Part shown: positions 1 through 64,000 of the stretch, in pieces
Position numbering within the stretch: position 1 is the first letter of the stretch
Layout: every line of letters begins with the position of its first letter
Source: a virus
Virus record (IMG/VR): IMGVR_UViG_3300035157_000753
Span: 23,201 to 87,200 of that record
DNA: 64,000 nucleotides
Reading direction: 5' to 3' (one strand)
Translations under genes and position numbers: made by a program
The notes under the pieces: model-generated
Told to the model about the DNA's origin: nothing
Databases searched by the model: none
Seen by the model: only the letters and a program-made list of their open reading frames with translations

Positions 1-3000
1 AGCACCAACTTTCTTACTAATACTTGTACCAGTCCAAGTAGTCTTCCATGAGTTCCACTGAATCGGAGTAAATCCATTCTGGTCAGCATTATATTCTCTG
101 ATAGTTGTTAAGAAATTACCTTCAACAATTGTTTCCTTAACCTTACCTAATTTTGTAGTATCTACCCAATTATCCTGTTCTGGATATAAGTTAATATCAC
201 CAACATATGTGAATACGTTAAATGGGTTTACATTCTCAACACCAGATGCAAATGGTTGGTCAAGTAAAACTGTATCAGTATAAGGAAGTGTTACTAGATC
301 ACCAGTTGTTCGTACATTAGTAGATGCAGTAGAGTAAACAAGAGGTATAGTAGTTGTAAAGTGAGAAGGTCTTAATTGCCCTTCCTCAAAGTCAAGAGAT
401 ACTCTATAATCTGGATGTAATGTGTCACTTGTAGCAAAACTAGAGAAATTATCTACAACAAATCCATTCTTGAATCTGCTAAGACCACTAGTATCTCTAA
501 TCTCCATAGCAGCAGTCTCACTTTCAAGTAATGAAAGTTGAGTATAATATTCTAAAGTCTTGATTCTATCTTCAAGGAACTGAATATCTTTAAATGTATA
601 TCTCTTATAATTTGTTTCTTTAATATCAATATCTGTCTCAACATCAAAAACATATGGTTTATATGTTAATGTTGCCAATAACATCGCATCTTCAACATCC
701 TCTGGTTCAACTGGATTTGATCCTGGAGCACCTTTTGCAATCTGGACAACATTGTCCTTATTCATAAAGACTTTATCAATTCTTGGAAGATAATACTGTA
801 GACTTAAAATTGTAGTATCACCTATTCCAGGAACTCCAATTACATTACCAGTAAAGGATCTTGATCCATAATCAAAAAACTCTGTTCCATTTAATGTCCA
901 TGGAGAAGCAACAGATCCAGATCCAGCAAGCTTTTCAACTACCTGTGGTCTAAAGTCTATGGCATCTCTCAATGGTTGCTCATCATAAGTTGGAATTATC
1001 TTATAATCAGCAGTATCATATGAATCTACTGTGTATGGATTATCTCCAGCAGTAGTAAGGAAACGGTCAAAGATTACTAAAACTTGATGTGTAGGTGCTG
1101 CATAGTTAGGTTTTCTAACAAGACTTGAGTAATCATAGAACTGATCTCTCATTCCATCATCTAAATCAAAACTATCAGTTATATCCTTTGCACCAGTAAT
1201 TATTTGCCCTGTGACAATTTTGAAAGTGGCAGAAGGGGATGTAATAGTTTCAGCATCTGTGAATTTATCGTCATCTACTGGAATAAAGTATACCTTATTG
1301 TTTGTACTGTCATATGAAACAACTCTTGCCCTAGAACCCGAATCATCACCTGTAAGAACATCATCTACAGCAATAGTACCAACTAAGTTGGTAAACTGTA
1401 GGTTAGGAATCATCTCATTGAGGGTAGCAGTCGCATTAGTAGATTCATAAATTGCTTTAATCTTGAATACATCACTACAACCTAAAGAAATCCTAGCATC
1501 ATCTACTCTGTATCCATATCCATCATCCTCAGCATTCTCTTGAGTTAATCCATTAACACCAGCAACTACACTCTTATTGAGTTTGAGGATCTTCATCCTC
1601 TCAGTAGTTTTAACTTTAGCAGATCTATTAGATGCATAGACTGTAGCAATTACATCAATTGTCTGTCCATTACTAAGACCAGTTACTGTGACACTCTGAA
1701 CATTGGCTGAAGAACCAGAGAATCCAGGTGCTTGGAAGATATCACCTTCATTAGTACCTGCACTAACAGACATCAAGAAGTCATCATTATCTGCAGCATT
1801 CTTGAATACAAGTCCAGCACCAGCATTAAATGTATGAGTTGTTCCTGATACTGTACCACTAATAGTTTTTCTAAAGTATCCAGCTGGAGTAACAGTATTA
1901 TCTTTATTAGTATTCTTTACTGCATCAAATCCAAGAGGAGTAATAAGCTTATTCTTTTGTGCTTCCTTAATCTCAGCACGAGATCTAATTATAGAACTGG
2001 TAATAGATCCTGTAGCCATTGCAGCTGCACCAGCACCACCAGCCTTAATAACATCCATAACATAGGCACTAGTAATACCAGTAACCTTAACCCTCTGTGC
2101 AACACTGTTGTTGGAGAATTCAATTATATCTCCTACTTTTAGTTGACTTTGGAAATTAGAAAGCTGTGCTGTAATTGTAGCAGTCTGTGTAGCACCACTA
2201 CTTCCTAAATTTGAGATAATAGGAGCAGATCCAGGAAGTGCAACTCTTACATCTAATCTTGCATCAGCACAACCATTAGTACCATACTTATAAGATTTTA
2301 CATCACGGAAATCGTAAGTTATAACAGAAGCAGCATTATTATCTAACTGTCCTAGTTGAGTTCCACTATTTGCTTTGTTTAGGTCTAAATACTCATTCTG
2401 AACAAAATTACCTGTTACATCAATAAGATATCCTTCCTGATTTGCAGAAGCACCATTAGCATCAACTGCTACGTATCCAGTAGCACCAGAAGTTCTACCT
2501 ACAACAAAATCACCTACATGCCAATTTATACCACCTTGACAATTTAATTTAGTGTAGAATTTTGTATCTAATATATTAATTCTATAAACTGTAGTAGCAG
2601 TATTAACAGTACCTGATTCATAAGCAGCATTAAGTACTCTAGTTCTACCAATAGTATTACCAGCAGCAGTACCTGCTGAAGTTATTATTTCATCTCTAAG
2701 TTCAATATCTTCATATATTGTAGGTACTTCAGAAGCATTGGTTAAAAATATGTAATTACCAACATCAGTAGTTATAGATTGATTATCTGCACCTGTAAAA
2801 GTTCTTGGCTTATCAACATCCTTATATGTTGTTGATAATCTTTCTGTTCTATATCCAGAAACATATGCAGAACCTGAAGATAATTGAACAGCAATATTAG
2901 CTTCATCTGCTGTATTACCATCTGCAGTAGTTGTACCTGATGCATATACACCATTATTAAAACCATCATCAAGATTCTCTCTTGCATCTATAGTAAATTT

Positions 3001-3936
3001 CTTAACATAATAGTCACCAGATTCTTCTTTAGTTCTAGTTGCAAGAACATCATTAATGAACCCAAGATCACTTCTCTCTACTTTCTTTTGAATCTTACCA
3101 GTATTAGTTCTTAAAAGTTCAATAAAGTCAGCAGAGTTAGGATCTGTAGTTGCTTTTTTAACTAATGTTAGATTAATTTTAAATCTATCTGCACCTGGAG
3201 CAGAGAAGTTTGTACTACCGATTGCATTATCATATAGAGATGCATCTTCATCAGCAGTTATGATCTTTTCTTCTACTTTTAAACCAACTTTATATGATGG
3301 ATTTGTACCATATTGGTCTAAAATAAGAGTCTGTTCATTTACAGGAACAAAATATCCCCTAACATAATAAACACCAGCACCAACATTAGCAGTAGAACCT
3401 TTAGAGTTAGAATTAGAATTTAAAAGCTGTGCAAGAGGAGTTCCAGCAGCAATAGTTGTGGAAAGATATGTTATATCTGTCTCACAAGTAAGTGTTTCAC
3501 CGTCTGTGAATGTAGTTGTAGTATTATCGTCTGCTTTTTGTAGATAATTTATATAAAATGTTATCTGATTCTTGGTTGATGTAGAGGAACTAATAGAAAA
3601 TAGGACACGACCACGAACACCAGAGGTAGATCCTTTAATTACTAATCCATCAAGAGCAGTTCTGTATAATTCTACATCTAAATTCAAATAAGAATTATTG
3701 ATTATAACACAAGCAACATCATTGTTCAGAGTAATACCACCAGGGATTACCTGAGCACCTTCTTTATATACACCCTGACCGAAAGAATCGATCTGGTTTT
3801 GCATTAAACTCTGGAGAGTTGTTAGCTCCCTTGCCTGTACAGGATATCCAGGTTTAAATAAGACTTTTAAAAAGCCCTTACTCGAATCAAAGTCGTCGTA
3901 GTAAGGAGCAATATTCAGGTTCGTGTTCTGTGCCAT
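1..3936 (-). CDS. DUF4815 virion structural protein (3' part outside window)
   Basis: The reading frame starts at ATG 3936-3934, directly after the gp8 stop codon, and stays open for 1312 codons to the window edge, so the C-terminus is missing. The N-terminus (MAQNTNLNIAPYYDDFD..., then GYPVQARELTTLQSLMQNQ at about residues 30-48) is the pattern I know from DUF4815 proteins, which lie downstream of gp8 in T4-like cyanophages. These are virion proteins probably attached to the outer baseplate or fibres; the exact role is not established. The rest is beta-rich, with many short Gly/Ser/Thr strands and no catalytic motif that I can see. It is the last gene of the gp25-gp6-gp7-gp8 operon in this window. 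Confidence 0.85.
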   Translation of the reverse strand, partial: MAQNTNLNIAPYYDDFDSSKGFLKVLFKPGYPVQARELTTLQSLMQNQIDSFGQGVYKEGAQVIPGGITLNNDVACVIINNSYLNLDVELYRTALDGLVIKGSTSGVRGRVLFSISSSTSTKNQITFYINYLQKADDNTTTTFTDGETLTCETDITYLSTTIAAGTPLAQLLNSNSNSKGSTANVGAGVYYVRGYFVPVNEQTLILDQYGTNPSYKVGLKVEEKIITADEDASLYDNAIGSTNFSAPGADRFKINLTLVKKATTDPNSADFIELLRTNTGKIQKKVERSDLGFINDVLATRTKEESGDYYVKKFTIDARENLDDGFNNGVYASGTTTADGNTADEANIAVQLSSGSAYVSGYRTERLSTTYKDVDKPRTFTGADNQSITTDVGNYIFLTNASEVPTIYEDIELRDEIITSAGTAAGNTIGRTRVLNAAYESGTVNTATTVYRINILDTKFYTKLNCQGGINWHVGDFVVGRTSGATGYVAVDANGASANQEGYLIDVTGNFVQNEYLDLNKANSGTQLGQLDNNAASVITYDFRDVKSYKYGTNGCADARLDVRVALPGSAPIISNLGSSGATQTATITAQLSNFQSQLKVGDIIEFSNNSVAQRVKVTGITSAYVMDVIKAGGAGAAAMATGSITSSIIRSRAEIKEAQKNKLITPLGFDAVKNTNKDNTVTPAGYFRKTISGTVSGTTHTFNAGAGLVFKNAADNDDFLMSVSAGTNEGDIFQAPGFSGSSANVQSVTVTGLSNGQTIDVIATVYASNRSAKVKTTERMKILKLNKSVVAGVNGLTQENAEDDGYGYRVDDARISLGCSDVFKIKAIYESTNATATLNEMIPNLQFTNLVGTIAVDDVLTGDDSGSRARVVSYDSTNNKVYFIPVDDDKFTDAETITSPSATFKIVTGQIITGAKDITDSFDLDDGMRDQFYDYSSLVRKPNYAAPTHQVLVIFDRFLTTAGDNPYTVDSYDTADYKIIPTYDEQPLRDAIDFRPQVVEKLAGSGSVASPWTLNGTEFFDYGSRSFTGNVIGVPGIGDTTILSLQYYLPRIDKVFMNKDNVVQIAKGAPGSNPVEPEDVEDAMLLATLTYKPYVFDVETDIDIKETNYKRYTFKDIQFLEDRIKTLEYYTQLSLLESETAAMEIRDTSGLSRFKNGFVVDNFSSFATSDTLHPDYRVSLDFEEGQLRPSHFTTTIPLVYSTASTNVRTTGDLVTLPYTDTVLLDQPFASGVENVNPFNVFTYVGDINLYPEQDNWVDTTKLGKVKETIVEGNFLTTIREYNADQNGFTPIQWNSWKTTWTGTSISKKVGA

Positions 3937-5451
3937 TTAGAATTCTATGACTACTTTGATTTCTTCATTTTGATCAGCCGATCTAGTGATCGGATTTCTA
4001 TTGTCTATGTAGAGCATTTCACCAGATCCAAGTTCAATTTCTTGGTTGGCATAACCAGTTACAAATGATAATCCCAACTCATATACAGATACACCGATAG
4101 TAATCTGAGTAACAGGAACAGCGGATGTTCCTATAGTTGCATCGGGAGTTGCTGTATAAGCATTTTGAGAAGATGTAATCTGATTTGCTCCAGAAAATGC
4201 AATAACATTTCCATTGACAGTACCATCGACTGAGTTTTGATAATACTTCAATACTTTAGTTGTAGAATCATATGAAACTACAAATCCTTTAGCATTCGTA
4301 GATGCTTGTGTGATTGTTTCACCAGGTGCGAAGTTTCCACTAGGTGAACCAGTACCAGCCTGAGGGAAGATCATTGCCTTTACAGCAGATCTTGTATTCT
4401 GACTACAAACTGTCGAGGTATTGTAATCAAATGGATTTAAGACAAGTCCAACTCGTCTATAAGTCAAGTCATTAGGAAAATCAACAAATGCACTACTAGT
4501 TTCTAACTTACTAGTAAACATAAGGCGATATGCACCTAATTCTCTAACAACATTCTTTCCATGTCCACCAGAAGGAGGAATAACAACATCAAGAGATGCT
4601 CCAGTACCACTTCCAACATTAGGAATTAAAGCAACATCAATTGTTCCAAAAGTATATCCAGAACCAGCAGTAGTGATAGTAACAGATTCAACTGAACCAG
4701 AAGTTATCTTCACCGTACATTTTGCTTCATTTCCACCATTAATTTCCCAATCACCACGAATGGGAACATCAGTATACTCTTTATTATTATAACCAGTTCC
4801 AGCATTCTCAACAACTACACTATCAATAGCACCTGCACCAGCAGCGGCTTGGACTAAAGTATTTGTCAATACAGGAATAAATTCTGAAGTAACAAACTTA
4901 AGAATGTTATCAGCGTCAATGGTGTACATATACTTCCAACGATAGGAGTATACACCAGGACTATCACCAGTTTCTATAATAGTAGTTGATGTACCAGTTG
5001 GTTCTACCAATGAGGGTCTTCCTCTAGGGAATTCTGGATTCTGACCATTGTACAAACACTTGTACACATTAAAATCAGAGTTCATTACATAAAAATTACT
5101 GTCATAGAGCCTAGTAGCTCCATTGGCAGTAGTCTTGGTTGGTGCGTAGTCAGGCTTATACATTGAATATGTACGTCCTACTCCACCTGTTGTTTGAGTT
5201 GGGTCAACCCAATCAACTCTTGGTACTACTAAAGCAGTATCCGAGATATCTACACGCTTAAAGGCAACGGAATCAGCGTATGATTCTGATTGATACTCAA
5301 AACTATCGATAGGTTCACCTGCAGGTGGTACATCTGTACTACCCCAAGATTTCGCCCTACCGACGAACATAAACACCTTATTCTGGGTTAACAAAGTATC
5401 CCTGAAGCTTTCTGCGGCGTAAATTCTAAATTTGTCAGTAACTAATGCCAT
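3937..5451 (-). CDS. 8: Baseplate wedge subunit gp8
   Basis: This 504-residue protein is placed as gp8, a baseplate wedge component that links gp7 to gp6 and gp10 in T4. The N-terminus (MALVTDKFRIYAAESFRDTL) followed by a VDWVDPTQ segment, together with its position after the gp7-like gene and before the DUF4815 gene, fits the cyanophage gp8 family. It is longer than T4 gp8 (334 residues); the extra length includes a glycine-rich insert near residues 200-290 with AGTGYNNKEY- and AGSGYTFG-type repeats like those in the gp7-like protein. Its own TATAAATA late promoter lies about 20 bp upstream. Confidence 0.8.
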   Translation of the reverse strand: MALVTDKFRIYAAESFRDTLLTQNKVFMFVGRAKSWGSTDVPPAGEPIDSFEYQSESYADSVAFKRVDISDTALVVPRVDWVDPTQTTGGVGRTYSMYKPDYAPTKTTANGATRLYDSNFYVMNSDFNVYKCLYNGQNPEFPRGRPSLVEPTGTSTTIIETGDSPGVYSYRWKYMYTIDADNILKFVTSEFIPVLTNTLVQAAAGAGAIDSVVVENAGTGYNNKEYTDVPIRGDWEINGGNEAKCTVKITSGSVESVTITTAGSGYTFGTIDVALIPNVGSGTGASLDVVIPPSGGHGKNVVRELGAYRLMFTSKLETSSAFVDFPNDLTYRRVGLVLNPFDYNTSTVCSQNTRSAVKAMIFPQAGTGSPSGNFAPGETITQASTNAKGFVVSYDSTTKVLKYYQNSVDGTVNGNVIAFSGANQITSSQNAYTATPDATIGTSAVPVTQITIGVSVYELGLSFVTGYANQEIELGSGEMLYIDNRNPITRSADQNEEIKVVIEF

Positions 5452-5470
5452 GCCATTGAGCTTTTGTTGT

Positions 5471-5478
5471 TATTTATA
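5471..5478 (-). promoter_or_regulatory. T4-type late promoter upstream of gp8
   Basis: The minus strand reads TATAAATA, an exact match to the T4 late -10 element recognised by gp55-type sigma factors. It overlaps the last codons of the gp7-like gene and lies 20 bp before the gp8 start, so gp8 and the DUF4815 gene can be expressed separately from the giant gene upstream. Confidence 0.7.
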
Positions 5479-8400
5479 ATGATCTCAGACGAACTTCTGG
5501 AAGAAGTGAGACGTTTCCGCTTGCTGTGCGCGAGAACGGATATTCAACTGTAAATGTATCTACAGCTGTGACAGTAACTTTATATGCTCCGTCAAATCCA
5601 TCGCCTGAAGTATGATCTAGATATATGCTCATACCTGTTATCAGGTTATGAGCTGCAGAAGTAGTAACTGTACATACAGTTCCTGAAGAACTATACGTTC
5701 CTGTCTGAATGGATATTGCAGAAGCTGTAGTTCCACCATATCCTCTACCACCTGTTGCAACTGTAAGAGTGTTAGCAGTCGTGTTCTTAGAACCATATAG
5801 AATCCTTTCACAGGTCCATGATCCTTTAGATGCATCCCAATATGGAATTAAGACTTCTCCCTCATCAGGGAAACCTATATTCTGACTGACATCAAAGTAT
5901 ATATTCTTACAAGTTAAAGTTGTATCTACAGCAGAAATAGCAGTAGACAAATATGTATTTGCTAGTGCAAGAGTATTAGAGATAAGTCTCTGTCTTGATT
6001 TTCTCTCTACATGTAAAGGATGTACAGCAAACACAGTTGGTGGTGTTAAGTATCCAGCACCACCATTTAGATTAACGACAGAGGTTACTCTACCACTTCC
6101 AGATTGAATAACTGTTTCTGCAGATGCTCCTGTTCCACTACCACCTTGGAAATAAAGAATTGGTGGAACTTCATAATTACTACCTCCATCTAATATACTA
6201 ACTGTATTAACCTTTCCATTATTAATTGTACATTCAAAATTAGCAACGGTTGGTCTTAATCCTGTATACTCATAAGTGTCTATAGAAGTTGCACTTGATA
6301 CTGTTGCTAATAGACGATCTTCACCTTCACTCTTAACCATAATTCTATCATTAGCATCAAGAGAATTGAAAGTATTAGAAATGAATATATCTTCTGCAGA
6401 TCCAACGTAAATATAAAGACTGCATGTTGATCCTGCTCTTGGAGCTTCAAAGAATTCAATAATTGATCCGTTTAATTGATATGCAACTCCAGGTTCCTGG
6501 AATACACCATTAATAAAGATCATTACGTTATTAGCTGGTTCAACAGAAGTGTTATCACTCTGTAAGGAGAATGGTTCGCTATTCAACGTCATAACAAAAG
6601 TCTGTCTAGCATTATCAAAGAAAGGAGCTATTGTATCAAGTAATTGTAATTTACCGAAGTAGAATCCATAGAAGTCCATACCACTAGTAGGTGCTTCAGT
6701 AAAGGATATTGTACTTCCTGTATATGTGTATGCTTCTGTGCTACCTTTAATCTGAAGAATACTATTCAAGAATATCAAGAAGTTATCAGATGCAGGTAAT
6801 GCATAGTTACTACCAGCAACTTTAGCACTGAATATCTTATCAGTTCCATCAAATGCCACAGTACCAACTTCAACTTGGAATTCTGGATTTGATGAAGATG
6901 TTCTAGTGATTCCAGTTAAATTACCTGCTCCACCAGAAGTGGTTCCAACTGCCTGAGTAACAATTGCAGTTAAAGTAGTAATTGCAGATGCAACATCAGT
7001 ACAATCATTAGTATCATAAGTTGCATTACCACTATCATTAGTAATAGTTAAATCTCTGTACTGTGCTCCCTCTGTATAAGAGTTTGTTGTAACTGAGATA
7101 TTACGCATAACCTCACGACAGATATCTCTAGCATGATTGAATACTAATACAGTCTGATCTTCTTCACCTTGTAAATGAACTGTACCAACATAGTATTTCG
7201 CTGCATCATAAGTAGAATCATTACCACCAAACTCAATATTATTAGCAATAGCTTGAGCAATTAACTTAGTATCACGAATACACTTAACAAAACTAGGAAC
7301 AACGAATGTGCTATTAGTAGCCATCATTCTTCCATAAGCAGTTGTTGCAATAAAGTCTAAGTTTTCACGTATCAATCTACCAGCATCAGCAAGTCTGTCA
7401 TATTCATATCCACCAGATTGTACAAGAGACCTTGTGACACTATTTGCATTGGCACTTACGAACTGATGTGCAAAACCAGTCTTAACAGACCCAGGTGTTG
7501 CATTAACGAACGTATGTGTATGGTTACCACCTGATCTAATAGCATTAGCAGTTGCTTGAATGAAGGTATGAGTATAATTACCTCCTGCTATGACGGCTGT
7601 AGCACCTGCTGATACAAAACTATGAGCATACTGATGAGTAATAGCAGAATCTCTATTGTTAGTATTAATCGTGATAACGCCAGTTTGCTTCTTGACGGCA
7701 GAGCGAGTAATAGAGTTACTAACTGCGGAGATAAACGTATGAGCTGTCGTATTAGTTGACGGTACACTGTTTAGAACCTGTATATCGAAAGTGTTGGTTG
7801 TGACATTGTATATCTTAACCCATTGACCGCTAATTGGGTCTGTACTACGAGGGTAGTTATGGAATGAAGTATGGAAGTCCTCATTACATGTAAATTTGAA
7901 GGTGTCATCATCAATCTTAATTTCATCACCAGCAACGAATCCATGATTATTAATAGTTATAGTGAATACACCTGTAAGAGGATCATAAGCAGCAACAGTA
8001 GGTGTTAACTTACCTTCGGGTACAAATGTATGAGCGTGCTGTCCATTAGGTCCAGCAACACCAACATTGATATCAAACGTATCAGTTGTAACATTTGATA
8101 CAAGCATCCATTCATCATAATTAGGATCTTCTAAAGTTGGATAACTCTTAACTGTTGCATTACTATCCTTATTACATGTGAACTTCAATGCACCTTGATT
8201 GACCTTAACATAATCACCATTAGAGAAACCATGTCCAGCAACTGTTGCTGTTAGTACACCTGTACCAGGTGCATATGTAGCATTTGATACAGCATGAGAT
8301 GTATATCCAACACTCTTAATAGGAATTGGTCTATCATATGCCCAATCCTTTTTCTTCTTCATACCATTGCTAACAGCACTATCAAAAGTATGTACTGTTA

Positions 8401-11400
8401 CGTTAGTAGAAGGAATAGAATCTAATACCTGAACCTTAAAGGTTGTATTGTCAGCATCCCAAATAGTTAACCATCTACCACTAGCAGGATCAGTTGCTCT
8501 AGGATAAGCATGTGTGCCTCCACCTTGAGTGCAAGTGAATACAATAGCACTATCATCAAATTTAACTTGATCACCGTTCACAAAGGCACCTGCACCCCCT
8601 CCATGAGTAATAGTCATAATACCTGTAGCAGGATCATAATCTGCATCTGTTGGGGTATATGAAATAGTATCAGTTCTAGGATAAGACTGGTTGCTAACAC
8701 CACCATTATCACAACTCATCACAATACCACCATCTGCCAACTTGATAGTATCTCCTTTTCTTTGAACACAATTATCTGAAGCAGAAACAAATGTGTGTGC
8801 TTGACCTGTTGCTCCAGTTGCAACATAGAAATTCAATAATATTGTATCATTTGTTACATCAATTACTTGTAACCATGATCTATAGGCAGGATCTGTTACT
8901 CTTGGATAACTATGATTTCCAGCACCAGCAGTACATGTGAATGTTAATGATTCTTTGGCAATCTGAACAAAGTCACCTTTATTGATAGTATGACCTTTGA
9001 TTGTTAATGTCGCTATACCTGTAGCAGGATCATAAGCAATATCAGTTGGAGTGAATGTATCATATCCACGGAACTTATGCCCACCAACAGTTAGATCAAG
9101 ATCTCCATTAGCAAGGTTAAGAGCAGCACCTGTTGGTTGATAATTTACAGTAGGTGATGGTCCAACATTAACTGTGATTGTTGTTCCAGTTGTAGCAGTA
9201 ATATATTGATTAGTCTTAGCAGCTGGATCTGTTACTCTAGGATAGTTGTGTAAAGTAGCACCTAAGCTAGTTAGATTTCCACTAGCAAGAGTACCATCAT
9301 TCTCCATATGACATCTAAACATCAAGGAGTTAACATCAATATTAATACTATTTCCAACCTCAAGACTATGAGATCCAATAGTTAATTGAAGATCTCCAGT
9401 TGTTGCAGTATAGGTAGCTGCCGTTGGAGTAAATGCAACTTCAGGTGATGCACCAACATCAACGGTAAATGTGTCTGAAGTAACGGACTCGACTCCAAGT
9501 ACTGCCTTAGAAGACCTATCACCTGCAGCTGGATATGAATGTCTGGAGAAGTCATCATCCATTGAGCATGTGAATGTCAATGCGTCATCATCAATGCTAA
9601 CGAAGCTAGTTGCATAAAGAATACCATCTGCCAATCCAGAAACGAATGCATGAGTAGTGGTATTAGTACAAGGAGTATCATCCAAACATTGAATATCAAA
9701 TGTATCTGTAGTCACTGCTCTAATTGTAATCCACTTACCGCTAATTGGATCTGTTGAACGTGGGTAAGCACTCTGACCGCCACCACCGTGAGTACAACTC
9801 ATGGTTATAGCACCATCCTTAAGTTTTACTTTATCTCCTGCTTCAAATCCATGTCCAGTAACAGTTATTGTAACAATACCAGTTGATGTATTAAATGCTG
9901 CATCAGTTGCAGTATGAGATGTAGCAGCAGTCAATCCATGGTTATCAACACTCATTGACAAAGCACCTGTAGATGCATTGAATGTAGCTGAGGTTGGTGT
10001 CATTGCCTTCTCTACTGCCTGTCCAATATTAACTTTGAAATTATTTGTAGATACTTCAAATACATTGAGCCAGTTACCTGCAGCAGGATCAGTAGATCTT
10101 GGATATGTGTGATTTGTAGCATATCCATCACGAGAGCACTTGAAGGTTAAACCATCAGTAGCAAACTGAACAAAGTCACCATTAGAAAGACCATGAGCAG
10201 TAGCCCAGACTTCCATTATGCCAGTAGTAGCATCATAATCACAGTATGATGGTTGATACTGATAAGTTGCTAGTGAATCAAATGTATGTGTAGTAGTATT
10301 TGTAGCAGCAGTACCATTTAATGCATTAACAGTAAACGTAGTAGATGTTATAGCATCAACTGGGACATTCTTACCAGAAATAGGATCTGAAGAACGAGGA
10401 TATGAATGAACACCTCCACCATGAGTACAAGTGAAGTTCAATGAGTTATTTGAGAACTTAACTGTAGATGTGGCAATGCTTAGACCAGAAGCAACAGCAG
10501 ATACAAATGAATGAGCATCAGTATTTGTAGAAGGAATTGTATCCAGTACAGTTACATCAAATGTATTAGTTGTTATGTTTGATACTTCTAACCACCTATC
10601 ACTAGCATAGTCAGTACTACGTGGATAATCCTTTTGTGCTGCAGCACCAGAAGCACCACCAAACGCACAACTTAATTTAAGTGAACCATCAGCAAACTTA
10701 ACCTGATCACCTGCCTTTAATCCATGTGCCACTACAGTAACTGTCATAATACCTGTAGTTGGGTTATAGTCAGCATCAGTTACAGTTGTGGTTGTAGGAG
10801 CAGTTAAAGTATGTTCTCCAACAGTTAATTGTAGTACACCTGTACTAGGAGTGTATGCTGCAGCACTAGGTACATATGAATTGGTTAATGGTTTTCCAAT
10901 TGGACTGATTCCTAAGATATCATTTTCTGTATATCCGTTACCTGGGTTGTTTAATACTACATTCTTAACACCACCATCAACAACAACTATATCACCAGTA
11001 GCACCAACACCTGTTCCAATCTTATTGAATAATGGAATGTTAGTATATGTACCATCTGCATATCCTGTACCAGCAGTCAGTCCATCAGGAGTGTCTCTAA
11101 CGGGACTTAGATTAGTATTGACCTGTACAGTAATAGTAGTAGCAGTTTCTGCTGTAATTGCCAAGGTAGCACCAAATGCTTCATCCGATGGTCTTGGATA
11201 AGCATGTGTACTAGCATGATTATCAGCAGCACAAGTGAACTTAAGAGAACTATCAGCAATCTGAATAGTATCACTAGTTGTATAGCTATGAGATCCAATA
11301 GTTAATTCTAAGAGACCAGTAGCAGGAGTATATGCAGCATCTGTTACATTCTTCTGGGTATTACTATCACTAACCACAGTTACAGCATTGGTTACTGTAC

Positions 11401-14400
11401 CACCAACATAGGTATGAGCAGCACTACCAGACATACCAGTATCTAAAGTCTTTATCTCATCTCCAATCTGATCTAATTGGAAGCTAGAAGTATATGATGC
11501 ACGATCATAGTACATTACCAAAGCACTAGAACCTAATTGAGGTGCAGTAGAGAATGTTATAACATCACTAGCAAAAGTATAATTATTTGGATTCTGAACA
11601 ATACCATCAATTATAACTAAGAACTGTGATTTAACAGATGTCTTGTTAATCTTGGTACTAACTGCTGTATTATCAACTCTTGTTGAGAACTGAGTATTAA
11701 CTCCATCAATTCCTACTGTGAATCTATTAATAGCAGCAGTAGATCCAACATTAACAGTAAATGTATCAGTAGTTTCTGCTATAATGTTCAATATCTTTCC
11801 ACCATGACCTATTGGATCTGTTGATCTTGGATATGTGTGGTTAGTTGCATTGTTATCCATTAAACAAGTTAATGTCAATGCATCATCAGCAATAGTGATT
11901 GTATTAGCAGTAGTTAATCCATGTCCAGCACTATGAATTACTAAATTACCATCTGCAGGAGTATATACAACATTTGTTGGGTTAAAGGAACTTCCATTAT
12001 TTGCTTCAATACCATCTGTCTTACAAGAAACAAATGTATGTGTACCTACACTGAGTGAGGATAGTACAACTGTACTACCTCCAAGAGAAGGTTTCAAAGA
12101 TATTGTATTAGCATCAATAACATCAACGTAATATACAGTTCCTGTTGTCAATCCACCAATATCACCTTTAAAGGTAACAGTTTGATTCTCAATCAATCCA
12201 TGATTAGTTAATGTAATTCTATTATTACTTAAATCAACTACACTAGAAGATGCTCCATCAAAGACGATATCTCTAGTTGTAATATCATCAACCTTATATG
12301 AGACACAAGTTAAGATCTTCTGAATATCTAACAACTGTCTACCGAATACTTGAACCTCTGTAGGAACAGCAGCTGTATAATCTGGTTTACCAAGAGCAAA
12401 GTTATTAATAGTTGCCAACTTACCAGTATTCTTAGCAGATGGTTTTGGTGTTACAAATGTAAGACCATTAAAGGTTGAATTAAGACTATTAGTACCAGGA
12501 ACCCACCAATCTGTTGAACTAGTGGTAAGTAAATCAAGAGTAGGTTTACCCCTATAAGATTTCTTAGATGCCTGTGATAGTATCTGTGTACCAACAACTT
12601 TTAACCCTGCAGGGTGAGCAGCAAATTTAAGTGGATTCTTCCAATCTTTAATATTAATAGGTGAAGATATCTCATATGAGAATTCTTGGAACCTATCACT
12701 ATCATATAATCTCTGTTCGTTAATATCTAAGAATCCAGTAGTACGTTCCCACTTAGAAGATGATATACTAATTGGAGAAACTTCAAATACAGCATCTGCT
12801 CTATCAAACGCATGAATCGAACCAAATGATGAAGATTCCTCACCAAATATAGGTTGACCAACTTTAAACTCACCTTCACTAATTTCTACACTAACAACAC
12901 GTCCAGCAGGATCCCAATTCTTAACATATCCAAATGCAGTATATGAAGCTGTAGATGCACCCTGATAAACTCTTTCTCCAACTAAGAATGTTGCAGGTCT
13001 CATATATGCAGTAATAGTATCACCAAGATCAGTAGTATCTAATGTAAAGGTTGTTAATCCATTAGCATCTCCAACTGGAGCAGAAGTGAATGTAATTGTT
13101 GTTGGACTGTTCGCAAGTGCATTTGCTTCAGATGTTGCTAATCTAACTTGATTATCTGCCAATCCATTTGAACCATTAGAAGCAACAACATAATATGTTG
13201 TATTAATTGCCAATGGAGCTGGGAAAGTACCAACTACTTCATTTAAGGTTACTGCAGTACCTGTTGGTATCTTTGTATTGTATGGGAAGTTTAAAGTACT
13301 ATTAGACATCAATGCAACCCAGTTATGAGTTACTCTTGCATTTACAATTGGAGCAGATAAGAATCCTCTACCTCCATTTCTAACCTCTACCGATTGTATA
13401 ACTTCATTCTCAACAATCGCTTCTAATTGATAAAGTGACCCACTTCCACCAGTAAGAACAATTGTTGGTTGTGATACAAAATTAGATCCACCATTAGTAA
13501 CATCAATATAATCAATAACCTGAGTTCTTGTTAATTGAAGATTATAGGTTGTATTTAATTCTGGTTTTAGAGTTCTATCATGACTATAGTTAAATGTAAT
13601 ATTATCTCCACCAATCTTTAATATCTTACCCAAATCGGAAGATTTAAGTAATAAAGAAGCACCCTTTCCTGTTTTCTGTGTAATATTAACTACAGGAGCA
13701 TTCTGATATAATGTTCCACCATCTTCAATATTAATAGCAGAAACACCTTCATTTACAATACTTGAATTGAACTTAGCGTTGATTCCACTACCACCACTAA
13801 CATCTACATTTGGTGCTGATAGATAACCAGATCCAGTATTGGTTACTGTAATAGCATCAATAGATGCATTTAACACACAATTGGTAATCGCTGGATCAAG
13901 ATGTGTAAGTTTATCAACTGTCACAGTAGCATCATGAGTAACATCAGTACCACCCATTGATGCACCAGAAATTGTAATAACGTCACCTAGTGCATATGTA
14001 CTACCACCATCAGTAACGGTAATACTTTCAATAGTTCCTGCACCATTAACAACTACTGTAAACTCAACACCAGTTCCCCCAGTAGGAGCAACACTCTTCT
14101 GAGCAACACCAGTATATGATCCAGTTGTATAATTGGTACTAGACTGTGTAGTAATTGCTACAGTGTTTACTAGTCCATATGTGGGATCATCAAGATCAAT
14201 AGTAGGAGCAGCTCTATAATTAGATCCTGCTGCAATAATATTAACAGATTCTAATTTACCAACATTTGGACCTGAGCTGGGAATAATGGCCTGGACGTTA
14301 GCATGAATTCCACCCACAGTTGTGACCTTACCTTCAGCATCAGAACTATAAACCTTACCTCTAGCATTGTTAGATGTATATGGAGTGTACATGATCCACC

Positions 14401-17400
14401 CTCTAGTTGCTGCACTAAAGTTCCCAGCTCCATCTTTTAGATTATTTCGCAGAGGTTGAATTCTCAATATGGAAGTTGTTGGATCCCAACTAATAACTTT
14501 ACCTCTAGCAGTTTGAGCACCTAGAACTGGTTCTGATATAACAATTTCATCTTTAGCAAACGAACCACTACCTAATACTTCAGTTAGAGTTAAATCTACA
14601 AAATCTGGTAAAGTTACATATGCTACTGGAGCAGATGCAGGATTATAACCAGATCCCATGTTAGCAATAGTAACACCAGATACTGAACCAGAAATAGTAG
14701 CAACTGCAGTTGCACCAGATCCAGATCTAGTAGATCCAGTTAATTTTGGAAGAGATGAGTAGTTTCTTCCCGAATCACCGATAGAAATTTTTCCAATACC
14801 GCCTGTTGGGTATATTGAAGTTGTAACATAAGTAATACCACTTGTATATCCACTTTCAGGTTCTTTTCCACAAATATAAGTGAAATTGAGATCAGTTACA
14901 TCTTTTACAATATTTGTGCCCGATAAAGGCTCATTCATAACTGTAAGGTAACTTCCAGCAATAGTTCCTTGAATATCGAAGTAATAGAAGATTCCAGGAA
15001 GATCTGTCATCAATATAGTGATAGAAGTCTGTTGACCCGTTTGTGCATTCTTTGTTTCCGCAGATATGTTCTTATAAGTGAAAATATCGGTATTTGCGGG
15101 ATCTAGAGTAAATGCAAGTGTTTTTCCAACATTACTTGCATCTGAAGTGTCAAATGTGTAAGAATGCCCGTCAATCAACTCTAACTTGGGTTCTTGGACA
15201 TAAACATCAGCAGAAGTGACTGTAGCGGCAGCTGTAGACCCATGATTGCGTTTTACAGTGAATCTACGAAGAGTTTCCGTTCTAATTACTTCATAATCAG
15301 TTTTATCGTATGCAGATGGAGAAACTCCTGAAATATTAACAGTATCGCCTATTGCAACTTGATGAGCAAGATTTGTATGACATACTGCCTCTCTTAGAGT
15401 CTCAGTTAATGTAATACTGAAACTAGACCCTCCACCATTACCTAAGTTCTGATCACTAGCAGAAATAGTATCTCCAACATTATATGCAGTACCAAAGTCT
15501 GTAATTGTAACTGTGGTGATTGCACCGCCAGAAACGACTATAGTTGCCTTTCCGTTTCTACCACTATTATTAGTAGTTAATGGAACGTCATTATAAGTTC
15601 CATTTGTATATCCAGATCCACCAGTAATACCTGACCATCCACCTTGGACTAAATTACCGTCTGTACGAGTTCTTACGTAAGTCCAAGTCAATGTACCATC
15701 AGATGCTGTCCCTGATAAATGAGTAGGAGCATTTCCTGCACCAGAATCAGATGTACCAGCTGCAGCAGCCTTATAAACTCTATTTGAAACATAAACAAGA
15801 TCATTTTTAGCATATGCAGTACTATTAGTCCAAGGACCAATTAACTTCATGCTTACTAGGTCAAAATACTCAAAATGGTACTTATTATTGATAATTTTAG
15901 TATTAAGAGATCTTGTAGCTGAATTATCAGAAATAGAAACAGTAAGTTGATCATCACCAACCAAATAATGCTTATCTGAAGTTGTTAAAGTCGCAGTAAC
16001 AACATCATCGTCATCTACAGCATAATTTAAGGAAGAAACAACTGCACCACTAACTGCAGAGACAGATGCACTAACACCTTCTCCTCCAGAGGTACTATTA
16101 TCAAATAATAGTCGATCATTAACCTTATAACCAGTACCACCACCTTCTATAAGGTATTCATTGATATTAGAAGAAGAATATTGGTTAGTAGAGGTAACTG
16201 TTAGTGATTCTGCTATTCCACCACGAATTACTGGATAATAACTGAAATATCCAATACCATCTTCAACATATTGAAGAATTTCTCCAGTTTCAAGTGTAAT
16301 AAGAGTTGTAGTGTCTTCTAGTGCTAAAACGAAGTCAACTTTGTTATCAAGTTGCTTTCTCTTAGTGGTTATGTTGTCAGTTCCGATATATGGTGCTTTA
16401 TACCTAATTGCGTCTTCTGTAAAGTTTTTCTGAAGACCATTTCCGTCCCAGTTGACTTCATCCGCTTCTGAGTAGAAATTTGGTCCTACAAAATATGGAA
16501 ATTTCGGATTTCCACTGATTCCATCAATTGTACAGAAATATGCATAAACTCCATCTGGAAATTCTGGAGTTACGCAGAATCTACCATTATATTGGTCTAA
16601 ACCGCCTAATCCCTCTACATATTCATAATCTTCGATAAAGGTTCCCATAGGGTCGCTTAGACCGCTTAGAAGAGCATCCCTAGTTGTCTTCAATCGGTAG
16701 CTTGTACCAGGTTGCTTATATGAATTGTATGGATTCTGATTTTCAGGATCTTCATACCCATAAGGTCCATATATGGGGTGTCCATCGTATGCCCAACCTA
16801 TAATCGGTGAATGTTTAGTTGGAGTTAGCTCTTTCCATGGTGGATTATTAGGATCCGTGTCAGGTTCAATATTATCAGCTAAGTAATACCTAAGATTCTT
16901 AGGATTATACAAATATCCATACTCTCCACCATATATTCCAATATTCTCACCTACCATCACTGCTCCACTAGCCTGATCAGTCACTTTCCTTGCATTGAAG
17001 TTTACTTGACCAACTTCTGTAGCAGTTGCTGATTCGTTATAGGTTAATTCTGTTAATTTGGTTGTAAATGAAGCACCAGTTCCAGGATATACAATACTAA
17101 TGCTTGTATTACCTATAGTGTATCCAATTCCTTTATTTGTTACGACAATACCAGTAACAATGTTCTGTGATAAGTCTACTTGAGCAAATGCAGTAGCACC
17201 AACTCCATCTCCAGTGATAACAACGTCTGGAGCACCAAAATACCCACTACCACCAAAAGTTACGATAGCACTCTCTATCTTTCCATTCAAGATTGATGGA
17301 TAAGCAACAGCACCACTACCAGAGATCAATTTAATAATCGGTTCGTATGTATACTGCGATCCAGCATTAGTAATAGTAATATCCTTAAGAGGTCCACGTA

Positions 17401-19864
17401 CAACAGCAGTTGCAGTTGCTCCTGCACCGTTACCACCAGTAATTGTAATAGTTGGTAATCCAGCAGCCTGTGTATATCCACTTCCAGATCCAGTAACTGT
17501 GATTCCAGTAACCTTACCATCAGTTATCTGTGCAACAGCAGTTGCCTGTGTATTATTAGATGCACCACCTCCACTAATAGAGACACTTGGTTCACTTGTA
17601 TATCCACCACCTCCATTCGTAACGTTAATAGCAATAACTCTACCATCTACCTCTGAAGTTGCAGCTGCAGCAAGACCTAAGTAGGTCCATTCAACAGTTC
17701 CTAGAGTTACATCACCAGATGTATGTGTAGGGTACAATGTATTACTACTTTGACCTACATTCTTAGATTGATATCTTTTTCCATTCCATTTAACAATTAT
17801 TCCACTAGCATAGGTAGTTGCAAGCTTATAATCTGGTTCAAACTCAACTGTAGGTGGGTTTTGAATATCATATCCATCTCCACCTGAATTTTTAATAACT
17901 GACTTCAATCCACCATATTTTTTAGTAGCACTTCCCTTATATGAGAACAAAGGAACACCATTAGTACCAATTCCAACCTGACCTATAGGAGTTGGAGTTT
18001 TTGTACTCTTAGTAGATGTTGTTAGTGGTATTCTTTTAAGATATCTCTGGTTTCCTGGATCTACATCACCTGCTGCAAAAGGTCCAATCTTATGTGATGG
18101 TATACCTGTACTAGCTATAATACAATCTGTTGATGACTTGTAGGTATTACTGGTATCTGCAATAAACTTAGAAATTGTAGCATTGTAAGAGTAGTCAGAT
18201 GATCCATATGCAAATTCTCTAGCAATAAAGAATTCCTTACCTGCTAATATCGGAGCAGCAGGAGTTGATGAAAGAATAAACTCAAAAACAAAATCATCAA
18301 CAATACCAATTACATCATGTTGGTTATTGTAGATATCTTCCTCAGCATTAAGGATTCTAACCTTATCATCTCTTCTTAATTGATGCTTCTCTTTTGTTGT
18401 AACAGTTACTCTAACAGAACCATTAGGATTGGGTGTTCCTAGGGTTGCTGTAACCCCTCTAAGTGCCCTTCTGACGTTATATAAGAAAGAACTCCATATT
18501 GGGTCAAGACTATCGAAACCAGGTGCTAGAGGGGTCGTAACCTTACTCTGTGGAAGGTAATACTTACCACCCTTTGCTATATTAACACCTCTGGTTCCAC
18601 CATAGACCTTTAATTGAATTTCAGACCCATCTACGTTGCTTTTACCGTAAATCTTGTATGCAGCAAAAACTTCTTGCCCTGCATCGTGTGCTACATTGAG
18701 TGTATTCTCTCTAGCACGATTACAACCTAAAAATTGGTTAACTGTCTTATCTTGATATGTAATAATTTCATCTTCAATCCTAAATCGACCATTTTTCTCT
18801 GGCCAACCTAATGTAGAATCAACAGTAATGATATTATCACTTAAATCACCAGTTAAGTCCGCAGCAAGAATTGATTTGTAAGGAGTTACAAAAGTTCCAA
18901 GTGAATTATTGGTATCTACATCAATTTCAAAGATTGAACCAGTTTGAGTGAATACTTCAACAACACCTTTAACGTATATACGTGCTGTATCAACATTTGG
19001 ATCAGTTGTATCTGCTTCTTGATATAAAACTTCCCCAACAAGCTCAGTTGGGTCTCCTGTTATAGCAACACAACGAATTACTTCCCTAGAAGTGTAATAT
19101 GCGTCAGATGGTTTGAAAATTCTATCTCTTGGATAGGAAACTTCCGATTCTACACCAAAAATTGTTCTTAAAACGAATTGGAACGATCTTGTAGACCCTT
19201 TAGAAGCATAAAAGTCCTTAATTCGCTTAATTACGGTACTTTCAGTGATTCCAGTGTAAAAATTCTTCGGATAAGTGGATAAAAGCAGTTCTTTGAACTG
19301 TCCCAACATGAAAAGTGGGAAAAGGTTGTTCAAATTAACAACTTTTGACCCAATAACGTGTTCTGCAGCAATTGTTGATGAAAAAACGAATTCTCCTGCA
19401 TCTCCAAGTGCTTTTACAGCATCAAAACCTCTTTCACAACTGTTAAAGAGGGTTGCACCCTTACTTTGGTAGTAAATTATCTCATCATCTATTAAAAGTA
19501 GTCCTTCATCGGGAAAATCACGAGTTGAAGTAACGTCAATAGTAGAAGAAGAGGTAGTTACCGTTGAAATTGTCGTTGTTTCAGTAACTAAGTTCCCATA
19601 ATTGTCAAGATTGTAATAATCAGCCCAATTATTGATTATATCTAAGCAATATCCCTTTAATTCTTGTGATTTATAGTATGCTCTAACGAATTCTATGAAT
19701 GTAGGAAAGCTCTGCTGTACAAAACTGGCAAATTGACCAGTAATGCTGTCAGATAACTGCGATCTAGATTCAGGACTTACTTCCGATGGAACTGGTGGTG
19801 CCGATACCGTTGTGGTCGGAGTGGTCCACGACCCTACTTTCCAGGATGAATTCGATTGAGCCAT
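5474..19864 (-). CDS. 7: Giant gp7-like baseplate wedge protein with internal repeats
   Basis: One uninterrupted frame encodes 4796 residues, more than four times T4 gp7 (1032). The first roughly 260 residues (FPTFIEFVRAYYKSQELKG, NWADYYNLDNYG, YPKNFYTGITESTVIKRIKD) and the place between gp6 and gp8 support gp7, the wedge initiator. About residues 1010-1130 hold a YHYH-type domain (SPIIGWAYDGHPIYGPYGYE). Around 680-730 and 1345-1400 are modules ending in EWTYLG and TWTYVR. Many GSGY-type beta repeats (for example GGGGYTSEPSVSISGG) occur in the first half. From about residue 2640 to 4060 a roughly 110-residue unit repeats 13 times. The C-terminus again has GYLTPPTVF-type repeats and a FPDEGEVLIPY segment that echoes FPDEGLLLIDDE near the N-terminus. 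The large insertions are probably exposed and may bind the host surface, which is inference. Confidence 0.8.
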   Translation of the reverse strand: MAQSNSSWKVGSWTTPTTTVSAPPVPSEVSPESRSQLSDSITGQFASFVQQSFPTFIEFVRAYYKSQELKGYCLDIINNWADYYNLDNYGNLVTETTTISTVTTSSSTIDVTSTRDFPDEGLLLIDDEIIYYQSKGATLFNSCERGFDAVKALGDAGEFVFSSTIAAEHVIGSKVVNLNNLFPLFMLGQFKELLLSTYPKNFYTGITESTVIKRIKDFYASKGSTRSFQFVLRTIFGVESEVSYPRDRIFKPSDAYYTSREVIRCVAITGDPTELVGEVLYQEADTTDPNVDTARIYVKGVVEVFTQTGSIFEIDVDTNNSLGTFVTPYKSILAADLTGDLSDNIITVDSTLGWPEKNGRFRIEDEIITYQDKTVNQFLGCNRARENTLNVAHDAGQEVFAAYKIYGKSNVDGSEIQLKVYGGTRGVNIAKGGKYYLPQSKVTTPLAPGFDSLDPIWSSFLYNVRRALRGVTATLGTPNPNGSVRVTVTTKEKHQLRRDDKVRILNAEEDIYNNQHDVIGIVDDFVFEFILSSTPAAPILAGKEFFIAREFAYGSSDYSYNATISKFIADTSNTYKSSTDCIIASTGIPSHKIGPFAAGDVDPGNQRYLKRIPLTTSTKSTKTPTPIGQVGIGTNGVPLFSYKGSATKKYGGLKSVIKNSGGDGYDIQNPPTVEFEPDYKLATTYASGIIVKWNGKRYQSKNVGQSSNTLYPTHTSGDVTLGTVEWTYLGLAAAATSEVDGRVIAINVTNGGGGYTSEPSVSISGGGASNNTQATAVAQITDGKVTGITVTGSGSGYTQAAGLPTITITGGNGAGATATAVVRGPLKDITITNAGSQYTYEPIIKLISGSGAVAYPSILNGKIESAIVTFGGSGYFGAPDVVITGDGVGATAFAQVDLSQNIVTGIVVTNKGIGYTIGNTSISIVYPGTGASFTTKLTELTYNESATATEVGQVNFNARKVTDQASGAVMVGENIGIYGGEYGYLYNPKNLRYYLADNIEPDTDPNNPPWKELTPTKHSPIIGWAYDGHPIYGPYGYEDPENQNPYNSYKQPGTSYRLKTTRDALLSGLSDPMGTFIEDYEYVEGLGGLDQYNGRFCVTPEFPDGVYAYFCTIDGISGNPKFPYFVGPNFYSEADEVNWDGNGLQKNFTEDAIRYKAPYIGTDNITTKRKQLDNKVDFVLALEDTTTLITLETGEILQYVEDGIGYFSYYPVIRGGIAESLTVTSTNQYSSSNINEYLIEGGGTGYKVNDRLLFDNSTSGGEGVSASVSAVSGAVVSSLNYAVDDDDVVTATLTTSDKHYLVGDDQLTVSISDNSATRSLNTKIINNKYHFEYFDLVSMKLIGPWTNSTAYAKNDLVYVSNRVYKAAAAGTSDSGAGNAPTHLSGTASDGTLTWTYVRTRTDGNLVQGGWSGITGGSGYTNGTYNDVPLTTNNSGRNGKATIVVSGGAITTVTITDFGTAYNVGDTISASDQNLGNGGGSSFSITLTETLREAVCHTNLAHQVAIGDTVNISGVSPSAYDKTDYEVIRTETLRRFTVKRNHGSTAAATVTSADVYVQEPKLELIDGHSYTFDTSDASNVGKTLAFTLDPANTDIFTYKNISAETKNAQTGQQTSITILMTDLPGIFYYFDIQGTIAGSYLTVMNEPLSGTNIVKDVTDLNFTYICGKEPESGYTSGITYVTTSIYPTGGIGKISIGDSGRNYSSLPKLTGSTRSGSGATAVATISGSVSGVTIANMGSGYNPASAPVAYVTLPDFVDLTLTEVLGSGSFAKDEIVISEPVLGAQTARGKVISWDPTTSILRIQPLRNNLKDGAGNFSAATRGWIMYTPYTSNNARGKVYSSDAEGKVTTVGGIHANVQAIIPSSGPNVGKLESVNIIAAGSNYRAAPTIDLDDPTYGLVNTVAITTQSSTNYTTGSYTGVAQKSVAPTGGTGVEFTVVVNGAGTIESITVTDGGSTYALGDVITISGASMGGTDVTHDATVTVDKLTHLDPAITNCVLNASIDAITVTNTGSGYLSAPNVDVSGGSGINAKFNSSIVNEGVSAINIEDGGTLYQNAPVVNITQKTGKGASLLLKSSDLGKILKIGGDNITFNYSHDRTLKPELNTTYNLQLTRTQVIDYIDVTNGGSNFVSQPTIVLTGGSGSLYQLEAIVENEVIQSVEVRNGGRGFLSAPIVNARVTHNWVALMSNSTLNFPYNTKIPTGTAVTLNEVVGTFPAPLAINTTYYVVASNGSNGLADNQVRLATSEANALANSPTTITFTSAPVGDANGLTTFTLDTTDLGDTITAYMRPATFLVGERVYQGASTASYTAFGYVKNWDPAGRVVSVEISEGEFKVGQPIFGEESSSFGSIHAFDRADAVFEVSPISISSSKWERTTGFLDINEQRLYDSDRFQEFSYEISSPINIKDWKNPLKFAAHPAGLKVVGTQILSQASKKSYRGKPTLDLLTTSSTDWWVPGTNSLNSTFNGLTFVTPKPSAKNTGKLATINNFALGKPDYTAAVPTEVQVFGRQLLDIQKILTCVSYKVDDITTRDIVFDGASSSVVDLSNNRITLTNHGLIENQTVTFKGDIGGLTTGTVYYVDVIDANTISLKPSLGGSTVVLSSLSVGTHTFVSCKTDGIEANNGSSFNPTNVVYTPADGNLVIHSAGHGLTTANTITIADDALTLTCLMDNNATNHTYPRSTDPIGHGGKILNIIAETTDTFTVNVGSTAAINRFTVGIDGVNTQFSTRVDNTAVSTKINKTSVKSQFLVIIDGIVQNPNNYTFASDVITFSTAPQLGSSALVMYYDRASYTSSFQLDQIGDEIKTLDTGMSGSAAHTYVGGTVTNAVTVVSDSNTQKNVTDAAYTPATGLLELTIGSHSYTTSDTIQIADSSLKFTCAADNHASTHAYPRPSDEAFGATLAITAETATTITVQVNTNLSPVRDTPDGLTAGTGYADGTYTNIPLFNKIGTGVGATGDIVVVDGGVKNVVLNNPGNGYTENDILGISPIGKPLTNSYVPSAAAYTPSTGVLQLTVGEHTLTAPTTTTVTDADYNPTTGIMTVTVVAHGLKAGDQVKFADGSLKLSCAFGGASGAAAQKDYPRSTDYASDRWLEVSNITTNTFDVTVLDTIPSTNTDAHSFVSAVASGLSIATSTVKFSNNSLNFTCTHGGGVHSYPRSSDPISGKNVPVDAITSTTFTVNALNGTAATNTTTHTFDSLATYQYQPSYCDYDATTGIMEVWATAHGLSNGDFVQFATDGLTFKCSRDGYATNHTYPRSTDPAAGNWLNVFEVSTNNFKVNIGQAVEKAMTPTSATFNASTGALSMSVDNHGLTAATSHTATDAAFNTSTGIVTITVTGHGFEAGDKVKLKDGAITMSCTHGGGGQSAYPRSTDPISGKWITIRAVTTDTFDIQCLDDTPCTNTTTHAFVSGLADGILYATSFVSIDDDALTFTCSMDDDFSRHSYPAAGDRSSKAVLGVESVTSDTFTVDVGASPEVAFTPTAATYTATTGDLQLTIGSHSLEVGNSINIDVNSLMFRCHMENDGTLASGNLTSLGATLHNYPRVTDPAAKTNQYITATTGTTITVNVGPSPTVNYQPTGAALNLANGDLDLTVGGHKFRGYDTFTPTDIAYDPATGIATLTIKGHTINKGDFVQIAKESLTFTCTAGAGNHSYPRVTDPAYRSWLQVIDVTNDTILLNFYVATGATGQAHTFVSASDNCVQRKGDTIKLADGGIVMSCDNGGVSNQSYPRTDTISYTPTDADYDPATGIMTITHGGGAGAFVNGDQVKFDDSAIVFTCTQGGGTHAYPRATDPASGRWLTIWDADNTTFKVQVLDSIPSTNVTVHTFDSAVSNGMKKKKDWAYDRPIPIKSVGYTSHAVSNATYAPGTGVLTATVAGHGFSNGDYVKVNQGALKFTCNKDSNATVKSYPTLEDPNYDEWMLVSNVTTDTFDINVGVAGPNGQHAHTFVPEGKLTPTVAAYDPLTGVFTITINNHGFVAGDEIKIDDDTFKFTCNEDFHTSFHNYPRSTDPISGQWVKIYNVTTNTFDIQVLNSVPSTNTTAHTFISAVSNSITRSAVKKQTGVITINTNNRDSAITHQYAHSFVSAGATAVIAGGNYTHTFIQATANAIRSGGNHTHTFVNATPGSVKTGFAHQFVSANANSVTRSLVQSGGYEYDRLADAGRLIRENLDFIATTAYGRMMATNSTFVVPSFVKCIRDTKLIAQAIANNIEFGGNDSTYDAAKYYVGTVHLQGEEDQTVLVFNHARDICREVMRNISVTTNSYTEGAQYRDLTITNDSGNATYDTNDCTDVASAITTLTAIVTQAVGTTSGGAGNLTGITRTSSSNPEFQVEVGTVAFDGTDKIFSAKVAGSNYALPASDNFLIFLNSILQIKGSTEAYTYTGSTISFTEAPTSGMDFYGFYFGKLQLLDTIAPFFDNARQTFVMTLNSEPFSLQSDNTSVEPANNVMIFINGVFQEPGVAYQLNGSIIEFFEAPRAGSTCSLYIYVGSAEDIFISNTFNSLDANDRIMVKSEGEDRLLATVSSATSIDTYEYTGLRPTVANFECTINNGKVNTVSILDGGSNYEVPPILYFQGGSGTGASAETVIQSGSGRVTSVVNLNGGAGYLTPPTVFAVHPLHVERKSRQRLISNTLALANTYLSTAISAVDTTLTCKNIYFDVSQNIGFPDEGEVLIPYWDASKGSWTCERILYGSKNTTANTLTVATGGRGYGGTTASAISIQTGTYSSSGTVCTVTTSAAHNLITGMSIYLDHTSGDGFDGAYKVTVTAVDTFTVEYPFSRTASGNVSLLPEVRLRSL
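7700..12000 (-). repeat. Thirteen-copy coding repeat (Cys...YPR units) in the gp7-like gene
   Basis: The encoded protein repeats a unit of roughly 110 residues. Each copy has a stretch like YDPATGIMTITV, then HGF/HGL, a segment like GDxVKFxDxxLxFTC, a short loop, YPRSTDP (or a close variant), a WLxVxxVTTxTFxVxV strand and a TTHTFVSA-like end. I count 13 cysteine-loop-YPR cores; the first lies near base 11840 and the last near 7850. Variants include YPRPSDE, YPAAGDR and YPTLEDP, so the copies have diverged. Outer boundaries are approximate. Confidence 0.8.
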
Positions 19865-19872
19865 GCGTTTTA

Positions 19873-21756
19873 TTAATTATAGCTGGACTCTGGTACAACT
19901 CCCGTACCAGATAGGTTTGAACCGCTACTGATAGTGTCTTCTACAACACTAACTGTCGTATTATCTATACCTAATGTCAAATAGGTTTCACGCAAAGAAA
20001 CAAGGTCATTAGATTCTGGAACTGCTGAAAGTTGAAGAATATTACCTGATGTTATTGTATTTGAAATTATTATGTCATTAATGACAATTTCACCCATAGT
20101 GTAATCAACAGTACCTACGTCAGCAGTACTGTATTCAAATGCACCAGTATCTTTAATGTAATAAAGTCTCAATTTACCAGCTCCATCATCATTGATGAAG
20201 TAAGTATTAACATTATCACCCTGAATTCTAAATCCTGAAGAGGAAACCGTGGGTTCTGTCGAGGTTCCTTGGTTAATTCTGTTACCATAACAGATTTTAT
20301 AGTTCACACGAGCGTTTAAATCAACTGTTACGTTCTTTCTCATCTTGAGACGAGTGATATTCGATGTAACTGAGGTATCTGCACCGTCAATTATACTCTG
20401 AAGTTTAGAGTATTTGAACTTTCCACCAAATTTATTGAATTCAGACCCTGTGTTAAGCGCAGTTAATGTTGCAATAACTGCAGTTTTAACTTCTTCTTGG
20501 GATTTACGTGTAATATTAGGGTTAAAATACACAAAACTGTTCATATCGATGTATAAAATCGATGGATCAATGATAGAAGGCTGAATCGCAGCAACAGAAT
20601 ACTCTCTGAGCTTCTTCAAAACGACATTTTTCTCTGCAAGAGATAATTTATCCGCATTTTTTGGTTTAATTGCCAAAAATACCTTCCCATATTCAGGAGG
20701 ATCCGCTTCTTCACCACCATAACATGCAATTGAAGCGACATTTGGATAAATTTGAGGAACAATTGCCTCATAATCCTGCGTTGAGACTGCTCTACCGAAT
20801 GCAGAGTAGAATTTAGGCGCAGAAAACTTGATTCCTTCCTTAGTTTCCGCTGGAGCACCACCTTCAGGACGTTTATCCAACGTAATAGTGATTCCAGAGG
20901 TCAAAGAATTCGCTTCATCGTCTAAAAATGTTCCAATATTAGTGAAAGTGAGCAATCCATTAGCTCCAGTTCCACTAGAAGTGGTATAAGTGACGCTAAT
21001 TACATCACCATTGAGCAAATCTTTACCAATTGTACCATCACCAAACATAATTTCAGGTCTTCCATACTCAGATTCTTCTAAAAAGAAGACTTTTGATGAA
21101 GAATTAATCTTAGTGATGTCTGTTGCTTGCAAATAACGCTCTGTGACAGTACCAGAAGTGACCTGAACCTTCATTACAGAGGTGTCTGCATCAGTATTTG
21201 TAAGAATAAAGCGTTGTCTTTCGGAAGTATTACGTACAAATGTGTCTGTTAAGTAAACACCTTCATAAACTATGAGACCTGCAAAGGTTGCAATACCAGT
21301 TGTACTGTCTACAGATACCGTAACATCAGATGGAATAGAGAAAACAAAGTTATTATTGTCTAGTCCAGTGAAATTTAGTACCAATCCTTGTGAAATTGTA
21401 ACAGTTTTTGGATATCCTTTTGTAATTACACCCTGTGAATTGGTTGTAACATTAGTTTGAACCTGAATTGTAACAGTTGCTTGGGAAGAACGAGATGATT
21501 TTGGTGTATAACCAAGCATTCTTGCCAATTTTACGACATTTTCACGTAAAACTGCGGTCTCTAGGAACCCTTCATTAACTGCAAGGTTGGCATTTACACT
21601 AGTGTAATAGGTATTATATGCTAAAGTATCAATCAGTACAGTCAATGATGACCCTTCAAAGTCATAATCACTAAACTCTGATTGTGCTGTTAGATAATTT
21701 TTAATCTGTGCCTTGATTTCGTTGAACTCAAGTGCATTTACCTGCTTAAATGCCAT
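19873..21756 (-). CDS. 6: Baseplate wedge subunit gp6
   Basis: This 627-residue protein matches gp6 in size (T4: 660) and position, between gp25 and gp7. gp6 is the main wedge ring protein and belongs to the baseplate J family. The N-terminus (FNEIKAQIKNYLTAQSEFSDYDFEGS) and the segment TLAYNTYYTSVNANLAVNEGFLETA at about residues 47-71 are typical of that family, as is RPEGGAPAETKEGIKFSAP with YSAFGRAVSTQDYEAIV in the middle of the protein. The stop of gp25 and the start of gp6 share base 21756, which suggests translational coupling. Confidence 0.9.
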   Translation of the reverse strand: MAFKQVNALEFNEIKAQIKNYLTAQSEFSDYDFEGSSLTVLIDTLAYNTYYTSVNANLAVNEGFLETAVLRENVVKLARMLGYTPKSSRSSQATVTIQVQTNVTTNSQGVITKGYPKTVTISQGLVLNFTGLDNNNFVFSIPSDVTVSVDSTTGIATFAGLIVYEGVYLTDTFVRNTSERQRFILTNTDADTSVMKVQVTSGTVTERYLQATDITKINSSSKVFFLEESEYGRPEIMFGDGTIGKDLLNGDVISVTYTTSSGTGANGLLTFTNIGTFLDDEANSLTSGITITLDKRPEGGAPAETKEGIKFSAPKFYSAFGRAVSTQDYEAIVPQIYPNVASIACYGGEEADPPEYGKVFLAIKPKNADKLSLAEKNVVLKKLREYSVAAIQPSIIDPSILYIDMNSFVYFNPNITRKSQEEVKTAVIATLTALNTGSEFNKFGGKFKYSKLQSIIDGADTSVTSNITRLKMRKNVTVDLNARVNYKICYGNRINQGTSTEPTVSSSGFRIQGDNVNTYFINDDGAGKLRLYYIKDTGAFEYSTADVGTVDYTMGEIVINDIIISNTITSGNILQLSAVPESNDLVSLRETYLTLGIDNTTVSVVEDTISSGSNLSGTGVVPESSYN

Positions 21757-22145
21757 TATGGTTTCAATGCAACTTCTACTGAATCTTGTATAGGAGGAAT
21801 TCCAAGTATAATGTATTCAATTGAAACGTCTAATTGGTTACGATTCTCTTCCCACTTAGTGTAAACGTCAAGGACTGCTACCCTAGGTTCGTGAATATTG
21901 ATCGCATCTGATAGACGCTCCGTTATTTCATTCTCAAGATCAGGACTAGCATTCTCAAATAACAGCCCTATAATATTGCCACCAAAGAAAGGATCGAATG
22001 GTTTCTCATAAAAATTATATAATACTATATTTTTCACGCTAGCCTTGATGGCTGATTCATTAGTCAGTGCCAAAACATCGTTTGTCACTGCATTCTTTTC
22101 AAAAGTCAAGCTGAAGTCACGGAAAGACTTCGATGTAATTGCCAT
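21756..22145 (-). CDS. 25: Baseplate wedge subunit gp25
   Basis: This 129-residue protein has the size and motifs of gp25 (T4: 132), the sheath-proximal wedge protein with a lysozyme-like fold but no known lytic activity. NESAIKASVKNIVLYNFYEKPFDPFFGG contains the conserved motif in which the chain meets the sheath-like handshake region, and NIHEPRVAVLDV is the conserved EPR segment. It is the first gene of the outer baseplate operon, just downstream of an exact late promoter. Confidence 0.92.
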   Translation of the reverse strand: MAITSKSFRDFSLTFEKNAVTNDVLALTNESAIKASVKNIVLYNFYEKPFDPFFGGNIIGLLFENASPDLENEITERLSDAINIHEPRVAVLDVYTKWEENRNQLDVSIEYIILGIPPIQDSVEVALKP

Positions 22146-22169
22146 CCTTTACGGAATTAACCTTCTTTA

Positions 22170-22177
22170 TATTTATA
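22170..22177 (-). promoter_or_regulatory. T4-type late promoter upstream of gp25
   Basis: The minus strand reads TATAAATA 25 bp upstream of the gp25 start, in the 40-bp gap after the SET-domain gene. It is the expected start of transcription for the gp25-gp6-gp7 late operon. Confidence 0.8.
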
Positions 22178-22185
22178 CCTGTTAT

Positions 22186-22479
22186 TCAGACTTGATAGAA
22201 AGTGTACTTCAAGAAGAGCTCTTGACCCTTTTTAATTGGTTTAGTGGTCATCATATGATATATCTTACCCCATCCCTCATCTTTATATCCTTTAACGCAG
22301 TTGGGATCATTACTATGATTCACAAAACCACCTAAAGGAGTTCTCATAATCTCTTCATCCACCACAACATGTGATATACCAAGATAGATGTTGTCTGGTA
22401 TATCCTCTTTAGCAAAAATGCCCTGTCCTGCGACAGGGCTATCTTTGATGTGTAGGCACTTGGGTAATGCTTGATACAT
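22186..22479 (-). CDS. SET-domain protein (putative protein lysine methyltransferase)
   Basis: The 97-residue protein is a minimal SET domain. SET enzymes transfer a methyl group from S-adenosylmethionine to protein lysines. Visible motifs are GQGIFAKEDI at residues 19-28 (the GxGxxA start of the domain), NHSNDPNC at about 54-61 (the cofactor-binding knot motif) and GQELFLKYTF at about 85-94, where the usual D before the catalytic Y is K. No pre-SET or post-SET zinc region is present. The start overlaps the stop of the upstream basic gene as TAATG, so the two are probably translated together. The substrate may be a phage structural or a host protein; the sequence does not tell. Confidence 0.8.
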   Translation of the reverse strand: MYQALPKCLHIKDSPVAGQGIFAKEDIPDNIYLGISHVVVDEEIMRTPLGGFVNHSNDPNCVKGYKDEGWGKIYHMMTTKPIKKGQELFLKYTFYQV

Positions 22480-22628
22480 TATCTGCCCTGTCCCCTATAT
22501 CTCTTCTTTGCACTATTACGACTGGTAGCAGAGAACTTACTATGTTGACCTCTACCTTGTCTTGTTTTCTTGGGGATTGCTTCCATTTTTGAGGAAGTAC
22601 CAAATCCACCTGCCTTAGTCTTTGCCAT
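22479..22628 (-). CDS. Small basic protein, conserved type in cyanophages
   Basis: This frame encodes 49 residues, starting MAKTKAGGFGTSSKMEAIPK and ending KKRYRGQGR. It is rich in Lys, Arg, Gly and Ser, with no hydrophobic core, and looks disordered or nucleic-acid binding. I recall very similar small proteins in other T4-like cyanophages but know no function. Its stop shares one base with the start of the SET gene (TAATG), and it follows the PAAR gene by two bases. Being lysine-rich and coupled to a methyltransferase gene, it is one possible methylation substrate, which is speculation. Confidence 0.7.
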   Translation of the reverse strand: MAKTKAGGFGTSSKMEAIPKKTRQGRGQHSKFSATSRNSAKKRYRGQGR

Positions 22629-22630
22629 AA

Positions 22631-22918
22631 TTAACCTGCGAATACGTTAGATGATCCTTCAGCGACTGATGTACAGCCACTTATTGCATCTCCTATTCTA
22701 CCACATCCTTTGCCATTTACAAATACGGTTGTACTTCCTGTAGCAATTGGTGCAGAATGAGATGGACAAGGAACACCTGGTTTAAGATGTCCAGTGTTCA
22801 CATCACCCTGACGAGAAATAGGAATACAATTAGCAAAGACATTACCAGACCCTTCTGCTCTGACCATACCAGAACAATGTGATACGTCTGCGTCTCCTAC
22901 TCTAGTTACGGCTGGCAT
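22631..22918 (-). CDS. PAAR-domain baseplate spike tip protein (gp5.4-like)
   Basis: This 95-residue protein is a PAAR repeat protein, the cone that caps the central spike (T4 gp5.4). Visible features are MPAVTRVGDADVSHCSG at the N-terminus, GDVNTGHLKPGVPCPSHSAPIATGS in the middle, and VNGKGCGRIGDAISGC with GSSNVFAG near the end. His and Cys residues are placed as in PAAR metal sites. I chose ATG 22918 rather than the GTG six bases upstream because an AGGAGG sequence lies 8 bases before this ATG. The partner spike is encoded about 28 kb away (50299-51168). Confidence 0.88.
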   Translation of the reverse strand: MPAVTRVGDADVSHCSGMVRAEGSGNVFANCIPISRQGDVNTGHLKPGVPCPSHSAPIATGSTTVFVNGKGCGRIGDAISGCTSVAEGSSNVFAG

Positions 22919-23168
22919 TTTCACTACCTCCTATATTACAGTCTAGATCATTATGACAGTTCTCTGATCCACCAATAGCAAATGGATTATGATATGCTGT
23001 AGCAATCCTGTACATCTTCTCATGCATTGTTATCTCTTCTTCAGGGGGATCAGGTGGTTCATATTCACTAGGTGCAGTATCTTCCCAATCAAATGCTGCA
23101 GCTATCTCTTCTTCAGGTCTAGGTGGATCATCAAACCAGTCATCATGTACTATACGTGGATAAGTCAT
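22902..23168 (-). CDS. Hypothetical acidic proline-rich protein
   Basis: The 88-residue product starts MTYPRIVHDDWFDDPPRPEEE and is strongly acidic, with Pro-Glu stretches (EPPDPPEEEI) around residues 35-46, so much of it should be disordered. The end (YHNPFAIGGSENCHND) repeats GGSEN twice. Its stop overlaps the PAAR gene start by 17 bp and carries the PAAR ribosome-binding site. I do not recognise a family; the context suggests a baseplate or fibre accessory protein. Confidence 0.6.
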   Translation of the reverse strand: MTYPRIVHDDWFDDPPRPEEEIAAAFDWEDTAPSEYEPPDPPEEEITMHEKMYRIATAYHNPFAIGGSENCHNDLDCNIGGSENASRN

Positions 23169-23665
23169 TAGTTGTAATAAGTGTCAATAAGGGATCGCAT
23201 ACCTTCCCATGAGTTATTTATTTTCATGGTAAGGGTAAAGGATTCAGGTGTCTGAGCCGCGTTATTCAATTCATAAGATACAACAATAGTAAACGTCTTA
23301 GTCGTATATGCAGTCATATCTTGGTTAATGGTATAAACAACCTTACCTGCAGGTAGGTTATCTGCACCTGTAACAGTAGTAGAGCTCATCGTATTTGTTG
23401 ATTCCCCTGAGCAGGGAGCTGTATCAAGATATGTGAATGTATCTGAAAAGGGGTCAGCAAAAGACCCTGTAATCGACACAGAGGTTGTACCTGGTGTGAT
23501 TACAAGGTTAGGTTCTGTTCCATCTACTGAAGCAGTTACATTCGTTATCGTCTCATTAACGGCATCATCTGTAGATGCTGTTACTGTCTGATTGATTGTA
23601 AACGTTGGTCTAGTCCTATCTGGTATAGACCATGGTTCAGCAAATGGTGAAACAGAGATTGTCAT
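23168..23665 (-). CDS. Putative virion protein with beta-sandwich character
   Basis: The 165-residue product is rich in Thr, Ser and Val, with alternating strand-like segments (TFTINQTVTASTDDAVNETI, KVVYTINQDMTAYTTKTFTI) and one Cys near residue 84. This looks like one or two immunoglobulin-like beta domains, as often found decorating phage virions, but no named family is recognised. It overlaps both neighbours by 1-4 bases, so it is part of the 24.6-22.2 kb operon. Confidence 0.55.
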   Translation of the reverse strand: MTISVSPFAEPWSIPDRTRPTFTINQTVTASTDDAVNETITNVTASVDGTEPNLVITPGTTSVSITGSFADPFSDTFTYLDTAPCSGESTNTMSSTTVTGADNLPAGKVVYTINQDMTAYTTKTFTIVVSYELNNAAQTPESFTLTMKINNSWEGMRSLIDTYYN

Positions 23666-23868
23666 TTCGTCTCTCTAGTCATCAATTCTTGTAAGTAGTC
23701 TGCATACTTGGACATAGCATTATGCTGTGCCTCAGTATGTGGAGGTTCTGGAGAACTAGGGGCAAACTTAATAAGATGATCAAACGAAGCAGGTAAATCC
23801 CTTGCTCTGTTATGCCTTATCGTTTCTCCATTAACCTTAATAATGAATTCTCCTTCCAATTCGTCCAT
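23662..23868 (-). CDS. Hypothetical protein
   Basis: A 68-residue product begins MDELEGEFIIKVNGETIRHN and ends ADYLQELMTRETK. It has a short beta-like N-terminus, a proline-rich middle (SSPEPPHTEAQ) and a helical C-terminus. It overlaps the next gene by 4 bases (ATGA), which supports translation. No function is recognised. Confidence 0.55.
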   Translation of the reverse strand: MDELEGEFIIKVNGETIRHNRARDLPASFDHLIKFAPSSPEPPHTEAQHNAMSKYADYLQELMTRETK

Positions 23869-23924
23869 AGTTTTTTGATGCTATTTAGAGATCCCTTCGC
23901 GATTTTGGACGCGAATTTTTGCGT

Positions 23925-24044
23925 TCAACTACGCGATTTTTTAACCTCTAAGGATTTTTCCCACTCTCTAATCATATACTCAAGTTCTTTAATTCTCCCC
24001 TGAGCAGTCTTAATCTTTTCCTCTAAGTAATTATTGGTTTGCAT
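23925..24044 (-). CDS. Small coiled-coil protein
   Basis: This frame encodes 39 residues (MQTNNYLEEKIKTAQGRIKE, then LEYMIREWEKSLEVKKSRS). It is one continuous amphipathic helix with a heptad-like pattern. It overlaps the end of the preceding coiled-coil gene by 14 bases. Together with the next two genes it forms a run of short coiled-coil proteins. Confidence 0.5.
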   Translation of the reverse strand: MQTNNYLEEKIKTAQGRIKELEYMIREWEKSLEVKKSRS

Positions 24045-24291
24045 TTAAAGGTGGCTCAGGGGGTGGCATTGGTTCTTCAAAGTGTAATCCAGATTGTGTC
24101 CATGATTCAGACACTGGACCTTGCTCAATCTCTTGATTAATGTTTCTAATCTGCTTCTCATGATCGCACACAACATCGACGAGTTTCTCATATTCAGATG
24201 TAGGTGTTCTCTTCATCATTAGAAGACTATTCGAGACCTTATGTTCGAGTGCTGTGATTCTAGCGAGAAGTTCTTCGTTTGATAAACTCAT
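24031..24291 (-). CDS. Coiled-coil protein with proline-rich tail
   Basis: The 86-residue product opens MSLSNEELLARITALEHKVS, a likely leucine-zipper type helix, and ends in a proline-rich tail (EEPMPPPEPPLNANQ). AGGA lies close before the ATG. It overlaps its upstream neighbour by 32 bases. Short coiled coils of this kind occur in phage chaperones and structural scaffolds, but no function can be assigned. Confidence 0.55.
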   Translation of the reverse strand: MSLSNEELLARITALEHKVSNSLLMMKRTPTSEYEKLVDVVCDHEKQIRNINQEIEQGPVSESWTQSGLHFEEPMPPPEPPLNANQ

Positions 24292-24442
24292 AATTCCTAA
24301 TCAATACGTTGTGGGTGTCAATGGTATTTACCAATGTTTCAATTTGTGCTTCGAGTTCGGTTACTCTTTCTTTGAGATCACTCACTTGTGAGTAACTTAT
24401 AGTCTGTTGATATCTCTCTGATGAAAAATAATCACCTGACAT
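24260..24442 (-). CDS. Small coiled-coil protein
   Basis: The 60-residue product (MSGDYFSSERYQQTISYSQV...) has a heptad-patterned helix in VSDLKERVTELEAQIETLVN at about residues 20-39. It overlaps both neighbours (11 and 32 bases). Its likeness to the next gene suggests a related, duplicated coiled-coil unit. No function is known. Confidence 0.5.
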   Translation of the reverse strand: MSGDYFSSERYQQTISYSQVSDLKERVTELEAQIETLVNTIDTHNVLIRNYEFIKRRTSR

Positions 24443-24638
24443 GTAATTCCTCCTTGTCTATGAACCTCTCTTGTAGATCATAGTTCAATCTCCAGTTCTC
24501 TGTATTGACATAATAACCAGTTATGCCATTACCATCGCAGTTATATCCATATCCTGTCACACGTTCTCTACATCCGTCAAGGTCGAAAGTCTTACCGCTG
24601 GTAAGATAGTCGTGGTACTTAGCGTCTAGTGTGATCAT
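24432..24638 (-). CDS. Hypothetical protein, first gene after a strong promoter
   Basis: I take ATG 24638 as the start (MITLDAKYHDYLTSGKTFDL), giving 68 residues; the longer open frame upstream would run through a near-consensus promoter. Two Cys and a Gly/Tyr-rich stretch (GYGYNCDGNGITGYYV) are visible. No clear Shine-Dalgarno precedes this ATG. It is the first gene of the operon that runs to the SET gene. Confidence 0.5.
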   Translation of the reverse strand: MITLDAKYHDYLTSGKTFDLDGCRERVTGYGYNCDGNGITGYYVNTENWRLNYDLQERFIDKEELHVR

Positions 24639-24675
24639 TGGCTGAGAGAAGAGAGGGCGTAATTTATATATTAAT

Positions 24676-24704
24676 ATTATACCGAAACCCTCACATAAAG
24701 TCAA
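24676..24704 (-). promoter_or_regulatory. Near-consensus sigma70 promoter
   Basis: On the minus strand TTGACT (24704-24699) is followed after exactly 17 bases by TATAAT (24681-24676), so host RNA polymerase should read it without phage factors. It sits about 38 bp upstream of the 68-residue gene and would drive the 24.6-22.2 kb operon. An A/T-rich ATATAAATTA stretch just downstream resembles a degraded late promoter. Confidence 0.8.
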
Positions 24705-24818
24705 TGGGCACTTCACAGTTTTTACAAACTCTTAAGACGTTCTTTATATTTGAAAGGGTCTGGGGGATTTTTTGGGAAAATTTTTTATTTTGTTTCACGC
24801 TCGCTCATGCAAGACTTT

Positions 24819-24850
24819 ATAGCTTAGAAAGCGTATGGATGTTAAGCTAT
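24819..24850. repeat. Inverted repeat in a gene-free stretch
   Basis: The stretch from 24705 to 24860 holds no gene that I can support. Within it ATAGCTTA (24819-24826) and TAAGCTAT (24843-24850) form a perfect 8-bp inverted repeat with a 16-base loop. It lies between the terminator at 24861 and the strong promoter at 24676 and could be a protein-binding or transcript-end structure. The left part (24740-24800) has T and G runs without clear structure. Confidence 0.45.
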
Positions 24851-24860
24851 GGGGGGCATG

Positions 24861-24881
24861 AAAAAACCCCCACTAGGGGGG
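24861..24881 (-). terminator. Rho-independent terminator
   Basis: On the minus strand CCCCC, a 4-base loop and GGGGG are followed directly by six T. It lies 18 bp after the stop of the 51-residue gene and ends the 25.5-24.9 kb operon. Confidence 0.8.
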
Positions 24882-24898
24882 TAGTGCCTCCGAGTGCC

Positions 24899-25054
24899 TC
24901 AGCGAATGTGCGGTGGGGCGATCTCGGCACGCCATCCAAGTCTTCCAAAGTCTTCTAAGATCTGAATGGCAGACTCATAAGTTGGAAAACTGATGAGTCT
25001 TGGATTTTGTTGCTGGTTTGTCCAGTAACGAACCTTTGTGCTGTTTTTGGTCAT
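24899..25054 (-). CDS. Small hypothetical protein
   Basis: The frame encodes 51 residues, MTKNSTKVRYWTNQQQNPRL to GWRAEIAPPHIR. The middle (ISFPTYESAIQILEDFGRLG) looks like an ordered helix and strand. It ends just before a strong terminator. It overlaps about 80 bases with another possible frame (24975-25139); the composition of this one is the more protein-like at its C-terminus. Function unknown. Confidence 0.6.
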   Translation of the reverse strand: MTKNSTKVRYWTNQQQNPRLISFPTYESAIQILEDFGRLGWRAEIAPPHIR

Positions 25055-25139
25055 GTTGAGAATAAGGGTCAGAATTCAGGAAATAATAACGGATGAAAGA
25101 ATCATGCTTAAGCAGATCATAAGTTGATGCGTTCATCAT
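24975..25139 (-). CDS. Small hypothetical protein overlapping the next gene
   Basis: The start codon at 25139 overlaps the upstream stop as ATGA, which supports translation of MMNASTYDLLKHDSFIRYYF. The second half (QHDQKQHKGSLLDKPATKSK) overlaps the 51-residue gene in another frame and may be a run-on rather than selected sequence. A frameshift between the two frames was considered but no slippery site is evident. Function unknown. Confidence 0.4.
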   Translation of the reverse strand: MMNASTYDLLKHDSFIRYYFLNSDPYSQHDQKQHKGSLLDKPATKSKTHQFSNL

Positions 25140-25321
25140 GCGTTCACTTCCATCCATTTGAATTCTGCCTCAGTGCCGACCTTCCATATGGTCATCGCTT
25201 CCATTTGATCAGTTGCCCAATCTAATGCGATGTCCTGTATGCGGTCGAATGAATGACCAAACTCTGCATTTGCTTTGAGTTCGTTGCCCCATGCTGAGGG
25301 TTGGACTGCCCAAGATGTCAT
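25136..25321 (-). CDS. Small hypothetical protein
   Basis: I chose ATG 25321 (MTSWAVQPSAWGNELKANAE, 61 residues) because GAGG lies 9 bases upstream and earlier Met codons lack such a site. The product is tryptophan-rich (five Trp) with an amphipathic helix in DRIQDIALDWATDQMEAM. It belongs to the four-gene operon ending at the terminator at 24861. Function unknown. Confidence 0.55.
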   Translation of the reverse strand: MTSWAVQPSAWGNELKANAEFGHSFDRIQDIALDWATDQMEAMTIWKVGTEAEFKWMEVNA

Positions 25322-25362
25322 AGTGAAAAACCTCATGTGAAAAATGGATAATGGAAAGGCGA

Positions 25363-25548
25363 TCAGTGACGATCGCTTATATTCCATGCTTCGCCGAGTG
25401 AGTGGGACTTGAATTGAAATCCGTCCTCTGCGAGTTTGGTCAATGCTGCCATCACTGCCGCATCTTTGGTTGCTGCTTCGTTCATAAGAACAGCACCGCC
25501 GAATGCGGGGCGAAGATCAGAATTGAACATTGGTTGTTTGTTTGACAT
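25363..25548 (-). CDS. Small hypothetical protein
   Basis: The 61-residue product (MSNKQPMFNSDLRPAFGGAV...) contains a helix-forming stretch (NEAATKDAAVMAALTKLAED). It is the first gene after the promoter-like TATAAT at 25555-25560. No family is recognised. Confidence 0.55.
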   Translation of the reverse strand: MSNKQPMFNSDLRPAFGGAVLMNEAATKDAAVMAALTKLAEDGFQFKSHSLGEAWNISDRH

Positions 25549-25554
25549 GCCTTA

Positions 25555-25560
25555 ATTATA
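25555..25560 (-). promoter_or_regulatory. Promoter -10 element for the 25.5-24.9 kb operon
   Basis: The minus strand reads TATAAT 6 bases before the ATG of the first gene, so the transcript would be nearly leaderless. The -35 region is weak (TTTCCC at a spacing of 16). Confidence 0.5.
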
Positions 25561-25670
25561 GCAGATGGGCATGAGGGGGAAACGGGTAGGGGTGAACTCT
25601 TAACAATCTGTTGTAAAAATTCCAGCCGTCCCACTAGTACATATGTGCTATGCTTCCAAGGCGCATATAA

Positions 25671-25708
25671 TGAAAATGAAAACTCCCCGAATGAAATGTC
25701 CGAGGAGT
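25671..25708 (-). terminator. Rho-independent terminator after the DUF3574-like gene
   Basis: On the minus strand ACTCCTCGGA and TTCGGGGAGT pair over ten positions (two G-T pairs) around a 7-base loop, and TTTTC plus another T-rich run follow. It lies about 30 bp after the stop codon at 25740. Confidence 0.6.
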
Positions 25709-25739
25709 CGGGTCTTGGATTTTTTGGGTTTGGGTTTGG

Positions 25740-26054
25740 TCACGTGAATACGAGATCAGCGAGCGACGTGGTAGAATATAGAACACAGTCTTGGCGAAAC
25801 TGCTTTTTGTAACGTTGCCCGACCTCATGAAGATTTTTGATCATGCGATCTGCACCCGCTGTTCTTTCATCCACGGTGATTGAAATAGTCATGCATTCTT
25901 CCAAATCGCCTTTGTAAATTCCAACCCCTTCCGTGATCGTTGCGAAATCCAAAAGAGAGCAAACCTCATCTTTCAAAAACTGATTCCACATTTGACGGGT
26001 CACGGTGCCTGAGTTTGGGATGTTGCGACCTAGGGTGATGCTGTGGGTTTGCAT
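25740..26054 (-). CDS. DUF3574-like small protein
   Basis: I set the start at ATG 26054 (MQTHSITLGRNIPNSGTVTR, 104 residues) because a TATAAT promoter element lies inside the longer N-terminal extension and GAGG lies about 11 bases upstream. The pattern SITLGRNIPNSG, then W..FLKDEV, EGVGIYKG, MTISITVDE and YKKQFRQDCVLYSTTS resembles DUF3574, a small alpha/beta family of unknown function. It is a single-gene unit with its own promoter and terminator. Confidence 0.55.
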   Translation of the reverse strand: MQTHSITLGRNIPNSGTVTRQMWNQFLKDEVCSLLDFATITEGVGIYKGDLEECMTISITVDERTAGADRMIKNLHEVGQRYKKQFRQDCVLYSTTSLADLVFT

Positions 26055-26081
26055 AAAGCAGAAATCCTCTGAACTAGTTCC

Positions 26082-26087
26082 ATTATA
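26082..26087 (-). promoter_or_regulatory. -10 element for the DUF3574-like gene
   Basis: The minus strand reads TATAAT, 27 bp before the ATG at 26054. No good -35 is present; instead an imperfect copy of the island repeat (26117-26149, minus strand) lies about 30 bp upstream, as at the plus-strand promoters. Confidence 0.5.
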
Positions 26088-26210
26088 AACCCCGTGGATA
26101 TCGATTTCCATATAGGGTGTGCCACTATGTCAACTGGTCAGGGCAGCCGTTTTTTTGTTTCATTATGTTACGCTTCGCCGCTGCATCTGATTTTGTCAAG
26201 CGATCCTCTG

Positions 26211-26216
26211 TATAAT
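26211..26216 (+). promoter_or_regulatory. -10 element of the first plus-strand mini-operon
   Basis: TATAAT is followed by ATGAGAGTAC, very like the TAATATAAGAGTATG context at 27992. A TTGTCA lies only 12 bases upstream, too close to be a standard -35. The start codon of the gene is 28 bp downstream. Confidence 0.5.
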
Positions 26217-26243
26217 ATGAGAGTACAAAACGCCAGCATCCAA

Positions 26244-26531
26244 ATGCCAGCATCCGCTAAGTCTGCTCCCGTCTCAACCGTTGCTCCTAAAAAACCAGCA
26301 CGTAAGACCAGAGCACGCAAAGCACCCGCCGCCCCTCGCACTCGCAAAGCAGCGGCAACCCCTCAACCTCAAACCCCAAAGGTCGAAATGGTTGAACTCA
26401 AATCCATTTTCAAGGATTACCCTCGTGACGGATTTGCTCTTATCCTCCTTCCCGTTCTACTCTTGGAAGCAATGGTTAAGGAAATTCTACCCGTCCTCGG
26501 CAGAATAAAAGTTCCTACCTCATTCGGATAA
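26244..26531 (+). CDS. Basic Ala/Pro/Lys-rich protein with a hydrophobic C-terminal segment
   Basis: The 95-residue product has two halves. Residues 1-52 (MPASAKSAPVSTVAPKKPAR, then KTRARKAPAAPRTRKAAAT) resemble histone H1-type or AT-hook-like tails that bind DNA without fixed structure. Residues about 66-88 (GFALILLPVLLLEAMVKEIL) are hydrophobic enough for one membrane segment or a strongly amphipathic helix. I preferred ATG 26244 to ATG 26217 because the latter overlaps the -10 element. The gene forms a single unit with its own promoter and terminator. Function is unknown; DNA-membrane tethering is a guess from composition. Confidence 0.6.
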   Translation: MPASAKSAPVSTVAPKKPARKTRARKAPAAPRTRKAAATPQPQTPKVEMVELKSIFKDYPRDGFALILLPVLLLEAMVKEILPVLGRIKVPTSFG

Positions 26532-26538
26532 ATCACCT

Positions 26539-26561
26539 GACCCCGTAAGGGGTCTTTTTTT
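26539..26561 (+). terminator. Rho-independent terminator
   Basis: GACCCC, a GTAA loop and GGGGTC are followed by seven T, 7 bp after the stop codon of the basic protein gene. Confidence 0.85.
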
Positions 26562-26568
26562 ATGGATT

Positions 26569-26608
26569 CCGGCCGCCCGTGGACAGTTGGATTAGTGGCA
26601 CAAGAGAC
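26569..26608 (+). repeat. Island repeat, copy B
   Basis: The sequence begins ccggccgcccgtggacagtt and continues ggattagtggcacaagagac. It matches copy C (27930) and copy D (28398) over the CGGCCGCC...GTGGACA core and copy A (26117-26149, minus strand) over CAGTTG...AGTGGCACA. It lies about 25 bp upstream of a TATACT element, the position of an activator or upstream promoter site. Confidence 0.6.
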
Positions 26609-26631
26609 CTTCCATTGGGTCGGATTTGCCC

Positions 26632-26637
26632 TATACT
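26632..26637 (+). promoter_or_regulatory. -10 element of the second plus-strand mini-operon
   Basis: TATACT lies 30 bp before the ATG at 26667. The upstream bases (TTGGGTCGGATTTGCC) resemble those before the 27992 element (TGGGGTCGATTTTCATG), which suggests a shared promoter class. Confidence 0.5.
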
Positions 26638-26666
26638 TAAGAAGTCAACCAAAGCGATTCATTTTA

Positions 26667-26924
26667 ATGATCCTCAGACAACTCGGATCCAATCAGACCG
26701 AACTTTCTTTGAATAACGGAACCTCGTTATTTTTCTCCTACGAAACTCCCGTTGCTGGATTCTCTCCTGACTTGGGTTGGTTCAAAACCTCAACCTATTA
26801 TTCACGGACGACATCCAAGCACATCAACCAGTATTTCAAGCACGCTCCTAAAGACAAAATCAGAATTGTTTCAGATGATGTCATTTCCGAGATGTGTCAT
26901 CCAGACGATCGAATCAAGGTGTAG
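26667..26924 (+). CDS. Small conserved-type protein (DUF8033-like)
   Basis: The 85-residue product starts MILRQLGSNQTELSLNNGTS. The pattern LGSNQTEL, then LFFSYETPVAGF, STYYSRTTSKHINQY matches a small family I recall from phages, plasmids and bacteria (DUF8033 type), probably a compact beta-barrel-like fold. Function is unknown. The start lies downstream of the TATACT element, so the longer upstream frame is not used. It is the first of three genes in the unit. Confidence 0.6.
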   Translation: MILRQLGSNQTELSLNNGTSLFFSYETPVAGFSPDLGWFKTSTYYSRTTSKHINQYFKHAPKDKIRIVSDDVISEMCHPDDRIKV

Positions 26925-26933
26925 AATGTAGGT

Positions 26934-27089
26934 ATGAGAAATCTACAAATCACCGAATCTGAAGAAGAAGTCCTTGCTCAAATGGCGGTCTTCTTCTTCG
27001 ACTGCGGAATCCCTGATCACTTCGATCAGGACGCTTTCAATTCTCTCTTTGAGAAAATCACCGAACCTTCACCCTTCGATTATGTCTGA
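26934..27089 (+). CDS. Small acidic hypothetical protein
   Basis: The 51-residue product MRNLQITESEEEVLAQMAVF continues FFDCGIPDHFDQDAFNSLFE and ends PFDYV. It is acidic and helical. It starts 9 bp after the previous stop and overlaps the next gene by 8 bases. No family is recognised. Confidence 0.55.
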   Translation: MRNLQITESEEEVLAQMAVFFFDCGIPDHFDQDAFNSLFEKITEPSPFDYV

Positions 27090-27219
27090 AACCTACCTTG
27101 AAGATCTAGCAGAGGCAATCTTCGACCAAATCGTCACCGAGAATTTCAAAGACCTCACCAAATCAGAAGAGGCACTCATTTATGAAATTGCGTGTGATCG
27201 AGCATATGAGGGAGTCTAG
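27082..27219 (+). CDS. Small acidic hypothetical protein
   Basis: The 45-residue product starts MSETYLEDLAEAIFDQIVTE and ends ACDRAYEGV. It is helical and acidic. I chose ATG 27082, overlapping the previous gene's end by 8 bases; a longer frame upstream is a shadow of that gene. The stop lies inside the terminator hairpin. Confidence 0.55.
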   Translation: MSETYLEDLAEAIFDQIVTENFKDLTKSEEALIYEIACDRAYEGV

Positions 27220-27232
27220 CACTCCCTTTTTT
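27210..27232 (+). terminator. Rho-independent terminator
   Basis: GGGAGT, a 5-base loop and ACTCCC are followed by six T. The hairpin includes the stop codon of the 45-residue gene. Confidence 0.85.
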
Positions 27233-27259
27233 CCTGTCCCATTATTTTAAAAGAACACT

Positions 27260-27757
27260 ATGCCAAATTGGTGCAATAACAGACTCACAGTCTCAGGCGA
27301 AAATACTGCAGACGTTCAAAAGGTCAAATCCTTCTTTGAAAGCGATTCCCCATTTGCTGAAATCTACCCCGAACCCGATTGGTCAAAAATCCCACTCGCT
27401 GAGGATGACCTTAAATATCTTGGGCGACAGCGTGGCGAGGTTGGTGAACTCCCAGTCTATAAAGAATACAAATCCCCAAACGGCGAGGTTTGCCATAGGG
27501 GTTTAGAATTTGCGTCCACAGGAAATCAGGACGATCGCTGGTATAATTGGCGGTGCTATCATTGGGACACAAAATGGGACATCAACCGAGACCATATAGA
27601 ATGGGGTGATGAGGATGACGATTATTTCGTTTGCCATTTTGACACGGCATGGAGTCCACCAGAGGGCATCATTCACAAATTACGTGAAATGTTCCCTGAC
27701 CTCGGCATCTCATTATTTTATGATGAACCAGGAATGGAAATTGCTGGGTACGTCTAA
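27260..27757 (+). CDS. Api92-like (DUF1281-type) ferredoxin-fold protein
   Basis: The 165-residue product starts MPNWCNNRLTVSGENTADVQ, and later has YHWDTKWDIN, HFDTAWSPPEG, FPDLGISLFYDEPGMEIAGYV. MPNWC at the start, WGTKWD-like and TAWSPP motifs are characteristic of the Api92/DUF1281 family found on plasmids and phages. These proteins have a ferredoxin-like fold and no established role. The gene follows a terminator by 28 bp, so it should have its own promoter, though none is clear. Its stop overlaps the next start as TAATG. Confidence 0.75.
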   Translation: MPNWCNNRLTVSGENTADVQKVKSFFESDSPFAEIYPEPDWSKIPLAEDDLKYLGRQRGEVGELPVYKEYKSPNGEVCHRGLEFASTGNQDDRWYNWRCYHWDTKWDINRDHIEWGDEDDDYFVCHFDTAWSPPEGIIHKLREMFPDLGISLFYDEPGMEIAGYV

Positions 27758-27924
27758 TGAACCAATTTAGAATCGAATGCTCTGAGGTCAACTACTTCAC
27801 AGTTCTTGTTGAAGCAGAGACCGAAGAGCAAGCGAGGGAACTTGCCCACGCAAATATAAATGGATTCCCTGTTGAAATGGAATACGTCTCCGAATGGACG
27901 ATTGAGTCAGTAGAAGAACTCTAA
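27757..27924 (+). CDS. Small acidic hypothetical protein
   Basis: The 55-residue product MNQFRIECSEVNYFTVLVEA continues ETEEQARELAHANINGFPVE and ends EWTIESVEEL. The strand-helix-strand pattern with a TEEQARELA helix resembles short stand-alone domains found in cyanobacteria and their phages. It is coupled to the Api92-like gene by a TAATG overlap and followed by a terminator. Confidence 0.6.
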   Translation: MNQFRIECSEVNYFTVLVEAETEEQARELAHANINGFPVEMEYVSEWTIESVEEL

Positions 27925-27929
27925 AAAAT

Positions 27930-27968
27930 CCGGCCGCCGATGGACAGTTGAGAGACTGTCCATTTTTT
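27930..27968 (+). terminator. Island repeat copy C, acting as a terminator
   Basis: The segment begins ccggccgccgatggacagtt as in copy B, but here ATGGACAGT and ACTGTCCAT (27940-27963) form a perfect 9-bp stem with a 6-base loop, followed by TTTTT. It ends the Api92-like unit and stands about 25 bp upstream of the next -10 element. The same repeat thus serves as terminator and possible upstream promoter site. Confidence 0.75.
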
Positions 27969-27991
27969 CCCCCATGGGGTCGATTTTCATG

Positions 27992-27997
27992 TAATAT
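27992..27997 (+). promoter_or_regulatory. -10 element of the last plus-strand mini-operon
   Basis: TAATAT lies 6 bases before the ATG at 28004. Transcription would start at or next to this ATG, implying a leaderless message. Confidence 0.45.
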
Positions 27998-28003
27998 AAG
28001 AGT

Positions 28004-28180
28004 ATGAAATTCAACGACCAATTCACGATCACTCTCACCTCAGCACAGCACGATTTGCTGACATCCATTTTCAGTTCACTCGCTGATCTGGATTTGCCAC
28101 CCGCTGAGGATGACCAATTCGACTCCCTCTGGGATCAGGTCATAAACGCTGAACACAAAATCATCACTGAGGAATCATGA
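28004..28180 (+). CDS. Small acidic hypothetical protein
   Basis: The 58-residue product MKFNDQFTITLTSAQHDLLT continues with an acidic helical stretch (PPAEDDQFDSLWDQVINAEH). No Shine-Dalgarno site precedes the ATG and a -10 element lies 6 bases upstream, so it may be translated from a leaderless transcript. It overlaps the next gene as ATGA. No family is recognised. Confidence 0.55.
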   Translation: MKFNDQFTITLTSAQHDLLTSIFSSLADLDLPPAEDDQFDSLWDQVINAEHKIITEES

Positions 28181-28344
28181 GCATCATTTCTGAATTTTAC
28201 GGCGGTCTGCTAGAAAAGGGTTACACTGAGCGAGAAATTCGTGAGAGTGCCCAAAGACACCAGACCCGAACCGCGCCAGATTGGTTCAACGGAACCTATG
28301 AAGAATATCTGGACAAAATGCACGATTTTCTAAACGGGATTTAA
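28177..28344 (+). CDS. Small hypothetical protein
   Basis: The 55-residue product MSIISEFYGGLLEKGYTERE continues IRESAQRHQTRTAPDWFNGT and ends YLDKMHDFLNGI. It is mostly helical. Its start overlaps the previous stop (ATGA), and its stop lies in a terminator stem. Function unknown. Confidence 0.55.
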   Translation: MSIISEFYGGLLEKGYTEREIRESAQRHQTRTAPDWFNGTYEEYLDKMHDFLNGI

Positions 28345-28357
28345 CTCCCGTTTTTTT
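28332..28357 (+). terminator. Rho-independent terminator
   Basis: AAACGGGA and TCCCGTTT pair around a 6-base loop and the T run continues for four more bases. It ends the last plus-strand mini-operon. A second G/C-rich hairpin (GCCGCC-AG-GCGGC, about 28365-28377) followed by TTTTTT lies directly downstream as a possible back-up. Confidence 0.8.
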
Positions 28358-28397
28358 ATGCGATGCCGCCAGGCGGCTGACTTTTTTGATATCGCGG

Positions 28398-28437
28398 TCC
28401 AGCCGCCTGTGGACAATTCACTAACTGTCACAAGGGA
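28398..28437 (+). repeat. Island repeat, copy D
   Basis: The segment starts tccagccgcctgtggacaat and ends with actgtcacaagggac. It shares GCCGCC, GTGGACA and CTGTCACAAG with the other copies. It overlaps the 3' end of the minus-strand 60-residue gene. A weaker partial relative (AACTGTCACAA) occurs near 29133. Confidence 0.5.
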
Positions 28438-28603
28438 CGTAGTATACTAGTCCTTCTGTGAGATAATAGGAACAGATCTGCTCAAACTCTGGGTGAGATT
28501 TGTGCATGTCAGTGTCAAGCAATCCCTGAACTAAATCTATGCTTTCCTTCCAATCTAATCCCGATTCTTTATACTTAGTGATTAGTACTTCTATACTATT
28601 CAT
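28421..28603 (-). CDS. Small hypothetical protein
   Basis: The 60-residue product (MNSIEVLITKYKESGLDWKE...) is helical and acidic. I chose the ATG at 28603 because GGAGG lies 6 bases before it; the ATG two codons upstream touches that site. It overlaps the previous gene by 8 bases and ends inside repeat copy D. Function unknown. Confidence 0.55.
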   Translation of the reverse strand: MNSIEVLITKYKESGLDWKESIDLVQGLLDTDMHKSHPEFEQICSYYLTEGLVYYVPCDS

Positions 28604-28766
28604 AATCATCCTCCAAGTGATTCAGATCTTGTCTTATTCTATTAATATTGCTTATCTTGTCAGAATAGCCAGAATTGGCTAAATCCTCAAATTGTTCTAA
28701 TTCTCTCTTTTTTTGGCCAAATGATCCCTTTTTGCGATTACCGCGATAATCCCACGACTTTGCCAT
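28596..28766 (-). CDS. Small basic/acidic helical protein
   Basis: The 56-residue product MAKSWDYRGNRKKGSFGQKK continues RELEQFEDLANSGYSDKISN and ends DLNHLEDDYE. A basic N-terminus precedes two charged helices. It carries the ribosome-binding site of the next gene. Function unknown. Confidence 0.6.
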   Translation of the reverse strand: MAKSWDYRGNRKKGSFGQKKRELEQFEDLANSGYSDKISNINRIRQDLNHLEDDYE

Positions 28767-28801
28767 TTTTCTGTCCGTTTGTAGAAGTTTACAGGTTTTA
28801 A

Positions 28802-29056
28802 CTAAACTTGGGGCTTTTGAACTAAATCGCCACTTTTCAAAGAATCATTATAAAACCTTCCAAGTGACAGGGAAGTAGGATCTTCAACAAAACCTTCGAG
28901 CTTGGCTAAAAGAGTTTTGTTTGCGGGTTTCCACTCATACTCATAGGTTTTCTCATTCCCTGAGAAGTTGATGAATACCTTGGAACTCTGCACGACTATC
29001 TTGTCAATTGCAGAACTCAACTCGGCGATTTCAAATGTGTGCTTTTTGGCTGCCAC
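28802..29056 (-). CDS. Hypothetical protein under a consensus promoter
   Basis: The 84-residue product MAAKKHTFEIAELSSAIDKI continues VVQSSKVFINFSGNEKTYEY and ends KSGDLVQKPQV. It has a mixed alpha/beta pattern and no motif that I recognise. It is the first gene after a consensus sigma70 promoter, so it should be expressed early and strongly by host polymerase. Confidence 0.6.
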   Translation of the reverse strand: MAAKKHTFEIAELSSAIDKIVVQSSKVFINFSGNEKTYEYEWKPANKTLLAKLEGFVEDPTSLSLGRFYNDSLKSGDLVQKPQV

Positions 29057-29082
29057 GTTCTTTTTGGTTATCTACATTAGTA

Positions 29083-29111
29083 ATTATAATCGATCTCGCC
29101 TCACCTGTCAA
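29083..29111 (-). promoter_or_regulatory. Consensus sigma70 promoter
   Basis: On the minus strand TTGACA (29111-29106) is followed after exactly 17 bases by TATAAT (29088-29083), a full consensus match. The start codon of the 84-residue gene is 27 bp from the -10 element. The stretch 29112-29271 holds no gene that I can support; it contains a partial copy of the island repeat and a second TTGACA on the plus strand without a good -10. Confidence 0.9.
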
Positions 29112-29271
29112 CCAACCTCTGAGCCACTTCGAGAACTGTCACAAAACCACTTGACAAACTGGCACACTGCGGGCTTAGACCCCAAAGCACTCTGATACAA
29201 TAACAAAGTAAACCGCCCAACTACGTTTTTATTAACATTTCTTAAAAGGGTAGTATCCTTGAGTATCTTAC

Positions 29272-29868
29272 TCACAAAATACCTGGTCCTTCGCGGAATA
29301 CATCAAATATGAGGGAAATTCTATCGAATCTACCCATATTTTCTACCTTATGCATCGCGGAACTCTGGAAAATCATCAATTTACCCTCCGCCTGGGGTCT
29401 AGACTCATTCCGTACAGATAGCGTACAGATCTCAGCAGTAAATGGCAACTGACACCTCAGTCTCTGAGTATGACTATTAGGATCAGGGTCATAATGCCAT
29501 CCTAGAGATGCATCAGGTGCTAGTTTAACCATACCTACGTACATAGTTTCACCTAACCATGTCATTGTCTTTGCTAGTTTAGGTAATACTTCTACGTTCC
29601 TTGGGTATGGTGTACGATTAAAGAATAATGGTGCTATACTCCACTTACTATCTTCTGTTGCTAGTGGTGCAGTAAAGTATTCATCATATTGTATTTCATG
29701 TCCTTGATTACTTTCTTCTATGGTCTTCTTCTGGTATGATGTAAAGTCTCTCCACTCTAGTCCATAATGATTGCTATCCCACTCCTTCTTTAGAGTAGGA
29801 TAGACTGTATGTAATCCCTTTAGTCGTCCGTTGACTTCTTCAGGTTCATAGAAATAATCACCTTTCAT
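29272..29868 (-). CDS. 2OG-Fe(II) oxygenase, aspartyl/asparaginyl hydroxylase type
   Basis: The 198-residue product has H125-Y-D127 in GWHYDPDP, then QRLRCQLPF, a distal H173 in SSAMHKVENM and R183 in FDRISLIFDV. This is the iron (HxD...H) and 2-oxoglutarate (R) site of the AspH-like family, which hydroxylates protein side chains or small molecules. All key residues are visible. It overlaps the upstream 53-residue gene by 11 bases and is last in a seven-gene run from the tRNA. The substrate cannot be told from the sequence. Confidence 0.75.
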   Translation of the reverse strand: MKGDYFYEPEEVNGRLKGLHTVYPTLKKEWDSNHYGLEWRDFTSYQKKTIEESNQGHEIQYDEYFTAPLATEDSKWSIAPLFFNRTPYPRNVEVLPKLAKTMTWLGETMYVGMVKLAPDASLGWHYDPDPNSHTQRLRCQLPFTAEICTLSVRNESRPQAEGKLMIFQSSAMHKVENMGRFDRISLIFDVFREGPGIL

Positions 29869-30019
29869 TCGCTAGTTGTGTTGGTGATTTGGTTGTAGGA
29901 TTATGTGCCCATGCCGTACATATGTTATAGATCTCATTCCCTAGTCCTTCATGTGATAGTTCTAGGTAACATTGACGGCGACGTTCCATTTCGTCTTCTG
30001 TGGGGTGTTCTACACTCAT
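29858..30019 (-). CDS. Small hypothetical protein
   Basis: The 53-residue product MSVEHPTEDEMERRRQCYLE continues with a helical stretch (LSHEGLGNEIYNICTAWAHN). Its start overlaps the previous stop as ATGA. No family is recognised. Confidence 0.55.
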   Translation of the reverse strand: MSVEHPTEDEMERRRQCYLELSHEGLGNEIYNICTAWAHNPTTKSPTQLANER

Positions 30020-30222
30020 TTCTTTAACAGTTGCTTACTAGTTGTACCATACTGTGAATAGAGTTTGGCATCATTGATTGCATGATCCTCGCTCCTAAAC
30101 GGTCCATATGATTGTGGTACATCGGTGAATGACCAGTAAACTCCTTTTCTCTTTGGTTGTAATTCAACCAGTATGTCCTGATTCAGTACTGTGAACTGGA
30201 CTTTCTTGAGGGACTTTGCCAT
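30016..30222 (-). CDS. Small hypothetical protein
   Basis: The 68-residue product MAKSLKKVQFTVLNQDILVE continues with strand-like segments (LQPKRKGVYWSFTDVPQSYG) and a basic end. It overlaps the preceding gene by 59 bases, an unusual length, and the following gene by 4 bases. Function unknown. Confidence 0.5.
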   Translation of the reverse strand: MAKSLKKVQFTVLNQDILVELQPKRKGVYWSFTDVPQSYGPFRSEDHAINDAKLYSQYGTTSKQLLKK

Positions 30223-30424
30223 TTGGGATCCTTGGGGTGATTTGATCGTAATAGTCAGGATAGACTAAAACGTTAACTTGTTTAATGCCATGTAGTGTCC
30301 CTTCATCGGGCCACTCATGTGTACAGACTACGATATAATCACTACAAACGAAATTGATGTATGCACTGTCGTGCCCATCAAAGGAGACTGGATCTCCGAT
30401 CTTGAACTGATGTTTCTTAGGCAT
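30164..30424 (-). CDS. Small conserved-type phage protein
   Basis: The 86-residue product MPKKHQFKIGDPVSFDGHDS continues AYINFVCSDYIVVCTHEWPD. The KIGDPVSFDG start and the beta-rich pattern suggest a small SH3-like barrel, and I recall close relatives in T4-like cyanophages. The C-terminal 20 residues overlap the next gene and may be under weak selection. Its start shares base 30424 with the stop of the previous gene. Confidence 0.6.
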   Translation of the reverse strand: MPKKHQFKIGDPVSFDGHDSAYINFVCSDYIVVCTHEWPDEGTLHGIKQVNVLVYPDYYDQITPRIPNGKVPQESPVHSTESGHTG

Positions 30425-30630
30425 TAGTTACCAAAACCATTACCCTTATTTAACTCTGTTCTCTGTGCGTATAAACTACGCAACTCACGTTTCAACCTTG
30501 CTTCCTCTTCTCCCGTGTAGATATAGGACTGTTTTAAACACTCCTTGATCATTTTAATTTGTTTGGATAGAGTGCCGACTGATTGATACATCTGAGGTTT
30601 ACTGGATAATGGTTCTGGTCTAAGCTTCAT
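30424..30630 (-). CDS. Small helical hypothetical protein
   Basis: The 68-residue product has a charged helical middle (MIKECLKQSYIYTGEEEARL) and LKRELRSLYAQRTELNKGNG near the end, probably two antiparallel helices. It sits 4 bp after the 38-residue gene. Function unknown. Confidence 0.55.
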   Translation of the reverse strand: MKLRPEPLSSKPQMYQSVGTLSKQIKMIKECLKQSYIYTGEEEARLKRELRSLYAQRTELNKGNGFGN

Positions 30631-30634
30631 GTCA

Positions 30635-30751
30635 TCATAAGGCAGTTGCTACATCTTCCTCCACACAGTCTACGATATGGTCTAATACTTGCAATACTTC
30701 AGCACCACTGTTGGTGTTCTCAAGTAGAAAGAAAGCAAATGATTCAGACAT
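30635..30751 (-). CDS. Very small conserved-type protein
   Basis: The 38-residue product MSESFAFFLLENTNSGAEVL continues QVLDHIVDCVEEDVATAL. It is one helix-rich unit with hydrophobic and acidic faces. I recall similar tiny proteins in other cyanophages. It begins 31 bp downstream of the tRNA gene. Function unknown. Confidence 0.6.
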   Translation of the reverse strand: MSESFAFFLLENTNSGAEVLQVLDHIVDCVEEDVATAL

Positions 30752-30781
30752 GATGATAATAAAATGAGGTTTACATTTGAA

Positions 30782-30856
30782 TGGTGCCACAAGAGAGATT
30801 TGAACTCCCGACCTTGGCTTTACAAAAGCCCTGCACTACCGCTGTGCTATTGTGGC
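30782..30856 (-). tRNA. tRNA-Thr (anticodon UGU), CCA end encoded
   Basis: The minus strand folds as a complete cloverleaf. The acceptor stem GCCACAA pairs perfectly with TTGTGGC, the anticodon loop is TTTGTAA giving anticodon TGT, the T arm is GGGAG-TTCAAAT-CTCTC, and A-CCA follows. The anticodon stem has one weak outer pair. It reads ACA codons, frequent in the Thr-rich structural proteins of this window, which may explain its retention. Confidence 0.92.
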
Positions 30857-30969
30857 ATGTTATGGTAGTTTCCTATCGCCTCCATGTCTGAAACTACCAA
30901 AGGGACATGCAGCAGTAAGAGGTTCGACTTAAAGAGCAACTTGTGTGCTCACCCTTGCCTTACTCTCTT

Positions 30970-30997
30970 ATTATAGCAGATCGAGACTGCCATGCAA
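30970..30997 (-). promoter_or_regulatory. Sigma70-type promoter for the tRNA and following genes
   Basis: On the minus strand TTGCAT (30997-30992) is followed after 16 bases by TATAAT (30975-30970). The -10 element overlaps the stop codon of the nuclease-like gene and lies about 115 bp upstream of the tRNA. Confidence 0.55.
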
Positions 30998-31684
30998 TAC
31001 CCTATGTGCAGGTTTGTTGGCTGGCACACCATCCATTAGTCTGGTGATGATCGGTGCTAGTCTAGTCTTGAAGAAGTCAAAATACTCATCAATGGTAAAG
31101 GGCATATTATCTTCTCCTACCCATCTAAAGAGATCAGAGACACCATACACACCCACTCCAAGAGCAACATACTCTCTTGATATTTCTACTGGTATCTCTC
31201 TCTTGACTGGTATGAAATATCCCCTTTGTACCTCAGTATTATACTTCTCTCCTAATACTTCAGCGATTTGATGTATCTTCTCATTTGATGCACGTATCTT
31301 CTCTGTATCAAAATTCACATTGCACTTACTCTCTAGGTACATATGTGATGCATACATGAGTTCAGGTATAGTAAAGAAATGATCTATCTGTCTTGTTCTA
31401 CCATTGACATCAACACGATCACTATCTTCAATTAAATTACGTGACACACTATTATCAAGATCACTAATGACTGTGTTCCAAAACTTCTCTAGTCTACCAC
31501 CTACTGTAATGGATACAGACTGTGTAGATGGACGTGATCCTAGACCACATGCTTCTAGAATGAATGATTCTGTTGCCTTTGGTTTGATACTCTCAATGAG
31601 TGGAAGCAATGTTGCTTCCAAGTATTCAGTGGATGATAACATTGGAAAAATTGTAAGTAGGAATAGAGCGTATTCGTATAACAT
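30971..31684 (-). CDS. Putative PD-(D/E)XK endonuclease (restriction-enzyme-like)
   Basis: I chose ATG 31684 (MLYEYALFLLTIFPMLSSTE, 237 residues) because AGAGG lies 5 bases upstream. Residues D101 (RQID, then HFFTIPELM) and E118-S-K120 (YLESKCNVNFDTEK) have the order and 16-residue spacing of a PD-(D/E)XK nuclease active site. A glycine-containing LGSRPSTQSVSITVGGRLEK lies upstream, as in several type II restriction enzymes. A D12-class adenine methylase is encoded 370 bp upstream in the same operon, the normal partner of such an enzyme. I do not recognise the exact restriction family; a repair or host-DNA-degrading nuclease is the alternative. Confidence 0.5.
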   Translation of the reverse strand: MLYEYALFLLTIFPMLSSTEYLEATLLPLIESIKPKATESFILEACGLGSRPSTQSVSITVGGRLEKFWNTVISDLDNSVSRNLIEDSDRVDVNGRTRQIDHFFTIPELMYASHMYLESKCNVNFDTEKIRASNEKIHQIAEVLGEKYNTEVQRGYFIPVKREIPVEISREYVALGVGVYGVSDLFRWVGEDNMPFTIDEYFDFFKTRLAPIITRLMDGVPANKPAHRVLHGSLDLL

Positions 31685-31808
31685 TATAACCTCTTTCTCT
31701 CTTGATTTCAACTATACTGAAATCCTCGTCTTTGTCGTAGTCCACAATATTGATAGTCTCTTCAGGATCAAACTGTTCGAGATGATGAATTAACTGTCGT
31801 ACTAGCAT
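31626..31808 (-). CDS. Small hypothetical protein
   Basis: The 60-residue product MLVRQLIHHLEQFDPEETIN has a start typical of a small family (LxxxLxxFDPxxxV) seen in phages, followed by the strand-like VDYDKDEDFSIVEIKRERGY. Its last 59 bases overlap the nuclease-like gene in another frame, so the C-terminus may be poorly conserved. Function unknown. Confidence 0.5.
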   Translation of the reverse strand: MLVRQLIHHLEQFDPEETINIVDYDKDEDFSIVEIKRERGYNVIRIRSIPTYNFSNVIIH

Positions 31809-32020
31809 CTTGACTGCTCATACTCTGTAACAACATCAGTAACTAACTGCTTATGAATGTAGAATAGTTTACCTAGGTCAACATCCTCTAGTTCAGTCCA
31901 CTCAGATACATAATCAGTTTGATCTAGATCAGGTGTACCATCAGTAAATGTAGGGCATGAGCAGAACTCATCCTCATCATCTAACCAGAAGTGTCTACCG
32001 AAATGCAATGAAGCGATCAT
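31802..32020 (-). CDS. Small acidic hypothetical protein
   Basis: The 72-residue product MIASLHFGRHFWLDDEDEFC continues through an acidic stretch (TDYVSEWTELEDVDLGKL). It has three Cys and no motif that I recognise. It overlaps the next start by 7 bases and follows a promoter-like TATAAT. Its place between methylase and nuclease is where a controller protein often lies, but it has no visible helix-turn-helix. Confidence 0.5.
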   Translation of the reverse strand: MIASLHFGRHFWLDDEDEFCSCPTFTDGTPDLDQTDYVSEWTELEDVDLGKLFYIHKQLVTDVVTEYEQSRC

Positions 32021-32041
32021 GTGAACTGTGTAACTATGATT

Positions 32042-32071
32042 ATTATAGTCTCTTTATGCAGCATCTTGCAA
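32042..32071 (-). promoter_or_regulatory. Sigma70-type promoter after the adenine methylase gene
   Basis: On the minus strand TTGCAA (32071-32066) is followed after 18 bases by TATAAT (32047-32042), 22 bp before the 72-residue gene. The -35 lies inside the methylase coding end. It would let the nuclease-like gene be transcribed separately from the methylase. Confidence 0.55.
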
Positions 32072-32896
32072 CATAGGCAGTGCCACTCTATGAAGTGTCA
32101 TATCATTCTCGTAATTGGTCACGTACATATGCTTTACTTGAGCATTGGCATGGTTCTTACCCTTGCCCCATCGTTGAGCATACTGATGAGGTTTAATCAT
32201 AATATGATAGTCCTTTAGGGCATTCATATAATAATCATCCTCAGTATGTACAAATAACCATTTGGCACTGGTATTATTCATACACTCTACTAATCGTTCA
32301 TGTAAATCCTCACCACCATCACCAGTGGTGTATCCTAAACGATTGAGATAGGGTGGATCAATGAATATCCAGTCATTCTCAAGTGCATCTTCAAATATAC
32401 TCTCAAAAGATCCATTGTTTAATTTGCATCGCTTGAGCATTTTCATGTGCTCCCAATTAAGATTGCATGAAAACTTCTTGTAATGACCAAATGGTACATT
32501 GAATTTACCATTGCTGTTGTATCTCTCCATACCAGAGAAACACAACTGCCTTACAGTAATGTAACTGACTGCCCATTTATATGGGTCACGTTCACCATCA
32601 TTAATGTAATCTCTTGATTCATAGTACTCTTTCTCTAATGCATCATGATCTAATGTTTTTAGATAGCATACGTGAGAGAATACTTCCTGGAACATGATAG
32701 GATCTTTAACCTGAGCATACATGTTCATCAAGGTAGCATTGATATCATTCAATACTGATGTTTTATTCAATGCAAATGAGACCGCAGCACCACCACAAAA
32801 GGGTTCTAATACCCTTTCAAACTGATCTGGTAGCAATTGCTTGATCAGTGGTAGTTCTTTGGTCTTACCGCCTTGATACTTGACAATAGGTTTCAT
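32054..32896 (-). CDS. D12-class DNA adenine methyltransferase (Dam-like)
   Basis: The 280-residue enzyme should transfer methyl groups from S-adenosylmethionine to N6 of adenine, in GATC if it is truly Dam-like. Visible motifs are KYQGGK at residues 6-11, EPFCGGAAVSF at about 31-41 (motif I), FNVPFG near 133-138, and DPPY near 177-180 (motif IV, the catalytic site). Length and motif order (I before IV) match the alpha class. All core motifs are intact. It overlaps the previous gene as ATGA. It may protect phage DNA from host restriction or from the nuclease-like protein encoded downstream. Confidence 0.88.
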   Translation of the reverse strand: MKPIVKYQGGKTKELPLIKQLLPDQFERVLEPFCGGAAVSFALNKTSVLNDINATLMNMYAQVKDPIMFQEVFSHVCYLKTLDHDALEKEYYESRDYINDGERDPYKWAVSYITVRQLCFSGMERYNSNGKFNVPFGHYKKFSCNLNWEHMKMLKRCKLNNGSFESIFEDALENDWIFIDPPYLNRLGYTTGDGGEDLHERLVECMNNTSAKWLFVHTEDDYYMNALKDYHIMIKPHQYAQRWGKGKNHANAQVKHMYVTNYENDMTLHRVALPMLQDAA

Positions 32897-33123
32897 TTCT
32901 TACGCAGTCTCTCCACTTCATTACGTGCAGACTGCTCATTGCGACAATACTTTATTATAGCACCATTGTGGACTAAAGCCAACTTGGTCTTACTACCCAT
33001 CACTGGTATAGCATAATAACCATCTTTAGTTGCAAATCCATGTTCACAATCTTTATAGAACCTAGCAATAGATTCTAATTCCTTCTGTTCAGGTGTTTTG
33101 GTCGATTTTCTTGTTGTGCTCAT
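32893..33123 (-). CDS. Small hypothetical protein
   Basis: I take ATG 33123 (MSTTRKSTKTPEQKELESIA, 76 residues), because earlier Met codons would increase an already long overlap. The product has a basic N-terminus, a beta-like middle (YYAIPVMGSKTKLALVHNGA) and a helical basic end (NEQSARNEVERLRKK). It overlaps the previous gene by 35 bases. Function unknown, start uncertain. Confidence 0.5.
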   Translation of the reverse strand: MSTTRKSTKTPEQKELESIARFYKDCEHGFATKDGYYAIPVMGSKTKLALVHNGAIIKYCRNEQSARNEVERLRKK

Positions 33124-33340
33124 CCCAAGGGTGTACATAATCACGGTTTTCAATTGTGTGGATGGATAGATGAGCATCTTTGCCCCATCTATTCATTTGT
33201 CGGATCCCACCGAACCCTAATTCTAAATCTTTATCTGTCCAACCAAGTTCTTTAACTAACTCTTCTCGTATGTAAATGTGTAGTTCTCCTTCAACATACT
33301 TGTAGTCAAAATACTTGTCAATGTGTGGGTCAATTGCCAT
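33089..33340 (-). CDS. Hypothetical protein, first gene after a late promoter
   Basis: The 83-residue product MAIDPHIDKYFDYKYVEGEL continues HIYIREELVKELGWTDKDLE. The middle resembles short domains with a GWTDKDLELGF-type turn seen in other cyanophage small proteins. It lies 22 bp downstream of TATAAATA and precedes the methylase, so the whole set can be expressed late. Function unknown. Confidence 0.55.
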   Translation of the reverse strand: MAIDPHIDKYFDYKYVEGELHIYIREELVKELGWTDKDLELGFGGIRQMNRWGKDAHLSIHTIENRDYVHPWDEHNKKIDQNT

Positions 33341-33361
33341 AGTTATCTGTAAGCACCTCGA

Positions 33362-33369
33362 TATTTATA
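33362..33369 (-). promoter_or_regulatory. T4-type late promoter
   Basis: The minus strand reads TATAAATA, 22 bp upstream of the 83-residue gene and overlapping the end of the oxygenase gene. It would drive the methylase cluster late in infection. Confidence 0.75.
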
Positions 33370-33880
33370 CCAAACCTTGTTGGTAAAAATCCTCTTCTTG
33401 TGTTGATTCTGGAACTGTCACTAGATTACCAGACACCACAATTCTATCATGCAAGCATGTATGTGGGGTTACGTAATGTATGCGTTCTCCATCAAACACA
33501 TGTAAGTTACCAACTTTAGGTTTAACAACTTCAGGTGGTAACCATGGGTGTTTTATGTCAGGGAAGATAAGAGGAGAGCATTTAGGACAGGCATCCAAAT
33601 ACCACACAAAAGACCAAACAGAACCGTTATGGTTATGAGCCTCTGCGTAGTCACCTTGTCTGTAGATGCTGATCCAGAGATCCTCGACCTCCAACGTTGG
33701 ATAGATGACATTGAGTTGACCTAAGAGTTCATCGAAAATATAACAATCAGACACGTCCCAGTCAGTCAAATCTGCTTTGACTGGCGCGTCCTCCCTTCGA
33801 TATAAAGAGAGTTCCTTAATAATCTCTTTATAATTTATAGGTGGACGTACATAGAACTTGTCAATCGTTAAGTTTTGCAT
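33365..33880 (-). CDS. Putative 2OG-Fe(II) oxygenase
   Basis: With the start at ATG 33880 (MQNLTIDKFYVRPPINYKEI) the product has 171 residues. H82-N-H84 (in YAEAHNHNGSVWSFVWYLD), H135 (GERIHYVTPH) and R146 (HDRIVVSGNL) occupy the positions of the iron ligands and 2-oxoglutarate arginine of phage oxygenases. The usual HxD is HxH here. Phage relatives occur in many cyanomyoviruses; substrates are unknown. It overlaps the peptidase-like gene by 20 bases. A longer frame upstream is open but would overlap by 80 bases. Confidence 0.65.
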   Translation of the reverse strand: MQNLTIDKFYVRPPINYKEIIKELSLYRREDAPVKADLTDWDVSDCYIFDELLGQLNVIYPTLEVEDLWISIYRQGDYAEAHNHNGSVWSFVWYLDACPKCSPLIFPDIKHPWLPPEVVKPKVGNLHVFDGERIHYVTPHTCLHDRIVVSGNLVTVPESTQEEDFYQQGLV

Positions 33881-34316
33881 CCTGATACTCTTTAAAGAAG
33901 ACTGATTCCATCTTGTATGCATCAATCTCCCATGGTTCATCCATGTATTCTGTTTCAGGGGGTACTGGTACTCCCTTCCACTTATTTACTACTCTACTAT
34001 GACGTGTAGAGAAACGTTGTACATGTGTACCACGTAATCTTTGTTCTACATGACGTAGTTCATGGAATAGAGTAGTTAAATACTGCTCTTTGTTGTCTAA
34101 TCGGTTCTCCAACTCGATCTCAAAGTAACGTGGACGTGATAACTCATCAATTGATAAGCATGTTCCATCATTACCCTGATGCCACAACCGTTTGTCTACA
34201 ATATGGACAAACGTGTTGAAGCGATTGAGTTTACGATGCTTGAAGAACCACTCGATTGCAGCGCGAGCGATCCGCTTGCGATTACGATACCCACCAAACG
34301 TGACATAACAAGACAT
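33861..34316 (-). CDS. Zinc metallopeptidase-like protein (HExxH)
   Basis: The 151-residue product has H85-E-L-R-H89 (TTLFHELRHVEQR), a zinc-peptidase signature, and E130 in DEPWEIDAYK as a likely third ligand, an arrangement like SprT or ImmA/IrrE-type small peptidases. The N-terminus is basic (GGYRNRKRIARAAIEWFFKH). I chose ATG 34316 over the TTG two codons earlier. No signal peptide is visible, so action inside the infected cell is likely. Target unknown. Confidence 0.6.
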   Translation of the reverse strand: MSCYVTFGGYRNRKRIARAAIEWFFKHRKLNRFNTFVHIVDKRLWHQGNDGTCLSIDELSRPRYFEIELENRLDNKEQYLTTLFHELRHVEQRLRGTHVQRFSTRHSRVVNKWKGVPVPPETEYMDEPWEIDAYKMESVFFKEYQDAKLND

Positions 34317-34390
34317 GACCAATGAAGAAAGTAAATGAATGAGGAAATAAAGACTAGTTTTTCAAGTCCAGACATATCTTTTGCGTTCAT
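34196..34390 (-). CDS. Possible small membrane protein overlapping the peptidase gene
   Basis: The start codon overlaps the upstream stop as ATGA, which supports initiation. Residues about 11-30 (KLVFISSFIYFLHWSCLVMS) could span a membrane. The second half lies wholly inside the peptidase-like gene in another frame and is low in complexity (SLALQSSGSSSIV), so the natural product may matter only for its first half, or the frame may just couple translation. Confidence 0.35.
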   Translation of the reverse strand: MNAKDMSGLEKLVFISSFIYFLHWSCLVMSRLVGIVIASGSLALQSSGSSSIVNSIASTRLSIL

Positions 34391-34581
34391 GTAACCAACC
34401 TCCCTAACCTATCAAACTCTTTATCAAGAACTGGCACATATAATATGCCATCATCCTTTAACATAGAGAGTGTGTCCATAAACCATTTGTTGTTAGCAAT
34501 GTGCTGATCTAATGGTAAATTAGAGAAGTAAGTCTGTGACCAATTCGAGAAGAATGGTGAATCAGCGTAAGTTAATTTCAT
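34387..34581 (-). CDS. Small hypothetical protein
   Basis: The 64-residue product MKLTYADSPFFSNWSQTYFS continues NLPLDQHIANNKWFMDTLSM and ends in LYVPVLDKEFDRLGRLVT. The pattern suggests a compact alpha/beta domain; I recall relatives in cyanophages. It overlaps both neighbours by 4 bases (ATGA type). Function unknown. Confidence 0.6.
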   Translation of the reverse strand: MKLTYADSPFFSNWSQTYFSNLPLDQHIANNKWFMDTLSMLKDDGILYVPVLDKEFDRLGRLVT

Positions 34582-34838
34582 TCTTGTATCTCATCTAAAC
34601 GTAGACCACGATAACCTGATGCTGGTGCATCAAGTTCGTCCAAAGCTCGACCTAGTTCTTTGGTAAGGTGCTTTTCTAACTGTATATCATCAACATTATG
34701 TCTTACTGCGATCTGGTTTCCTATGGTTGGGTCTGTAGACCACATAAGATCAATAAGATACTTGATCTGTTGTGTGTCCAGTTCAACCATCGTTACTACG
34801 CTGTCCATTTCTGGTTGCTCCGTGATGATTACTTCCAT
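34578..34838 (-). CDS. Small acidic hypothetical protein
   Basis: The 86-residue product MEVIITEQPEMDSVVTMVEL continues DTQQIKYLIDLMWSTDPTIG and a helical acidic end. No motif is recognised. It overlaps the DNA methylase gene upstream by 10 bases. Confidence 0.55.
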   Translation of the reverse strand: MEVIITEQPEMDSVVTMVELDTQQIKYLIDLMWSTDPTIGNQIAVRHNVDDIQLEKHLTKELGRALDELDAPASGYRGLRLDEIQE

Positions 34839-35788
34839 AGTATATCAGGTAATTGAGTTGGAATGCTATCAATACGGTCAGTTTGCAAACTGGCATAGTC
34901 CTTATTGAGTTCACACCCAATATAGTGTCTATTATGTTTCTTGGCAACCATGGCAGTGGTTCCTGATCCCATAAAAGGATCCAGAATCACATCACCCTCG
35001 TTGCTCCCTGCCAAGATACATGGTTCAATGAGGTCTGGGGGGAACACTGCGAAATGTGCTCCTTTGTATGGTTTATTCGTAACTGACCATACACTACGCT
35101 TATTTTTCTTCTCGTAAGACTTGGTGAGACCACTATGTGGCTGTAACCCTGTCCCTTCATTATGATACTTCCCTTCAGTTCTATTTCTCGTTCCCCAGTC
35201 TTGCTTGACTGGTTCTTTGATTGCTTCATTGTCATATTTGTAATTCTTGCTCTTGCTTAGTAGAAAAATGTATTCATGCGACTTAGTACATCTATCACGA
35301 ACACTCTCAGGCATGGGGTTAGGCTTGTGCCAGATTATATCCTGTCTCAACCACCACCCATCAGCACGTAGTGCAAATGCTAACATCCATGGTATACCGA
35401 TTAGATCCTTACTCTTAAGTCCTTCTAGTCTATTTCCTCTTACTGGTGTATTCTGAGGTAGATCTTGTCTGGTCTTAGCAACTGTCTGTTTAGGATAGTT
35501 ACCATCACTTCTGTAATTATAGTATGTGTCACCTATGTTAACCCACAACGTACCATCCTCTGCAAGTACATCACGCACTAATGAGAATACCTTAACCATT
35601 TCAGCAATGTATTCTTCTGGTGATTGCTCCATACCTATCTGCTCCTCCTTACCACCATAGTCCCTTAGACCATAGTAAGGTGGTGATGTTACACACATCT
35701 GTGGTTTTTCCGCAATACCAGTTGTAATCTGTGCTTTCAGTGTGCCTAGTGTCTTACGACAGTCACCAAATAATACTGTGTCTCTCAT
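34829..35788 (-). CDS. DNA methyltransferase of SPPY type (N4-cytosine or N6-adenine)
   Basis: The 319-residue enzyme has TSPPYYGLRDYG near residues 34-45 (motif IV) and DPFMGSGTTAMVAKKHNRHY near 270-289 (motif I). The catalytic motif thus precedes the cofactor motif, the beta-class order. SPPY is most often found in N4-cytosine enzymes, though beta-class adenine enzymes also occur. WHKPNPMPESVRDR and THEY-like SHEYIFLLSKS are typical of phage and bacterial relatives. All core motifs are present. It starts directly after the TAG of the 55-residue membrane protein. No restriction enzyme is adjacent. Confidence 0.88.
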   Translation of the reverse strand: MRDTVLFGDCRKTLGTLKAQITTGIAEKPQMCVTSPPYYGLRDYGGKEEQIGMEQSPEEYIAEMVKVFSLVRDVLAEDGTLWVNIGDTYYNYRSDGNYPKQTVAKTRQDLPQNTPVRGNRLEGLKSKDLIGIPWMLAFALRADGWWLRQDIIWHKPNPMPESVRDRCTKSHEYIFLLSKSKNYKYDNEAIKEPVKQDWGTRNRTEGKYHNEGTGLQPHSGLTKSYEKKNKRSVWSVTNKPYKGAHFAVFPPDLIEPCILAGSNEGDVILDPFMGSGTTAMVAKKHNRHYIGCELNKDYASLQTDRIDSIPTQLPDILWK

Positions 35789-35956
35789 CTAATTGTCCCA
35801 ATGCCGAATGACACCACTAATAATAAAGCAATTAGTGACAAGGTAAGTAGCAAATATGATGCTACGGACAATAATAATCGCATTGTCGTATCGTTTTGTG
35901 GTTTCGTCATTAAATGATCCTAGTGAATACTTCCATACTCTAATAAATCTCCTCAT
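35789..35956 (-). CDS. Small membrane protein
   Basis: The 55-residue product MRRFIRVWKYSLGSFNDETT continues KRYDNAIIIVRSIIFATYLV, then TNCFIISGVIRHWDN. A basic N-terminus and a hydrophobic region from about residue 26 to 50 fit one or two membrane passes. I recall close relatives across T4-like cyanophages, often annotated only as hypothetical. It overlaps the previous gene as ATGA and is joined directly to the methylase gene. Confidence 0.7.
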   Translation of the reverse strand: MRRFIRVWKYSLGSFNDETTKRYDNAIIIVRSIIFATYLVTNCFIISGVIRHWDN

Positions 35957-36057
35957 TTCCTTTTATTCCTTTTCTTCTTAGTAGGTTTAAAAGCACCGAG
36001 GGATCTGAGTAAGAACAGTGTGAGTACTGTCCAAAAAATTACATACCAACCATTCAT
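35953..36057 (-). CDS. Very small membrane protein
   Basis: The 34-residue product MNGWYVIFWTVLTLFLLRSL ends GAFKPTKKKRNKRK. One membrane helix (residues 4-20) is followed by a strongly basic tail, so the tail should lie in the cytoplasm. It overlaps the next gene as ATGA and begins 1 bp after the stop of the upstream oxygenase-like gene. The pair may act together at the membrane. Confidence 0.6.
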   Translation of the reverse strand: MNGWYVIFWTVLTLFLLRSLGAFKPTKKKRNKRK

Positions 36058-36058
36058 T

Positions 36059-36679
36059 TCATGCAAAGTTTAAAGCTATGGTAATACGCTCCCCATCAAA
36101 TGTTGACGGTGGAACTGAGTGTTGCAAGTTAGATCTGAAGATAACAACAGCTTTCTCTTGCGGTGGTGCAATCAATACATCCTGATTTAATGGTGTTGGT
36201 TGCACTTTATTCTTAGGTGGTAGCATACTTCCCATATCAGGACGCTTAAAGTATGTACCAGCAGCACCTTTAGGTACTTTCACATAATATATTGCGGAGA
36301 ATATGTTATATGGGTGCATGTGGAACTCTTGATACTTACCACTCTGATATACATTATACCATGATTCTGTGCATTCGTAAACCTCATCCGAACCATAGTG
36401 TCTAGCGAAGTCATTTACACACTCAGTTACCTTATTAATGAGCGTAGTGAATTCCAAATATTCCGTAAGGTCAGTAAGGTGAAAGCAATTGTCTGGTGAT
36501 GATGCACCACTCAACCAACTCTCAGTGTTACCTTTCTTGAATACTTTACGCAATTCATGTACTTTACTAGATATTACCGCATTCTCTTTATCAGTCAATA
36601 GATTAGTTGCCGCATATAATCCCACTGGGAACACATGCGTCACATTATTATTAACTTGGTGTACGTTTATATTACTCAT
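36059..36679 (-). CDS. Putative 2OG-Fe(II) oxygenase (TIGR02466-like)
   Basis: The 206-residue product has SWYNVYQSGKYQEFHMHPYN with H120-M-H122, then FSAIYYVKVP, a distal H187 in SNLQHSVPPS and R198 in GERITIALNF. This matches the TIGR02466-type phage oxygenases that resemble prolyl hydroxylases. The iron motif is HxH instead of HxD. It overlaps the upstream gene by 8 bases. Substrate unknown; phage proteins, host proteins or small molecules are all possible. Confidence 0.75.
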   Translation of the reverse strand: MSNINVHQVNNNVTHVFPVGLYAATNLLTDKENAVISSKVHELRKVFKKGNTESWLSGASSPDNCFHLTDLTEYLEFTTLINKVTECVNDFARHYGSDEVYECTESWYNVYQSGKYQEFHMHPYNIFSAIYYVKVPKGAAGTYFKRPDMGSMLPPKNKVQPTPLNQDVLIAPPQEKAVVIFRSNLQHSVPPSTFDGERITIALNFA

Positions 36680-36935
36680 CTAAGTCAGGCAACTTCTTTT
36701 CAACCCAATGATCCGTGTTATCAATACCAGCAGCAGTAACATAGCGCATAATATGCTCATCTATTTGATGATAGATTGGATGTAGATCCAAGTCCATATT
36801 AATATCATGTGCTATCTGTGATACTTGATCTGCTGAGAAGCAATGATCAGGATGTAATAGATCACAACACGGAATTCTTTTCTCTATTAGTTCGTTGAGA
36901 TTAATCCTAATCTCATAGTCTCTGTATACAGGCAT
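36672..36935 (-). CDS. Small hypothetical protein
   Basis: The 87-residue product MPVYRDYEIRINLNELIEKR continues IPCCDLLHPDHCFSADQVSQ and is mostly helical. It contains three Cys and several His (CCDLLHPDHC), possibly a metal site. It is the first gene after a strong hairpin. Function unknown. Confidence 0.55.
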   Translation of the reverse strand: MPVYRDYEIRINLNELIEKRIPCCDLLHPDHCFSADQVSQIAHDINMDLDLHPIYHQIDEHIMRYVTAAGIDNTDHWVEKKLPDLDE

Positions 36936-36965
36936 AGTATTAAAGGGTTCTAAAAGGGGTCTAGG

Positions 36966-36983
36966 AGACCCCTCAAGGGGTCT
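36966..36983 (-). terminator. Hairpin after the 107-residue gene (possible terminator)
   Basis: AGACCCC and GGGGTCT form a perfect 7-bp stem with a 4-base loop. On the minus strand it is followed by CCTAGACCCCTTTT, a second partial copy with a short T run, so termination is likely but not certain. Confidence 0.5.
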
Positions 36984-37305
36984 ATCTAAGATAAAGGTAT
37001 GATCCCGCCCAGTCTGCTCTAGTTAGGCATTGGGCATAAGATGAATCATCTAAAAGGTTGTAGCGCACATGCTTTGCAGGTTTTGCCCATGATGCTGGTT
37101 TGTACACATCACCAGTCTTTCTATCTATGAAAGCATGTACTGATGACTGGTTATCATCCGCAGTAATCTTAATGTACTTGCGTCCTTCTTTGATGTTGAA
37201 CACGGTACCAGAGTTAGGATACTTACTGTTTACATCCTCTTGAAGGATTTGTCCAAGCTTATGCGCTCTTTCGTAAACTGTGTCAACAAATAGTGCTTTA
37301 GTCAT
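36982..37305 (-). CDS. Conserved-type phage protein
   Basis: The 107-residue product starts MTKALFVDTVYERAHKLGQI and has the pattern EGRKYIKITADDNQSSVHAF, then DRKTGDVYKPASWAKPAKHV and RYNLLDD. I know this pattern (G-KYIKI, SVHAF, GDVYK-ASW-P, RNL) from a family frequent in cyanophages and other marine phages; no function is established. It has its own promoter and a hairpin after its stop. Confidence 0.65.
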   Translation of the reverse strand: MTKALFVDTVYERAHKLGQILQEDVNSKYPNSGTVFNIKEGRKYIKITADDNQSSVHAFIDRKTGDVYKPASWAKPAKHVRYNLLDDSSYAQCLTRADWAGSYLYLR

Positions 37306-37331
37306 GGGGTTCCTTGATTGATATACTTAGT

Positions 37332-37361
37332 ATAGTACATCATGGTGCGGATGGAAGACAA
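37332..37361 (-). promoter_or_regulatory. Sigma70-like promoter
   Basis: On the minus strand TTGTCT (37361-37356) is followed after 18 bases by TACTAT (37337-37332), with TATACT overlapping. It lies in the 70-bp gap before the 107-residue gene, 27 bp from its ATG. Confidence 0.45.
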
Positions 37362-37375
37362 TATGTGACACTCAT

Positions 37376-37720
37376 TTAAGTGTCCTCATCCTCCCAATCC
37401 TCATCCCAGTCTATGCTATCATCAGCATCTTCCCAGAATTGCTCATAACACTCCGCATCCTCCTCATCAAACATAGAGAGATGGTGGTTCAATATTATCT
37501 TACCTTCTAAGGATCCAACACTTATAGTACTATCTCCGTCATTGATACAGAACCCACGCATCAACCAACGTGTTAGTTCATGCTCTGGATATGCTTCCAT
37601 CATGAGATCAACCAACTCCTCGAACTGTTCGCGTGGAAGATGCTTGTATTCAGTCCATGGATGACCTACGTTCTCCTGCCAACACGGAGTATTTCCATCA
37701 CGAAGTTCAAGCACGATCAA
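37376..37720 (-). CDS. Acidic hypothetical protein
   Basis: The 114-residue product MIVLELRDGNTPCWQENVGH has an ordered first part (EQFEELVDLMMEAYPEHELT) and an extremely acidic C-terminus (WEDADDSIDWDEDWEDEDT). Such tails can mimic DNA, as in anti-restriction proteins, but there is no direct evidence. It overlaps the previous gene by 14 bases. Confidence 0.55.
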   Translation of the reverse strand: MIVLELRDGNTPCWQENVGHPWTEYKHLPREQFEELVDLMMEAYPEHELTRWLMRGFCINDGDSTISVGSLEGKIILNHHLSMFDEEDAECYEQFWEDADDSIDWDEDWEDEDT

Positions 37721-38375
37721 ACACCTCTATTCTACCGCTTATCCACTGATGAGCATAGTTAATTAGTTCATCCTCTAGCACCATAGGTTCATTCATAAAC
37801 TCAATGAGATATCCTGGTTTCTCAAATTGTAGCACATCAAAATCATTTATGACACGTCTAGGACATCCCATGGGTAATTCTATACTACCATACATAGCAT
37901 CCTCCGTAGCAACCAGTATAGAATCAGGTCGCATGGGCATGAAGTGCGTTTCTTTATCTACCTTATGTACTTCTCTACGTAAATTTGGTATGTGGTCTGC
38001 GTCTGGATCCCATCCAACACAAATGGCACCGCAATTATTTGTCAGTGCCGTAAACCTAGTGATACCAGACACTCTCATTGATGTATGAGATCCTGGTTTA
38101 TAACGTAGATACTGCGGATATGTAGCAGTTTCGCTCATCCATACACCATCAGTGAACAGTAAGCATCTACTATGTAAGTAAAATCTTGTAAGGAATTCCC
38201 AAGGATACTTTGAAGTATCAAACATCTGCTTGATCATGTCAACATGATGTTCTTTAACATATACTTTGTGCTCTTCAGGATCATCTCCGAAGAACTTAAA
38301 AGCTTGCTGGCATCCTTTATGATATAGTACGGTGAGGTTCTCGAAAGTATCCCTCACTGTGATCGCTGGCATCAT
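37707..38375 (-). CDS. Paralogous protein 2 of a tandem pair
   Basis: The 222-residue product shares its layout with the protein encoded directly upstream. Matching segments are DSILVATEDAMYGSIELPMG, GYLIEFMNEP and HQWISGRIEVFDRA here, against GSILVPMHDCWYNQQKLAQH, TIVIEFTREEP and RTWLQQIEDGLIEIVDR there. Both have an earlier region with SxxRxxHKSF/ LRYKPGSHT and VSG/FPG-type motifs. I do not recognise the family. The pair follows the fibre genes, so they may be fibre-associated or assembly proteins. Confidence 0.6.
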   Translation of the reverse strand: MMPAITVRDTFENLTVLYHKGCQQAFKFFGDDPEEHKVYVKEHHVDMIKQMFDTSKYPWEFLTRFYLHSRCLLFTDGVWMSETATYPQYLRYKPGSHTSMRVSGITRFTALTNNCGAICVGWDPDADHIPNLRREVHKVDKETHFMPMRPDSILVATEDAMYGSIELPMGCPRRVINDFDVLQFEKPGYLIEFMNEPMVLEDELINYAHQWISGRIEVFDRA

Positions 38376-39091
38376 CTATCTACAATTTCAATAAGACCAT
38401 CTTCGATTTGTTGTAACCATGTCCTACCAAATTCAGCAACGTCTGGTTCTTCTCTTGTAAACTCTATCACTATTGTGGGTTTGTCTACTGTGATTTGAAC
38501 CATTGTTGGATCTGATATAGCAAATGGAAAGTGTTGTGCTAATTTCTGTTGATTATACCAACAGTCATGCATAGGTACTAGTATACTACCATTTCCTGCT
38601 GGTGTAAAGGCCCCATTCTTCTCATAGAAGTATACTCTTCTATTAGTGGCATGTAAATCCTCAAATCCCTGACATGAGACTACACCACCCTCCTCTTCAG
38701 ATATTAATCTTGCAAGACCTGGGAATCTAAAATGCGTGTATGCACCATTGTGATACACAAAAGATTTATGTGCGGGACGCAAACTGTCACTCTTCCATGT
38801 ACTTCCGAACATGACAGTTCTATGATGTACTTGTAATGTCTTACCGAATTCTCTTATTAAATCCTCATTCTTAGCAACGATCCCTTTCTTATTATTCTTA
38901 ATATGATCTGCAAGGACATCACTCTGTGTGAACAGAGGTATCTCTTTAAAAGGATCTGGATCGTTACCGAATATCTTTTTACCTTTACGTGCGTCTGTAG
39001 TACTAAAGACTGTTAACCCATGAGAAGTAATACTCCTACCAAAGGAGTACTGTGCTATCCTTGAGTCCTGAGTTTCTGCAAATTGATACAT
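38372..39091 (-). CDS. Paralogous protein 1 of a tandem pair
   Basis: The 239-residue product begins MYQFAETQDSRIAQYSFGRS. Its C-terminal 90 residues align by eye with the protein encoded just downstream (GSILVPMHDCWYN, IVIEFTREEP, GLIEIVDR). This points to tandem duplication followed by strong divergence. It is coupled to its paralogue by a 4-base overlap and lies 3 bp after the 168-residue gene. No function is recognised. Confidence 0.6.
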   Translation of the reverse strand: MYQFAETQDSRIAQYSFGRSITSHGLTVFSTTDARKGKKIFGNDPDPFKEIPLFTQSDVLADHIKNNKKGIVAKNEDLIREFGKTLQVHHRTVMFGSTWKSDSLRPAHKSFVYHNGAYTHFRFPGLARLISEEEGGVVSCQGFEDLHATNRRVYFYEKNGAFTPAGNGSILVPMHDCWYNQQKLAQHFPFAISDPTMVQITVDKPTIVIEFTREEPDVAEFGRTWLQQIEDGLIEIVDR

Positions 39092-39094
39092 TGC

Positions 39095-39601
39095 CTACTC
39101 CTCAGTTGCGGCATCTTCTTCTGCTAGTGCTTGTGTAAGTGCTTCAAACTGAAGGTCGAAGTCATCTTCATTATAAACATTAACAACTTGGGTTGTGTTT
39201 ATTGCACCAACAACAGGATCAACATGAGTAGAATCTGCTCTTGCTACTGCTTCTCTATGGCGCATCAAATCTTCCATAGGAACTACTTGTTCCGTATCAA
39301 TAATATTATTGAGAGCAATAAGAGTACCAGACATATCACACTCTTCTAATTGATTGTTCTTAACTGCCTGATATACTGCTTCAGCAATCTGAAATCTTAA
39401 TGGTTCCTTATCTTCAGGTTCTAATGAATCTAGATCCATAGGAATAGGTCCATACCATTCATCATTCTTCAATGTCCCATCATTATAGAACACCTCAAAT
39501 GTATTGTCTTCTGGATTGAAGTTAGTTGCTTTATAAGTTGGAGCTACATCAGCGTCCAATCTAAATTGTACGTCGATGTTCTCGACATTTGTTGTAGTCA
39601 T
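39095..39601 (-). CDS. Acidic protein next to the adhesin (possible fibre assembly chaperone)
   Basis: The 168-residue product starts MTTTNVENIDVQFRLDADVA. An early WYGPIPMDLDSLEPEDKEPL segment and an acidic helical C-terminus (DDFDLQFEALTQALAEEDAA) are visible. Acidic proteins directly after a fibre or adhesin gene are often assembly chaperones, which is the only basis for the role suggested. It shares one base with the adhesin stop. Confidence 0.5.
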   Translation of the reverse strand: MTTTNVENIDVQFRLDADVAPTYKATNFNPEDNTFEVFYNDGTLKNDEWYGPIPMDLDSLEPEDKEPLRFQIAEAVYQAVKNNQLEECDMSGTLIALNNIIDTEQVVPMEDLMRHREAVARADSTHVDPVVGAINTTQVVNVYNEDDFDLQFEALTQALAEEDAATEE

Positions 39602-40611
39602 TAGTTTACTTGTCCACCGTTGATTGTACCAGAGGTCAACTTGTTTATATAGGAGACTCCATCAATAGCATTTCCACCAGAGCCAGGTGTTCCTCTTCCA
39701 GATCCACCTTGAGCAGTGGATCCCCATCCACCACCTCTACCTCCTGATTTTGAACCACATCCTGAAGCTCCCCCACCATTTCCTGGTGCGTTTACGGAAC
39801 CACTCTGCCCATTGTTTCCTCCTGTTCCTCTCTGTCCTCCTGGATAGCCAATACCACCACCTCCACCGCCTCCTTGTGACGTTGAGAAATTTTGATATGT
39901 TGCTTGACACTGACTTCCCTTCATACAACCATATTGTCCTGTATTCTGATATGTACATTGCCCACCACGGCCACCGCCGCCGCCTCCACCGCCGCCAGCG
40001 ATTTGACCATTATTGATCAGAAGAGATTCTTCTCTTACATATAATGCAGTTTGTCCGTTCTGTCCACCATTGGTATTAGATGTATTTTGTCCAGCTGAAC
40101 CATTACCACCTTTACCCATTATACGTCTACCACCACCAACAACAATTAGTACCTTAGATCCACCAGTTATATTAGGTATAGTTACATTTCTCTGCCATGA
40201 ATTTATATACACAACACCATAAACATCAGCACCACCTTGAGTATTATATCCAGAATATGATAGGGCAGTATCTAAATCAAATGTATAACTATCAGCTGCT
40301 ATTGTGTTATAAGATCCTGTTTGTAGATCATCAGTATTAGATCCTGTACATTCCATCCATCTAGTATTAACTGTCTTAGCTGATGAACCTGAGTTATTAT
40401 TATTCAGATCAAATTGAAATCTATACACATTACCTTTATGTACTTCTCTCCAAGTACCACCACTCTTAATATAATGTTGCTTAGCTCTTCTCCAAGTACC
40501 ACCACTATCTTTAGCGTGGATAGAATGAGTTGGTTCCCAACTATTACTCCTTTTTATCCATGCATTACCACCAAGTAGCTCTGCATATTGATTAGAATAA
40601 GGTAATCCCAT
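39601..40611 (-). CDS. Glycine-rich tail fibre adhesin (gp38-like)
   Basis: The 336-residue product has an N-terminal module with two related motifs (DSGGTWRRAKQHYIKSGGTW) at residues 35-54, a beta region, and from about residue 150 a series of glycine-rich blocks (GGGGGGGGGRGGQ, GGGGGGGIGYPGGQRGTGG, SGGRGGGWGS). This resembles the polyglycine sandwich of T2/S16-type gp38 adhesins, where loops between glycine strands bind the receptor. Between blocks lies a cysteine cluster (CTYQNTGQYGCMKGSQC), unusual for gp38. It begins at the stop of the long structural gene (TAATG). It is probably the receptor-binding tip. Confidence 0.7.
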   Translation of the reverse strand: MGLPYSNQYAELLGGNAWIKRSNSWEPTHSIHAKDSGGTWRRAKQHYIKSGGTWREVHKGNVYRFQFDLNNNNSGSSAKTVNTRWMECTGSNTDDLQTGSYNTIAADSYTFDLDTALSYSGYNTQGGADVYGVVYINSWQRNVTIPNITGGSKVLIVVGGGRRIMGKGGNGSAGQNTSNTNGGQNGQTALYVREESLLINNGQIAGGGGGGGGGRGGQCTYQNTGQYGCMKGSQCQATYQNFSTSQGGGGGGGIGYPGGQRGTGGNNGQSGSVNAPGNGGGASGCGSKSGGRGGGWGSTAQGGSGRGTPGSGGNAIDGVSYINKLTSGTINGGQVN

Positions 40612-43600
40612 TAGTATCTATACCAAACATCTCCATTTGAACCACCAGAAGGTGCATTTGTACTTATCCATCTTCTACCGTATGCATTTGATTCATCACC
40701 GATAGAAAATGTAACTCCACCTGTAGTTGAGTTAACAGATCCATCGTGGAAACCTGAAGGATTAGCAAATGATGTTACACCACTGTTACTAATAGTGATA
40801 GAGTTTGCACCATTAGAAATACCAATACCTGAACCTTGAGTAATAGTTGCTTTAGCAAATCCACTCGCAGAACCAATCAATAATTGACCGTTTGATAGTG
40901 TGTTTGTATTTATTCCAGTACCACCATACTGTCTACTGATCGTAGTTGCATTCCAAGTACCTGTTGTAATAGTACCAACAGTAGCAAGACTAGATGCAGA
41001 TGTTAATGATCCGAGAGAATCTATTGCTGATTCTATAGTAGCTTCAGTAGTAGCATCAAGAGCATCAATACCCTTTAATGTGCATGTACCAGAACTATCA
41101 GATATACAATTTGTACTACCAACTGTTAGATCTCCTCCTCCAATGGTGAAGTCACCATTTATTTCAAGAGTATTTCTTATAGTAGTTGTACCAGTCGTAG
41201 CACCAATTTGAACATCAGTAGCAGCACCACCAATATTCAATGTTGTTGCAGTAGTTTGAATTAAGTTGAAGGTTGTCTGGTTAGTAGTAATATCACCACC
41301 ATTAACAGCTATGTCATTGCTGAATGTAGCAACATCAGTAACACCTAGTGTACCACCTAAAGTAGTGGCACCTGTTCCAACTTGTAAGGTTCCTAAGTTG
41401 TTAATCTTAAGACCTAGGTTGTTACTCAATTCTAGATCACCAGTACTAGCAGTAGTACCACTACCACCAGTAATGGACATGTTACCAGTATCACTTAATC
41501 CAAACTTAACCCAGTTACCACCTAGATATGCACTACCTAGATATCCTCCTCGTGTTGGATTCTCAAGTAATTTCCAGTCACCTGTAGCACCTTGTGTAGT
41601 ATTTGATGGGTCAGTACCTAAAACATCAATATTCTTTTGTGATTCAGATGCAGTACCAATAGTAATATCAGCAACTGTCATCTCAGAATTAAAGGTTGAT
41701 AGTCCTTCTACCCTGAATTTACCTCTAATTTCAGTCTCAAGACTGTTAGATTCAACAGTAATCTTATCCCTAACAATGATCTCATCATAGGTAGGACGTA
41801 AGTTTGCAGTCTCACCAACAATGGATAGTGTAGGAGTATCAAGGTTTGCTTCTTCACCAGTAACAGAACTAACCTTAGTATTACCAATGAATAGGTCACC
41901 ATTACTATTAAGTCCAGAGTAGAATGCAATACCTCCATTCTCTTTCTGTGACTGTGAAACAAGAACTTCAGGTTCAGTTAGAACTCTATTCTGTACTGAA
42001 GGTAGACCAGTTGAGTAGTTACCTGGACCATAACCAACATATTCAAATGTATGGTTACCAGATCTTAGAATACTTGGTCGTCTAAGTTCAGTATCAGTAC
42101 CACCTGTTGCATTAACAGGTATCATTCTTACTGCTTGATCTAACTCAGTTGCATCACCATCTCTTGCTTCAAGAGTAATAAAGTTTGCTTGCTGAGGATC
42201 ATTTGTGTTTGCATTGGTATAATTATTTCTTGATTCTTCAATGAAATCACCAATTGATTCTTTAGTGATGGATAATGTCTTATCCTGAAGTCCTGTGTTA
42301 TTATCAGTTGTTGTTACTAAACCAATGGTAGTATTACTTGCAGCAGATGTTGCTTCACCTGGATCCTCTGTTGGGTTATCCTTATCTAAAGTAGGATATA
42401 AGTCATTAATATTTTGAGAGAATGAGAATGCATCAACACTAGCATTAGTTGGAGATACACTACCTTTCAATACAGTACAATAATAGATACCATTTTGTAC
42501 TGACTTCTTAAGTTCCTTCTCTATTTCAATGTCATAGATGTAATAAACATCACCATATGACTGACCAGTAGGTACGTTTCTAGGCTGAATAATATAACCA
42601 TTGATAGGATCTCTTTGTAGATCAACTGAACTATCTACAACATAACGCAATCTGTATGTTCTATCCCTAGAAGTTCTATTATCAGGAACACGTCTCATGT
42701 ATCCTGCACCAGTGAATAGTGAATTGGTATAGAAGTTATCATCAGCAAGATGATAATGAATACCCTTATATCCAGTGGTTGCAGATGCATTCTGTGAACC
42801 AGATGTAGCTGCAGTAACTCTTAAATACCAGTTACCTAATGTTGCATCCCATTGTATTGGATGATTTGGATCTCCAGCAACGTATGAATTTGCAGTAACA
42901 GCAGTAAATACACTATCAGCTGGTGTAGTACTACCATCAGGTGTAATTAATGCAGCAAATACGGTTGGTGCAGAGTTATTATTAGAATCTATAAGAGATA
43001 CTAATATTTTATCCTGTATTCTAGCACCAATATTGAAACCTTGTAATTTATATGGTGGTTTGGTTGCTTGTGATGTATATCCATAGAGATATAATCTTGT
43101 GTCTACAGCACCAATATGAGCCCATGTAACACTACCATCAACAGCAGAACCACTAGTATGATTCGGACCAGATCCAACAGTATTAGTTTGTCCACCAGCA
43201 ACAGTATAATATGCCTGTCCACTGTTTACACATGTTGATCCAGCAGCAATAGTCTGGTTTAATCCCCATGCTGTATTATTTCTTTCAGCATTTTGTTGTG
43301 TTTTTTGTACATCAAAAGCAACATAACCAACAGGAATTTCATTAACAACACCTTTCCATACACTTAAACCAGTAGCAGTTGATCCACGATAACCTCTATT
43401 TAAGGTTAACTGACCACTAGTTCCATTAACAGCAGTTACCTTATATGCTTCTTGAGCATCAGATTGTATGAATTTAATATAATCACCAGCTGCTATACCA
43501 TGACCATCATTGTTCTGAACACATGCAACAATCCAATTATTTTCTGTAGCATTAAAGGTATATGATCCAACAGCACCATATGTTCTTGCTAACTTTTTAG

Positions 43601-45182
43601 GTGGAATAACATGAGTTATCTTACCAGCCTTATCCTGTGTAAATGGTGATCCCTTAAATCCTTTTGCTCTTAATGCACAAGATCCAAAGTTACTGTTAGA
43701 GTTAGTAATTGACTGGTCACCACCACTTAGGGCTACGAAATGATCAGCGAATCCAACAGCGAACACTGATACTGCCTGTATAACAGCATCATTTGAACAT
43801 TTTACATGGAAGTTTCTATATGCAGCTTTAAATATACTATCTCCATCAGTGTGGCCACCTGCTTCATATGCAGATCCATTCCACTTGATGAATGCGTTAT
43901 CATCTTTCTGTAGTGATACACCAGTAAACTGAGCAACAACCATGGATTTGAATCCAGTTGCTTTACTACCATCAGCGTGCATACCACAGGTTCCCCAAGT
44001 AGATCTTAGAGAACAGTTGAATATGTATGGTGATGATGAATCTACGTTATCAACTTCTACCTGAACTTGGCAACTATCTGTTGTTGGGTTACCAGATGGT
44101 GCACCTGATCCAGGATCTTTAATGATGTATCTGAATTTAGTTGGTGATACAACCTCACTAACAAAATATGATCCATTAAATCTTGTAGCATCAGTTCCTG
44201 TTACACCACTAATAAGAATAGGAGTACCAACAGATAGATTATGATTAGTTGTTGTAGTTACCTGAGCAGTTGTTGTGAATACGTTCACATTAACATAGTC
44301 AGTTATAATACCACTAGATGCTGTATTAGCAATAGTTACAGGTCCAGCTAAGTTAGGACCAACAATTCTATTTTCTTCTATTCTTGCTTGTAATTCATCA
44401 GCACTTTGTGTACCAGTAGCATCAGGAATATCAGCATATGCCTTAGCAATCTTCTGATAGTATAACTCTAGATCATTCTCTGTTAATGCTTGACCATCAG
44501 TTCCAGTAATACCTGCCTGTATATTATTACCATCAGCATACTCAAAACAACATAGTTTATGGTGAGAGAATGTTGGTGGTGATGATGCAGATGGCTGTGC
44601 AGGATCTTTATATACACCTGTAGAAGGTCCATCAAAGAAACTAAATTGCCAGAAATAGCAACCACCAGTTACCCTGAAGATTGCAGATCTATCAATAGCA
44701 CCAGCTTCAGGATCAGGAATATATAATGGTCTAATCTTAGTCTTTCTAAGATCCATACCAACAAGTGATGTACCTCTAGGTACAATAATTCCACCCTCTA
44801 CAGAGTTGAATCTATAGAGAACATTGTTTGGATTAGGATTACCACTAGCATCTGTTAAATCAAAGTTAGTGGATGAACTTAATTCTGTAATATCTGCAGG
44901 TAAATAAGCATTACCTGAAGTATTTGTGCCTGGTCTATTATCTACAAGATAATCACCAGGATATAATACGATAGTAAATGATTCATAAGCATCATTAAAT
45001 TGACCAGCCCTATAAGAAAATCTGGCAGATTCTATTAGTGCCCTTTGTATAGTTTTAAAAGGACGGTTAGGAGAGTTACCTCTATTGTCAAATGAGTCAG
45101 ATGCATCAAAATCATCAGGGTTGACATATAGGCAACGGCCAGTTTTTGATGTAAAGACGTTCTTAAGTCTGGTTAGTGCCAT
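40611..45182 (-). CDS. Large virion structural protein (fibre-like, 1523 residues)
   Basis: The N-terminus (CLYVNPDDFDASDSFDNRG, then SPNRPFKTIQRALIESARFS) is typical of the large cyanophage structural protein with a pectate-lyase-like beta-helix start. Residues about 637-692 hold a module ending DGSVTWAHIG that is shared with the gp7-like protein. The second half (EIRGKFRVEGLSTFNSEMTV, LEINGDFTIGGGDLTVGST, GGTGINTNTLSNGQLLIGSA) is built of fibre repeats, and the chain ends GDVWYRY. It is probably a trimeric fibre that carries the adhesin encoded next. Confidence 0.8.
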   Translation of the reverse strand: MALTRLKNVFTSKTGRCLYVNPDDFDASDSFDNRGNSPNRPFKTIQRALIESARFSYRAGQFNDAYESFTIVLYPGDYLVDNRPGTNTSGNAYLPADITELSSSTNFDLTDASGNPNPNNVLYRFNSVEGGIIVPRGTSLVGMDLRKTKIRPLYIPDPEAGAIDRSAIFRVTGGCYFWQFSFFDGPSTGVYKDPAQPSASSPPTFSHHKLCCFEYADGNNIQAGITGTDGQALTENDLELYYQKIAKAYADIPDATGTQSADELQARIEENRIVGPNLAGPVTIANTASSGIITDYVNVNVFTTTAQVTTTTNHNLSVGTPILISGVTGTDATRFNGSYFVSEVVSPTKFRYIIKDPGSGAPSGNPTTDSCQVQVEVDNVDSSSPYIFNCSLRSTWGTCGMHADGSKATGFKSMVVAQFTGVSLQKDDNAFIKWNGSAYEAGGHTDGDSIFKAAYRNFHVKCSNDAVIQAVSVFAVGFADHFVALSGGDQSITNSNSNFGSCALRAKGFKGSPFTQDKAGKITHVIPPKKLARTYGAVGSYTFNATENNWIVACVQNNDGHGIAAGDYIKFIQSDAQEAYKVTAVNGTSGQLTLNRGYRGSTATGLSVWKGVVNEIPVGYVAFDVQKTQQNAERNNTAWGLNQTIAAGSTCVNSGQAYYTVAGGQTNTVGSGPNHTSGSAVDGSVTWAHIGAVDTRLYLYGYTSQATKPPYKLQGFNIGARIQDKILVSLIDSNNNSAPTVFAALITPDGSTTPADSVFTAVTANSYVAGDPNHPIQWDATLGNWYLRVTAATSGSQNASATTGYKGIHYHLADDNFYTNSLFTGAGYMRRVPDNRTSRDRTYRLRYVVDSSVDLQRDPINGYIIQPRNVPTGQSYGDVYYIYDIEIEKELKKSVQNGIYYCTVLKGSVSPTNASVDAFSFSQNINDLYPTLDKDNPTEDPGEATSAASNTTIGLVTTTDNNTGLQDKTLSITKESIGDFIEESRNNYTNANTNDPQQANFITLEARDGDATELDQAVRMIPVNATGGTDTELRRPSILRSGNHTFEYVGYGPGNYSTGLPSVQNRVLTEPEVLVSQSQKENGGIAFYSGLNSNGDLFIGNTKVSSVTGEEANLDTPTLSIVGETANLRPTYDEIIVRDKITVESNSLETEIRGKFRVEGLSTFNSEMTVADITIGTASESQKNIDVLGTDPSNTTQGATGDWKLLENPTRGGYLGSAYLGGNWVKFGLSDTGNMSITGGSGTTASTGDLELSNNLGLKINNLGTLQVGTGATTLGGTLGVTDVATFSNDIAVNGGDITTNQTTFNLIQTTATTLNIGGAATDVQIGATTGTTTIRNTLEINGDFTIGGGDLTVGSTNCISDSSGTCTLKGIDALDATTEATIESAIDSLGSLTSASSLATVGTITTGTWNATTISRQYGGTGINTNTLSNGQLLIGSASGFAKATITQGSGIGISNGANSITISNSGVTSFANPSGFHDGSVNSTTGGVTFSIGDESNAYGRRWISTNAPSGGSNGDVWYRY

Positions 45183-45199
45183 CTTTTACTATCTCTATG

Positions 45200-46192
45200 T
45201 TATGAAGGAATTTCAGCAGTATCTTCAAATCCAATTAGAGTTGCAGATACAGCAGCAGTTGATTTAACATAAAGTGATTGATAAGTACCAAGTACTAATC
45301 CTGTCAATTCAAAAGTTTTTTGGTTATCAATGGATACATTACGAGCAATATATTGTGATGTTTCAACATCACGAACTGCAGAAATTAACAGTTCAGTACC
45401 AGCAGCATCAATAAATTCTGTTGCAGGAGTTGTATTACCAGCAGCAGCATACCTATTTTGTGTAGTAGCTACTGGTGCATTATTAAATGCAGTAGACTTC
45501 GCAGCACTGTTGTTGTTCTCAGCAACAACCTCAGTATTGATGTCATAGATGTTCTTATAGTTGATATTATTTTTATACTCATAGTTTTGGAAGTATACTA
45601 CTCCAAGTTGTGAGTCATAATACCTAACTCTACCTGACCACCCATCAGTTCCACCAGTACCAGCATAAGAAGGACCAGCAGATATTGTTCCACCATTTGC
45701 TCCTGTTACAGTAGTATCACCTGGAAGATCAAGTCCCTTTGGATGGCTCATGTTCCTTAACCAAAGTTTGCTGTTACCAGAATCCCAAAGTTCAACAATG
45801 GCAGTCTGTGCAGTAGGAGTAAGTCCACTATTCGTCCAACTGACAGTCTCACCTGGTGTAAATGATCCCGTAACACCACCACCTTCTATTACAACTGAAG
45901 TTGTGTATGAAAACTCAGGAAATGAAAATGCACTAAAGGTAGATGGTGCACCTGGTTGGTTACCTGGTGCATCTAGTTGCAATGCTTGAGTTTGTTCAGT
46001 TACTGCAATATCTACAGTAGCTGCACTACCAGTATTATTAGCAATTATTAATTTACCACTCATCAGAGTAGCACCAGGACATGTATAAATGTTGAATCCC
46101 TGAGTTGCAGTTGCAGAAGTTGTTCTTGAATTTGAGTACGGGGTAACGGATGGGGTGAAGTTTGCCAGTACTCCGACTTGTTTGACGGCCAT
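45200..46192 (-). CDS. Virion structural protein
   Basis: The 330-residue product starts MAVKQVGVLANFTPSVTPYS. It is Thr/Ser/Gly-rich and beta-like, with SGKLIIANNTGSAATVDIAV near the N-terminus and GVTGSFTPGETVSWTNSG in the middle. The gene lies between two fibre genes and is 5 bp and 17 bp from them. I recall similar proteins in the fibre cluster of cyanophages; the precise role is unknown. Confidence 0.65.
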   Translation of the reverse strand: MAVKQVGVLANFTPSVTPYSNSRTTSATATQGFNIYTCPGATLMSGKLIIANNTGSAATVDIAVTEQTQALQLDAPGNQPGAPSTFSAFSFPEFSYTTSVVIEGGGVTGSFTPGETVSWTNSGLTPTAQTAIVELWDSGNSKLWLRNMSHPKGLDLPGDTTVTGANGGTISAGPSYAGTGGTDGWSGRVRYYDSQLGVVYFQNYEYKNNINYKNIYDINTEVVAENNNSAAKSTAFNNAPVATTQNRYAAAGNTTPATEFIDAAGTELLISAVRDVETSQYIARNVSIDNQKTFELTGLVLGTYQSLYVKSTAAVSATLIGFEDTAEIPS

Positions 46193-46197
46193 GAGTT

Positions 46198-47706
46198 TTA
46201 ATTAAATGAGTGGAAGTAGACTTTTGCCATTGATACACCGCTTCCAGTACCAGAATTCAGCGTGGCAGTTGATCCTGTCTGTGGATCTGTTAGAACAATT
46301 TCTCTGGCAGAGATTTTACCACCAGTTTTATTAACAGGGTCAGTTGTATTAATAGTTATATCACCATCAAACCAACCATCTCCAGATACATCTAACTTGT
46401 AACCTGGAGTTTTACCAATACCAAACTGACCACCACCATCTAAGATAGCTTGGTCAGCACCAGTATCATCAGTAAAGTTTAAACTTGAACTTGCTACACG
46501 CTTCTGGATAATCGATTTCGATGTTCCAGCATCTCCAATTATAAGTGAAGAACCTGTAGCAAATATAGAACCTTCAACTTCAAGAGTATATGTTGCAGCA
46601 GCTCTACCAATACCTAATTGACCATCTAGTTGATGTGCACTACCAGTACTTACAATATTACCAGTAGATGTAATACTAGTAACAGCATCTATAGCTCCTG
46701 TAATATTAATTCCAGTCGCTGAAGTTTCTAATTTAGGGAAAAAATCATGGTATATTTTAACTGAACCATCGTCAGTACATTCAATAAATGGTTCATTACC
46801 ATCTTTATTCTGTAACCATATTTTATCAGCACCAATCTTTAGTGTAGATCCAGATGCCCTAGTATCTACAATTAAACTCTCAGTGGTATCCCCATGAGAT
46901 ATTTGTAGATCGTCATCATTACCTAATTTGATGACTTTATCATCAGGCATATCAATATGACTGTTAGGAATCAAATCCCCAGTTATAGTAACAGTCTGAT
47001 TAGCAACTACTGTATTATTAAATGTTGCAGCAGCACTAAAGGAAGCTGAACCATTAACAGTTACAGTATCTGCAGAAGTTGTTCCCAATACTCCACTACC
47101 TGTGGAAGTAAAGTCAACAATACTAAGTGTGCCTGTAAAGGCAGCATTATCAAGAGTTTTATTTGTTAGTGTTTGAGTAGCACCTAAAGTTACAAGTGTA
47201 TCACTTGCAGCTACAACACCATTAGAAGGTAACACATATGTATGAGTTACACCTGCAGGTATTGATTCTGTACTAAACTTACCGACCTTACTGGTATCAG
47301 ATGAGTTTGGTATTACAAACAAATTATCTGTAATTGCTAAAATAGAACCCAGACGTATTTGACCAGTACCTTGAGCAGCAATGGTAATGTCTAAGTTAGT
47401 ATCAGCAGCATCTTTCGCCTGTACATTGAGAGTACCCCCAACCTTCTGAAGATTGAGTCTAGCATCTCCCATTGCAAGACCGACTTGCCCTTGAGTTTCG
47501 GAAAACATACCCGTAGAGGTTTTCCCTTCAAAAGATACACCTGGAGTAGTATATGTACCTGAAGGTACAGCTCGGAATATACTACCTACAGCTGATCTTT
47601 TATTTTGATCTGTTGGATCCGAATTATCTAGAAGTAGCAAAGTATCAGAGCTAGATACGCTTCCTGCTTCCAATAATGTTAGGTCAGATATCTTACGTGT
47701 TGCCAC
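46198..47706 (-). CDS. Tail fibre-like protein
   Basis: The 502-residue product starts MATRKISDLTLLEAGSVSSS. The ATRKISDLT start followed by SDTLLLLDNSDPT is a common N-terminal attachment module of cyanophage fibres. Later parts show fibre repeats (ATQTLTNKTLDNAAFTGTLS, QLDGQLGIGRAAATYTLEVE). An exact TATAAATA promoter lies 29 bp upstream. It heads the fibre cluster. Confidence 0.75.
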   Translation of the reverse strand: MATRKISDLTLLEAGSVSSSDTLLLLDNSDPTDQNKRSAVGSIFRAVPSGTYTTPGVSFEGKTSTGMFSETQGQVGLAMGDARLNLQKVGGTLNVQAKDAADTNLDITIAAQGTGQIRLGSILAITDNLFVIPNSSDTSKVGKFSTESIPAGVTHTYVLPSNGVVAASDTLVTLGATQTLTNKTLDNAAFTGTLSIVDFTSTGSGVLGTTSADTVTVNGSASFSAAATFNNTVVANQTVTITGDLIPNSHIDMPDDKVIKLGNDDDLQISHGDTTESLIVDTRASGSTLKIGADKIWLQNKDGNEPFIECTDDGSVKIYHDFFPKLETSATGINITGAIDAVTSITSTGNIVSTGSAHQLDGQLGIGRAAATYTLEVEGSIFATGSSLIIGDAGTSKSIIQKRVASSSLNFTDDTGADQAILDGGGQFGIGKTPGYKLDVSGDGWFDGDITINTTDPVNKTGGKISAREIVLTDPQTGSTATLNSGTGSGVSMAKVYFHSFN

Positions 47707-47734
47707 ACTAAGTCCACAATAAAACGTTCAAGTC

Positions 47735-47742
47735 TATTTATA
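47735..47742 (-). promoter_or_regulatory. T4-type late promoter for the fibre cluster
   Basis: The minus strand reads TATAAATA, 29 bp upstream of the first fibre gene and overlapping the end of the CpeT-like gene. Confidence 0.75.
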
Positions 47743-48178
47743 ACTTCTTCTTGAATGTAAAAAATCCTTCGCTACCATCCCAATACCCTTTGTCCCAACT
47801 ATGGTACTCAGTAGCATATAATTTTGCTTGACTTTCCAACTTTTTACCTTTATATGTACAATCTGGCAGTGATGCACCATAAAATGCCATGTCATCAGGT
47901 ACAAAAGAGAATATCATATCACATGCTGGATTCTTTACTATTAATATACCCGTGTTATCATTTAATATTAAAGGTTCGGTAACCTCCACTTCCTGTTCTC
48001 GATATGGTTTGTCAGTATAGTTATATCGAGATTTAGTTAGGAACTTACGTTCATCTACTTTTTCATGAGTTACTATTATATGTGCCCACTTTGTAGGGTT
48101 GGATGATGCTTGGTGCCAATTATCAAAGGTTCCTTCAAACCACTGGCAAAATAAATCTAATTCCATTTTATTGGACAT
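47738..48178 (-). CDS. CpeT/CpcT-like protein (bilin lyase relative)
   Basis: The 146-residue product has the CpeT-family pattern: LDLFCQWFEGTFDNWHQASS at residues 8-27, PTKWAHIIVTH, SRYNY...KPYREQEVEV at about 50-66, FYGASLPDC at 99-107, and WDKGYWDGSEGFFTFKKK at the end. CpeT proteins attach phycoerythrobilin to phycoerythrin, and phage copies are known in cyanophages. This one is short and lies in the structural region, not near bilin genes. It overlaps the unknown gene upstream by 22 bases. It may be a true bilin lyase or a relative with another ligand. Confidence 0.72.
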   Translation of the reverse strand: MSNKMELDLFCQWFEGTFDNWHQASSNPTKWAHIIVTHEKVDERKFLTKSRYNYTDKPYREQEVEVTEPLILNDNTGILIVKNPACDMIFSFVPDDMAFYGASLPDCTYKGKKLESQAKLYATEYHSWDKGYWDGSEGFFTFKKKL

Positions 48179-48834
48179 TTTCCTTCATTGGTTACTCTTT
48201 TCATAATTATATCCCATGCATCAAACATGGTAAATGCCCTGAACCTATTGTTCTGGTTAAGTTCTTTAATCAGACGTTCAGGTGGATCCTTCTTATCTAG
48301 TTTGAAATTAGAATCAGACTTCTTAGAATATAGTCTGAAATAATACAGTGGTGTTCCTTTTGGTAAGTATACATCCTTCTGTAATACTTTTACTCCAACT
48401 ACAAGGGGTCTATACCATACAGATATAGGAAAGGTAGCAGGTACCAAGTCCAACCCAAACCTAGAAAGCAAAGGGTGAGGAATCTGTTCAATCCATACAT
48501 CTTTTTCATTTGTCCATACAGACATTGTATACTTCATTTGAAGTTCTGGCAAGTCACCGCTTAGCCAATTTTCACCTAAGTGAAAGTAATCATCATATGA
48601 TTCTTGACTTAGACTAGTTTCTATGTTATTATCTTTGATCTTAAACCCAAGATCAAATGGTTGTTTAACTACCCAAGTATTATCACCCCACTTCTTCCAT
48701 GCAGGACATTTGGCATGATCATATCTCATATCATACCCAATTCTATATTTCGTTGGTGGGTCTACAAATTCAGGTGGAAATGGATCAGTTTCCTGTCCTT
48801 CTCCTATTCTATAAGACCAGTATACTTGCTTCAT
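48157..48834 (-). CDS. Protein of unknown function in the ACP/oxygenase cluster
   Basis: The 225-residue product starts [20 protein letters not shown]. Notable segments are KCPAWKKWGDNTWVVKQPFD near residues 42-61, SVWTNEKDVWIEQIPHPLLS near 105-124, and WYRPLVVGVKVLQKD. The ordered Trp- and Pro-rich pattern and lack of repeats suggest a soluble enzyme or binding protein. I recall related proteins (CPA-W...PFDL) in marine phages, often near 2OG oxygenases, and a distant likeness to DUF6065, but no function. It overlaps the oxygenase stop as ATGA. Confidence 0.6.
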   Translation of the reverse strand: MKQVYWSYRIGEGQETDPFPPEFVDPPTKYRIGYDMRYDHAKCPAWKKWGDNTWVVKQPFDLGFKIKDNNIETSLSQESYDDYFHLGENWLSGDLPELQMKYTMSVWTNEKDVWIEQIPHPLLSRFGLDLVPATFPISVWYRPLVVGVKVLQKDVYLPKGTPLYYFRLYSKKSDSNFKLDKKDPPERLIKELNQNNRFRAFTMFDAWDIIMKRVTNEGKCPIKWN

Positions 48835-49313
48835 TTTTCAAAGTAACTGATATTTAAAACAAGACGACGATCTACATCAGTAGAAGGAACACCCCTATGT
48901 ACTAGATTAGTATCAAAAATTATAGCATGATTCTCCACACTATAAATTTTTTCACCACTTTCTTTAAACTCAGTATAACCATTATTGGTATTGAGATATA
49001 GGACACAAGTTTTACTTGGTGTACTAATCTGCCAATCTGTATGCCACTCTTGTTCTGGTGCATTCCTAGGAGTTGCATTTGCTTTAACTCTTAGAATTGC
49101 TATAGCATTAAGTTGATTAGTTATAGTAACTAAGCACCTCATCAACCTAGGTGTCATGTTCTGGGAGAACTGATGATCATAGTACAGTAAATTTACATAC
49201 TGTTCTGGTTCACCTGGTGAGTTAGGATAATACCAAGGAAAATGTACGTCGTTTAGTTGATTATATAATTCATTAAACGTACCATATTTAAGAAACTGGC
49301 TGATCACCTGCAT
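48831..49313 (-). CDS. 2OG-Fe(II) oxygenase-like protein in the ACP cluster
   Basis: With ATG 49313 as start ([25 protein letters not shown] lies 7 bases upstream) the product has 160 residues. H91-T-D93 ([10 protein letters not shown]), H139 (NLVHRGVPS) and R150 ([11 protein letters not shown]) form the iron and 2-oxoglutarate site of the dioxygenase family. All key residues are intact. It overlaps the ACP gene upstream by 26 bases and the next gene by 4, so the three are co-translated. The neighbouring ACP raises the possibility that it hydroxylates a carrier-bound acyl chain. Confidence 0.72.
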
Positions 49314-49818
49314 CTTCTTTCTCCTGTTCCTCAAGTGCTTTATCTATTTCTTCCTCAGTTATTGCATTCTGAGAACCAAGACCTTTACCTGGTGGGTTCT
49401 TCATAAAAGGACTATCAGGATGAGGTACTTTAGTTGGTGCACTCGTAGTTTTAAGATACTTAGCCTTTAATGCCTTCTTACTTGGCTTCTTACCTTTATT
49501 TGCTTTTGCTTTCTTAATAACTTCTATGGCATCACCAACTGTGACGATATCACCCGCCATCTCATCTGGTATTTCAACTCCAAAACATTCCTCTAAGAAC
49601 ATAACGAGTTCAACCATATCTAATGAATCTAACATTAGGTCATCACCTAACTTAGAATCCCAAGTAACTTCTATCTCATTACCATCTTCATCTTTGGCTC
49701 TATCCATCAAGGTTTCCTTGATAGCCATTTTTGCTATCTTAAGCATAGTCTGCTTAGAGATGCGTTTTGATGCCTTAAGCATCGCTCTGATTTCAGAGTA
49801 TGTCTTGTTGTAAGCCAT
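49288..49818 (-). CDS. Acyl carrier protein with N- and C-terminal extensions
   Basis: The 176-residue product contains an ACP domain at about residues 45-108. The core ([20 protein letters not shown], then [13 protein letters not shown]) closely follows bacterial AcpP, including the DSL serine that receives the 4'-phosphopantetheine arm. ACPs carry growing acyl chains as thioesters. The domain is preceded by about 40 residues (basic helical, [19 protein letters not shown]) and followed by a Lys-rich linker and an acidic helical tail, none of which is normal for AcpP (about 78 residues). It heads the cluster that leads to the oxygenase and the CpeT-like gene. Confidence 0.88.
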
Positions 49819-50003
49819 TAAACGTAAACTACTTCATCATTTTGACAGGATTCTCGAATGACATCGAGAATACGAATGAATTGCTCTCCGTCATCACAAT
49901 CAATGACTTTGACGCTTCCTTCACTACTTAGTAGTGTAAACCTTCTTGAGGGAATGTCAACTGTTACCTTATCGAGGTACTCATCTCCAAGGTCAAGATA
50001 CAT
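49818..50003 (-). CDS. Small hypothetical protein
   Basis: The 61-residue product [20 protein letters not shown] continues [20 protein letters not shown]. It has a beta-rich first half and a helical end ([17 protein letters not shown]). It shares base 49818 with the ACP start codon (TAATG), so translation is coupled. I recall similar small proteins in cyanophages; function unknown. Confidence 0.6.
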
Positions 50004-50026
50004 AGGGCAAAAAGGCGATTAAGATA

Positions 50027-50055
50027 ATTGTAGCAGATAGTTAGAGATTTGTAAA
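50027..50055 (-). promoter_or_regulatory. Sigma70-like promoter for the ACP cluster
   Basis: On the minus strand TTTACA (50055-50050) is followed after exactly 17 bases by TACAAT (50032-50027), 24 bp before the 61-residue gene. It would allow the ACP-oxygenase-CpeT cluster to be transcribed by host-type polymerase, independently of the late hub genes upstream. Confidence 0.65.
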
Positions 50056-50295
50056 GTAGGGTGTGTCACTTACACGACTGGCACGTCTGTTCACTTCTTT
50101 TGCTTTGTCTAAAAGGGCTAGACCTGCGTTTCTATTGTCCTGCATCGTTTTTACAATATTTTCTCTATTTGGCTCTTCTTTTACAATTTCTTCGACGTAT
50201 TCGTCTAAATGTTTAGCAAGGATGGCTTTTAAGAACACAGCCTCCTGCTTTGTTACTGACATGTGAAAAGTTGTCATCTTGTGTGCTGTAAACAA
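50041..50295 (-). CDS. Small helical hypothetical protein
   Basis: The 84-residue product begins MFTAHKMTTFHMSVTKQEAV; translation might instead begin at Met7 or Met12. The body (FLKAILAKHLDEYVEEIVKE, NAGLALLDKAKEVNRRASRV) is helical and charged. It lies 3 bp after the spike gene and ends over the promoter of the ACP cluster. Function unknown. Confidence 0.5.
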   Translation of the reverse strand: MFTAHKMTTFHMSVTKQEAVFLKAILAKHLDEYVEEIVKEEPNRENIVKTMQDNRNAGLALLDKAKEVNRRASRVSDTPYFTNL

Positions 50296-50298
50296 TCA

Positions 50299-51168
50299 TC
50301 AATTCAAATATATTGCTTCACCAGCGACATTTACATTGCCACCAGCAGAAATATTAAAATTGCCACTAGTACTCAGTGAGTTATTACCAGTGACGCTAAC
50401 GTCATAACTACTGTTTGGAAGGGGTGTATCAACCATTTCTTCTGGTTGCCCTCCATCTATACAGTCATAGGAATTACCAACCACATTTTCTCTGTGTTTT
50501 CCTTTCACTTCAGTGAATTTATTACCCACTGTTTTATCATAACGACATGCGACTGCTTCTGATCTTATGTTGCCCTCGGCATATGTTGCGATTGCACCAA
50601 TAGGATCTGTTTGGGTAATTGAGTGGAATTTTTTTACATTTTCCTCTCGAGCTGTATGTCTTGATTCATACAACGTACCAATGTTCTCATATTTAGCAGA
50701 TTCGACCCTAAAAGTCTTGTCTGTTTTGAATGCCAGGCTAGTTTTTGTATTAAGGCTATACACTCCACCCACTGTTAAGTTGTAATCACCGTCACATCTT
50801 GTGTTCAAATCACCTTCACATTCTATCTCAGTATTACCTTCAACAGTCATTCTAACATCACCTACGATGTTAAGAACTAGCATATGTTTTTCTGGATCTT
50901 CACCAACATTTAAAGTCATGCTCTCTTTAGCGAGCATGTGTATGTCTTTATGTGAATAGATGTCAGTATTAGCCTTGACATCCATGTCAATATAGTTTTT
51001 AGTAGTACCATGAATTAGACGAATCCTTTCACCCTTCGGTGTATTATTCATCTCTATCATATGACCACATGATGTGCTTTGCACAAAATTCTTTGGCCAT
51101 ACAATAGGGTTATTTACCGAAGAACCCTCTTCTACTGTACCACCTGAATAACCTGTTAGTTCTGTCAT
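50299..51168 (-). CDS. Central spike beta-helix protein (gp5 C-terminal equivalent)
   Basis: I chose ATG 51168 (MTELTGYSGGTVEEGSSVNN, 289 residues) because it overlaps the gp5-like stop as ATGA. NTPKGERIRLIHGTTKNYID near residues 42-61 and the series GDVRMTVEGNTEIECEGDLN, TVGGVYSLNTKTSLAFKTD, SVTGNNSLSTSGNFNISAGG form the regular strands of a VgrG/gp5C-type trimeric beta-helix. The PAAR protein (22631-22918) should cap it. In T4 this domain is part of gp5; here it is a separate gene. Confidence 0.78.
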   Translation of the reverse strand: MTELTGYSGGTVEEGSSVNNPIVWPKNFVQSTSCGHMIEMNNTPKGERIRLIHGTTKNYIDMDVKANTDIYSHKDIHMLAKESMTLNVGEDPEKHMLVLNIVGDVRMTVEGNTEIECEGDLNTRCDGDYNLTVGGVYSLNTKTSLAFKTDKTFRVESAKYENIGTLYESRHTAREENVKKFHSITQTDPIGAIATYAEGNIRSEAVACRYDKTVGNKFTEVKGKHRENVVGNSYDCIDGGQPEEMVDTPLPNSSYDVSVTGNNSLSTSGNFNISAGGNVNVAGEAIYLN

Positions 51169-53687
51169 ACCTGTTTCTCCAATGCTGGATGACCTACACA
51201 ATCAATGTAAGTTTCTAAGTCTAGAATCTGCTCTCTAACCTTAATAGGTCCAGCATAACTATAACCTAGTATAACAGTACCACCTGCTCCTTGTCCACCC
51301 TCAGTATCCTCAACCTTTGCTGTGACAAATCCAAAGATCTTTTCAGTAAGGATCGGTTTGACTAATCTACCCTGATCATCTATAGTATAGTCACCAATTT
51401 TCTTCTTATCAGGTCCAGTACCTATTGTTATGATTGGTTTCTTATAACCACTACCCACATTAATAGGTTTAACCTCTTCAACTATAGGAATCAGATCACC
51501 ACACTCAGCATATATTGCTTTAGCATCATCTGGTACAACCAAGTCAGCATACTTCTCAGTATAGTTAAGGGTGAAAGTATCACCAGATACTGTCTGTAAT
51601 ACCATACCATTTTCAATATTAACATGATATGTTGGATCTAAAGTAGCAATAACCATATTATCGTCATCATAATCAACATCAACTACCTGCATTACTTCTG
51701 GTTTATTAGGATATTCAGTACCATCAGCTGATGATACTAAGAATAATAATTGACCATTCGCAGTTACTTGTGCTACCTTACCTTTTGGCATTCTATAATT
51801 ATACTGCTCTTTGGGGCAATATGTTTCAGCGGGATCAAATCCATATCCAATACCAGGTTCTATTACATCAATAGATTCTACCTTACCATCTTTAATGTTA
51901 GGTCTGAATACAGCACCACCACCTTCAGGTTCATTACATGTGAACATGGCTCTAACCTTGGCTGTAAGACTAACATTTCTACCTTTCTTCCTTACCCATG
52001 AACCAGCAATAGATCCAATTCTATCAACAATAGGTAATGCTTTAATAGGGGCAGTGGATTGTAAGTTATCCCATATCATTTCAGGGAAGCATGGTTTCTT
52101 ATTTCTATTTCCAGAATTACAATTCAAAGATGCTTCTGGGAACGTTCCATCTTTTCCAGCAAATCCAAAGTCTTCAAACTTCTCCAGAGGTCCCCGTGTG
52201 TCAAAATCCTTGGCAGTAATACCACTAGATTTTCCAGCAGCAGAATCTAAAGGAACTAAAGCACCAGTCTTTACATTGAATACTGACTTCACTCCATTCA
52301 TAGTTCCAGCAGCAAAATCACCTTTCAGGTCACCTGTTGTAGGAACAAACCCGTTAGGTGGTTTATTCGGCCATTCATCCATCTTTTTCTTAGCTTTATC
52401 TTTACCTTCAGCTTTAGGTCCATGACATGTTTCATATGTACTAGCACCAATAGCACATGATAATGTACCTTCACAGAACATATCTAAGATTGATAAAGCA
52501 TCCTTAAGTATAGATTGGATCTTGTCTATAGCACCTTTAATAGCTGACATCAAACCATCAATCATTCCTAATGCCTTGCTGATCATATCCATCAACTTAT
52601 TCATAATGGCAGAAATGAAATCTTGTATCAAACAAAGGAACGCATCAAGGACATTATTAAAAAGATCGGTGAGTAAACCTTTAATAAAATCTTTGAGGTC
52701 ATCCAATAAAGTTCCAAATACACAACTGACTACCTTGGCAAGACCTTCAAGATTAGCTTTAATAGGACCAGTTAACTTAGGATTTGGTGTAGGGATCTTC
52801 TCTAACTGATCATCAATCATATCATTGACTTTCTCTAGAGCAACACCTTTAATATTCTGGGTTATTCCGTTGAGTTTAGTAGTAATACGACTAGTTGTAG
52901 TGTTGATCTTACCTGTAATGTCTGCGACTTTACCAGTCTTTTTATCAATCCATTCACCTATATCATTCTTCTCGACCCCACGAGCAAACTTCATAAATTC
53001 ACCCATTGGTCCTTTTAGTTTAGTTGAAACATCTGAACCACATTTACCGTTACCCATTTGTACGGTATAACACTTAGAATCTTCAGCATAATTCTGAAGT
53101 TCACTTGTTACTTCACCATCACCTCTCTCATTGACTGTTGAATCCTTACTTTCAGATTTATCTTCTTTCTTCTTCTCAACAGGTACTTGATTACCAGTCT
53201 TAGGATCTACAGTAACATTAGATCCACTTCCAGGAGCACCACTACCTTGTCCAGCATGAACATTAGGAACATAATCAGCTGCTACAAGTTTAGGGAAAAA
53301 TTCTTCTTCACCCTCTTTCTCTGATGTTTTATATCTACCTTTAGGATTTTCATCACCAACAGAACCCAACACTATTGGTACTTGTGCTGCGGCACCATCC
53401 ATAAAGAAACCAACAACCCAACCATTGATTTGAAGTTGATGTACTGTACCAATTCCAGATCGTTGGGGGTACATATTAGGCATCATTACCATAGACCATG
53501 GTAACTCCTTAGTAGGAAGTTCCTTTCTACTTGGATTATGGTATCCTACAATTCTAACTTTTACTTTATTAGTTTCATCCTTATCATTTGGATCTTCTTT
53601 CGTACCTCCACCACTATTCTCCACCTGGCCAACCCACCAGTTGAACCCATCCTTTCCAATAAAATTAGCAGTTGCTTCGTTCATCAC
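51165..53687 (-). CDS. 5: Baseplate hub protein with gp5-type OB fold, no lysozyme domain
   Basis: Of 840 residues, the first roughly 130 form a gp5/VgrG OB-fold (FNWWVGQVENSGGG, NKVKVRIVGYHNPSRKELPT, LPWSMVMMPN, INGWVVGFFMDGAAAQVPIV, LGSVGDENP). No lysozyme active-site region follows. Residues about 130-210 are a charged linker, about 320-430 a long hydrophobic amphipathic helical region (LLTDLFNNVLDAFLCLIQDF, MDMISKALGMIDGLMSAIKG) that could interact with membrane, and the C-terminal 250 residues are beta-rich with GSGYKKP-type repeats. It overlaps its neighbours by 4 bases each. It joins the gp27-like ring to the spike. Confidence 0.8.
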   Translation of the reverse strand: MMNEATANFIGKDGFNWWVGQVENSGGGTKEDPNDKDETNKVKVRIVGYHNPSRKELPTKELPWSMVMMPNMYPQRSGIGTVHQLQINGWVVGFFMDGAAAQVPIVLGSVGDENPKGRYKTSEKEGEEEFFPKLVAADYVPNVHAGQGSGAPGSGSNVTVDPKTGNQVPVEKKKEDKSESKDSTVNERGDGEVTSELQNYAEDSKCYTVQMGNGKCGSDVSTKLKGPMGEFMKFARGVEKNDIGEWIDKKTGKVADITGKINTTTSRITTKLNGITQNIKGVALEKVNDMIDDQLEKIPTPNPKLTGPIKANLEGLAKVVSCVFGTLLDDLKDFIKGLLTDLFNNVLDAFLCLIQDFISAIMNKLMDMISKALGMIDGLMSAIKGAIDKIQSILKDALSILDMFCEGTLSCAIGASTYETCHGPKAEGKDKAKKKMDEWPNKPPNGFVPTTGDLKGDFAAGTMNGVKSVFNVKTGALVPLDSAAGKSSGITAKDFDTRGPLEKFEDFGFAGKDGTFPEASLNCNSGNRNKKPCFPEMIWDNLQSTAPIKALPIVDRIGSIAGSWVRKKGRNVSLTAKVRAMFTCNEPEGGGAVFRPNIKDGKVESIDVIEPGIGYGFDPAETYCPKEQYNYRMPKGKVAQVTANGQLLFLVSSADGTEYPNKPEVMQVVDVDYDDDNMVIATLDPTYHVNIENGMVLQTVSGDTFTLNYTEKYADLVVPDDAKAIYAECGDLIPIVEEVKPINVGSGYKKPIITIGTGPDKKKIGDYTIDDQGRLVKPILTEKIFGFVTAKVEDTEGGQGAGGTVILGYSYAGPIKVREQILDLETYIDCVGHPALEKQV

Positions 53688-54958
53688 TTCAAAGTCTCAT
53701 CAGTTTTGGTTTGAGAAGTCTCTCTGATATTACCTGGACTATCAGTATATAATGTAGCCTTAGTAGTCATTTGATCATTACTAGATATAAATTCTCTTTC
53801 TATTCCACCTACAACATAAACACCACTGTTACTTCCATCCAAATCTTTCTTTTTCCCTTTATATACTGTAAGTTCTACAGTATCACCAACAAATAGATCT
53901 ATATCACCAACATACTCTACCTGCACTTCCTTACTATAAAATAATTTTTCTCTTAATGCTGACTGTGCTACTTGTTTCGTACTATCCTGTGTCATAGTAC
54001 CTTCAGTAAATAATGCAGTATCCATTATCTTAGACATGATTCTAGTAGGTGCAGTTGTCTTCTCAAACTTAGTAAAATATGTAGGAAGATCTACATCACC
54101 ATTCATCTTAGGGACATCCTTGTAATATTTAGATATGTTGAAGCTATGTTCTGTATAAGACATATCCTGCACATCAAACGTCATAAACTTACTACTATAT
54201 GATCCTAGATTCAATCCAGTCAATACATCTCCAGCATGTGTCACTCTCATTGACATAATAGGTATAATAGTTTTATCTGGTTCTCCCATTTCTGGTTCTG
54301 AATATCCAACAATCATCTTCTTAGTAAACTTCTTATTAGCAAAATGATCATAGGATGAGAAGTTATACCCCTTTGCATTCTCAAAGAAAGCATATCCAGC
54401 ACTAGCATTAGAACCACTTTTACCTGCAGGTATTGCTTTAGTTGCCAGCCACTTAATTATTGTGAATGGTGACCAATAACATGATATAAAGGAAAATTTA
54501 TTCTTAGTAGGTTCTGAGTGTACAACTGCTCTACCTGATCCTAATATCTTTTCAAGTACATCTGTTACGACCATTTCATTTATAGGTTTTCCTCCACCAC
54601 CCCCGAATCTCCGAGAAATTTTTGCTGCAGCATTGTTTATCAAATCTGGATTACAGCATAGTAATGTTGCTTTTGACTTACCATCAACAACTAACCTATC
54701 CTGTACATCATATACTACTAAATTCATCTGGAATTTATTTTCTAAATGATCTTCAAACTCAATATAAACAGGTTCCATACCCTGTACATCAGAAAGTGCA
54801 CCAGTCTCAGTATCAGTTAGTTGAATCTCTACCCTAACAGAAGCACTCTTGATACTCTCATTATATCTAAGAGACAACAATTGATTTATACCAAAAGCAT
54901 AATCAGTTCCTTGAATACCAATGGCTATATTTGTAAATTTAAAATTAGAGGTCTTCAT
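53684..54958 (-). CDS. 27: Baseplate hub protein, gp27-like
   Basis: The 424-residue product is close in size to T4 gp27 (391). The N-terminus (NIAIGIQGTDYAFGINQLLS, LRYNESIKSASVRVEIQLTD) and later YVGDIDLFVGDTVELTVYKG with GVYVVGGIEREF match the tube-like domains of gp27/gpD-type hub proteins, which form the ring between tail tube and gp5. Position directly upstream of the gp5-like gene supports this. Sequence likeness to T4 gp27 itself is weak, so the call rests partly on order. Confidence 0.65.
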   Translation of the reverse strand: MKTSNFKFTNIAIGIQGTDYAFGINQLLSLRYNESIKSASVRVEIQLTDTETGALSDVQGMEPVYIEFEDHLENKFQMNLVVYDVQDRLVVDGKSKATLLCCNPDLINNAAAKISRRFGGGGGKPINEMVVTDVLEKILGSGRAVVHSEPTKNKFSFISCYWSPFTIIKWLATKAIPAGKSGSNASAGYAFFENAKGYNFSSYDHFANKKFTKKMIVGYSEPEMGEPDKTIIPIMSMRVTHAGDVLTGLNLGSYSSKFMTFDVQDMSYTEHSFNISKYYKDVPKMNGDVDLPTYFTKFEKTTAPTRIMSKIMDTALFTEGTMTQDSTKQVAQSALREKLFYSKEVQVEYVGDIDLFVGDTVELTVYKGKKKDLDGSNSGVYVVGGIEREFISSNDQMTTKATLYTDSPGNIRETSQTKTDETLK

Positions 54959-56376
54959 AGAAATTGTGCTGTATTAGCATACTCTTGGAATACATCAGAG
55001 ATCTGTTTAACATCAGAGATAGCATTCTTAAATCCAGTTTCCATATCCATATTTGGAGAAATTGTAGCAGTTTGTGCTTGTATATTACTTATAGCCTCTT
55101 TTACATCAGGGCTTTGCATCAACTTACTACCTTCATTTATAACAGTATTAGTCAATTCACTAATCTGACTAATCTTAGGACCAACAGATGACATATCAAT
55201 ACCACTTTCATTGATGACACTTGATATAATTGATTTTGTATCACCAGATTTAACATTAGTCATAATATTATTCATCATAGGCATCATATTAGTCATTGCC
55301 GCTGGTATTTCAGCCTTACCTCCACTCATTGTATTCATCATACCCATCATGCTACCAAGTGGATCCTCCTTATCAATCTGTGAAGAAAGATTCTTACCCA
55401 TAGTCTCCATCTGAGGCTTCATTGTCTGAGCCATGGTTTCCATCTGGGTCATCATTGAACTCATTTCTGGTGGGAACAAACCTGCTGGGAATCCACCTTG
55501 TGCAGTACCTCTTCCACTTCCACCAACATGTCCAGGACTAGTAGAATTATGTGATGCTCCTCCACTACGACCACCACTAGCTGTATCCCTATTACCTCCA
55601 CCTAAGAAATTAGTAGCTGCTGTAGTAACAGATGTTAGTAGATTATTCTGTTCATTTGAAGTAGTAAGAACATTCTCACTAGAAATCCCAAATGCATTAC
55701 TAATTGAATTAAGACTATTATTTACAATATTAGATATATTTCCACCAATACCTATTGATGGAATCATCTTAAATATCTGCATCAATCCGACTGCTGCAGC
55801 TCTCATAGGTAATGCTAATGAAGCACCAAACGCATCTTTCAAACGCTGATCTATTTGGAAATCATCTTCTAATTTTGTAGAAATATTTTTTTCAAATGTA
55901 TCATTAAAACCAGTCTCAGCTAGTGATTGACTAGATGTATTATCAGCAGGTGCAAAGGCACTACCATCAGCACTAGGAAGAACTCCACCTTTATTAAACT
56001 TCTGGGTAGAATTCTCCATAAGGTTTTTATTAATATCACTTAGATTACCACCCTCAGTAGCACTAGGTCCACCATCATCAGGATGAGCATCAAGACCTAA
56101 TTGTGTTCTCTGATAAGTGAGCTCATCAGGCATCATAGGTGCAGGACTAAGATCCCTATATGCACCTTGAACACCTGAACTTATACGACCAGCTAGATCT
56201 GCATCTGTCTGAGCCCTCTCTGCCATGAGAAAATCTTCATACTGATCTTGCTTGAACATCATCCTCAGCAAAGCTTCTCTATCTTCAAGAAGTTCTTTTA
56301 TACCTTTTAACTGTTCATTTACATCCCATAAGGTAATTTTTTGTTCCTGTTCTGTTCCTTCTGGTGTGTATGTCAT
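54955..56376 (-). CDS. Virion structural protein of the hub region, Met-rich
   Basis: The 473-residue product starts MTYTPEGTEQEQKITLWDVN with a coiled-coil-like region (QLKGIKELLEDREALLRMMF). A hydrophobic segment (AFGASLALPMRAAAVGLMQI) lies near residue 180. From about residue 300 to 390 Met is very frequent (QMETMAQTMKPQMETMGKNL, MMGMMNTMSGG). Similar genes lie next to the M23 protein in cyanophages and are called structural. It could be a tape-measure or hub-associated protein; no fold is recognised. Confidence 0.55.
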   Translation of the reverse strand: MTYTPEGTEQEQKITLWDVNEQLKGIKELLEDREALLRMMFKQDQYEDFLMAERAQTDADLAGRISSGVQGAYRDLSPAPMMPDELTYQRTQLGLDAHPDDGGPSATEGGNLSDINKNLMENSTQKFNKGGVLPSADGSAFAPADNTSSQSLAETGFNDTFEKNISTKLEDDFQIDQRLKDAFGASLALPMRAAAVGLMQIFKMIPSIGIGGNISNIVNNSLNSISNAFGISSENVLTTSNEQNNLLTSVTTAATNFLGGGNRDTASGGRSGGASHNSTSPGHVGGSGRGTAQGGFPAGLFPPEMSSMMTQMETMAQTMKPQMETMGKNLSSQIDKEDPLGSMMGMMNTMSGGKAEIPAAMTNMMPMMNNIMTNVKSGDTKSIISSVINESGIDMSSVGPKISQISELTNTVINEGSKLMQSPDVKEAISNIQAQTATISPNMDMETGFKNAISDVKQISDVFQEYANTAQFL

Positions 56377-58670
56377 GATACTAATACTCCTTTACCTTGA
56401 TCGGAAATGACTAAGGTACGATCTTTAGTCACGTATACTTTTTCAACCATAGTTCTTGTAATGGTTTGTGGAATTGGGATAATCTGTGGTTGTTGCATAG
56501 ATTGTGAGAGAGCACTACCATTCTTTGTCAATTGACTTACTGGTGTATTATTAACCACATTTCTATTTTGAGGTGGATCAGATGGATCAACATGCTGTTT
56601 ATCAGAATCAAATCGATCAAAATTAGTAAGATTGTTCATTATCTTATCCACAGTACCAGTAAGCATTCTTGAAACGCCCGATACTGGTGATACAGTAACC
56701 GCACCTTTCTCATTACGTTGACCTTTCAAATAAGGTAAAGGATCTACCAATACACCATCCTTCTCAACCTCCAAATGTAAATGAGTATCCCCTATAGTAT
56801 TTACTCTACCTGTATAATCAACAACACCTTCTAAATTCTTTAATTTACCAATTCTCTGTCCCTTCTTAATCTCTTGCCCTGGATTTACACCAGAATGAAT
56901 ATGCATATATGTTGCCACTACACCATTACCATGGTCAATCCTTACATTTTCAGTATAAGCAGGATTTGGTAGATCTAAAGGTGCGACTACAACACCTCCA
57001 CGCATAGCTTTAACAGGTATCTCAGGATCACTACCATAAGGTTTTTTCTCTACAAGATCAAGTCCCTTATGACCACCTGGATATGATTCTCTAGGTCCAC
57101 CAAATCTTTGTCCCACTGTATGACCAATTACACCACCCTCCAAAGGATTTCCCCATGATGCACTGGAAGGTGTACTCTGTCCACTTATATCTTGAATGAA
57201 TTCTGATGCTCTAGCTTTAATATTTTCTGCAAATCCACCCTGAGCCACATTATTAGTCTCAGTATTACTTGCAACTACTTCAATTGTTTTAATTTCTGGC
57301 ATCTTCATCCTTGCAATACCACTAGTATCTTCAGATGTACCTACTATACTCTGAAGTGCTCTAGCTTCTGCCATTAATGATGCAGCTGCAGATGATCCTC
57401 TCAAAGGACCAAGAAATGCTATACTAGCACCTACCATTACAGATGCACCTTCTCTATAGACAGCAGAAATTGCATCACCAATTTTACTCATTGGTAGAAT
57501 CACTTCTGCTTCTTGTGCTTCACCAACTAATGCTTTAATTCCACCCAACATACCTCTTGTTGGAGAAGTTATTACTGCACCACCTGAACCACCACCAATT
57601 ACACTACCAATTCTATTCTTATTTGTCGGTCCATAACCATCTTTATATCCCCCACCGTCATATGCCTTGTCAATAATTACTTCACCTGTCTTATCACAAG
57701 CCATAGCACCCATTATTCCAGCACCCAACCACATAAGAGCACCAGCAGTTGTAGTCAATAGTTCAGGAGCTCCCATCAGTGGTCCACTAACAGGTAAAGT
57801 TGCATTAGCAGCTGCCATGAATCCTACAGTATTACAAGCAGTAGTTACCCCAGTTTCTATACCAGCTCTCAGGTTTGTCTTACCCTCTACGTTCGTCTTG
57901 TGTTGAAAATCCAGGAATGCAAGTCCAGCCTGTAAAAAATGACCACCCCCAGCTCTTATAGGTTTTGGTATCTTATTAAGTAAAGCTCCAGCATTTAAGT
58001 TTTTAGGATTAAGTCTCTTTAGGAACTGTGGTGCTTTTTTGACGGGGTTAAGTTTCCTAGCGGTATTTGCAAGATTTGTTCTCCATTTAGCATGTTTAGT
58101 CATCCATAAAGGACGATTAGGTATATTATCAGCTACTTTATGCCATTGTCTTAATAGAATATTAGCACCCTTCGGACTAGCTTTTGCCTTTCTCAACGCC
58201 TCTGTAACAGATATATTCTGACTTCTTAAATTTCTATAGACCTTAATCTGATTTCTAGTAAGACCATGCTTATTCATAAGCATAGCATTTGTTAGCCTCA
58301 TTCTTCTATTCTTTAAGAATTGAGCTCTTGTTAAAGGTTTCTTTGGTGGTCTACGGTATGGAACATAATCACCTGATCTAGGTTTTCTATTCCTCTTATC
58401 TCTTGCAAGATCGTAAATAGTTTTTGATCCTCGTCCAGCAGCAATACCCCCAGATCCATCATCAGATCCACGATTACGCAAGTAATTAATATAACTATAC
58501 TCAAGATCCAAATAACCTTCCATAGACTCACCAAATTTTTTAGTGGTCTTATATACATCTGTTAATGTAACCTTTGCCTTTTCCTCGGCACTAGCATATC
58601 CACCACCAAATCCAAGCAGTCCAGCAGTGAGTTGTAAAAGTTTATTTTTATCCTTGGGTTTGGTTGCCAT
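56373..58670 (-). CDS. Hub-associated protein with M23 peptidase domain
   Basis: The 765-residue product has a basic N-terminal third (PLTRAQFLKNRRMRLTNAML), a hydrophobic alanine-rich middle (GFMAAANATLPVSGPLMGAP, GALMWLGAGIMGAMACD), and an M23 (LytM-type) endopeptidase domain at about residues 515-645. Zinc-site motifs are H-K-G-L-D in YPGGHKGLDLVEK (about 531-535) and H-L-H in GDTHLHLEVEKDG (about 628), with YMHIHSG between. M23 enzymes cut peptide cross-bridges of peptidoglycan. It probably opens the cell wall during injection, replacing the lysozyme domain of T4 gp5. It shares its start with the stop of the 54-residue gene. Confidence 0.8.
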   Translation of the reverse strand: MATKPKDKNKLLQLTAGLLGFGGGYASAEEKAKVTLTDVYKTTKKFGESMEGYLDLEYSYINYLRNRGSDDGSGGIAAGRGSKTIYDLARDKRNRKPRSGDYVPYRRPPKKPLTRAQFLKNRRMRLTNAMLMNKHGLTRNQIKVYRNLRSQNISVTEALRKAKASPKGANILLRQWHKVADNIPNRPLWMTKHAKWRTNLANTARKLNPVKKAPQFLKRLNPKNLNAGALLNKIPKPIRAGGGHFLQAGLAFLDFQHKTNVEGKTNLRAGIETGVTTACNTVGFMAAANATLPVSGPLMGAPELLTTTAGALMWLGAGIMGAMACDKTGEVIIDKAYDGGGYKDGYGPTNKNRIGSVIGGGSGGAVITSPTRGMLGGIKALVGEAQEAEVILPMSKIGDAISAVYREGASVMVGASIAFLGPLRGSSAAASLMAEARALQSIVGTSEDTSGIARMKMPEIKTIEVVASNTETNNVAQGGFAENIKARASEFIQDISGQSTPSSASWGNPLEGGVIGHTVGQRFGGPRESYPGGHKGLDLVEKKPYGSDPEIPVKAMRGGVVVAPLDLPNPAYTENVRIDHGNGVVATYMHIHSGVNPGQEIKKGQRIGKLKNLEGVVDYTGRVNTIGDTHLHLEVEKDGVLVDPLPYLKGQRNEKGAVTVSPVSGVSRMLTGTVDKIMNNLTNFDRFDSDKQHVDPSDPPQNRNVVNNTPVSQLTKNGSALSQSMQQPQIIPIPQTITRTMVEKVYVTKDRTLVISDQGKGVLVS

Positions 58671-58834
58671 TAACGCTTACGTTTCTGTTCCTCTATTCGC
58701 TCCCTTTCTTTTTGTAAGTGAGCAGATAACAAATTCACGTATACTTCCCGTTCCCACGGGATCATATCATTAATATCAGTCAAGCTATATTTATGGTGTT
58801 GGACCAATGCAAAATTGGTTTGAAAGAAGGTCAT
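58670..58834 (-). CDS. Small protein next to gp26 (possible gp51-like)
   Basis: The 54-residue product MTFFQTNFALVQHHKYSLTD continues INDMIPWEREVYVNLLSAHL and a charged helical end. The DINDMIPWEREVYVxLL motif is found in short phage proteins from the gp26/gp51 or tail-chaperone position. T4 gp51, which assists hub assembly, is larger (249 residues), so the identity is uncertain. The stop shares one base with the M23 protein start (TAATG). Its start is 21 bp after the gp26 stop. Confidence 0.5.
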   Translation of the reverse strand: MTFFQTNFALVQHHKYSLTDINDMIPWEREVYVNLLSAHLQKERERIEEQKRKR

Positions 58835-58854
58835 CAGGCCCTCATTGAAGAGGG

Positions 58855-59553
58855 CTATCCGAAAAAACTCACTAGACCCTCTATTACCACATCATTAGTA
58901 ACTCCTGTATTATGATTTTTAACCTTTAAACTATGCTTAAGGCTAGGCATTGTATTAAAGAATACCTGAATCTTATCAAACTGAGAGGCAGTTAGTGTTT
59001 CAACCCATTCCCTTGCTTCGTTAAAAGTAAAAGTACCTGCTGATTCCTTCCCAACATAAACATTCTTAATACACTTAGCTACTAAATCATATGGATCTAC
59101 TTCATCTTCTGAGAAGTTAACCTTAGAGAAATACTCTAAATTTGGATATCTCATCTCAATAGTAACATCATTCTCAAGTTTAACTAGATTACTATGACCT
59201 TCTGGGAACTGTACCTTAACATCATCTACCAAGAAATTAACATTAACTTCAGTCTCACCATCATCAGGACATGTAATCTTCAGTTCAAGTTTTTCACTAA
59301 TTGATCTAGCACGTATTTGAAGAAATAGATACTCAATATCAAACAAAGCAAGATCATCTATCCTTATTCTAGTATTGATACAATTTTTTAATATAGTCTT
59401 AATTGCTTCTAAAATCTGTTCTTCGTCTTGCGATTCTAACGCAATAATCAAAACCTTCTGTTCTTTTACCAAGAAGGGTCTGTATTTAATTTTCTTTTTT
59501 GTAGAAGGCACCACCAACTCATAGGTTGGTGTAACAATTTCAGGTAACGGCAT
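58855..59553 (-). CDS. 26: Baseplate hub subunit gp26
   Basis: The 232-residue product fits gp26 (T4: 208). The N-terminus (MPLPEIVTPTYELVVPSTKK, then IKYRPFLVKEQKVLIIALES) and ELKITCPDDGETEVNVNFLV with MRYPNLEYFS are typical of the T4-type hub family. In T4 gp26 helps complete the central hub. It lies 18 bp after gp54 and just before the small possible gp51-like gene. Confidence 0.85.
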   Translation of the reverse strand: MPLPEIVTPTYELVVPSTKKKIKYRPFLVKEQKVLIIALESQDEEQILEAIKTILKNCINTRIRIDDLALFDIEYLFLQIRARSISEKLELKITCPDDGETEVNVNFLVDDVKVQFPEGHSNLVKLENDVTIEMRYPNLEYFSKVNFSEDEVDPYDLVAKCIKNVYVGKESAGTFTFNEAREWVETLTASQFDKIQVFFNTMPSLKHSLKVKNHNTGVTNDVVIEGLVSFFG

Positions 59554-59571
59554 AATTTATGTTCCTAGTGA

Positions 59572-60357
59572 TTAAGCTCCAGATGGCCACTGGAATTGGA
59601 AAGTTTGATACTCATAATAAAAACCAACAGACACTCTAACTAACTCAGACTGTCCACTATTATAAGGTACAGAAGACATTGAATATGGATATGCATTTTC
59701 TAATCTTGCTTTAAATGAAACATCATACTTCTTAGGTCTTTTATCAACGTTTTTAGCTGCCTTAGCATCCCATACTGATTCTTTTGGTACTCCAAACTTT
59801 TCAAGTTTGTTTATAGTTATACCACATGTATAATCATCATAATATTGTTGAGCATATGCTTTATGCTTATTCTTATGATAATTTGAATTAACAGAATAAA
59901 GAGTATCCTGTTCTTGGGCAGCAGCTGCATCCCTAAATCCCAAATGCCAATTTCCCATGATCATATCTTGCCATGCCCTAAAGAATGACAAGGGAGTGGA
60001 ATTTAAGTCACAATAAAACTGTACATCTAGCTCATTATATACTTTACCAGATACCATCTTCTGTGTCAACCCTTTATGGGGTGACTTAATATCAGATGCA
60101 GTCATATCAACACCAGGTATCTGAATCTCACTACAGAGCATATTTAATTTATAATTTCCAGCATTAACAGGATCGGCGGCCGCCGACACATTCTGACCAT
60201 ATCTCGTACCCATATTGGCCATTACGAAACTTGAAAACTGTGGAGTTGGTTCAATGTCAAAAGAATAAAGATTGGATGCGGATATACCCTTACCCAATAT
60301 CTGATTCGTGAAATTATCAATAGTGAACTTATCCTTTGGGTCTATCCTCTTTGACAT
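59572..60357 (-). CDS. 54: Baseplate-tail tube initiator gp54
   Basis: The 261-residue product has a tail-tube-like pattern: LNMLCSEIQIPGVDMTASDI near residues 70-89, YNELDVQFYCDLNSTPLSFF and RAWQDMIMG near 105-140, and LVRVSVGFYYEYQTF near the end. gp54 binds the hub and starts polymerisation of gp19. The size (T4: 320) and its position divergent from gp4 match cyanophage gp54; gp48 is assigned separately at 61224. Its late promoter overlaps the gp4 start codon. Confidence 0.7.
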   Translation of the reverse strand: MSKRIDPKDKFTIDNFTNQILGKGISASNLYSFDIEPTPQFSSFVMANMGTRYGQNVSAAADPVNAGNYKLNMLCSEIQIPGVDMTASDIKSPHKGLTQKMVSGKVYNELDVQFYCDLNSTPLSFFRAWQDMIMGNWHLGFRDAAAAQEQDTLYSVNSNYHKNKHKAYAQQYYDDYTCGITINKLEKFGVPKESVWDAKAAKNVDKRPKKYDVSFKARLENAYPYSMSSVPYNSGQSELVRVSVGFYYEYQTFQFQWPSGA

Positions 60358-60362
60358 AAATA
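60355..60362 (+). promoter_or_regulatory. Late promoter for gp4, overlapping the gp54 start codon
   Basis: CATAAATA on the plus strand lies 27 bp before the gp4 ATG. Its first three bases are the reverse complement of the gp54 start codon. One mismatch from TATAAATA, but cyanophage late promoters tolerate a variable first base. Confidence 0.7.
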
Positions 60363-60384
60363 TTTTCTATGGTGTGACCTCTTT

Positions 60385-60392
60385 TATTTATG
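60385..60392 (-). promoter_or_regulatory. Late promoter for gp54, overlapping the gp4 start codon
   Basis: The minus strand reads CATAAATA, 27 bp before the gp54 ATG. The CAT is the complement of the gp4 start codon. With the plus-strand element at 60355 it forms a mirror-like divergent pair. Confidence 0.7.
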
Positions 60393-60830
60393 CCCTCATA
60401 TAAAGGAAAATACAAGGTACGAAACTACCGTAAGTATAAGGGAGACCCCACTGAGGTTGTCTACCGTTCCCTTTGGGAAAAGAAATTCATGGATTATTGC
60501 GATTCTAGCAAGAATATCCTAGAGTGGTCAAGTGAAGAATATGTTATACCATATAAAGATCCTGTACAAAAGAAGTGGAGAAGATATTTTCCAGATTTCT
60601 ATATGAAAGTACGGGAAGCAAATGGAAAGATATCCAAATACTTAGTTGAGGTTAAACCAAAAAGACAGGTCGATGGTCCTAAACCTCAAAAAAGAAAAAC
60701 CAAACAATATATAACTGAGGTAATGACATATGCCACCAACAAGGCAAAGTGGGAAGCAGCAGAGCAATACTGCAGGGACAGGCTTTGGAAGTTCAAGCTC
60801 ATCACTGAAGTCGAGCTCAAAATTTACTAG
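60390..60830 (+). CDS. 4: Head completion protein gp4
   Basis: The 146-residue product matches gp4 (T4 gp4 = gp50/65, 150 residues). MPSYKGKYKVRNYRKYKGDP, then SLWEKKFMDYCD, YFPDFYMKVREANGKISKYL and VEVKPKRQ are typical. The D...E-V-K pattern (PDFY...LVEVKPK) is a PD-(D/E)XK nuclease-like core, in line with the idea that gp4 trims packaged DNA ends and closes the head. It is the first of four plus-strand late genes. Confidence 0.9.
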   Translation: MPSYKGKYKVRNYRKYKGDPTEVVYRSLWEKKFMDYCDSSKNILEWSSEEYVIPYKDPVQKKWRRYFPDFYMKVREANGKISKYLVEVKPKRQVDGPKPQKRKTKQYITEVMTYATNKAKWEAAEQYCRDRLWKFKLITEVELKIY

Positions 60831-61224
60831 TCTGATTCAAAGTTTAAAAGGAAAATCAATAACTAAGACCAAATTACGAGATACAGTATTCAATAGATTA
60901 TTAGATGATGCTGTTGAAACTCCAGAAGAAGGTAAGTATTACTTCTTTGACTATGATCCAAAATTCAAAAGTGTATTGAAAGAATGGGATCAATTTCCTC
61001 TCATCAAAGTACTTGAAGTTAAAGGTAATATATACTTGGGTGCGAATCTACATTACATTAAAAGCAATGCTAGATTAAGTGCGATAAATAATAAGAAGTA
61101 TCCTGCTGAAACTCTACACTATTACATACCTAAGAATGCTGACGACATTTTCTTTGAGGTATCTGAAGAGGATATACAAGTACTAAGTCAACTACCCCTA
61201 GAGAAATTTCATCGTAACAAGTAA
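60730..61224 (+). CDS. Conserved-type protein between gp4 and gp48, function unknown
   Basis: The 164-residue product begins MPPTRQSGKQQSNTAGTGFG, with a Ser/Lys-rich stretch (SSSSSLKSSSKFTSLIQSLK). The ordered part has VETPEEGKYYFFDYDPKFKS, LKEWDQFPLIKVLEVKGNIY, LGANLHYIKSNARLSAINNK and ETLHYYIPK. The motif D-FPL...LG-NLHY recurs in T4-like phages near head-completion genes. It could be a relative of DNA-end protector gp2, which neighbours gp4 in T4, but I cannot confirm that. It overlaps the gp4 coding end by 101 bases; an in-frame non-ATG start further downstream is the alternative. Confidence 0.6.
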   Translation: MPPTRQSGKQQSNTAGTGFGSSSSSLKSSSKFTSLIQSLKGKSITKTKLRDTVFNRLLDDAVETPEEGKYYFFDYDPKFKSVLKEWDQFPLIKVLEVKGNIYLGANLHYIKSNARLSAINNKKYPAETLHYYIPKNADDIFFEVSEEDIQVLSQLPLEKFHRNK

Positions 61225-62483
61225 TGACTGCAGGAAATCATGCATACCCTAGGACAATAACCCAGATTCCATATGCATCATTTATGAGAATTACTAAATG
61301 GTCATATAATAAAGGTATGGCTGAAGTTGGTGCAGCTCAGAATGATGCTTTAGGATCTATACAAAATAGTGGTCTTGTAAAAGATGTAGCAGATGGATTG
61401 AGCAATAATGCAAAATGGGCATACGGAATAGGTGGCAACCCATATGCAAAAGATTTTAAAGATAAAGAAGGAAACGTACTAACTGGAGAAGCTGAACAAG
61501 CAGCTGCCATCGAACTAGCAAGGCAAAGAAATCGTAGTGTTGCTAATGGAAATAGTACTTTCAGAGCTGGTGTGGAGGATGTTAAGTTTGAAGACACAAC
61601 TACTGATGAAGAGTACTTAAAAATGCCATTTGAGGGTAGACAAGGTAAAATGACTACCCTTGAAGAAACTTTAGCCAAGAAAAATAAAGTAAGGGAATTT
61701 AATGATGCTGGATATAAACAAAAACACTGTAATTTAGCACTACCAAATGAATTTCAATACCAATATGGTGCTAACTGGGGCAATACCTTTAAGTTAGGTA
61801 CGATGGCTCTATTAGCTGATGATCCAAAACGTGCTGCTACTGTTGGTGGTTTGGGTGGTATTCTTGGTGCAGGTGGAGGATACCTTAAAGGTCTTATTAA
61901 AGACAGTGGCACAGGAAAGGATAGTACATTAGCAAGACTATCAGAAGGATTCGGATCAGGTGCTAAAAAAGCTACTGACTTATGGAATGTCAACTCAACT
62001 ATTACAGACCCAACTAATATTGTTGGTCTAGCTGGATTAGCACCTAATGAGAATGCTATACAGTTCTTTAAAAAGATGGAGTTTAGACAATTTGAACTAA
62101 ACTTTGAATTTGCAGCAAGAAATAAAGATGAATCTAAGGATATTCAAGACATTATTAAATGGTTCAAAATAGGTATGCACCCAGTATCACAAGATCCACT
62201 AGGTAAAGGTAGTGGAGTGTTACTTGGTTTCCCAGATGTATTTGTATTAGAACCTCAGTTTGTACCAGTAGGAAAAGCAGGAGTAGTACAAAAATCAGAA
62301 CCCCACAAAATGATGCCAAAAACAAAACTTTGTGCTTTGGCTAGTTTAAGTGTTAATGCCACTCCTTTCGGAACAGTAAATACTGTTCATGATGGTACTA
62401 TACCACTCATCACCGTTACTATGAGATTCAATGAACTAACTGCTCTAACCAGATCAGATTTCTTAAACGACGAATTATTCTAA
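61224..62483 (+). CDS. 48: Baseplate tail tube cap gp48
   Basis: The 419-residue product is near the size of T4 gp48 (364). The C-terminal region (FEFAARNKDESKDIQDIIKW, FPDVFVLEPQFVPVG, LCALASLSVNATPFGTVNTV, ITVTMRFNELTALTRSD) is the tube-like domain shared by gp48, gp54 and gp19. The N-terminus (YPRTITQIPYASFMRITKWS) and central glycine-rich segment (GGLGGILGAGGGYLKG) are common in cyanophage gp48. It overlaps both neighbours by one base, giving TAATG junctions. Confidence 0.8.
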   Translation: MTAGNHAYPRTITQIPYASFMRITKWSYNKGMAEVGAAQNDALGSIQNSGLVKDVADGLSNNAKWAYGIGGNPYAKDFKDKEGNVLTGEAEQAAAIELARQRNRSVANGNSTFRAGVEDVKFEDTTTDEEYLKMPFEGRQGKMTTLEETLAKKNKVREFNDAGYKQKHCNLALPNEFQYQYGANWGNTFKLGTMALLADDPKRAATVGGLGGILGAGGGYLKGLIKDSGTGKDSTLARLSEGFGSGAKKATDLWNVNSTITDPTNIVGLAGLAPNENAIQFFKKMEFRQFELNFEFAARNKDESKDIQDIIKWFKIGMHPVSQDPLGKGSGVLLGFPDVFVLEPQFVPVGKAGVVQKSEPHKMMPKTKLCALASLSVNATPFGTVNTVHDGTIPLITVTMRFNELTALTRSDFLNDELF

Positions 62484-63100
62484 TGTTACTCAAGAACCTA
62501 CCAGATCTATTCTATAATATAGCTAAGTCTCCTGTAGATGTTCATTTGCTTCATGCAAAGAATCTATGGCAAAGATCTGAGGTATTGCCAGAATTCATTA
62601 ATAGTATTACTTTGTTTGATGAGTACATTGTAAGAAACGGTGAAACTCCAGAAACTATTTCAAATGGAATCTATGGTACTCCATTTTATAATTGGACACT
62701 TCTGATCGCTAATGATATAGTAAATTACTATGAGCAATGGCCAAAATCAACTTTACATCTGAATCAGTTTGTAAGTAACAAATATAAAAACCCACAAGCA
62801 ACAAAGCACTATGTGACTACTGAAGTCAAAAACACTGCTGGTAATATAATTATTCCAGCAGGAAAAGTAGTACCATCAAACTACTCAGTAAGTTATATTG
62901 ATAATGGTATTAATGTTACAGCGAATCCAGTCGTATCCATTACCAATTATCAATATGAAGAGGAGATTAATGGTAGGAAAGAAAAAATTAAAATCATACG
63001 TCCTAGTCTCATAGCAGACTTCGTTGAAACGTATTATAGACGAATTAATAAAAATGGTATTATGACCGTTGCTAACACGGCATTTGAGATAAAAATGTAA
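62483..63100 (+). CDS. 53: Baseplate wedge subunit gp53
   Basis: The 205-residue product matches gp53 (T4: 196). YNIAKSPVDVHLLHAKNLWQ near the N-terminus, FDEYIVRNGETPETISNGIY and TPFYNWTLLIANDIVNYYEQ and WP near residues 50-90 form the conserved LysM-like domain, and VETYYRRINKNGIM lies near the end. gp53 fastens adjacent wedges around the hub. It ends the plus-strand operon before a bidirectional terminator. Confidence 0.88.
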   Translation: MLLKNLPDLFYNIAKSPVDVHLLHAKNLWQRSEVLPEFINSITLFDEYIVRNGETPETISNGIYGTPFYNWTLLIANDIVNYYEQWPKSTLHLNQFVSNKYKNPQATKHYVTTEVKNTAGNIIIPAGKVVPSNYSVSYIDNGINVTANPVVSITNYQYEEEINGRKEKIKIIRPSLIADFVETYYRRINKNGIMTVANTAFEIKM

Positions 63101-63102
63101 AC

Positions 63103-63140
63103 ATAAAAAAAATACCCCGAATTTTTTTCGGGGTATTTTG
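63103..63140. terminator. Bidirectional terminator between gp53 and gp32
   Basis: AATACCCCGA (63111-63120) and TCGGGGTATT (63128-63137) form a perfect 10-bp stem. The minus strand continues with eight T (for gp32), the plus strand with a shorter T-containing tail (for gp53). Confidence 0.85.
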
Positions 63141-63157
63141 GTATTATAAAGTCGAAT

Positions 63158-64000
63158 TTAGTCTTCGTTAGCTAATTTAGCGAAAAAAGATAGTGTATCG
63201 TCTTCACCTGAAGGTGTAGGAGTTGGAGTGCCTGGTACATCGGGTCTACCCTGTACTGTTGGAGTTACCTCTTCCTCAAACTGCTCCTGCTCAACCTGCT
63301 TCTTATATCCACCTTTAAGAGTTCTCTCAAGACGCTCACGAAGTTCATCGTAAGACTTGAACTGATCCTCAGCAGTGAATGCAGAGAGGCTGTGCTCTTG
63401 CTTCCAGATTGTCTCTAACTCTTTGTCAGAGAAGTCACCTAGAGTTGATGATTTATCAAACTCAGACTTATCATAGTTCCAGAAACCTGCGACCTTAGTG
63501 ATCTTGAGTTTGAAGTCAGCACCCTTCCATAGATCGAAAGGATTTACTGGTTGCTCATCCTCAAATGCTGGTTGCATTGATTCCATCACCTTATCAAAGA
63601 TCTTCTTACCATAACGGTATAGGAAGACTTTACCCTCATTCTCAGGGTTTGCACTATCCTTAACAACATAAATGTTGCTATAATAGTTTAACTTACGTTT
63701 CTGGTTACGTGCTTGAGTTCTTTCAGCAGAACCTTCACCACCAGAATTCCAGAGTTCCCTGTTCAAGTCAGAAACAGGATCCTTTTTACCTAAAGTCGTT
63801 AGACTATTCTCAATATACCATCCACCTGGTCCTTGGAAGGCATGTGTCCAAACTTGTGCCCATGGAAGGTCTTCTCCATCGGGTGCAGGAAGGAATCTGA
63901 TTACAGCGTAACCATTTCCTGCTTTGTCCACCTCTGGTTTCCAGAGACGCTCATCAGGACCTGACTTCTCAGTTTTATTTAAGTTGTCAGCCTTAGCGAG
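63158..64000 (-). CDS. 32: Single-stranded DNA-binding protein gp32 (5' part outside window)
   Basis: The frame is open to the window edge, so the true start lies beyond 64000. LWKPEVDKAGNGYAVIRFLP and GPGGWYIENSLTTLGKKDPV match the core of gp32, which coats single-stranded DNA in replication, recombination and repair. NRELWNSGGEGSAERTQARN, KRKLNYYSNIYVVKD and FDLWKGADFKLKI continue the OB-fold region. The C-terminal tail is acidic at the end (SGEDDTLSFFAKLANED), as needed for binding other replication proteins. The zinc-type Cys/His loop of T4 is not evident in this part. Confidence 0.93.
   Translation of the reverse strand, partial: LAKADNLNKTEKSGPDERLWKPEVDKAGNGYAVIRFLPAPDGEDLPWAQVWTHAFQGPGGWYIENSLTTLGKKDPVSDLNRELWNSGGEGSAERTQARNQKRKLNYYSNIYVVKDSANPENEGKVFLYRYGKKIFDKVMESMQPAFEDEQPVNPFDLWKGADFKLKITKVAGFWNYDKSEFDKSSTLGDFSDKELETIWKQEHSLSAFTAEDQFKSYDELRERLERTLKGGYKKQVEQEQFEEEVTPTVQGRPDVPGTPTPTPSGEDDTLSFFAKLANED

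Follow-up and report, generated by a model that had tools for sequence, protein, structure and literature searches.

Two T4-type late promoters have most probably been compacted at positions 60355-60392 of the window (the whole 64,000-nucleotide stretch of viral DNA analysed here, which belongs to an 87.2-kb virus record; record-wide counts use all 87.2 kb), until the −10 element of each sits on the start codon of the opposite gene. The arrangement is a real, conserved feature, and it is an extreme variant of the late-promoter pairs carried by T4 itself. Its source is a T4-like cyanophage whose nearest named phages, by gp4 and the surrounding DNA, are P-HM1, P-HM2 and MED4-213. A search of titles and abstracts returned no description of facing late promoters at the gp4 junction; older T4 work in subscription journals was outside its scope.

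Anatomy of the gp4 junction

The octamer CATAAATA occurs once on each strand of this 38-bp unit. The gp4-directed copy lies at 60355..60362 on the plus strand and corresponds to a conserved N[AC]TAAATA in the relatives; the copy directed towards the left gene lies at 60385..60392 on the minus strand (it reads from 60392 to 60385) and corresponds to what we call the facing motif. The two octamers are separate, with 22 bp between them. The CAT of the plus-strand octamer (60355-60357) is the complement of the ATG of the left gene, which starts at 60357, and the CAT of the minus-strand octamer is the complement of the ATG of gp4 (60390-60392). From the end of each octamer to the ATG of its own gene there are 27 nt on either side. 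The preliminary description had reported both this reciprocal overlap and the equal spacing, and the coordinates confirm them. It had also called the promoters divergent; however, the −10 elements are outermost and the predicted transcript starts lie inside, so that the promoters point at each other and only the genes diverge.

The gp4 gene (60390..60830, plus strand) encodes a head closure protein (phrog_218, E 1.2e-56) and is the first gene of the plus-strand operon gp4-gp2-gp48-gp53, in which the genes downstream of gp4 match the families of the DNA end protector (gp2), the tail tube cap (gp48) and the baseplate wedge (gp53). The left gene (59572..60357, minus strand) encodes a tail-tube family protein (phrog_45, matched by all 18 left-gene proteins scanned) and heads a minus-strand operon in which it is followed by a baseplate hub match and then by a peptidase-like protein. 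By family assignment, both flanking genes encode virion proteins. As listed, the gp2 ORF overlaps the end of gp4 by 101 nt (window positions 60730-60830); the annotated gp2/gp4 overlap is 65 nt in P-HM1 and 1 nt in T4, and the true gp2 start may lie further inside the listed ORF. In the window (59572-63100), P-HM1, P-SSM2 and others, gp4 is oriented with gp48-gp53; in S-SM1, S-SSM5, P-SSM7 and S-CAM22 it lies with GC334-gp26 and faces gp48-gp53. In both layouts its 5' end is a strand switch carrying late motifs (loci L083-L089 and L091-L097).

Position and conservation of the late motifs

On both strands the window octamers are close to the T4 octamer TATAAATA and fit NATAAATA, which has been described for the late promoters of S-PM2, Syn9 and other cyanophages and whose first base is free (PMC2984593). 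The same report describes g33, g45 and g55 as present in cyanomyoviruses (PMC2984593). P-HM1 encodes gp55, gp45 and gp44, according to its annotation and blastp matches to T4, so the closest relatives of the source phage have the components of the T4 late system available. The Pfam model PF02916 for gp45 gave no match in three records nor in the controls, and is hence uninformative. A T4-type late promoter needs no −35 element. Sigma-70-like sites in 59500-61300 were rarer than in shuffles (3 versus 7.9) and none fell within the 38 bp; sigma-70 promoters were therefore tentatively set aside. Judged by their letters, both octamers look like T4-type late promoters.

As a word, CATAAATA is not enriched in the window, where it was found three times against 5.5 expected from shuffles. 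The case rests on position and conservation. The third copy (58788-58795, minus strand) lies inside a 54-aa gp51-like minus-strand ORF (58670..58834); it is probably no promoter, because it stands within that ORF and more than 100 nt before the next start. Across the 87.2-kb record the degenerate motif N[AC]TAAATA occurs at 9.7e-5 per strand position, which gives a chance of ~7e-6 that both members of a given gene pair have a site in the 27 nt upstream. An ATG follows 14-40 nt downstream of eight of its 17 sites in the record (0.56 expected; 0 with the motif turned round), of 26 of 55 in P-HM1 (2.4 expected; 1 turned round) and, for NATAAATA, of 28 of 65 in T4 (3.6 expected; 5 turned round). 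The site-to-start distances are 19-27 nt for most sites in the record and mostly 21-29 nt in T4. Inside the two flanking genes the motif occurred four times in 49,600 strand positions across 31 representative junctions (defined below).

We also asked, for each mechanically called ORF with an ATG start and a length of 100 aa or more, whether an opposing late motif lies at its start codon. The record has two such cases among 51 ORFs, exactly gp4 and the left gene; P-HM1 has one among 158, the left gene of its gp4 junction, where gp4 starts with GTG and hence falls outside the tested ORFs; and T4 has two among 178, neither at g4/g53. The ATG-only gene caller behind the site-to-start and Shine-Dalgarno counts drops some overlapping genes, and its list of divergent pairs is incomplete in that it missed the gp4 of the record and the GTG-started gp4 of P-HM1. 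The bare pattern TAAATA-N{0,30}-TATTTA, which was matched in 14 of 16 records searched, occurs once each in the record, P-HM1 and MED4-213, always at the gp4 junction. However, it is weak evidence because the reversed control is at least as frequent in several genomes (in T4, 6 versus 12 reversed). The pair of late motifs at the gp4 junction is not due to chance.

To examine relatives, we took the best 80 of 123 IMG/VR loci from a gp4 search, 77 of which are uncut at the junction. Among these, the gp4-directed N[AC]TAAATA is present in 77 of 77 and both motifs in 67; the ten junctions that lack the facing motif form one group (L071-L081 less L077). Named cyanophages show the gp4-directed motif in 14 of 14 and the facing motif in 12 of 14, the exceptions being S-T4 and S-SSM7. 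Because the facing motif is missing from that IMG/VR group and from these two phages, the left operon can evidently do without it. Two further cyanophages, ACG-2014e and ACG-2014f, carry both motifs, the facing motif of ACG-2014e sitting 53 nt from the annotated left start. In the close relatives P-HM1, P-HM2 and MED4-213, where absence would have told against the preliminary description, both motifs were found. With the left protein as query, a single locus was recovered, on the same contig as L002.

For counts less affected by redundancy, the first member of each cluster at 90% gp4 nucleotide identity was taken, giving 31 representatives out of 91 loci; L025, L051 and L077 (junction cut by contig end) and L097 were left out. 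All 31 have the gp4-directed motif and 29 have the facing motif, and the mean identity at fourfold sites of gp4 across the set is 43%. The left start codon lies fully inside the gp4-directed octamer in 18 of the 31 and the gp4 start codon inside the facing octamer in 15; in eight, both start codons are overlapped by octamers. These counts and the octamer-to-start distances depend on the choice of starts, because several differ from annotation: for gp4 of S-SM1 and S-BM3 we used the in-frame start adjoining the junction, and the left-gene starts of P-HM2, P-SSM7, S-SSM5 and S-T4 were chosen by script, nearer the junction than annotated. A gp4 tree built from 30 rows, P-HM2 excluded, requires five changes in the double-overlap state, at least three of them forced by well-supported branches; with P-HM2 there are five changes, four of them forced. 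The double overlap in P-HM2 itself holds if its left gene starts at the in-frame ATG adjoining the junction and not at the annotated one. In other words, double start-codon overlap is recurrent and optional.

The gp4 start region takes the forms TATTTATG, TATTTATC-ATG, TATTTAGT-ATG and TATTTATA-GTG, with TATTTA constant. The interlock had been thought to leave neither promoter nor start codon free to change. This was too strong, as both start codons and octamer letters do change in relatives: gp4 may start as TATTTATC-ATG or TATTTATA-GTG, and octamers reading TCTAAATA or CCTAAATA occur. By contrast, the proposal that each octamer acts as a late promoter for the gene on its own side gains support from the typical distance to the start, the enrichment of the motif class and the conservation of letters outside the codons, all of which suggest promoter activity. 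The gp4 of P-HM2 (L084, 3390-3851) is 58% identical to that of P-HM1 (L083, 2998-3432), and the junction is almost identical, as if gp4 had been swapped just downstream of the promoter pair. A frameshift had been considered for this gene and was wrong, as it is an intact divergent allele.

Geometry and possible coupling of the two promoters

In T4, the late octamer occupies −13 to −6 from the transcript start (PMC1524935). By this rule the transcripts would start at 60368 (plus strand) and 60379 (minus strand), so that the two RNAs would overlap and their first ~12 nt would be complementary. With these predicted starts, either −10 occupies about +18 to +25 as counted from the start of the other promoter, and would be traversed by the transcript that begins there. 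The TATGGTGTGACC core (60368..60379, assigned to no strand) exactly spans the stretch between the two predicted starts; it is kept in many relatives, not in all, and is partial in S-CAM22 and P-SSM7.

We propose that each octamer would be read by a gp55-type late sigma factor on the host RNA polymerase, that the sliding clamp would activate each promoter, and that each octamer would direct the operon whose start codon lies ~27 nt downstream. The start codons are separated by only 32 bp, which brings each −10 onto the opposite one; if the gap were to shrink from 47 to 32 bp at a constant octamer-to-start distance, each −10 would come to lie on the opposite ATG. The overlap is presumably tolerated because the first base of the octamer is free (NATAAATA), which lets the first three positions accommodate a start-codon CAT. 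It would be cheap because the leaders keep no strong Shine-Dalgarno site. Strong sites of this kind precede 8 of 58 ORFs in the record, 32 of 161 in P-HM1 and 80 of 207 in T4 (6-8% in shuffled controls), and none at normal spacing was seen by eye at the window junction. An extended Shine-Dalgarno reading of GGTGTGACC was discarded, since it seemed to stand too far from the ATG. So was a two-codon upstream ORF (ATG GTG TGA) within the core, which was seen by eye in the window and several relatives, and is absent from L021, L057 and L065.

Two polymerases should not hold open complexes at once on this unit, and simultaneous occupancy of both promoters looks impossible. Competition between the transcripts, as previously suggested for this junction, is a reasonable expectation that follows from the geometry only. 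Whether the interlock has any consequence is another matter. There is about an even chance that it reflects pure compaction, an explanation that concerns the meaning of the unit and not its parts: both promoters would work, and the interlock would be a by-product of start codons 30-40 bp apart. Each −10 would simply stand some 27 nt upstream of its gene and polymerases would rarely collide, so that no regulatory coupling would arise. The octamer-to-start distances of the 31 representatives indeed cluster, with medians of 28 and 27 nt and a range of 21-35 nt, and the arrangements among T4-like phages run from facing pairs to back-to-back ones. We also compared 34 junctions, consisting of 25 of the 29 two-motif cyanophage representatives (without L019, L032, L041 and L055) and nine others (three T4 junctions and six other phages), and the inter-octamer distance falls as the gap between the genes grows (r −0.87), which speaks for compaction. 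Within the 25 cyanophage junctions, however, this distance is unrelated to the gap (r 0.03, spread 2.9 nt), and therefore the pair may be a unit, an argument weakened by relatedness and by an equally small spread of the gap. A fixed −10 spacing as a selected trait was not retained, as it is suggestive within cyanophages and inseparable from relatedness. The bidirectional promoters of E. coli bear on compaction in both directions: as described in PMC12825309, there is no competition at basal activity, whereas substantial activation of one direction can repress the divergent RNA, and activation at T4 late promoters is strong.

The opposite explanation is that competition is the function, mutual exclusion serving to balance the head-closure operon against the opposite baseplate/tail operon. 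The predicted footprints overlap, and facing pairs recur at the 5' end of gp4 though the opposite gene differs. Yet the facing motif has been lost in one IMG/VR group, S-T4 and S-SSM7, and two T4-like junctions have octamers that overlap or stand back to back. We consider such a function unlikely, at perhaps half the plausibility of a by-product of compaction.

A more specific possibility is that the interlocked pair acts as a direction switch. In T4 late promoters, the orientation of the activating clamp sets the direction of transcription (PMC2988020), and the clamp is loaded at a nick in the non-transcribed strand or at a primer-template junction downstream of the promoter. As only one polymerase fits on the unit and clamp orientation sets the T4 late direction, the polarity of replication-loaded clamps might pick the operon round by round and so balance the two virion modules. 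We regard this as speculative and improbable.

Lastly, the conserved letters might belong to another element, for example a site of protein binding or recombination centred on the GGTGTGACC core, or 5' ends that overlap and act as mutual antisense RNAs. A core with GTGACC recurs where gp4 faces another gene (S-CAM22 and P-SSM7), and the orientation of gp4 relative to gp48-gp53 varies. However, the core is not kept in P-SSM2, L068 and S-CREM1, and RNA structure was no better than in shuffles in the four leader stretches folded (two from the window, one each from L010 and L055; z −0.67 to 0.41). Moreover, both the letters and the distances that are conserved match late promoters, and we consider this last explanation very improbable.

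If two T4-type late promoters are interlocked as we propose, the unit would offer a compact natural test of what follows when only one of two strongly activated promoters can be occupied at a time, and of a possible control of late transcription direction by clamp polarity in vivo. The unit further illustrates the degree of compression open to a viral genome whose promoter and start-codon letters chance to be compatible. Should nothing but compaction be involved, it would be an elegant but unexceptional example of signals that overlap.

Comparison with T4 and other promoter pairs

Facing late promoters at the 5' end of gp4 recur from coliphage T4 to marine cyanophages although the opposite gene changes, being g53 in T4 and gp48 or a tail-tube-family gene in cyanophages. 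The T4 g4/g53 junction (NC_000866, 77338-77384) shares with the window a gp4 at a strand switch and one late octamer per strand, face to face; its opposing TATAAATA octamers lie 28 and 26 nt from the ATGs, compared with 27 and 27 nt in the window, where the opposite gene is of the tail-tube family. It differs in that the gap is 47 bp, the octamers are 7 bp apart and inside the gap, and Shine-Dalgarno-like sites lie outside the octamers; there is no start-codon overlap and no predicted RNA overlap. T4 also has octamer pairs at inh/segE and g26/g51, that is, at three of eight divergent pairs called in all. These closely packed two-strand octamers lie near 77337-77385 (g4/g53), 112007-112057 (inh/segE) and 116428-116479 (g26/g51).

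We also examined nine divergent gp4 junctions of non-cyanophage T4-like phages, namely T4 and eight others hand-picked from 60 spread over 2,489 matching records; Sinorhizobium phage Phosso, whose gp4 is co-directional with its neighbour, was left uncounted. Both strict motifs are present in six of the nine (T4, Thanatos-2, AB-Navy-v2, Yersinia P8, Aeromonas avDM12 and Vibrio D485). The other three, which count against a two-promoter model, do not have the full pair of strict motifs: Vibrio D509 and Klebsiella Matisse have the left-directed motif only, and Stenotrophomonas Bhz51 has no strict motif, with weak matches only. Four of the six two-motif junctions are face to face; the octamers overlap in avDM12 and stand back to back in D485. 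No start codon is overlapped by an octamer at any of these nine junctions. Opposite gp4 stands gp53 in T4, Matisse, Thanatos-2, AB-Navy-v2 and P8, gp48 in D485, D509, Bhz51 and the cyanophages S-SM1, S-SSM5, P-SSM7 and S-CAM22, and a gene of the tail-tube family in the window and elsewhere; for P-RSM1 and avDM12 the annotation says only hypothetical.

The cyanophage late promoters described in PMC2984593 share with the window the octamer and its position upstream of late structural genes; that report presents them as single upstream motifs, whereas the window has a facing pair. The bidirectional promoters of E. coli, as described in PMC12825309, resemble the unit in that one short stretch serves both directions and one binding event excludes the other. 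In those promoters, however, the starts lie on either side of, or within, one shared −10, the feature by which Warman and colleagues define a bidirectional promoter. The window unit shares no −10; two separate −10 elements flank its predicted starts. The overlapping octamers of T4 g26/g51 and Aeromonas avDM12 come closer to the shared −10 geometry of E. coli.
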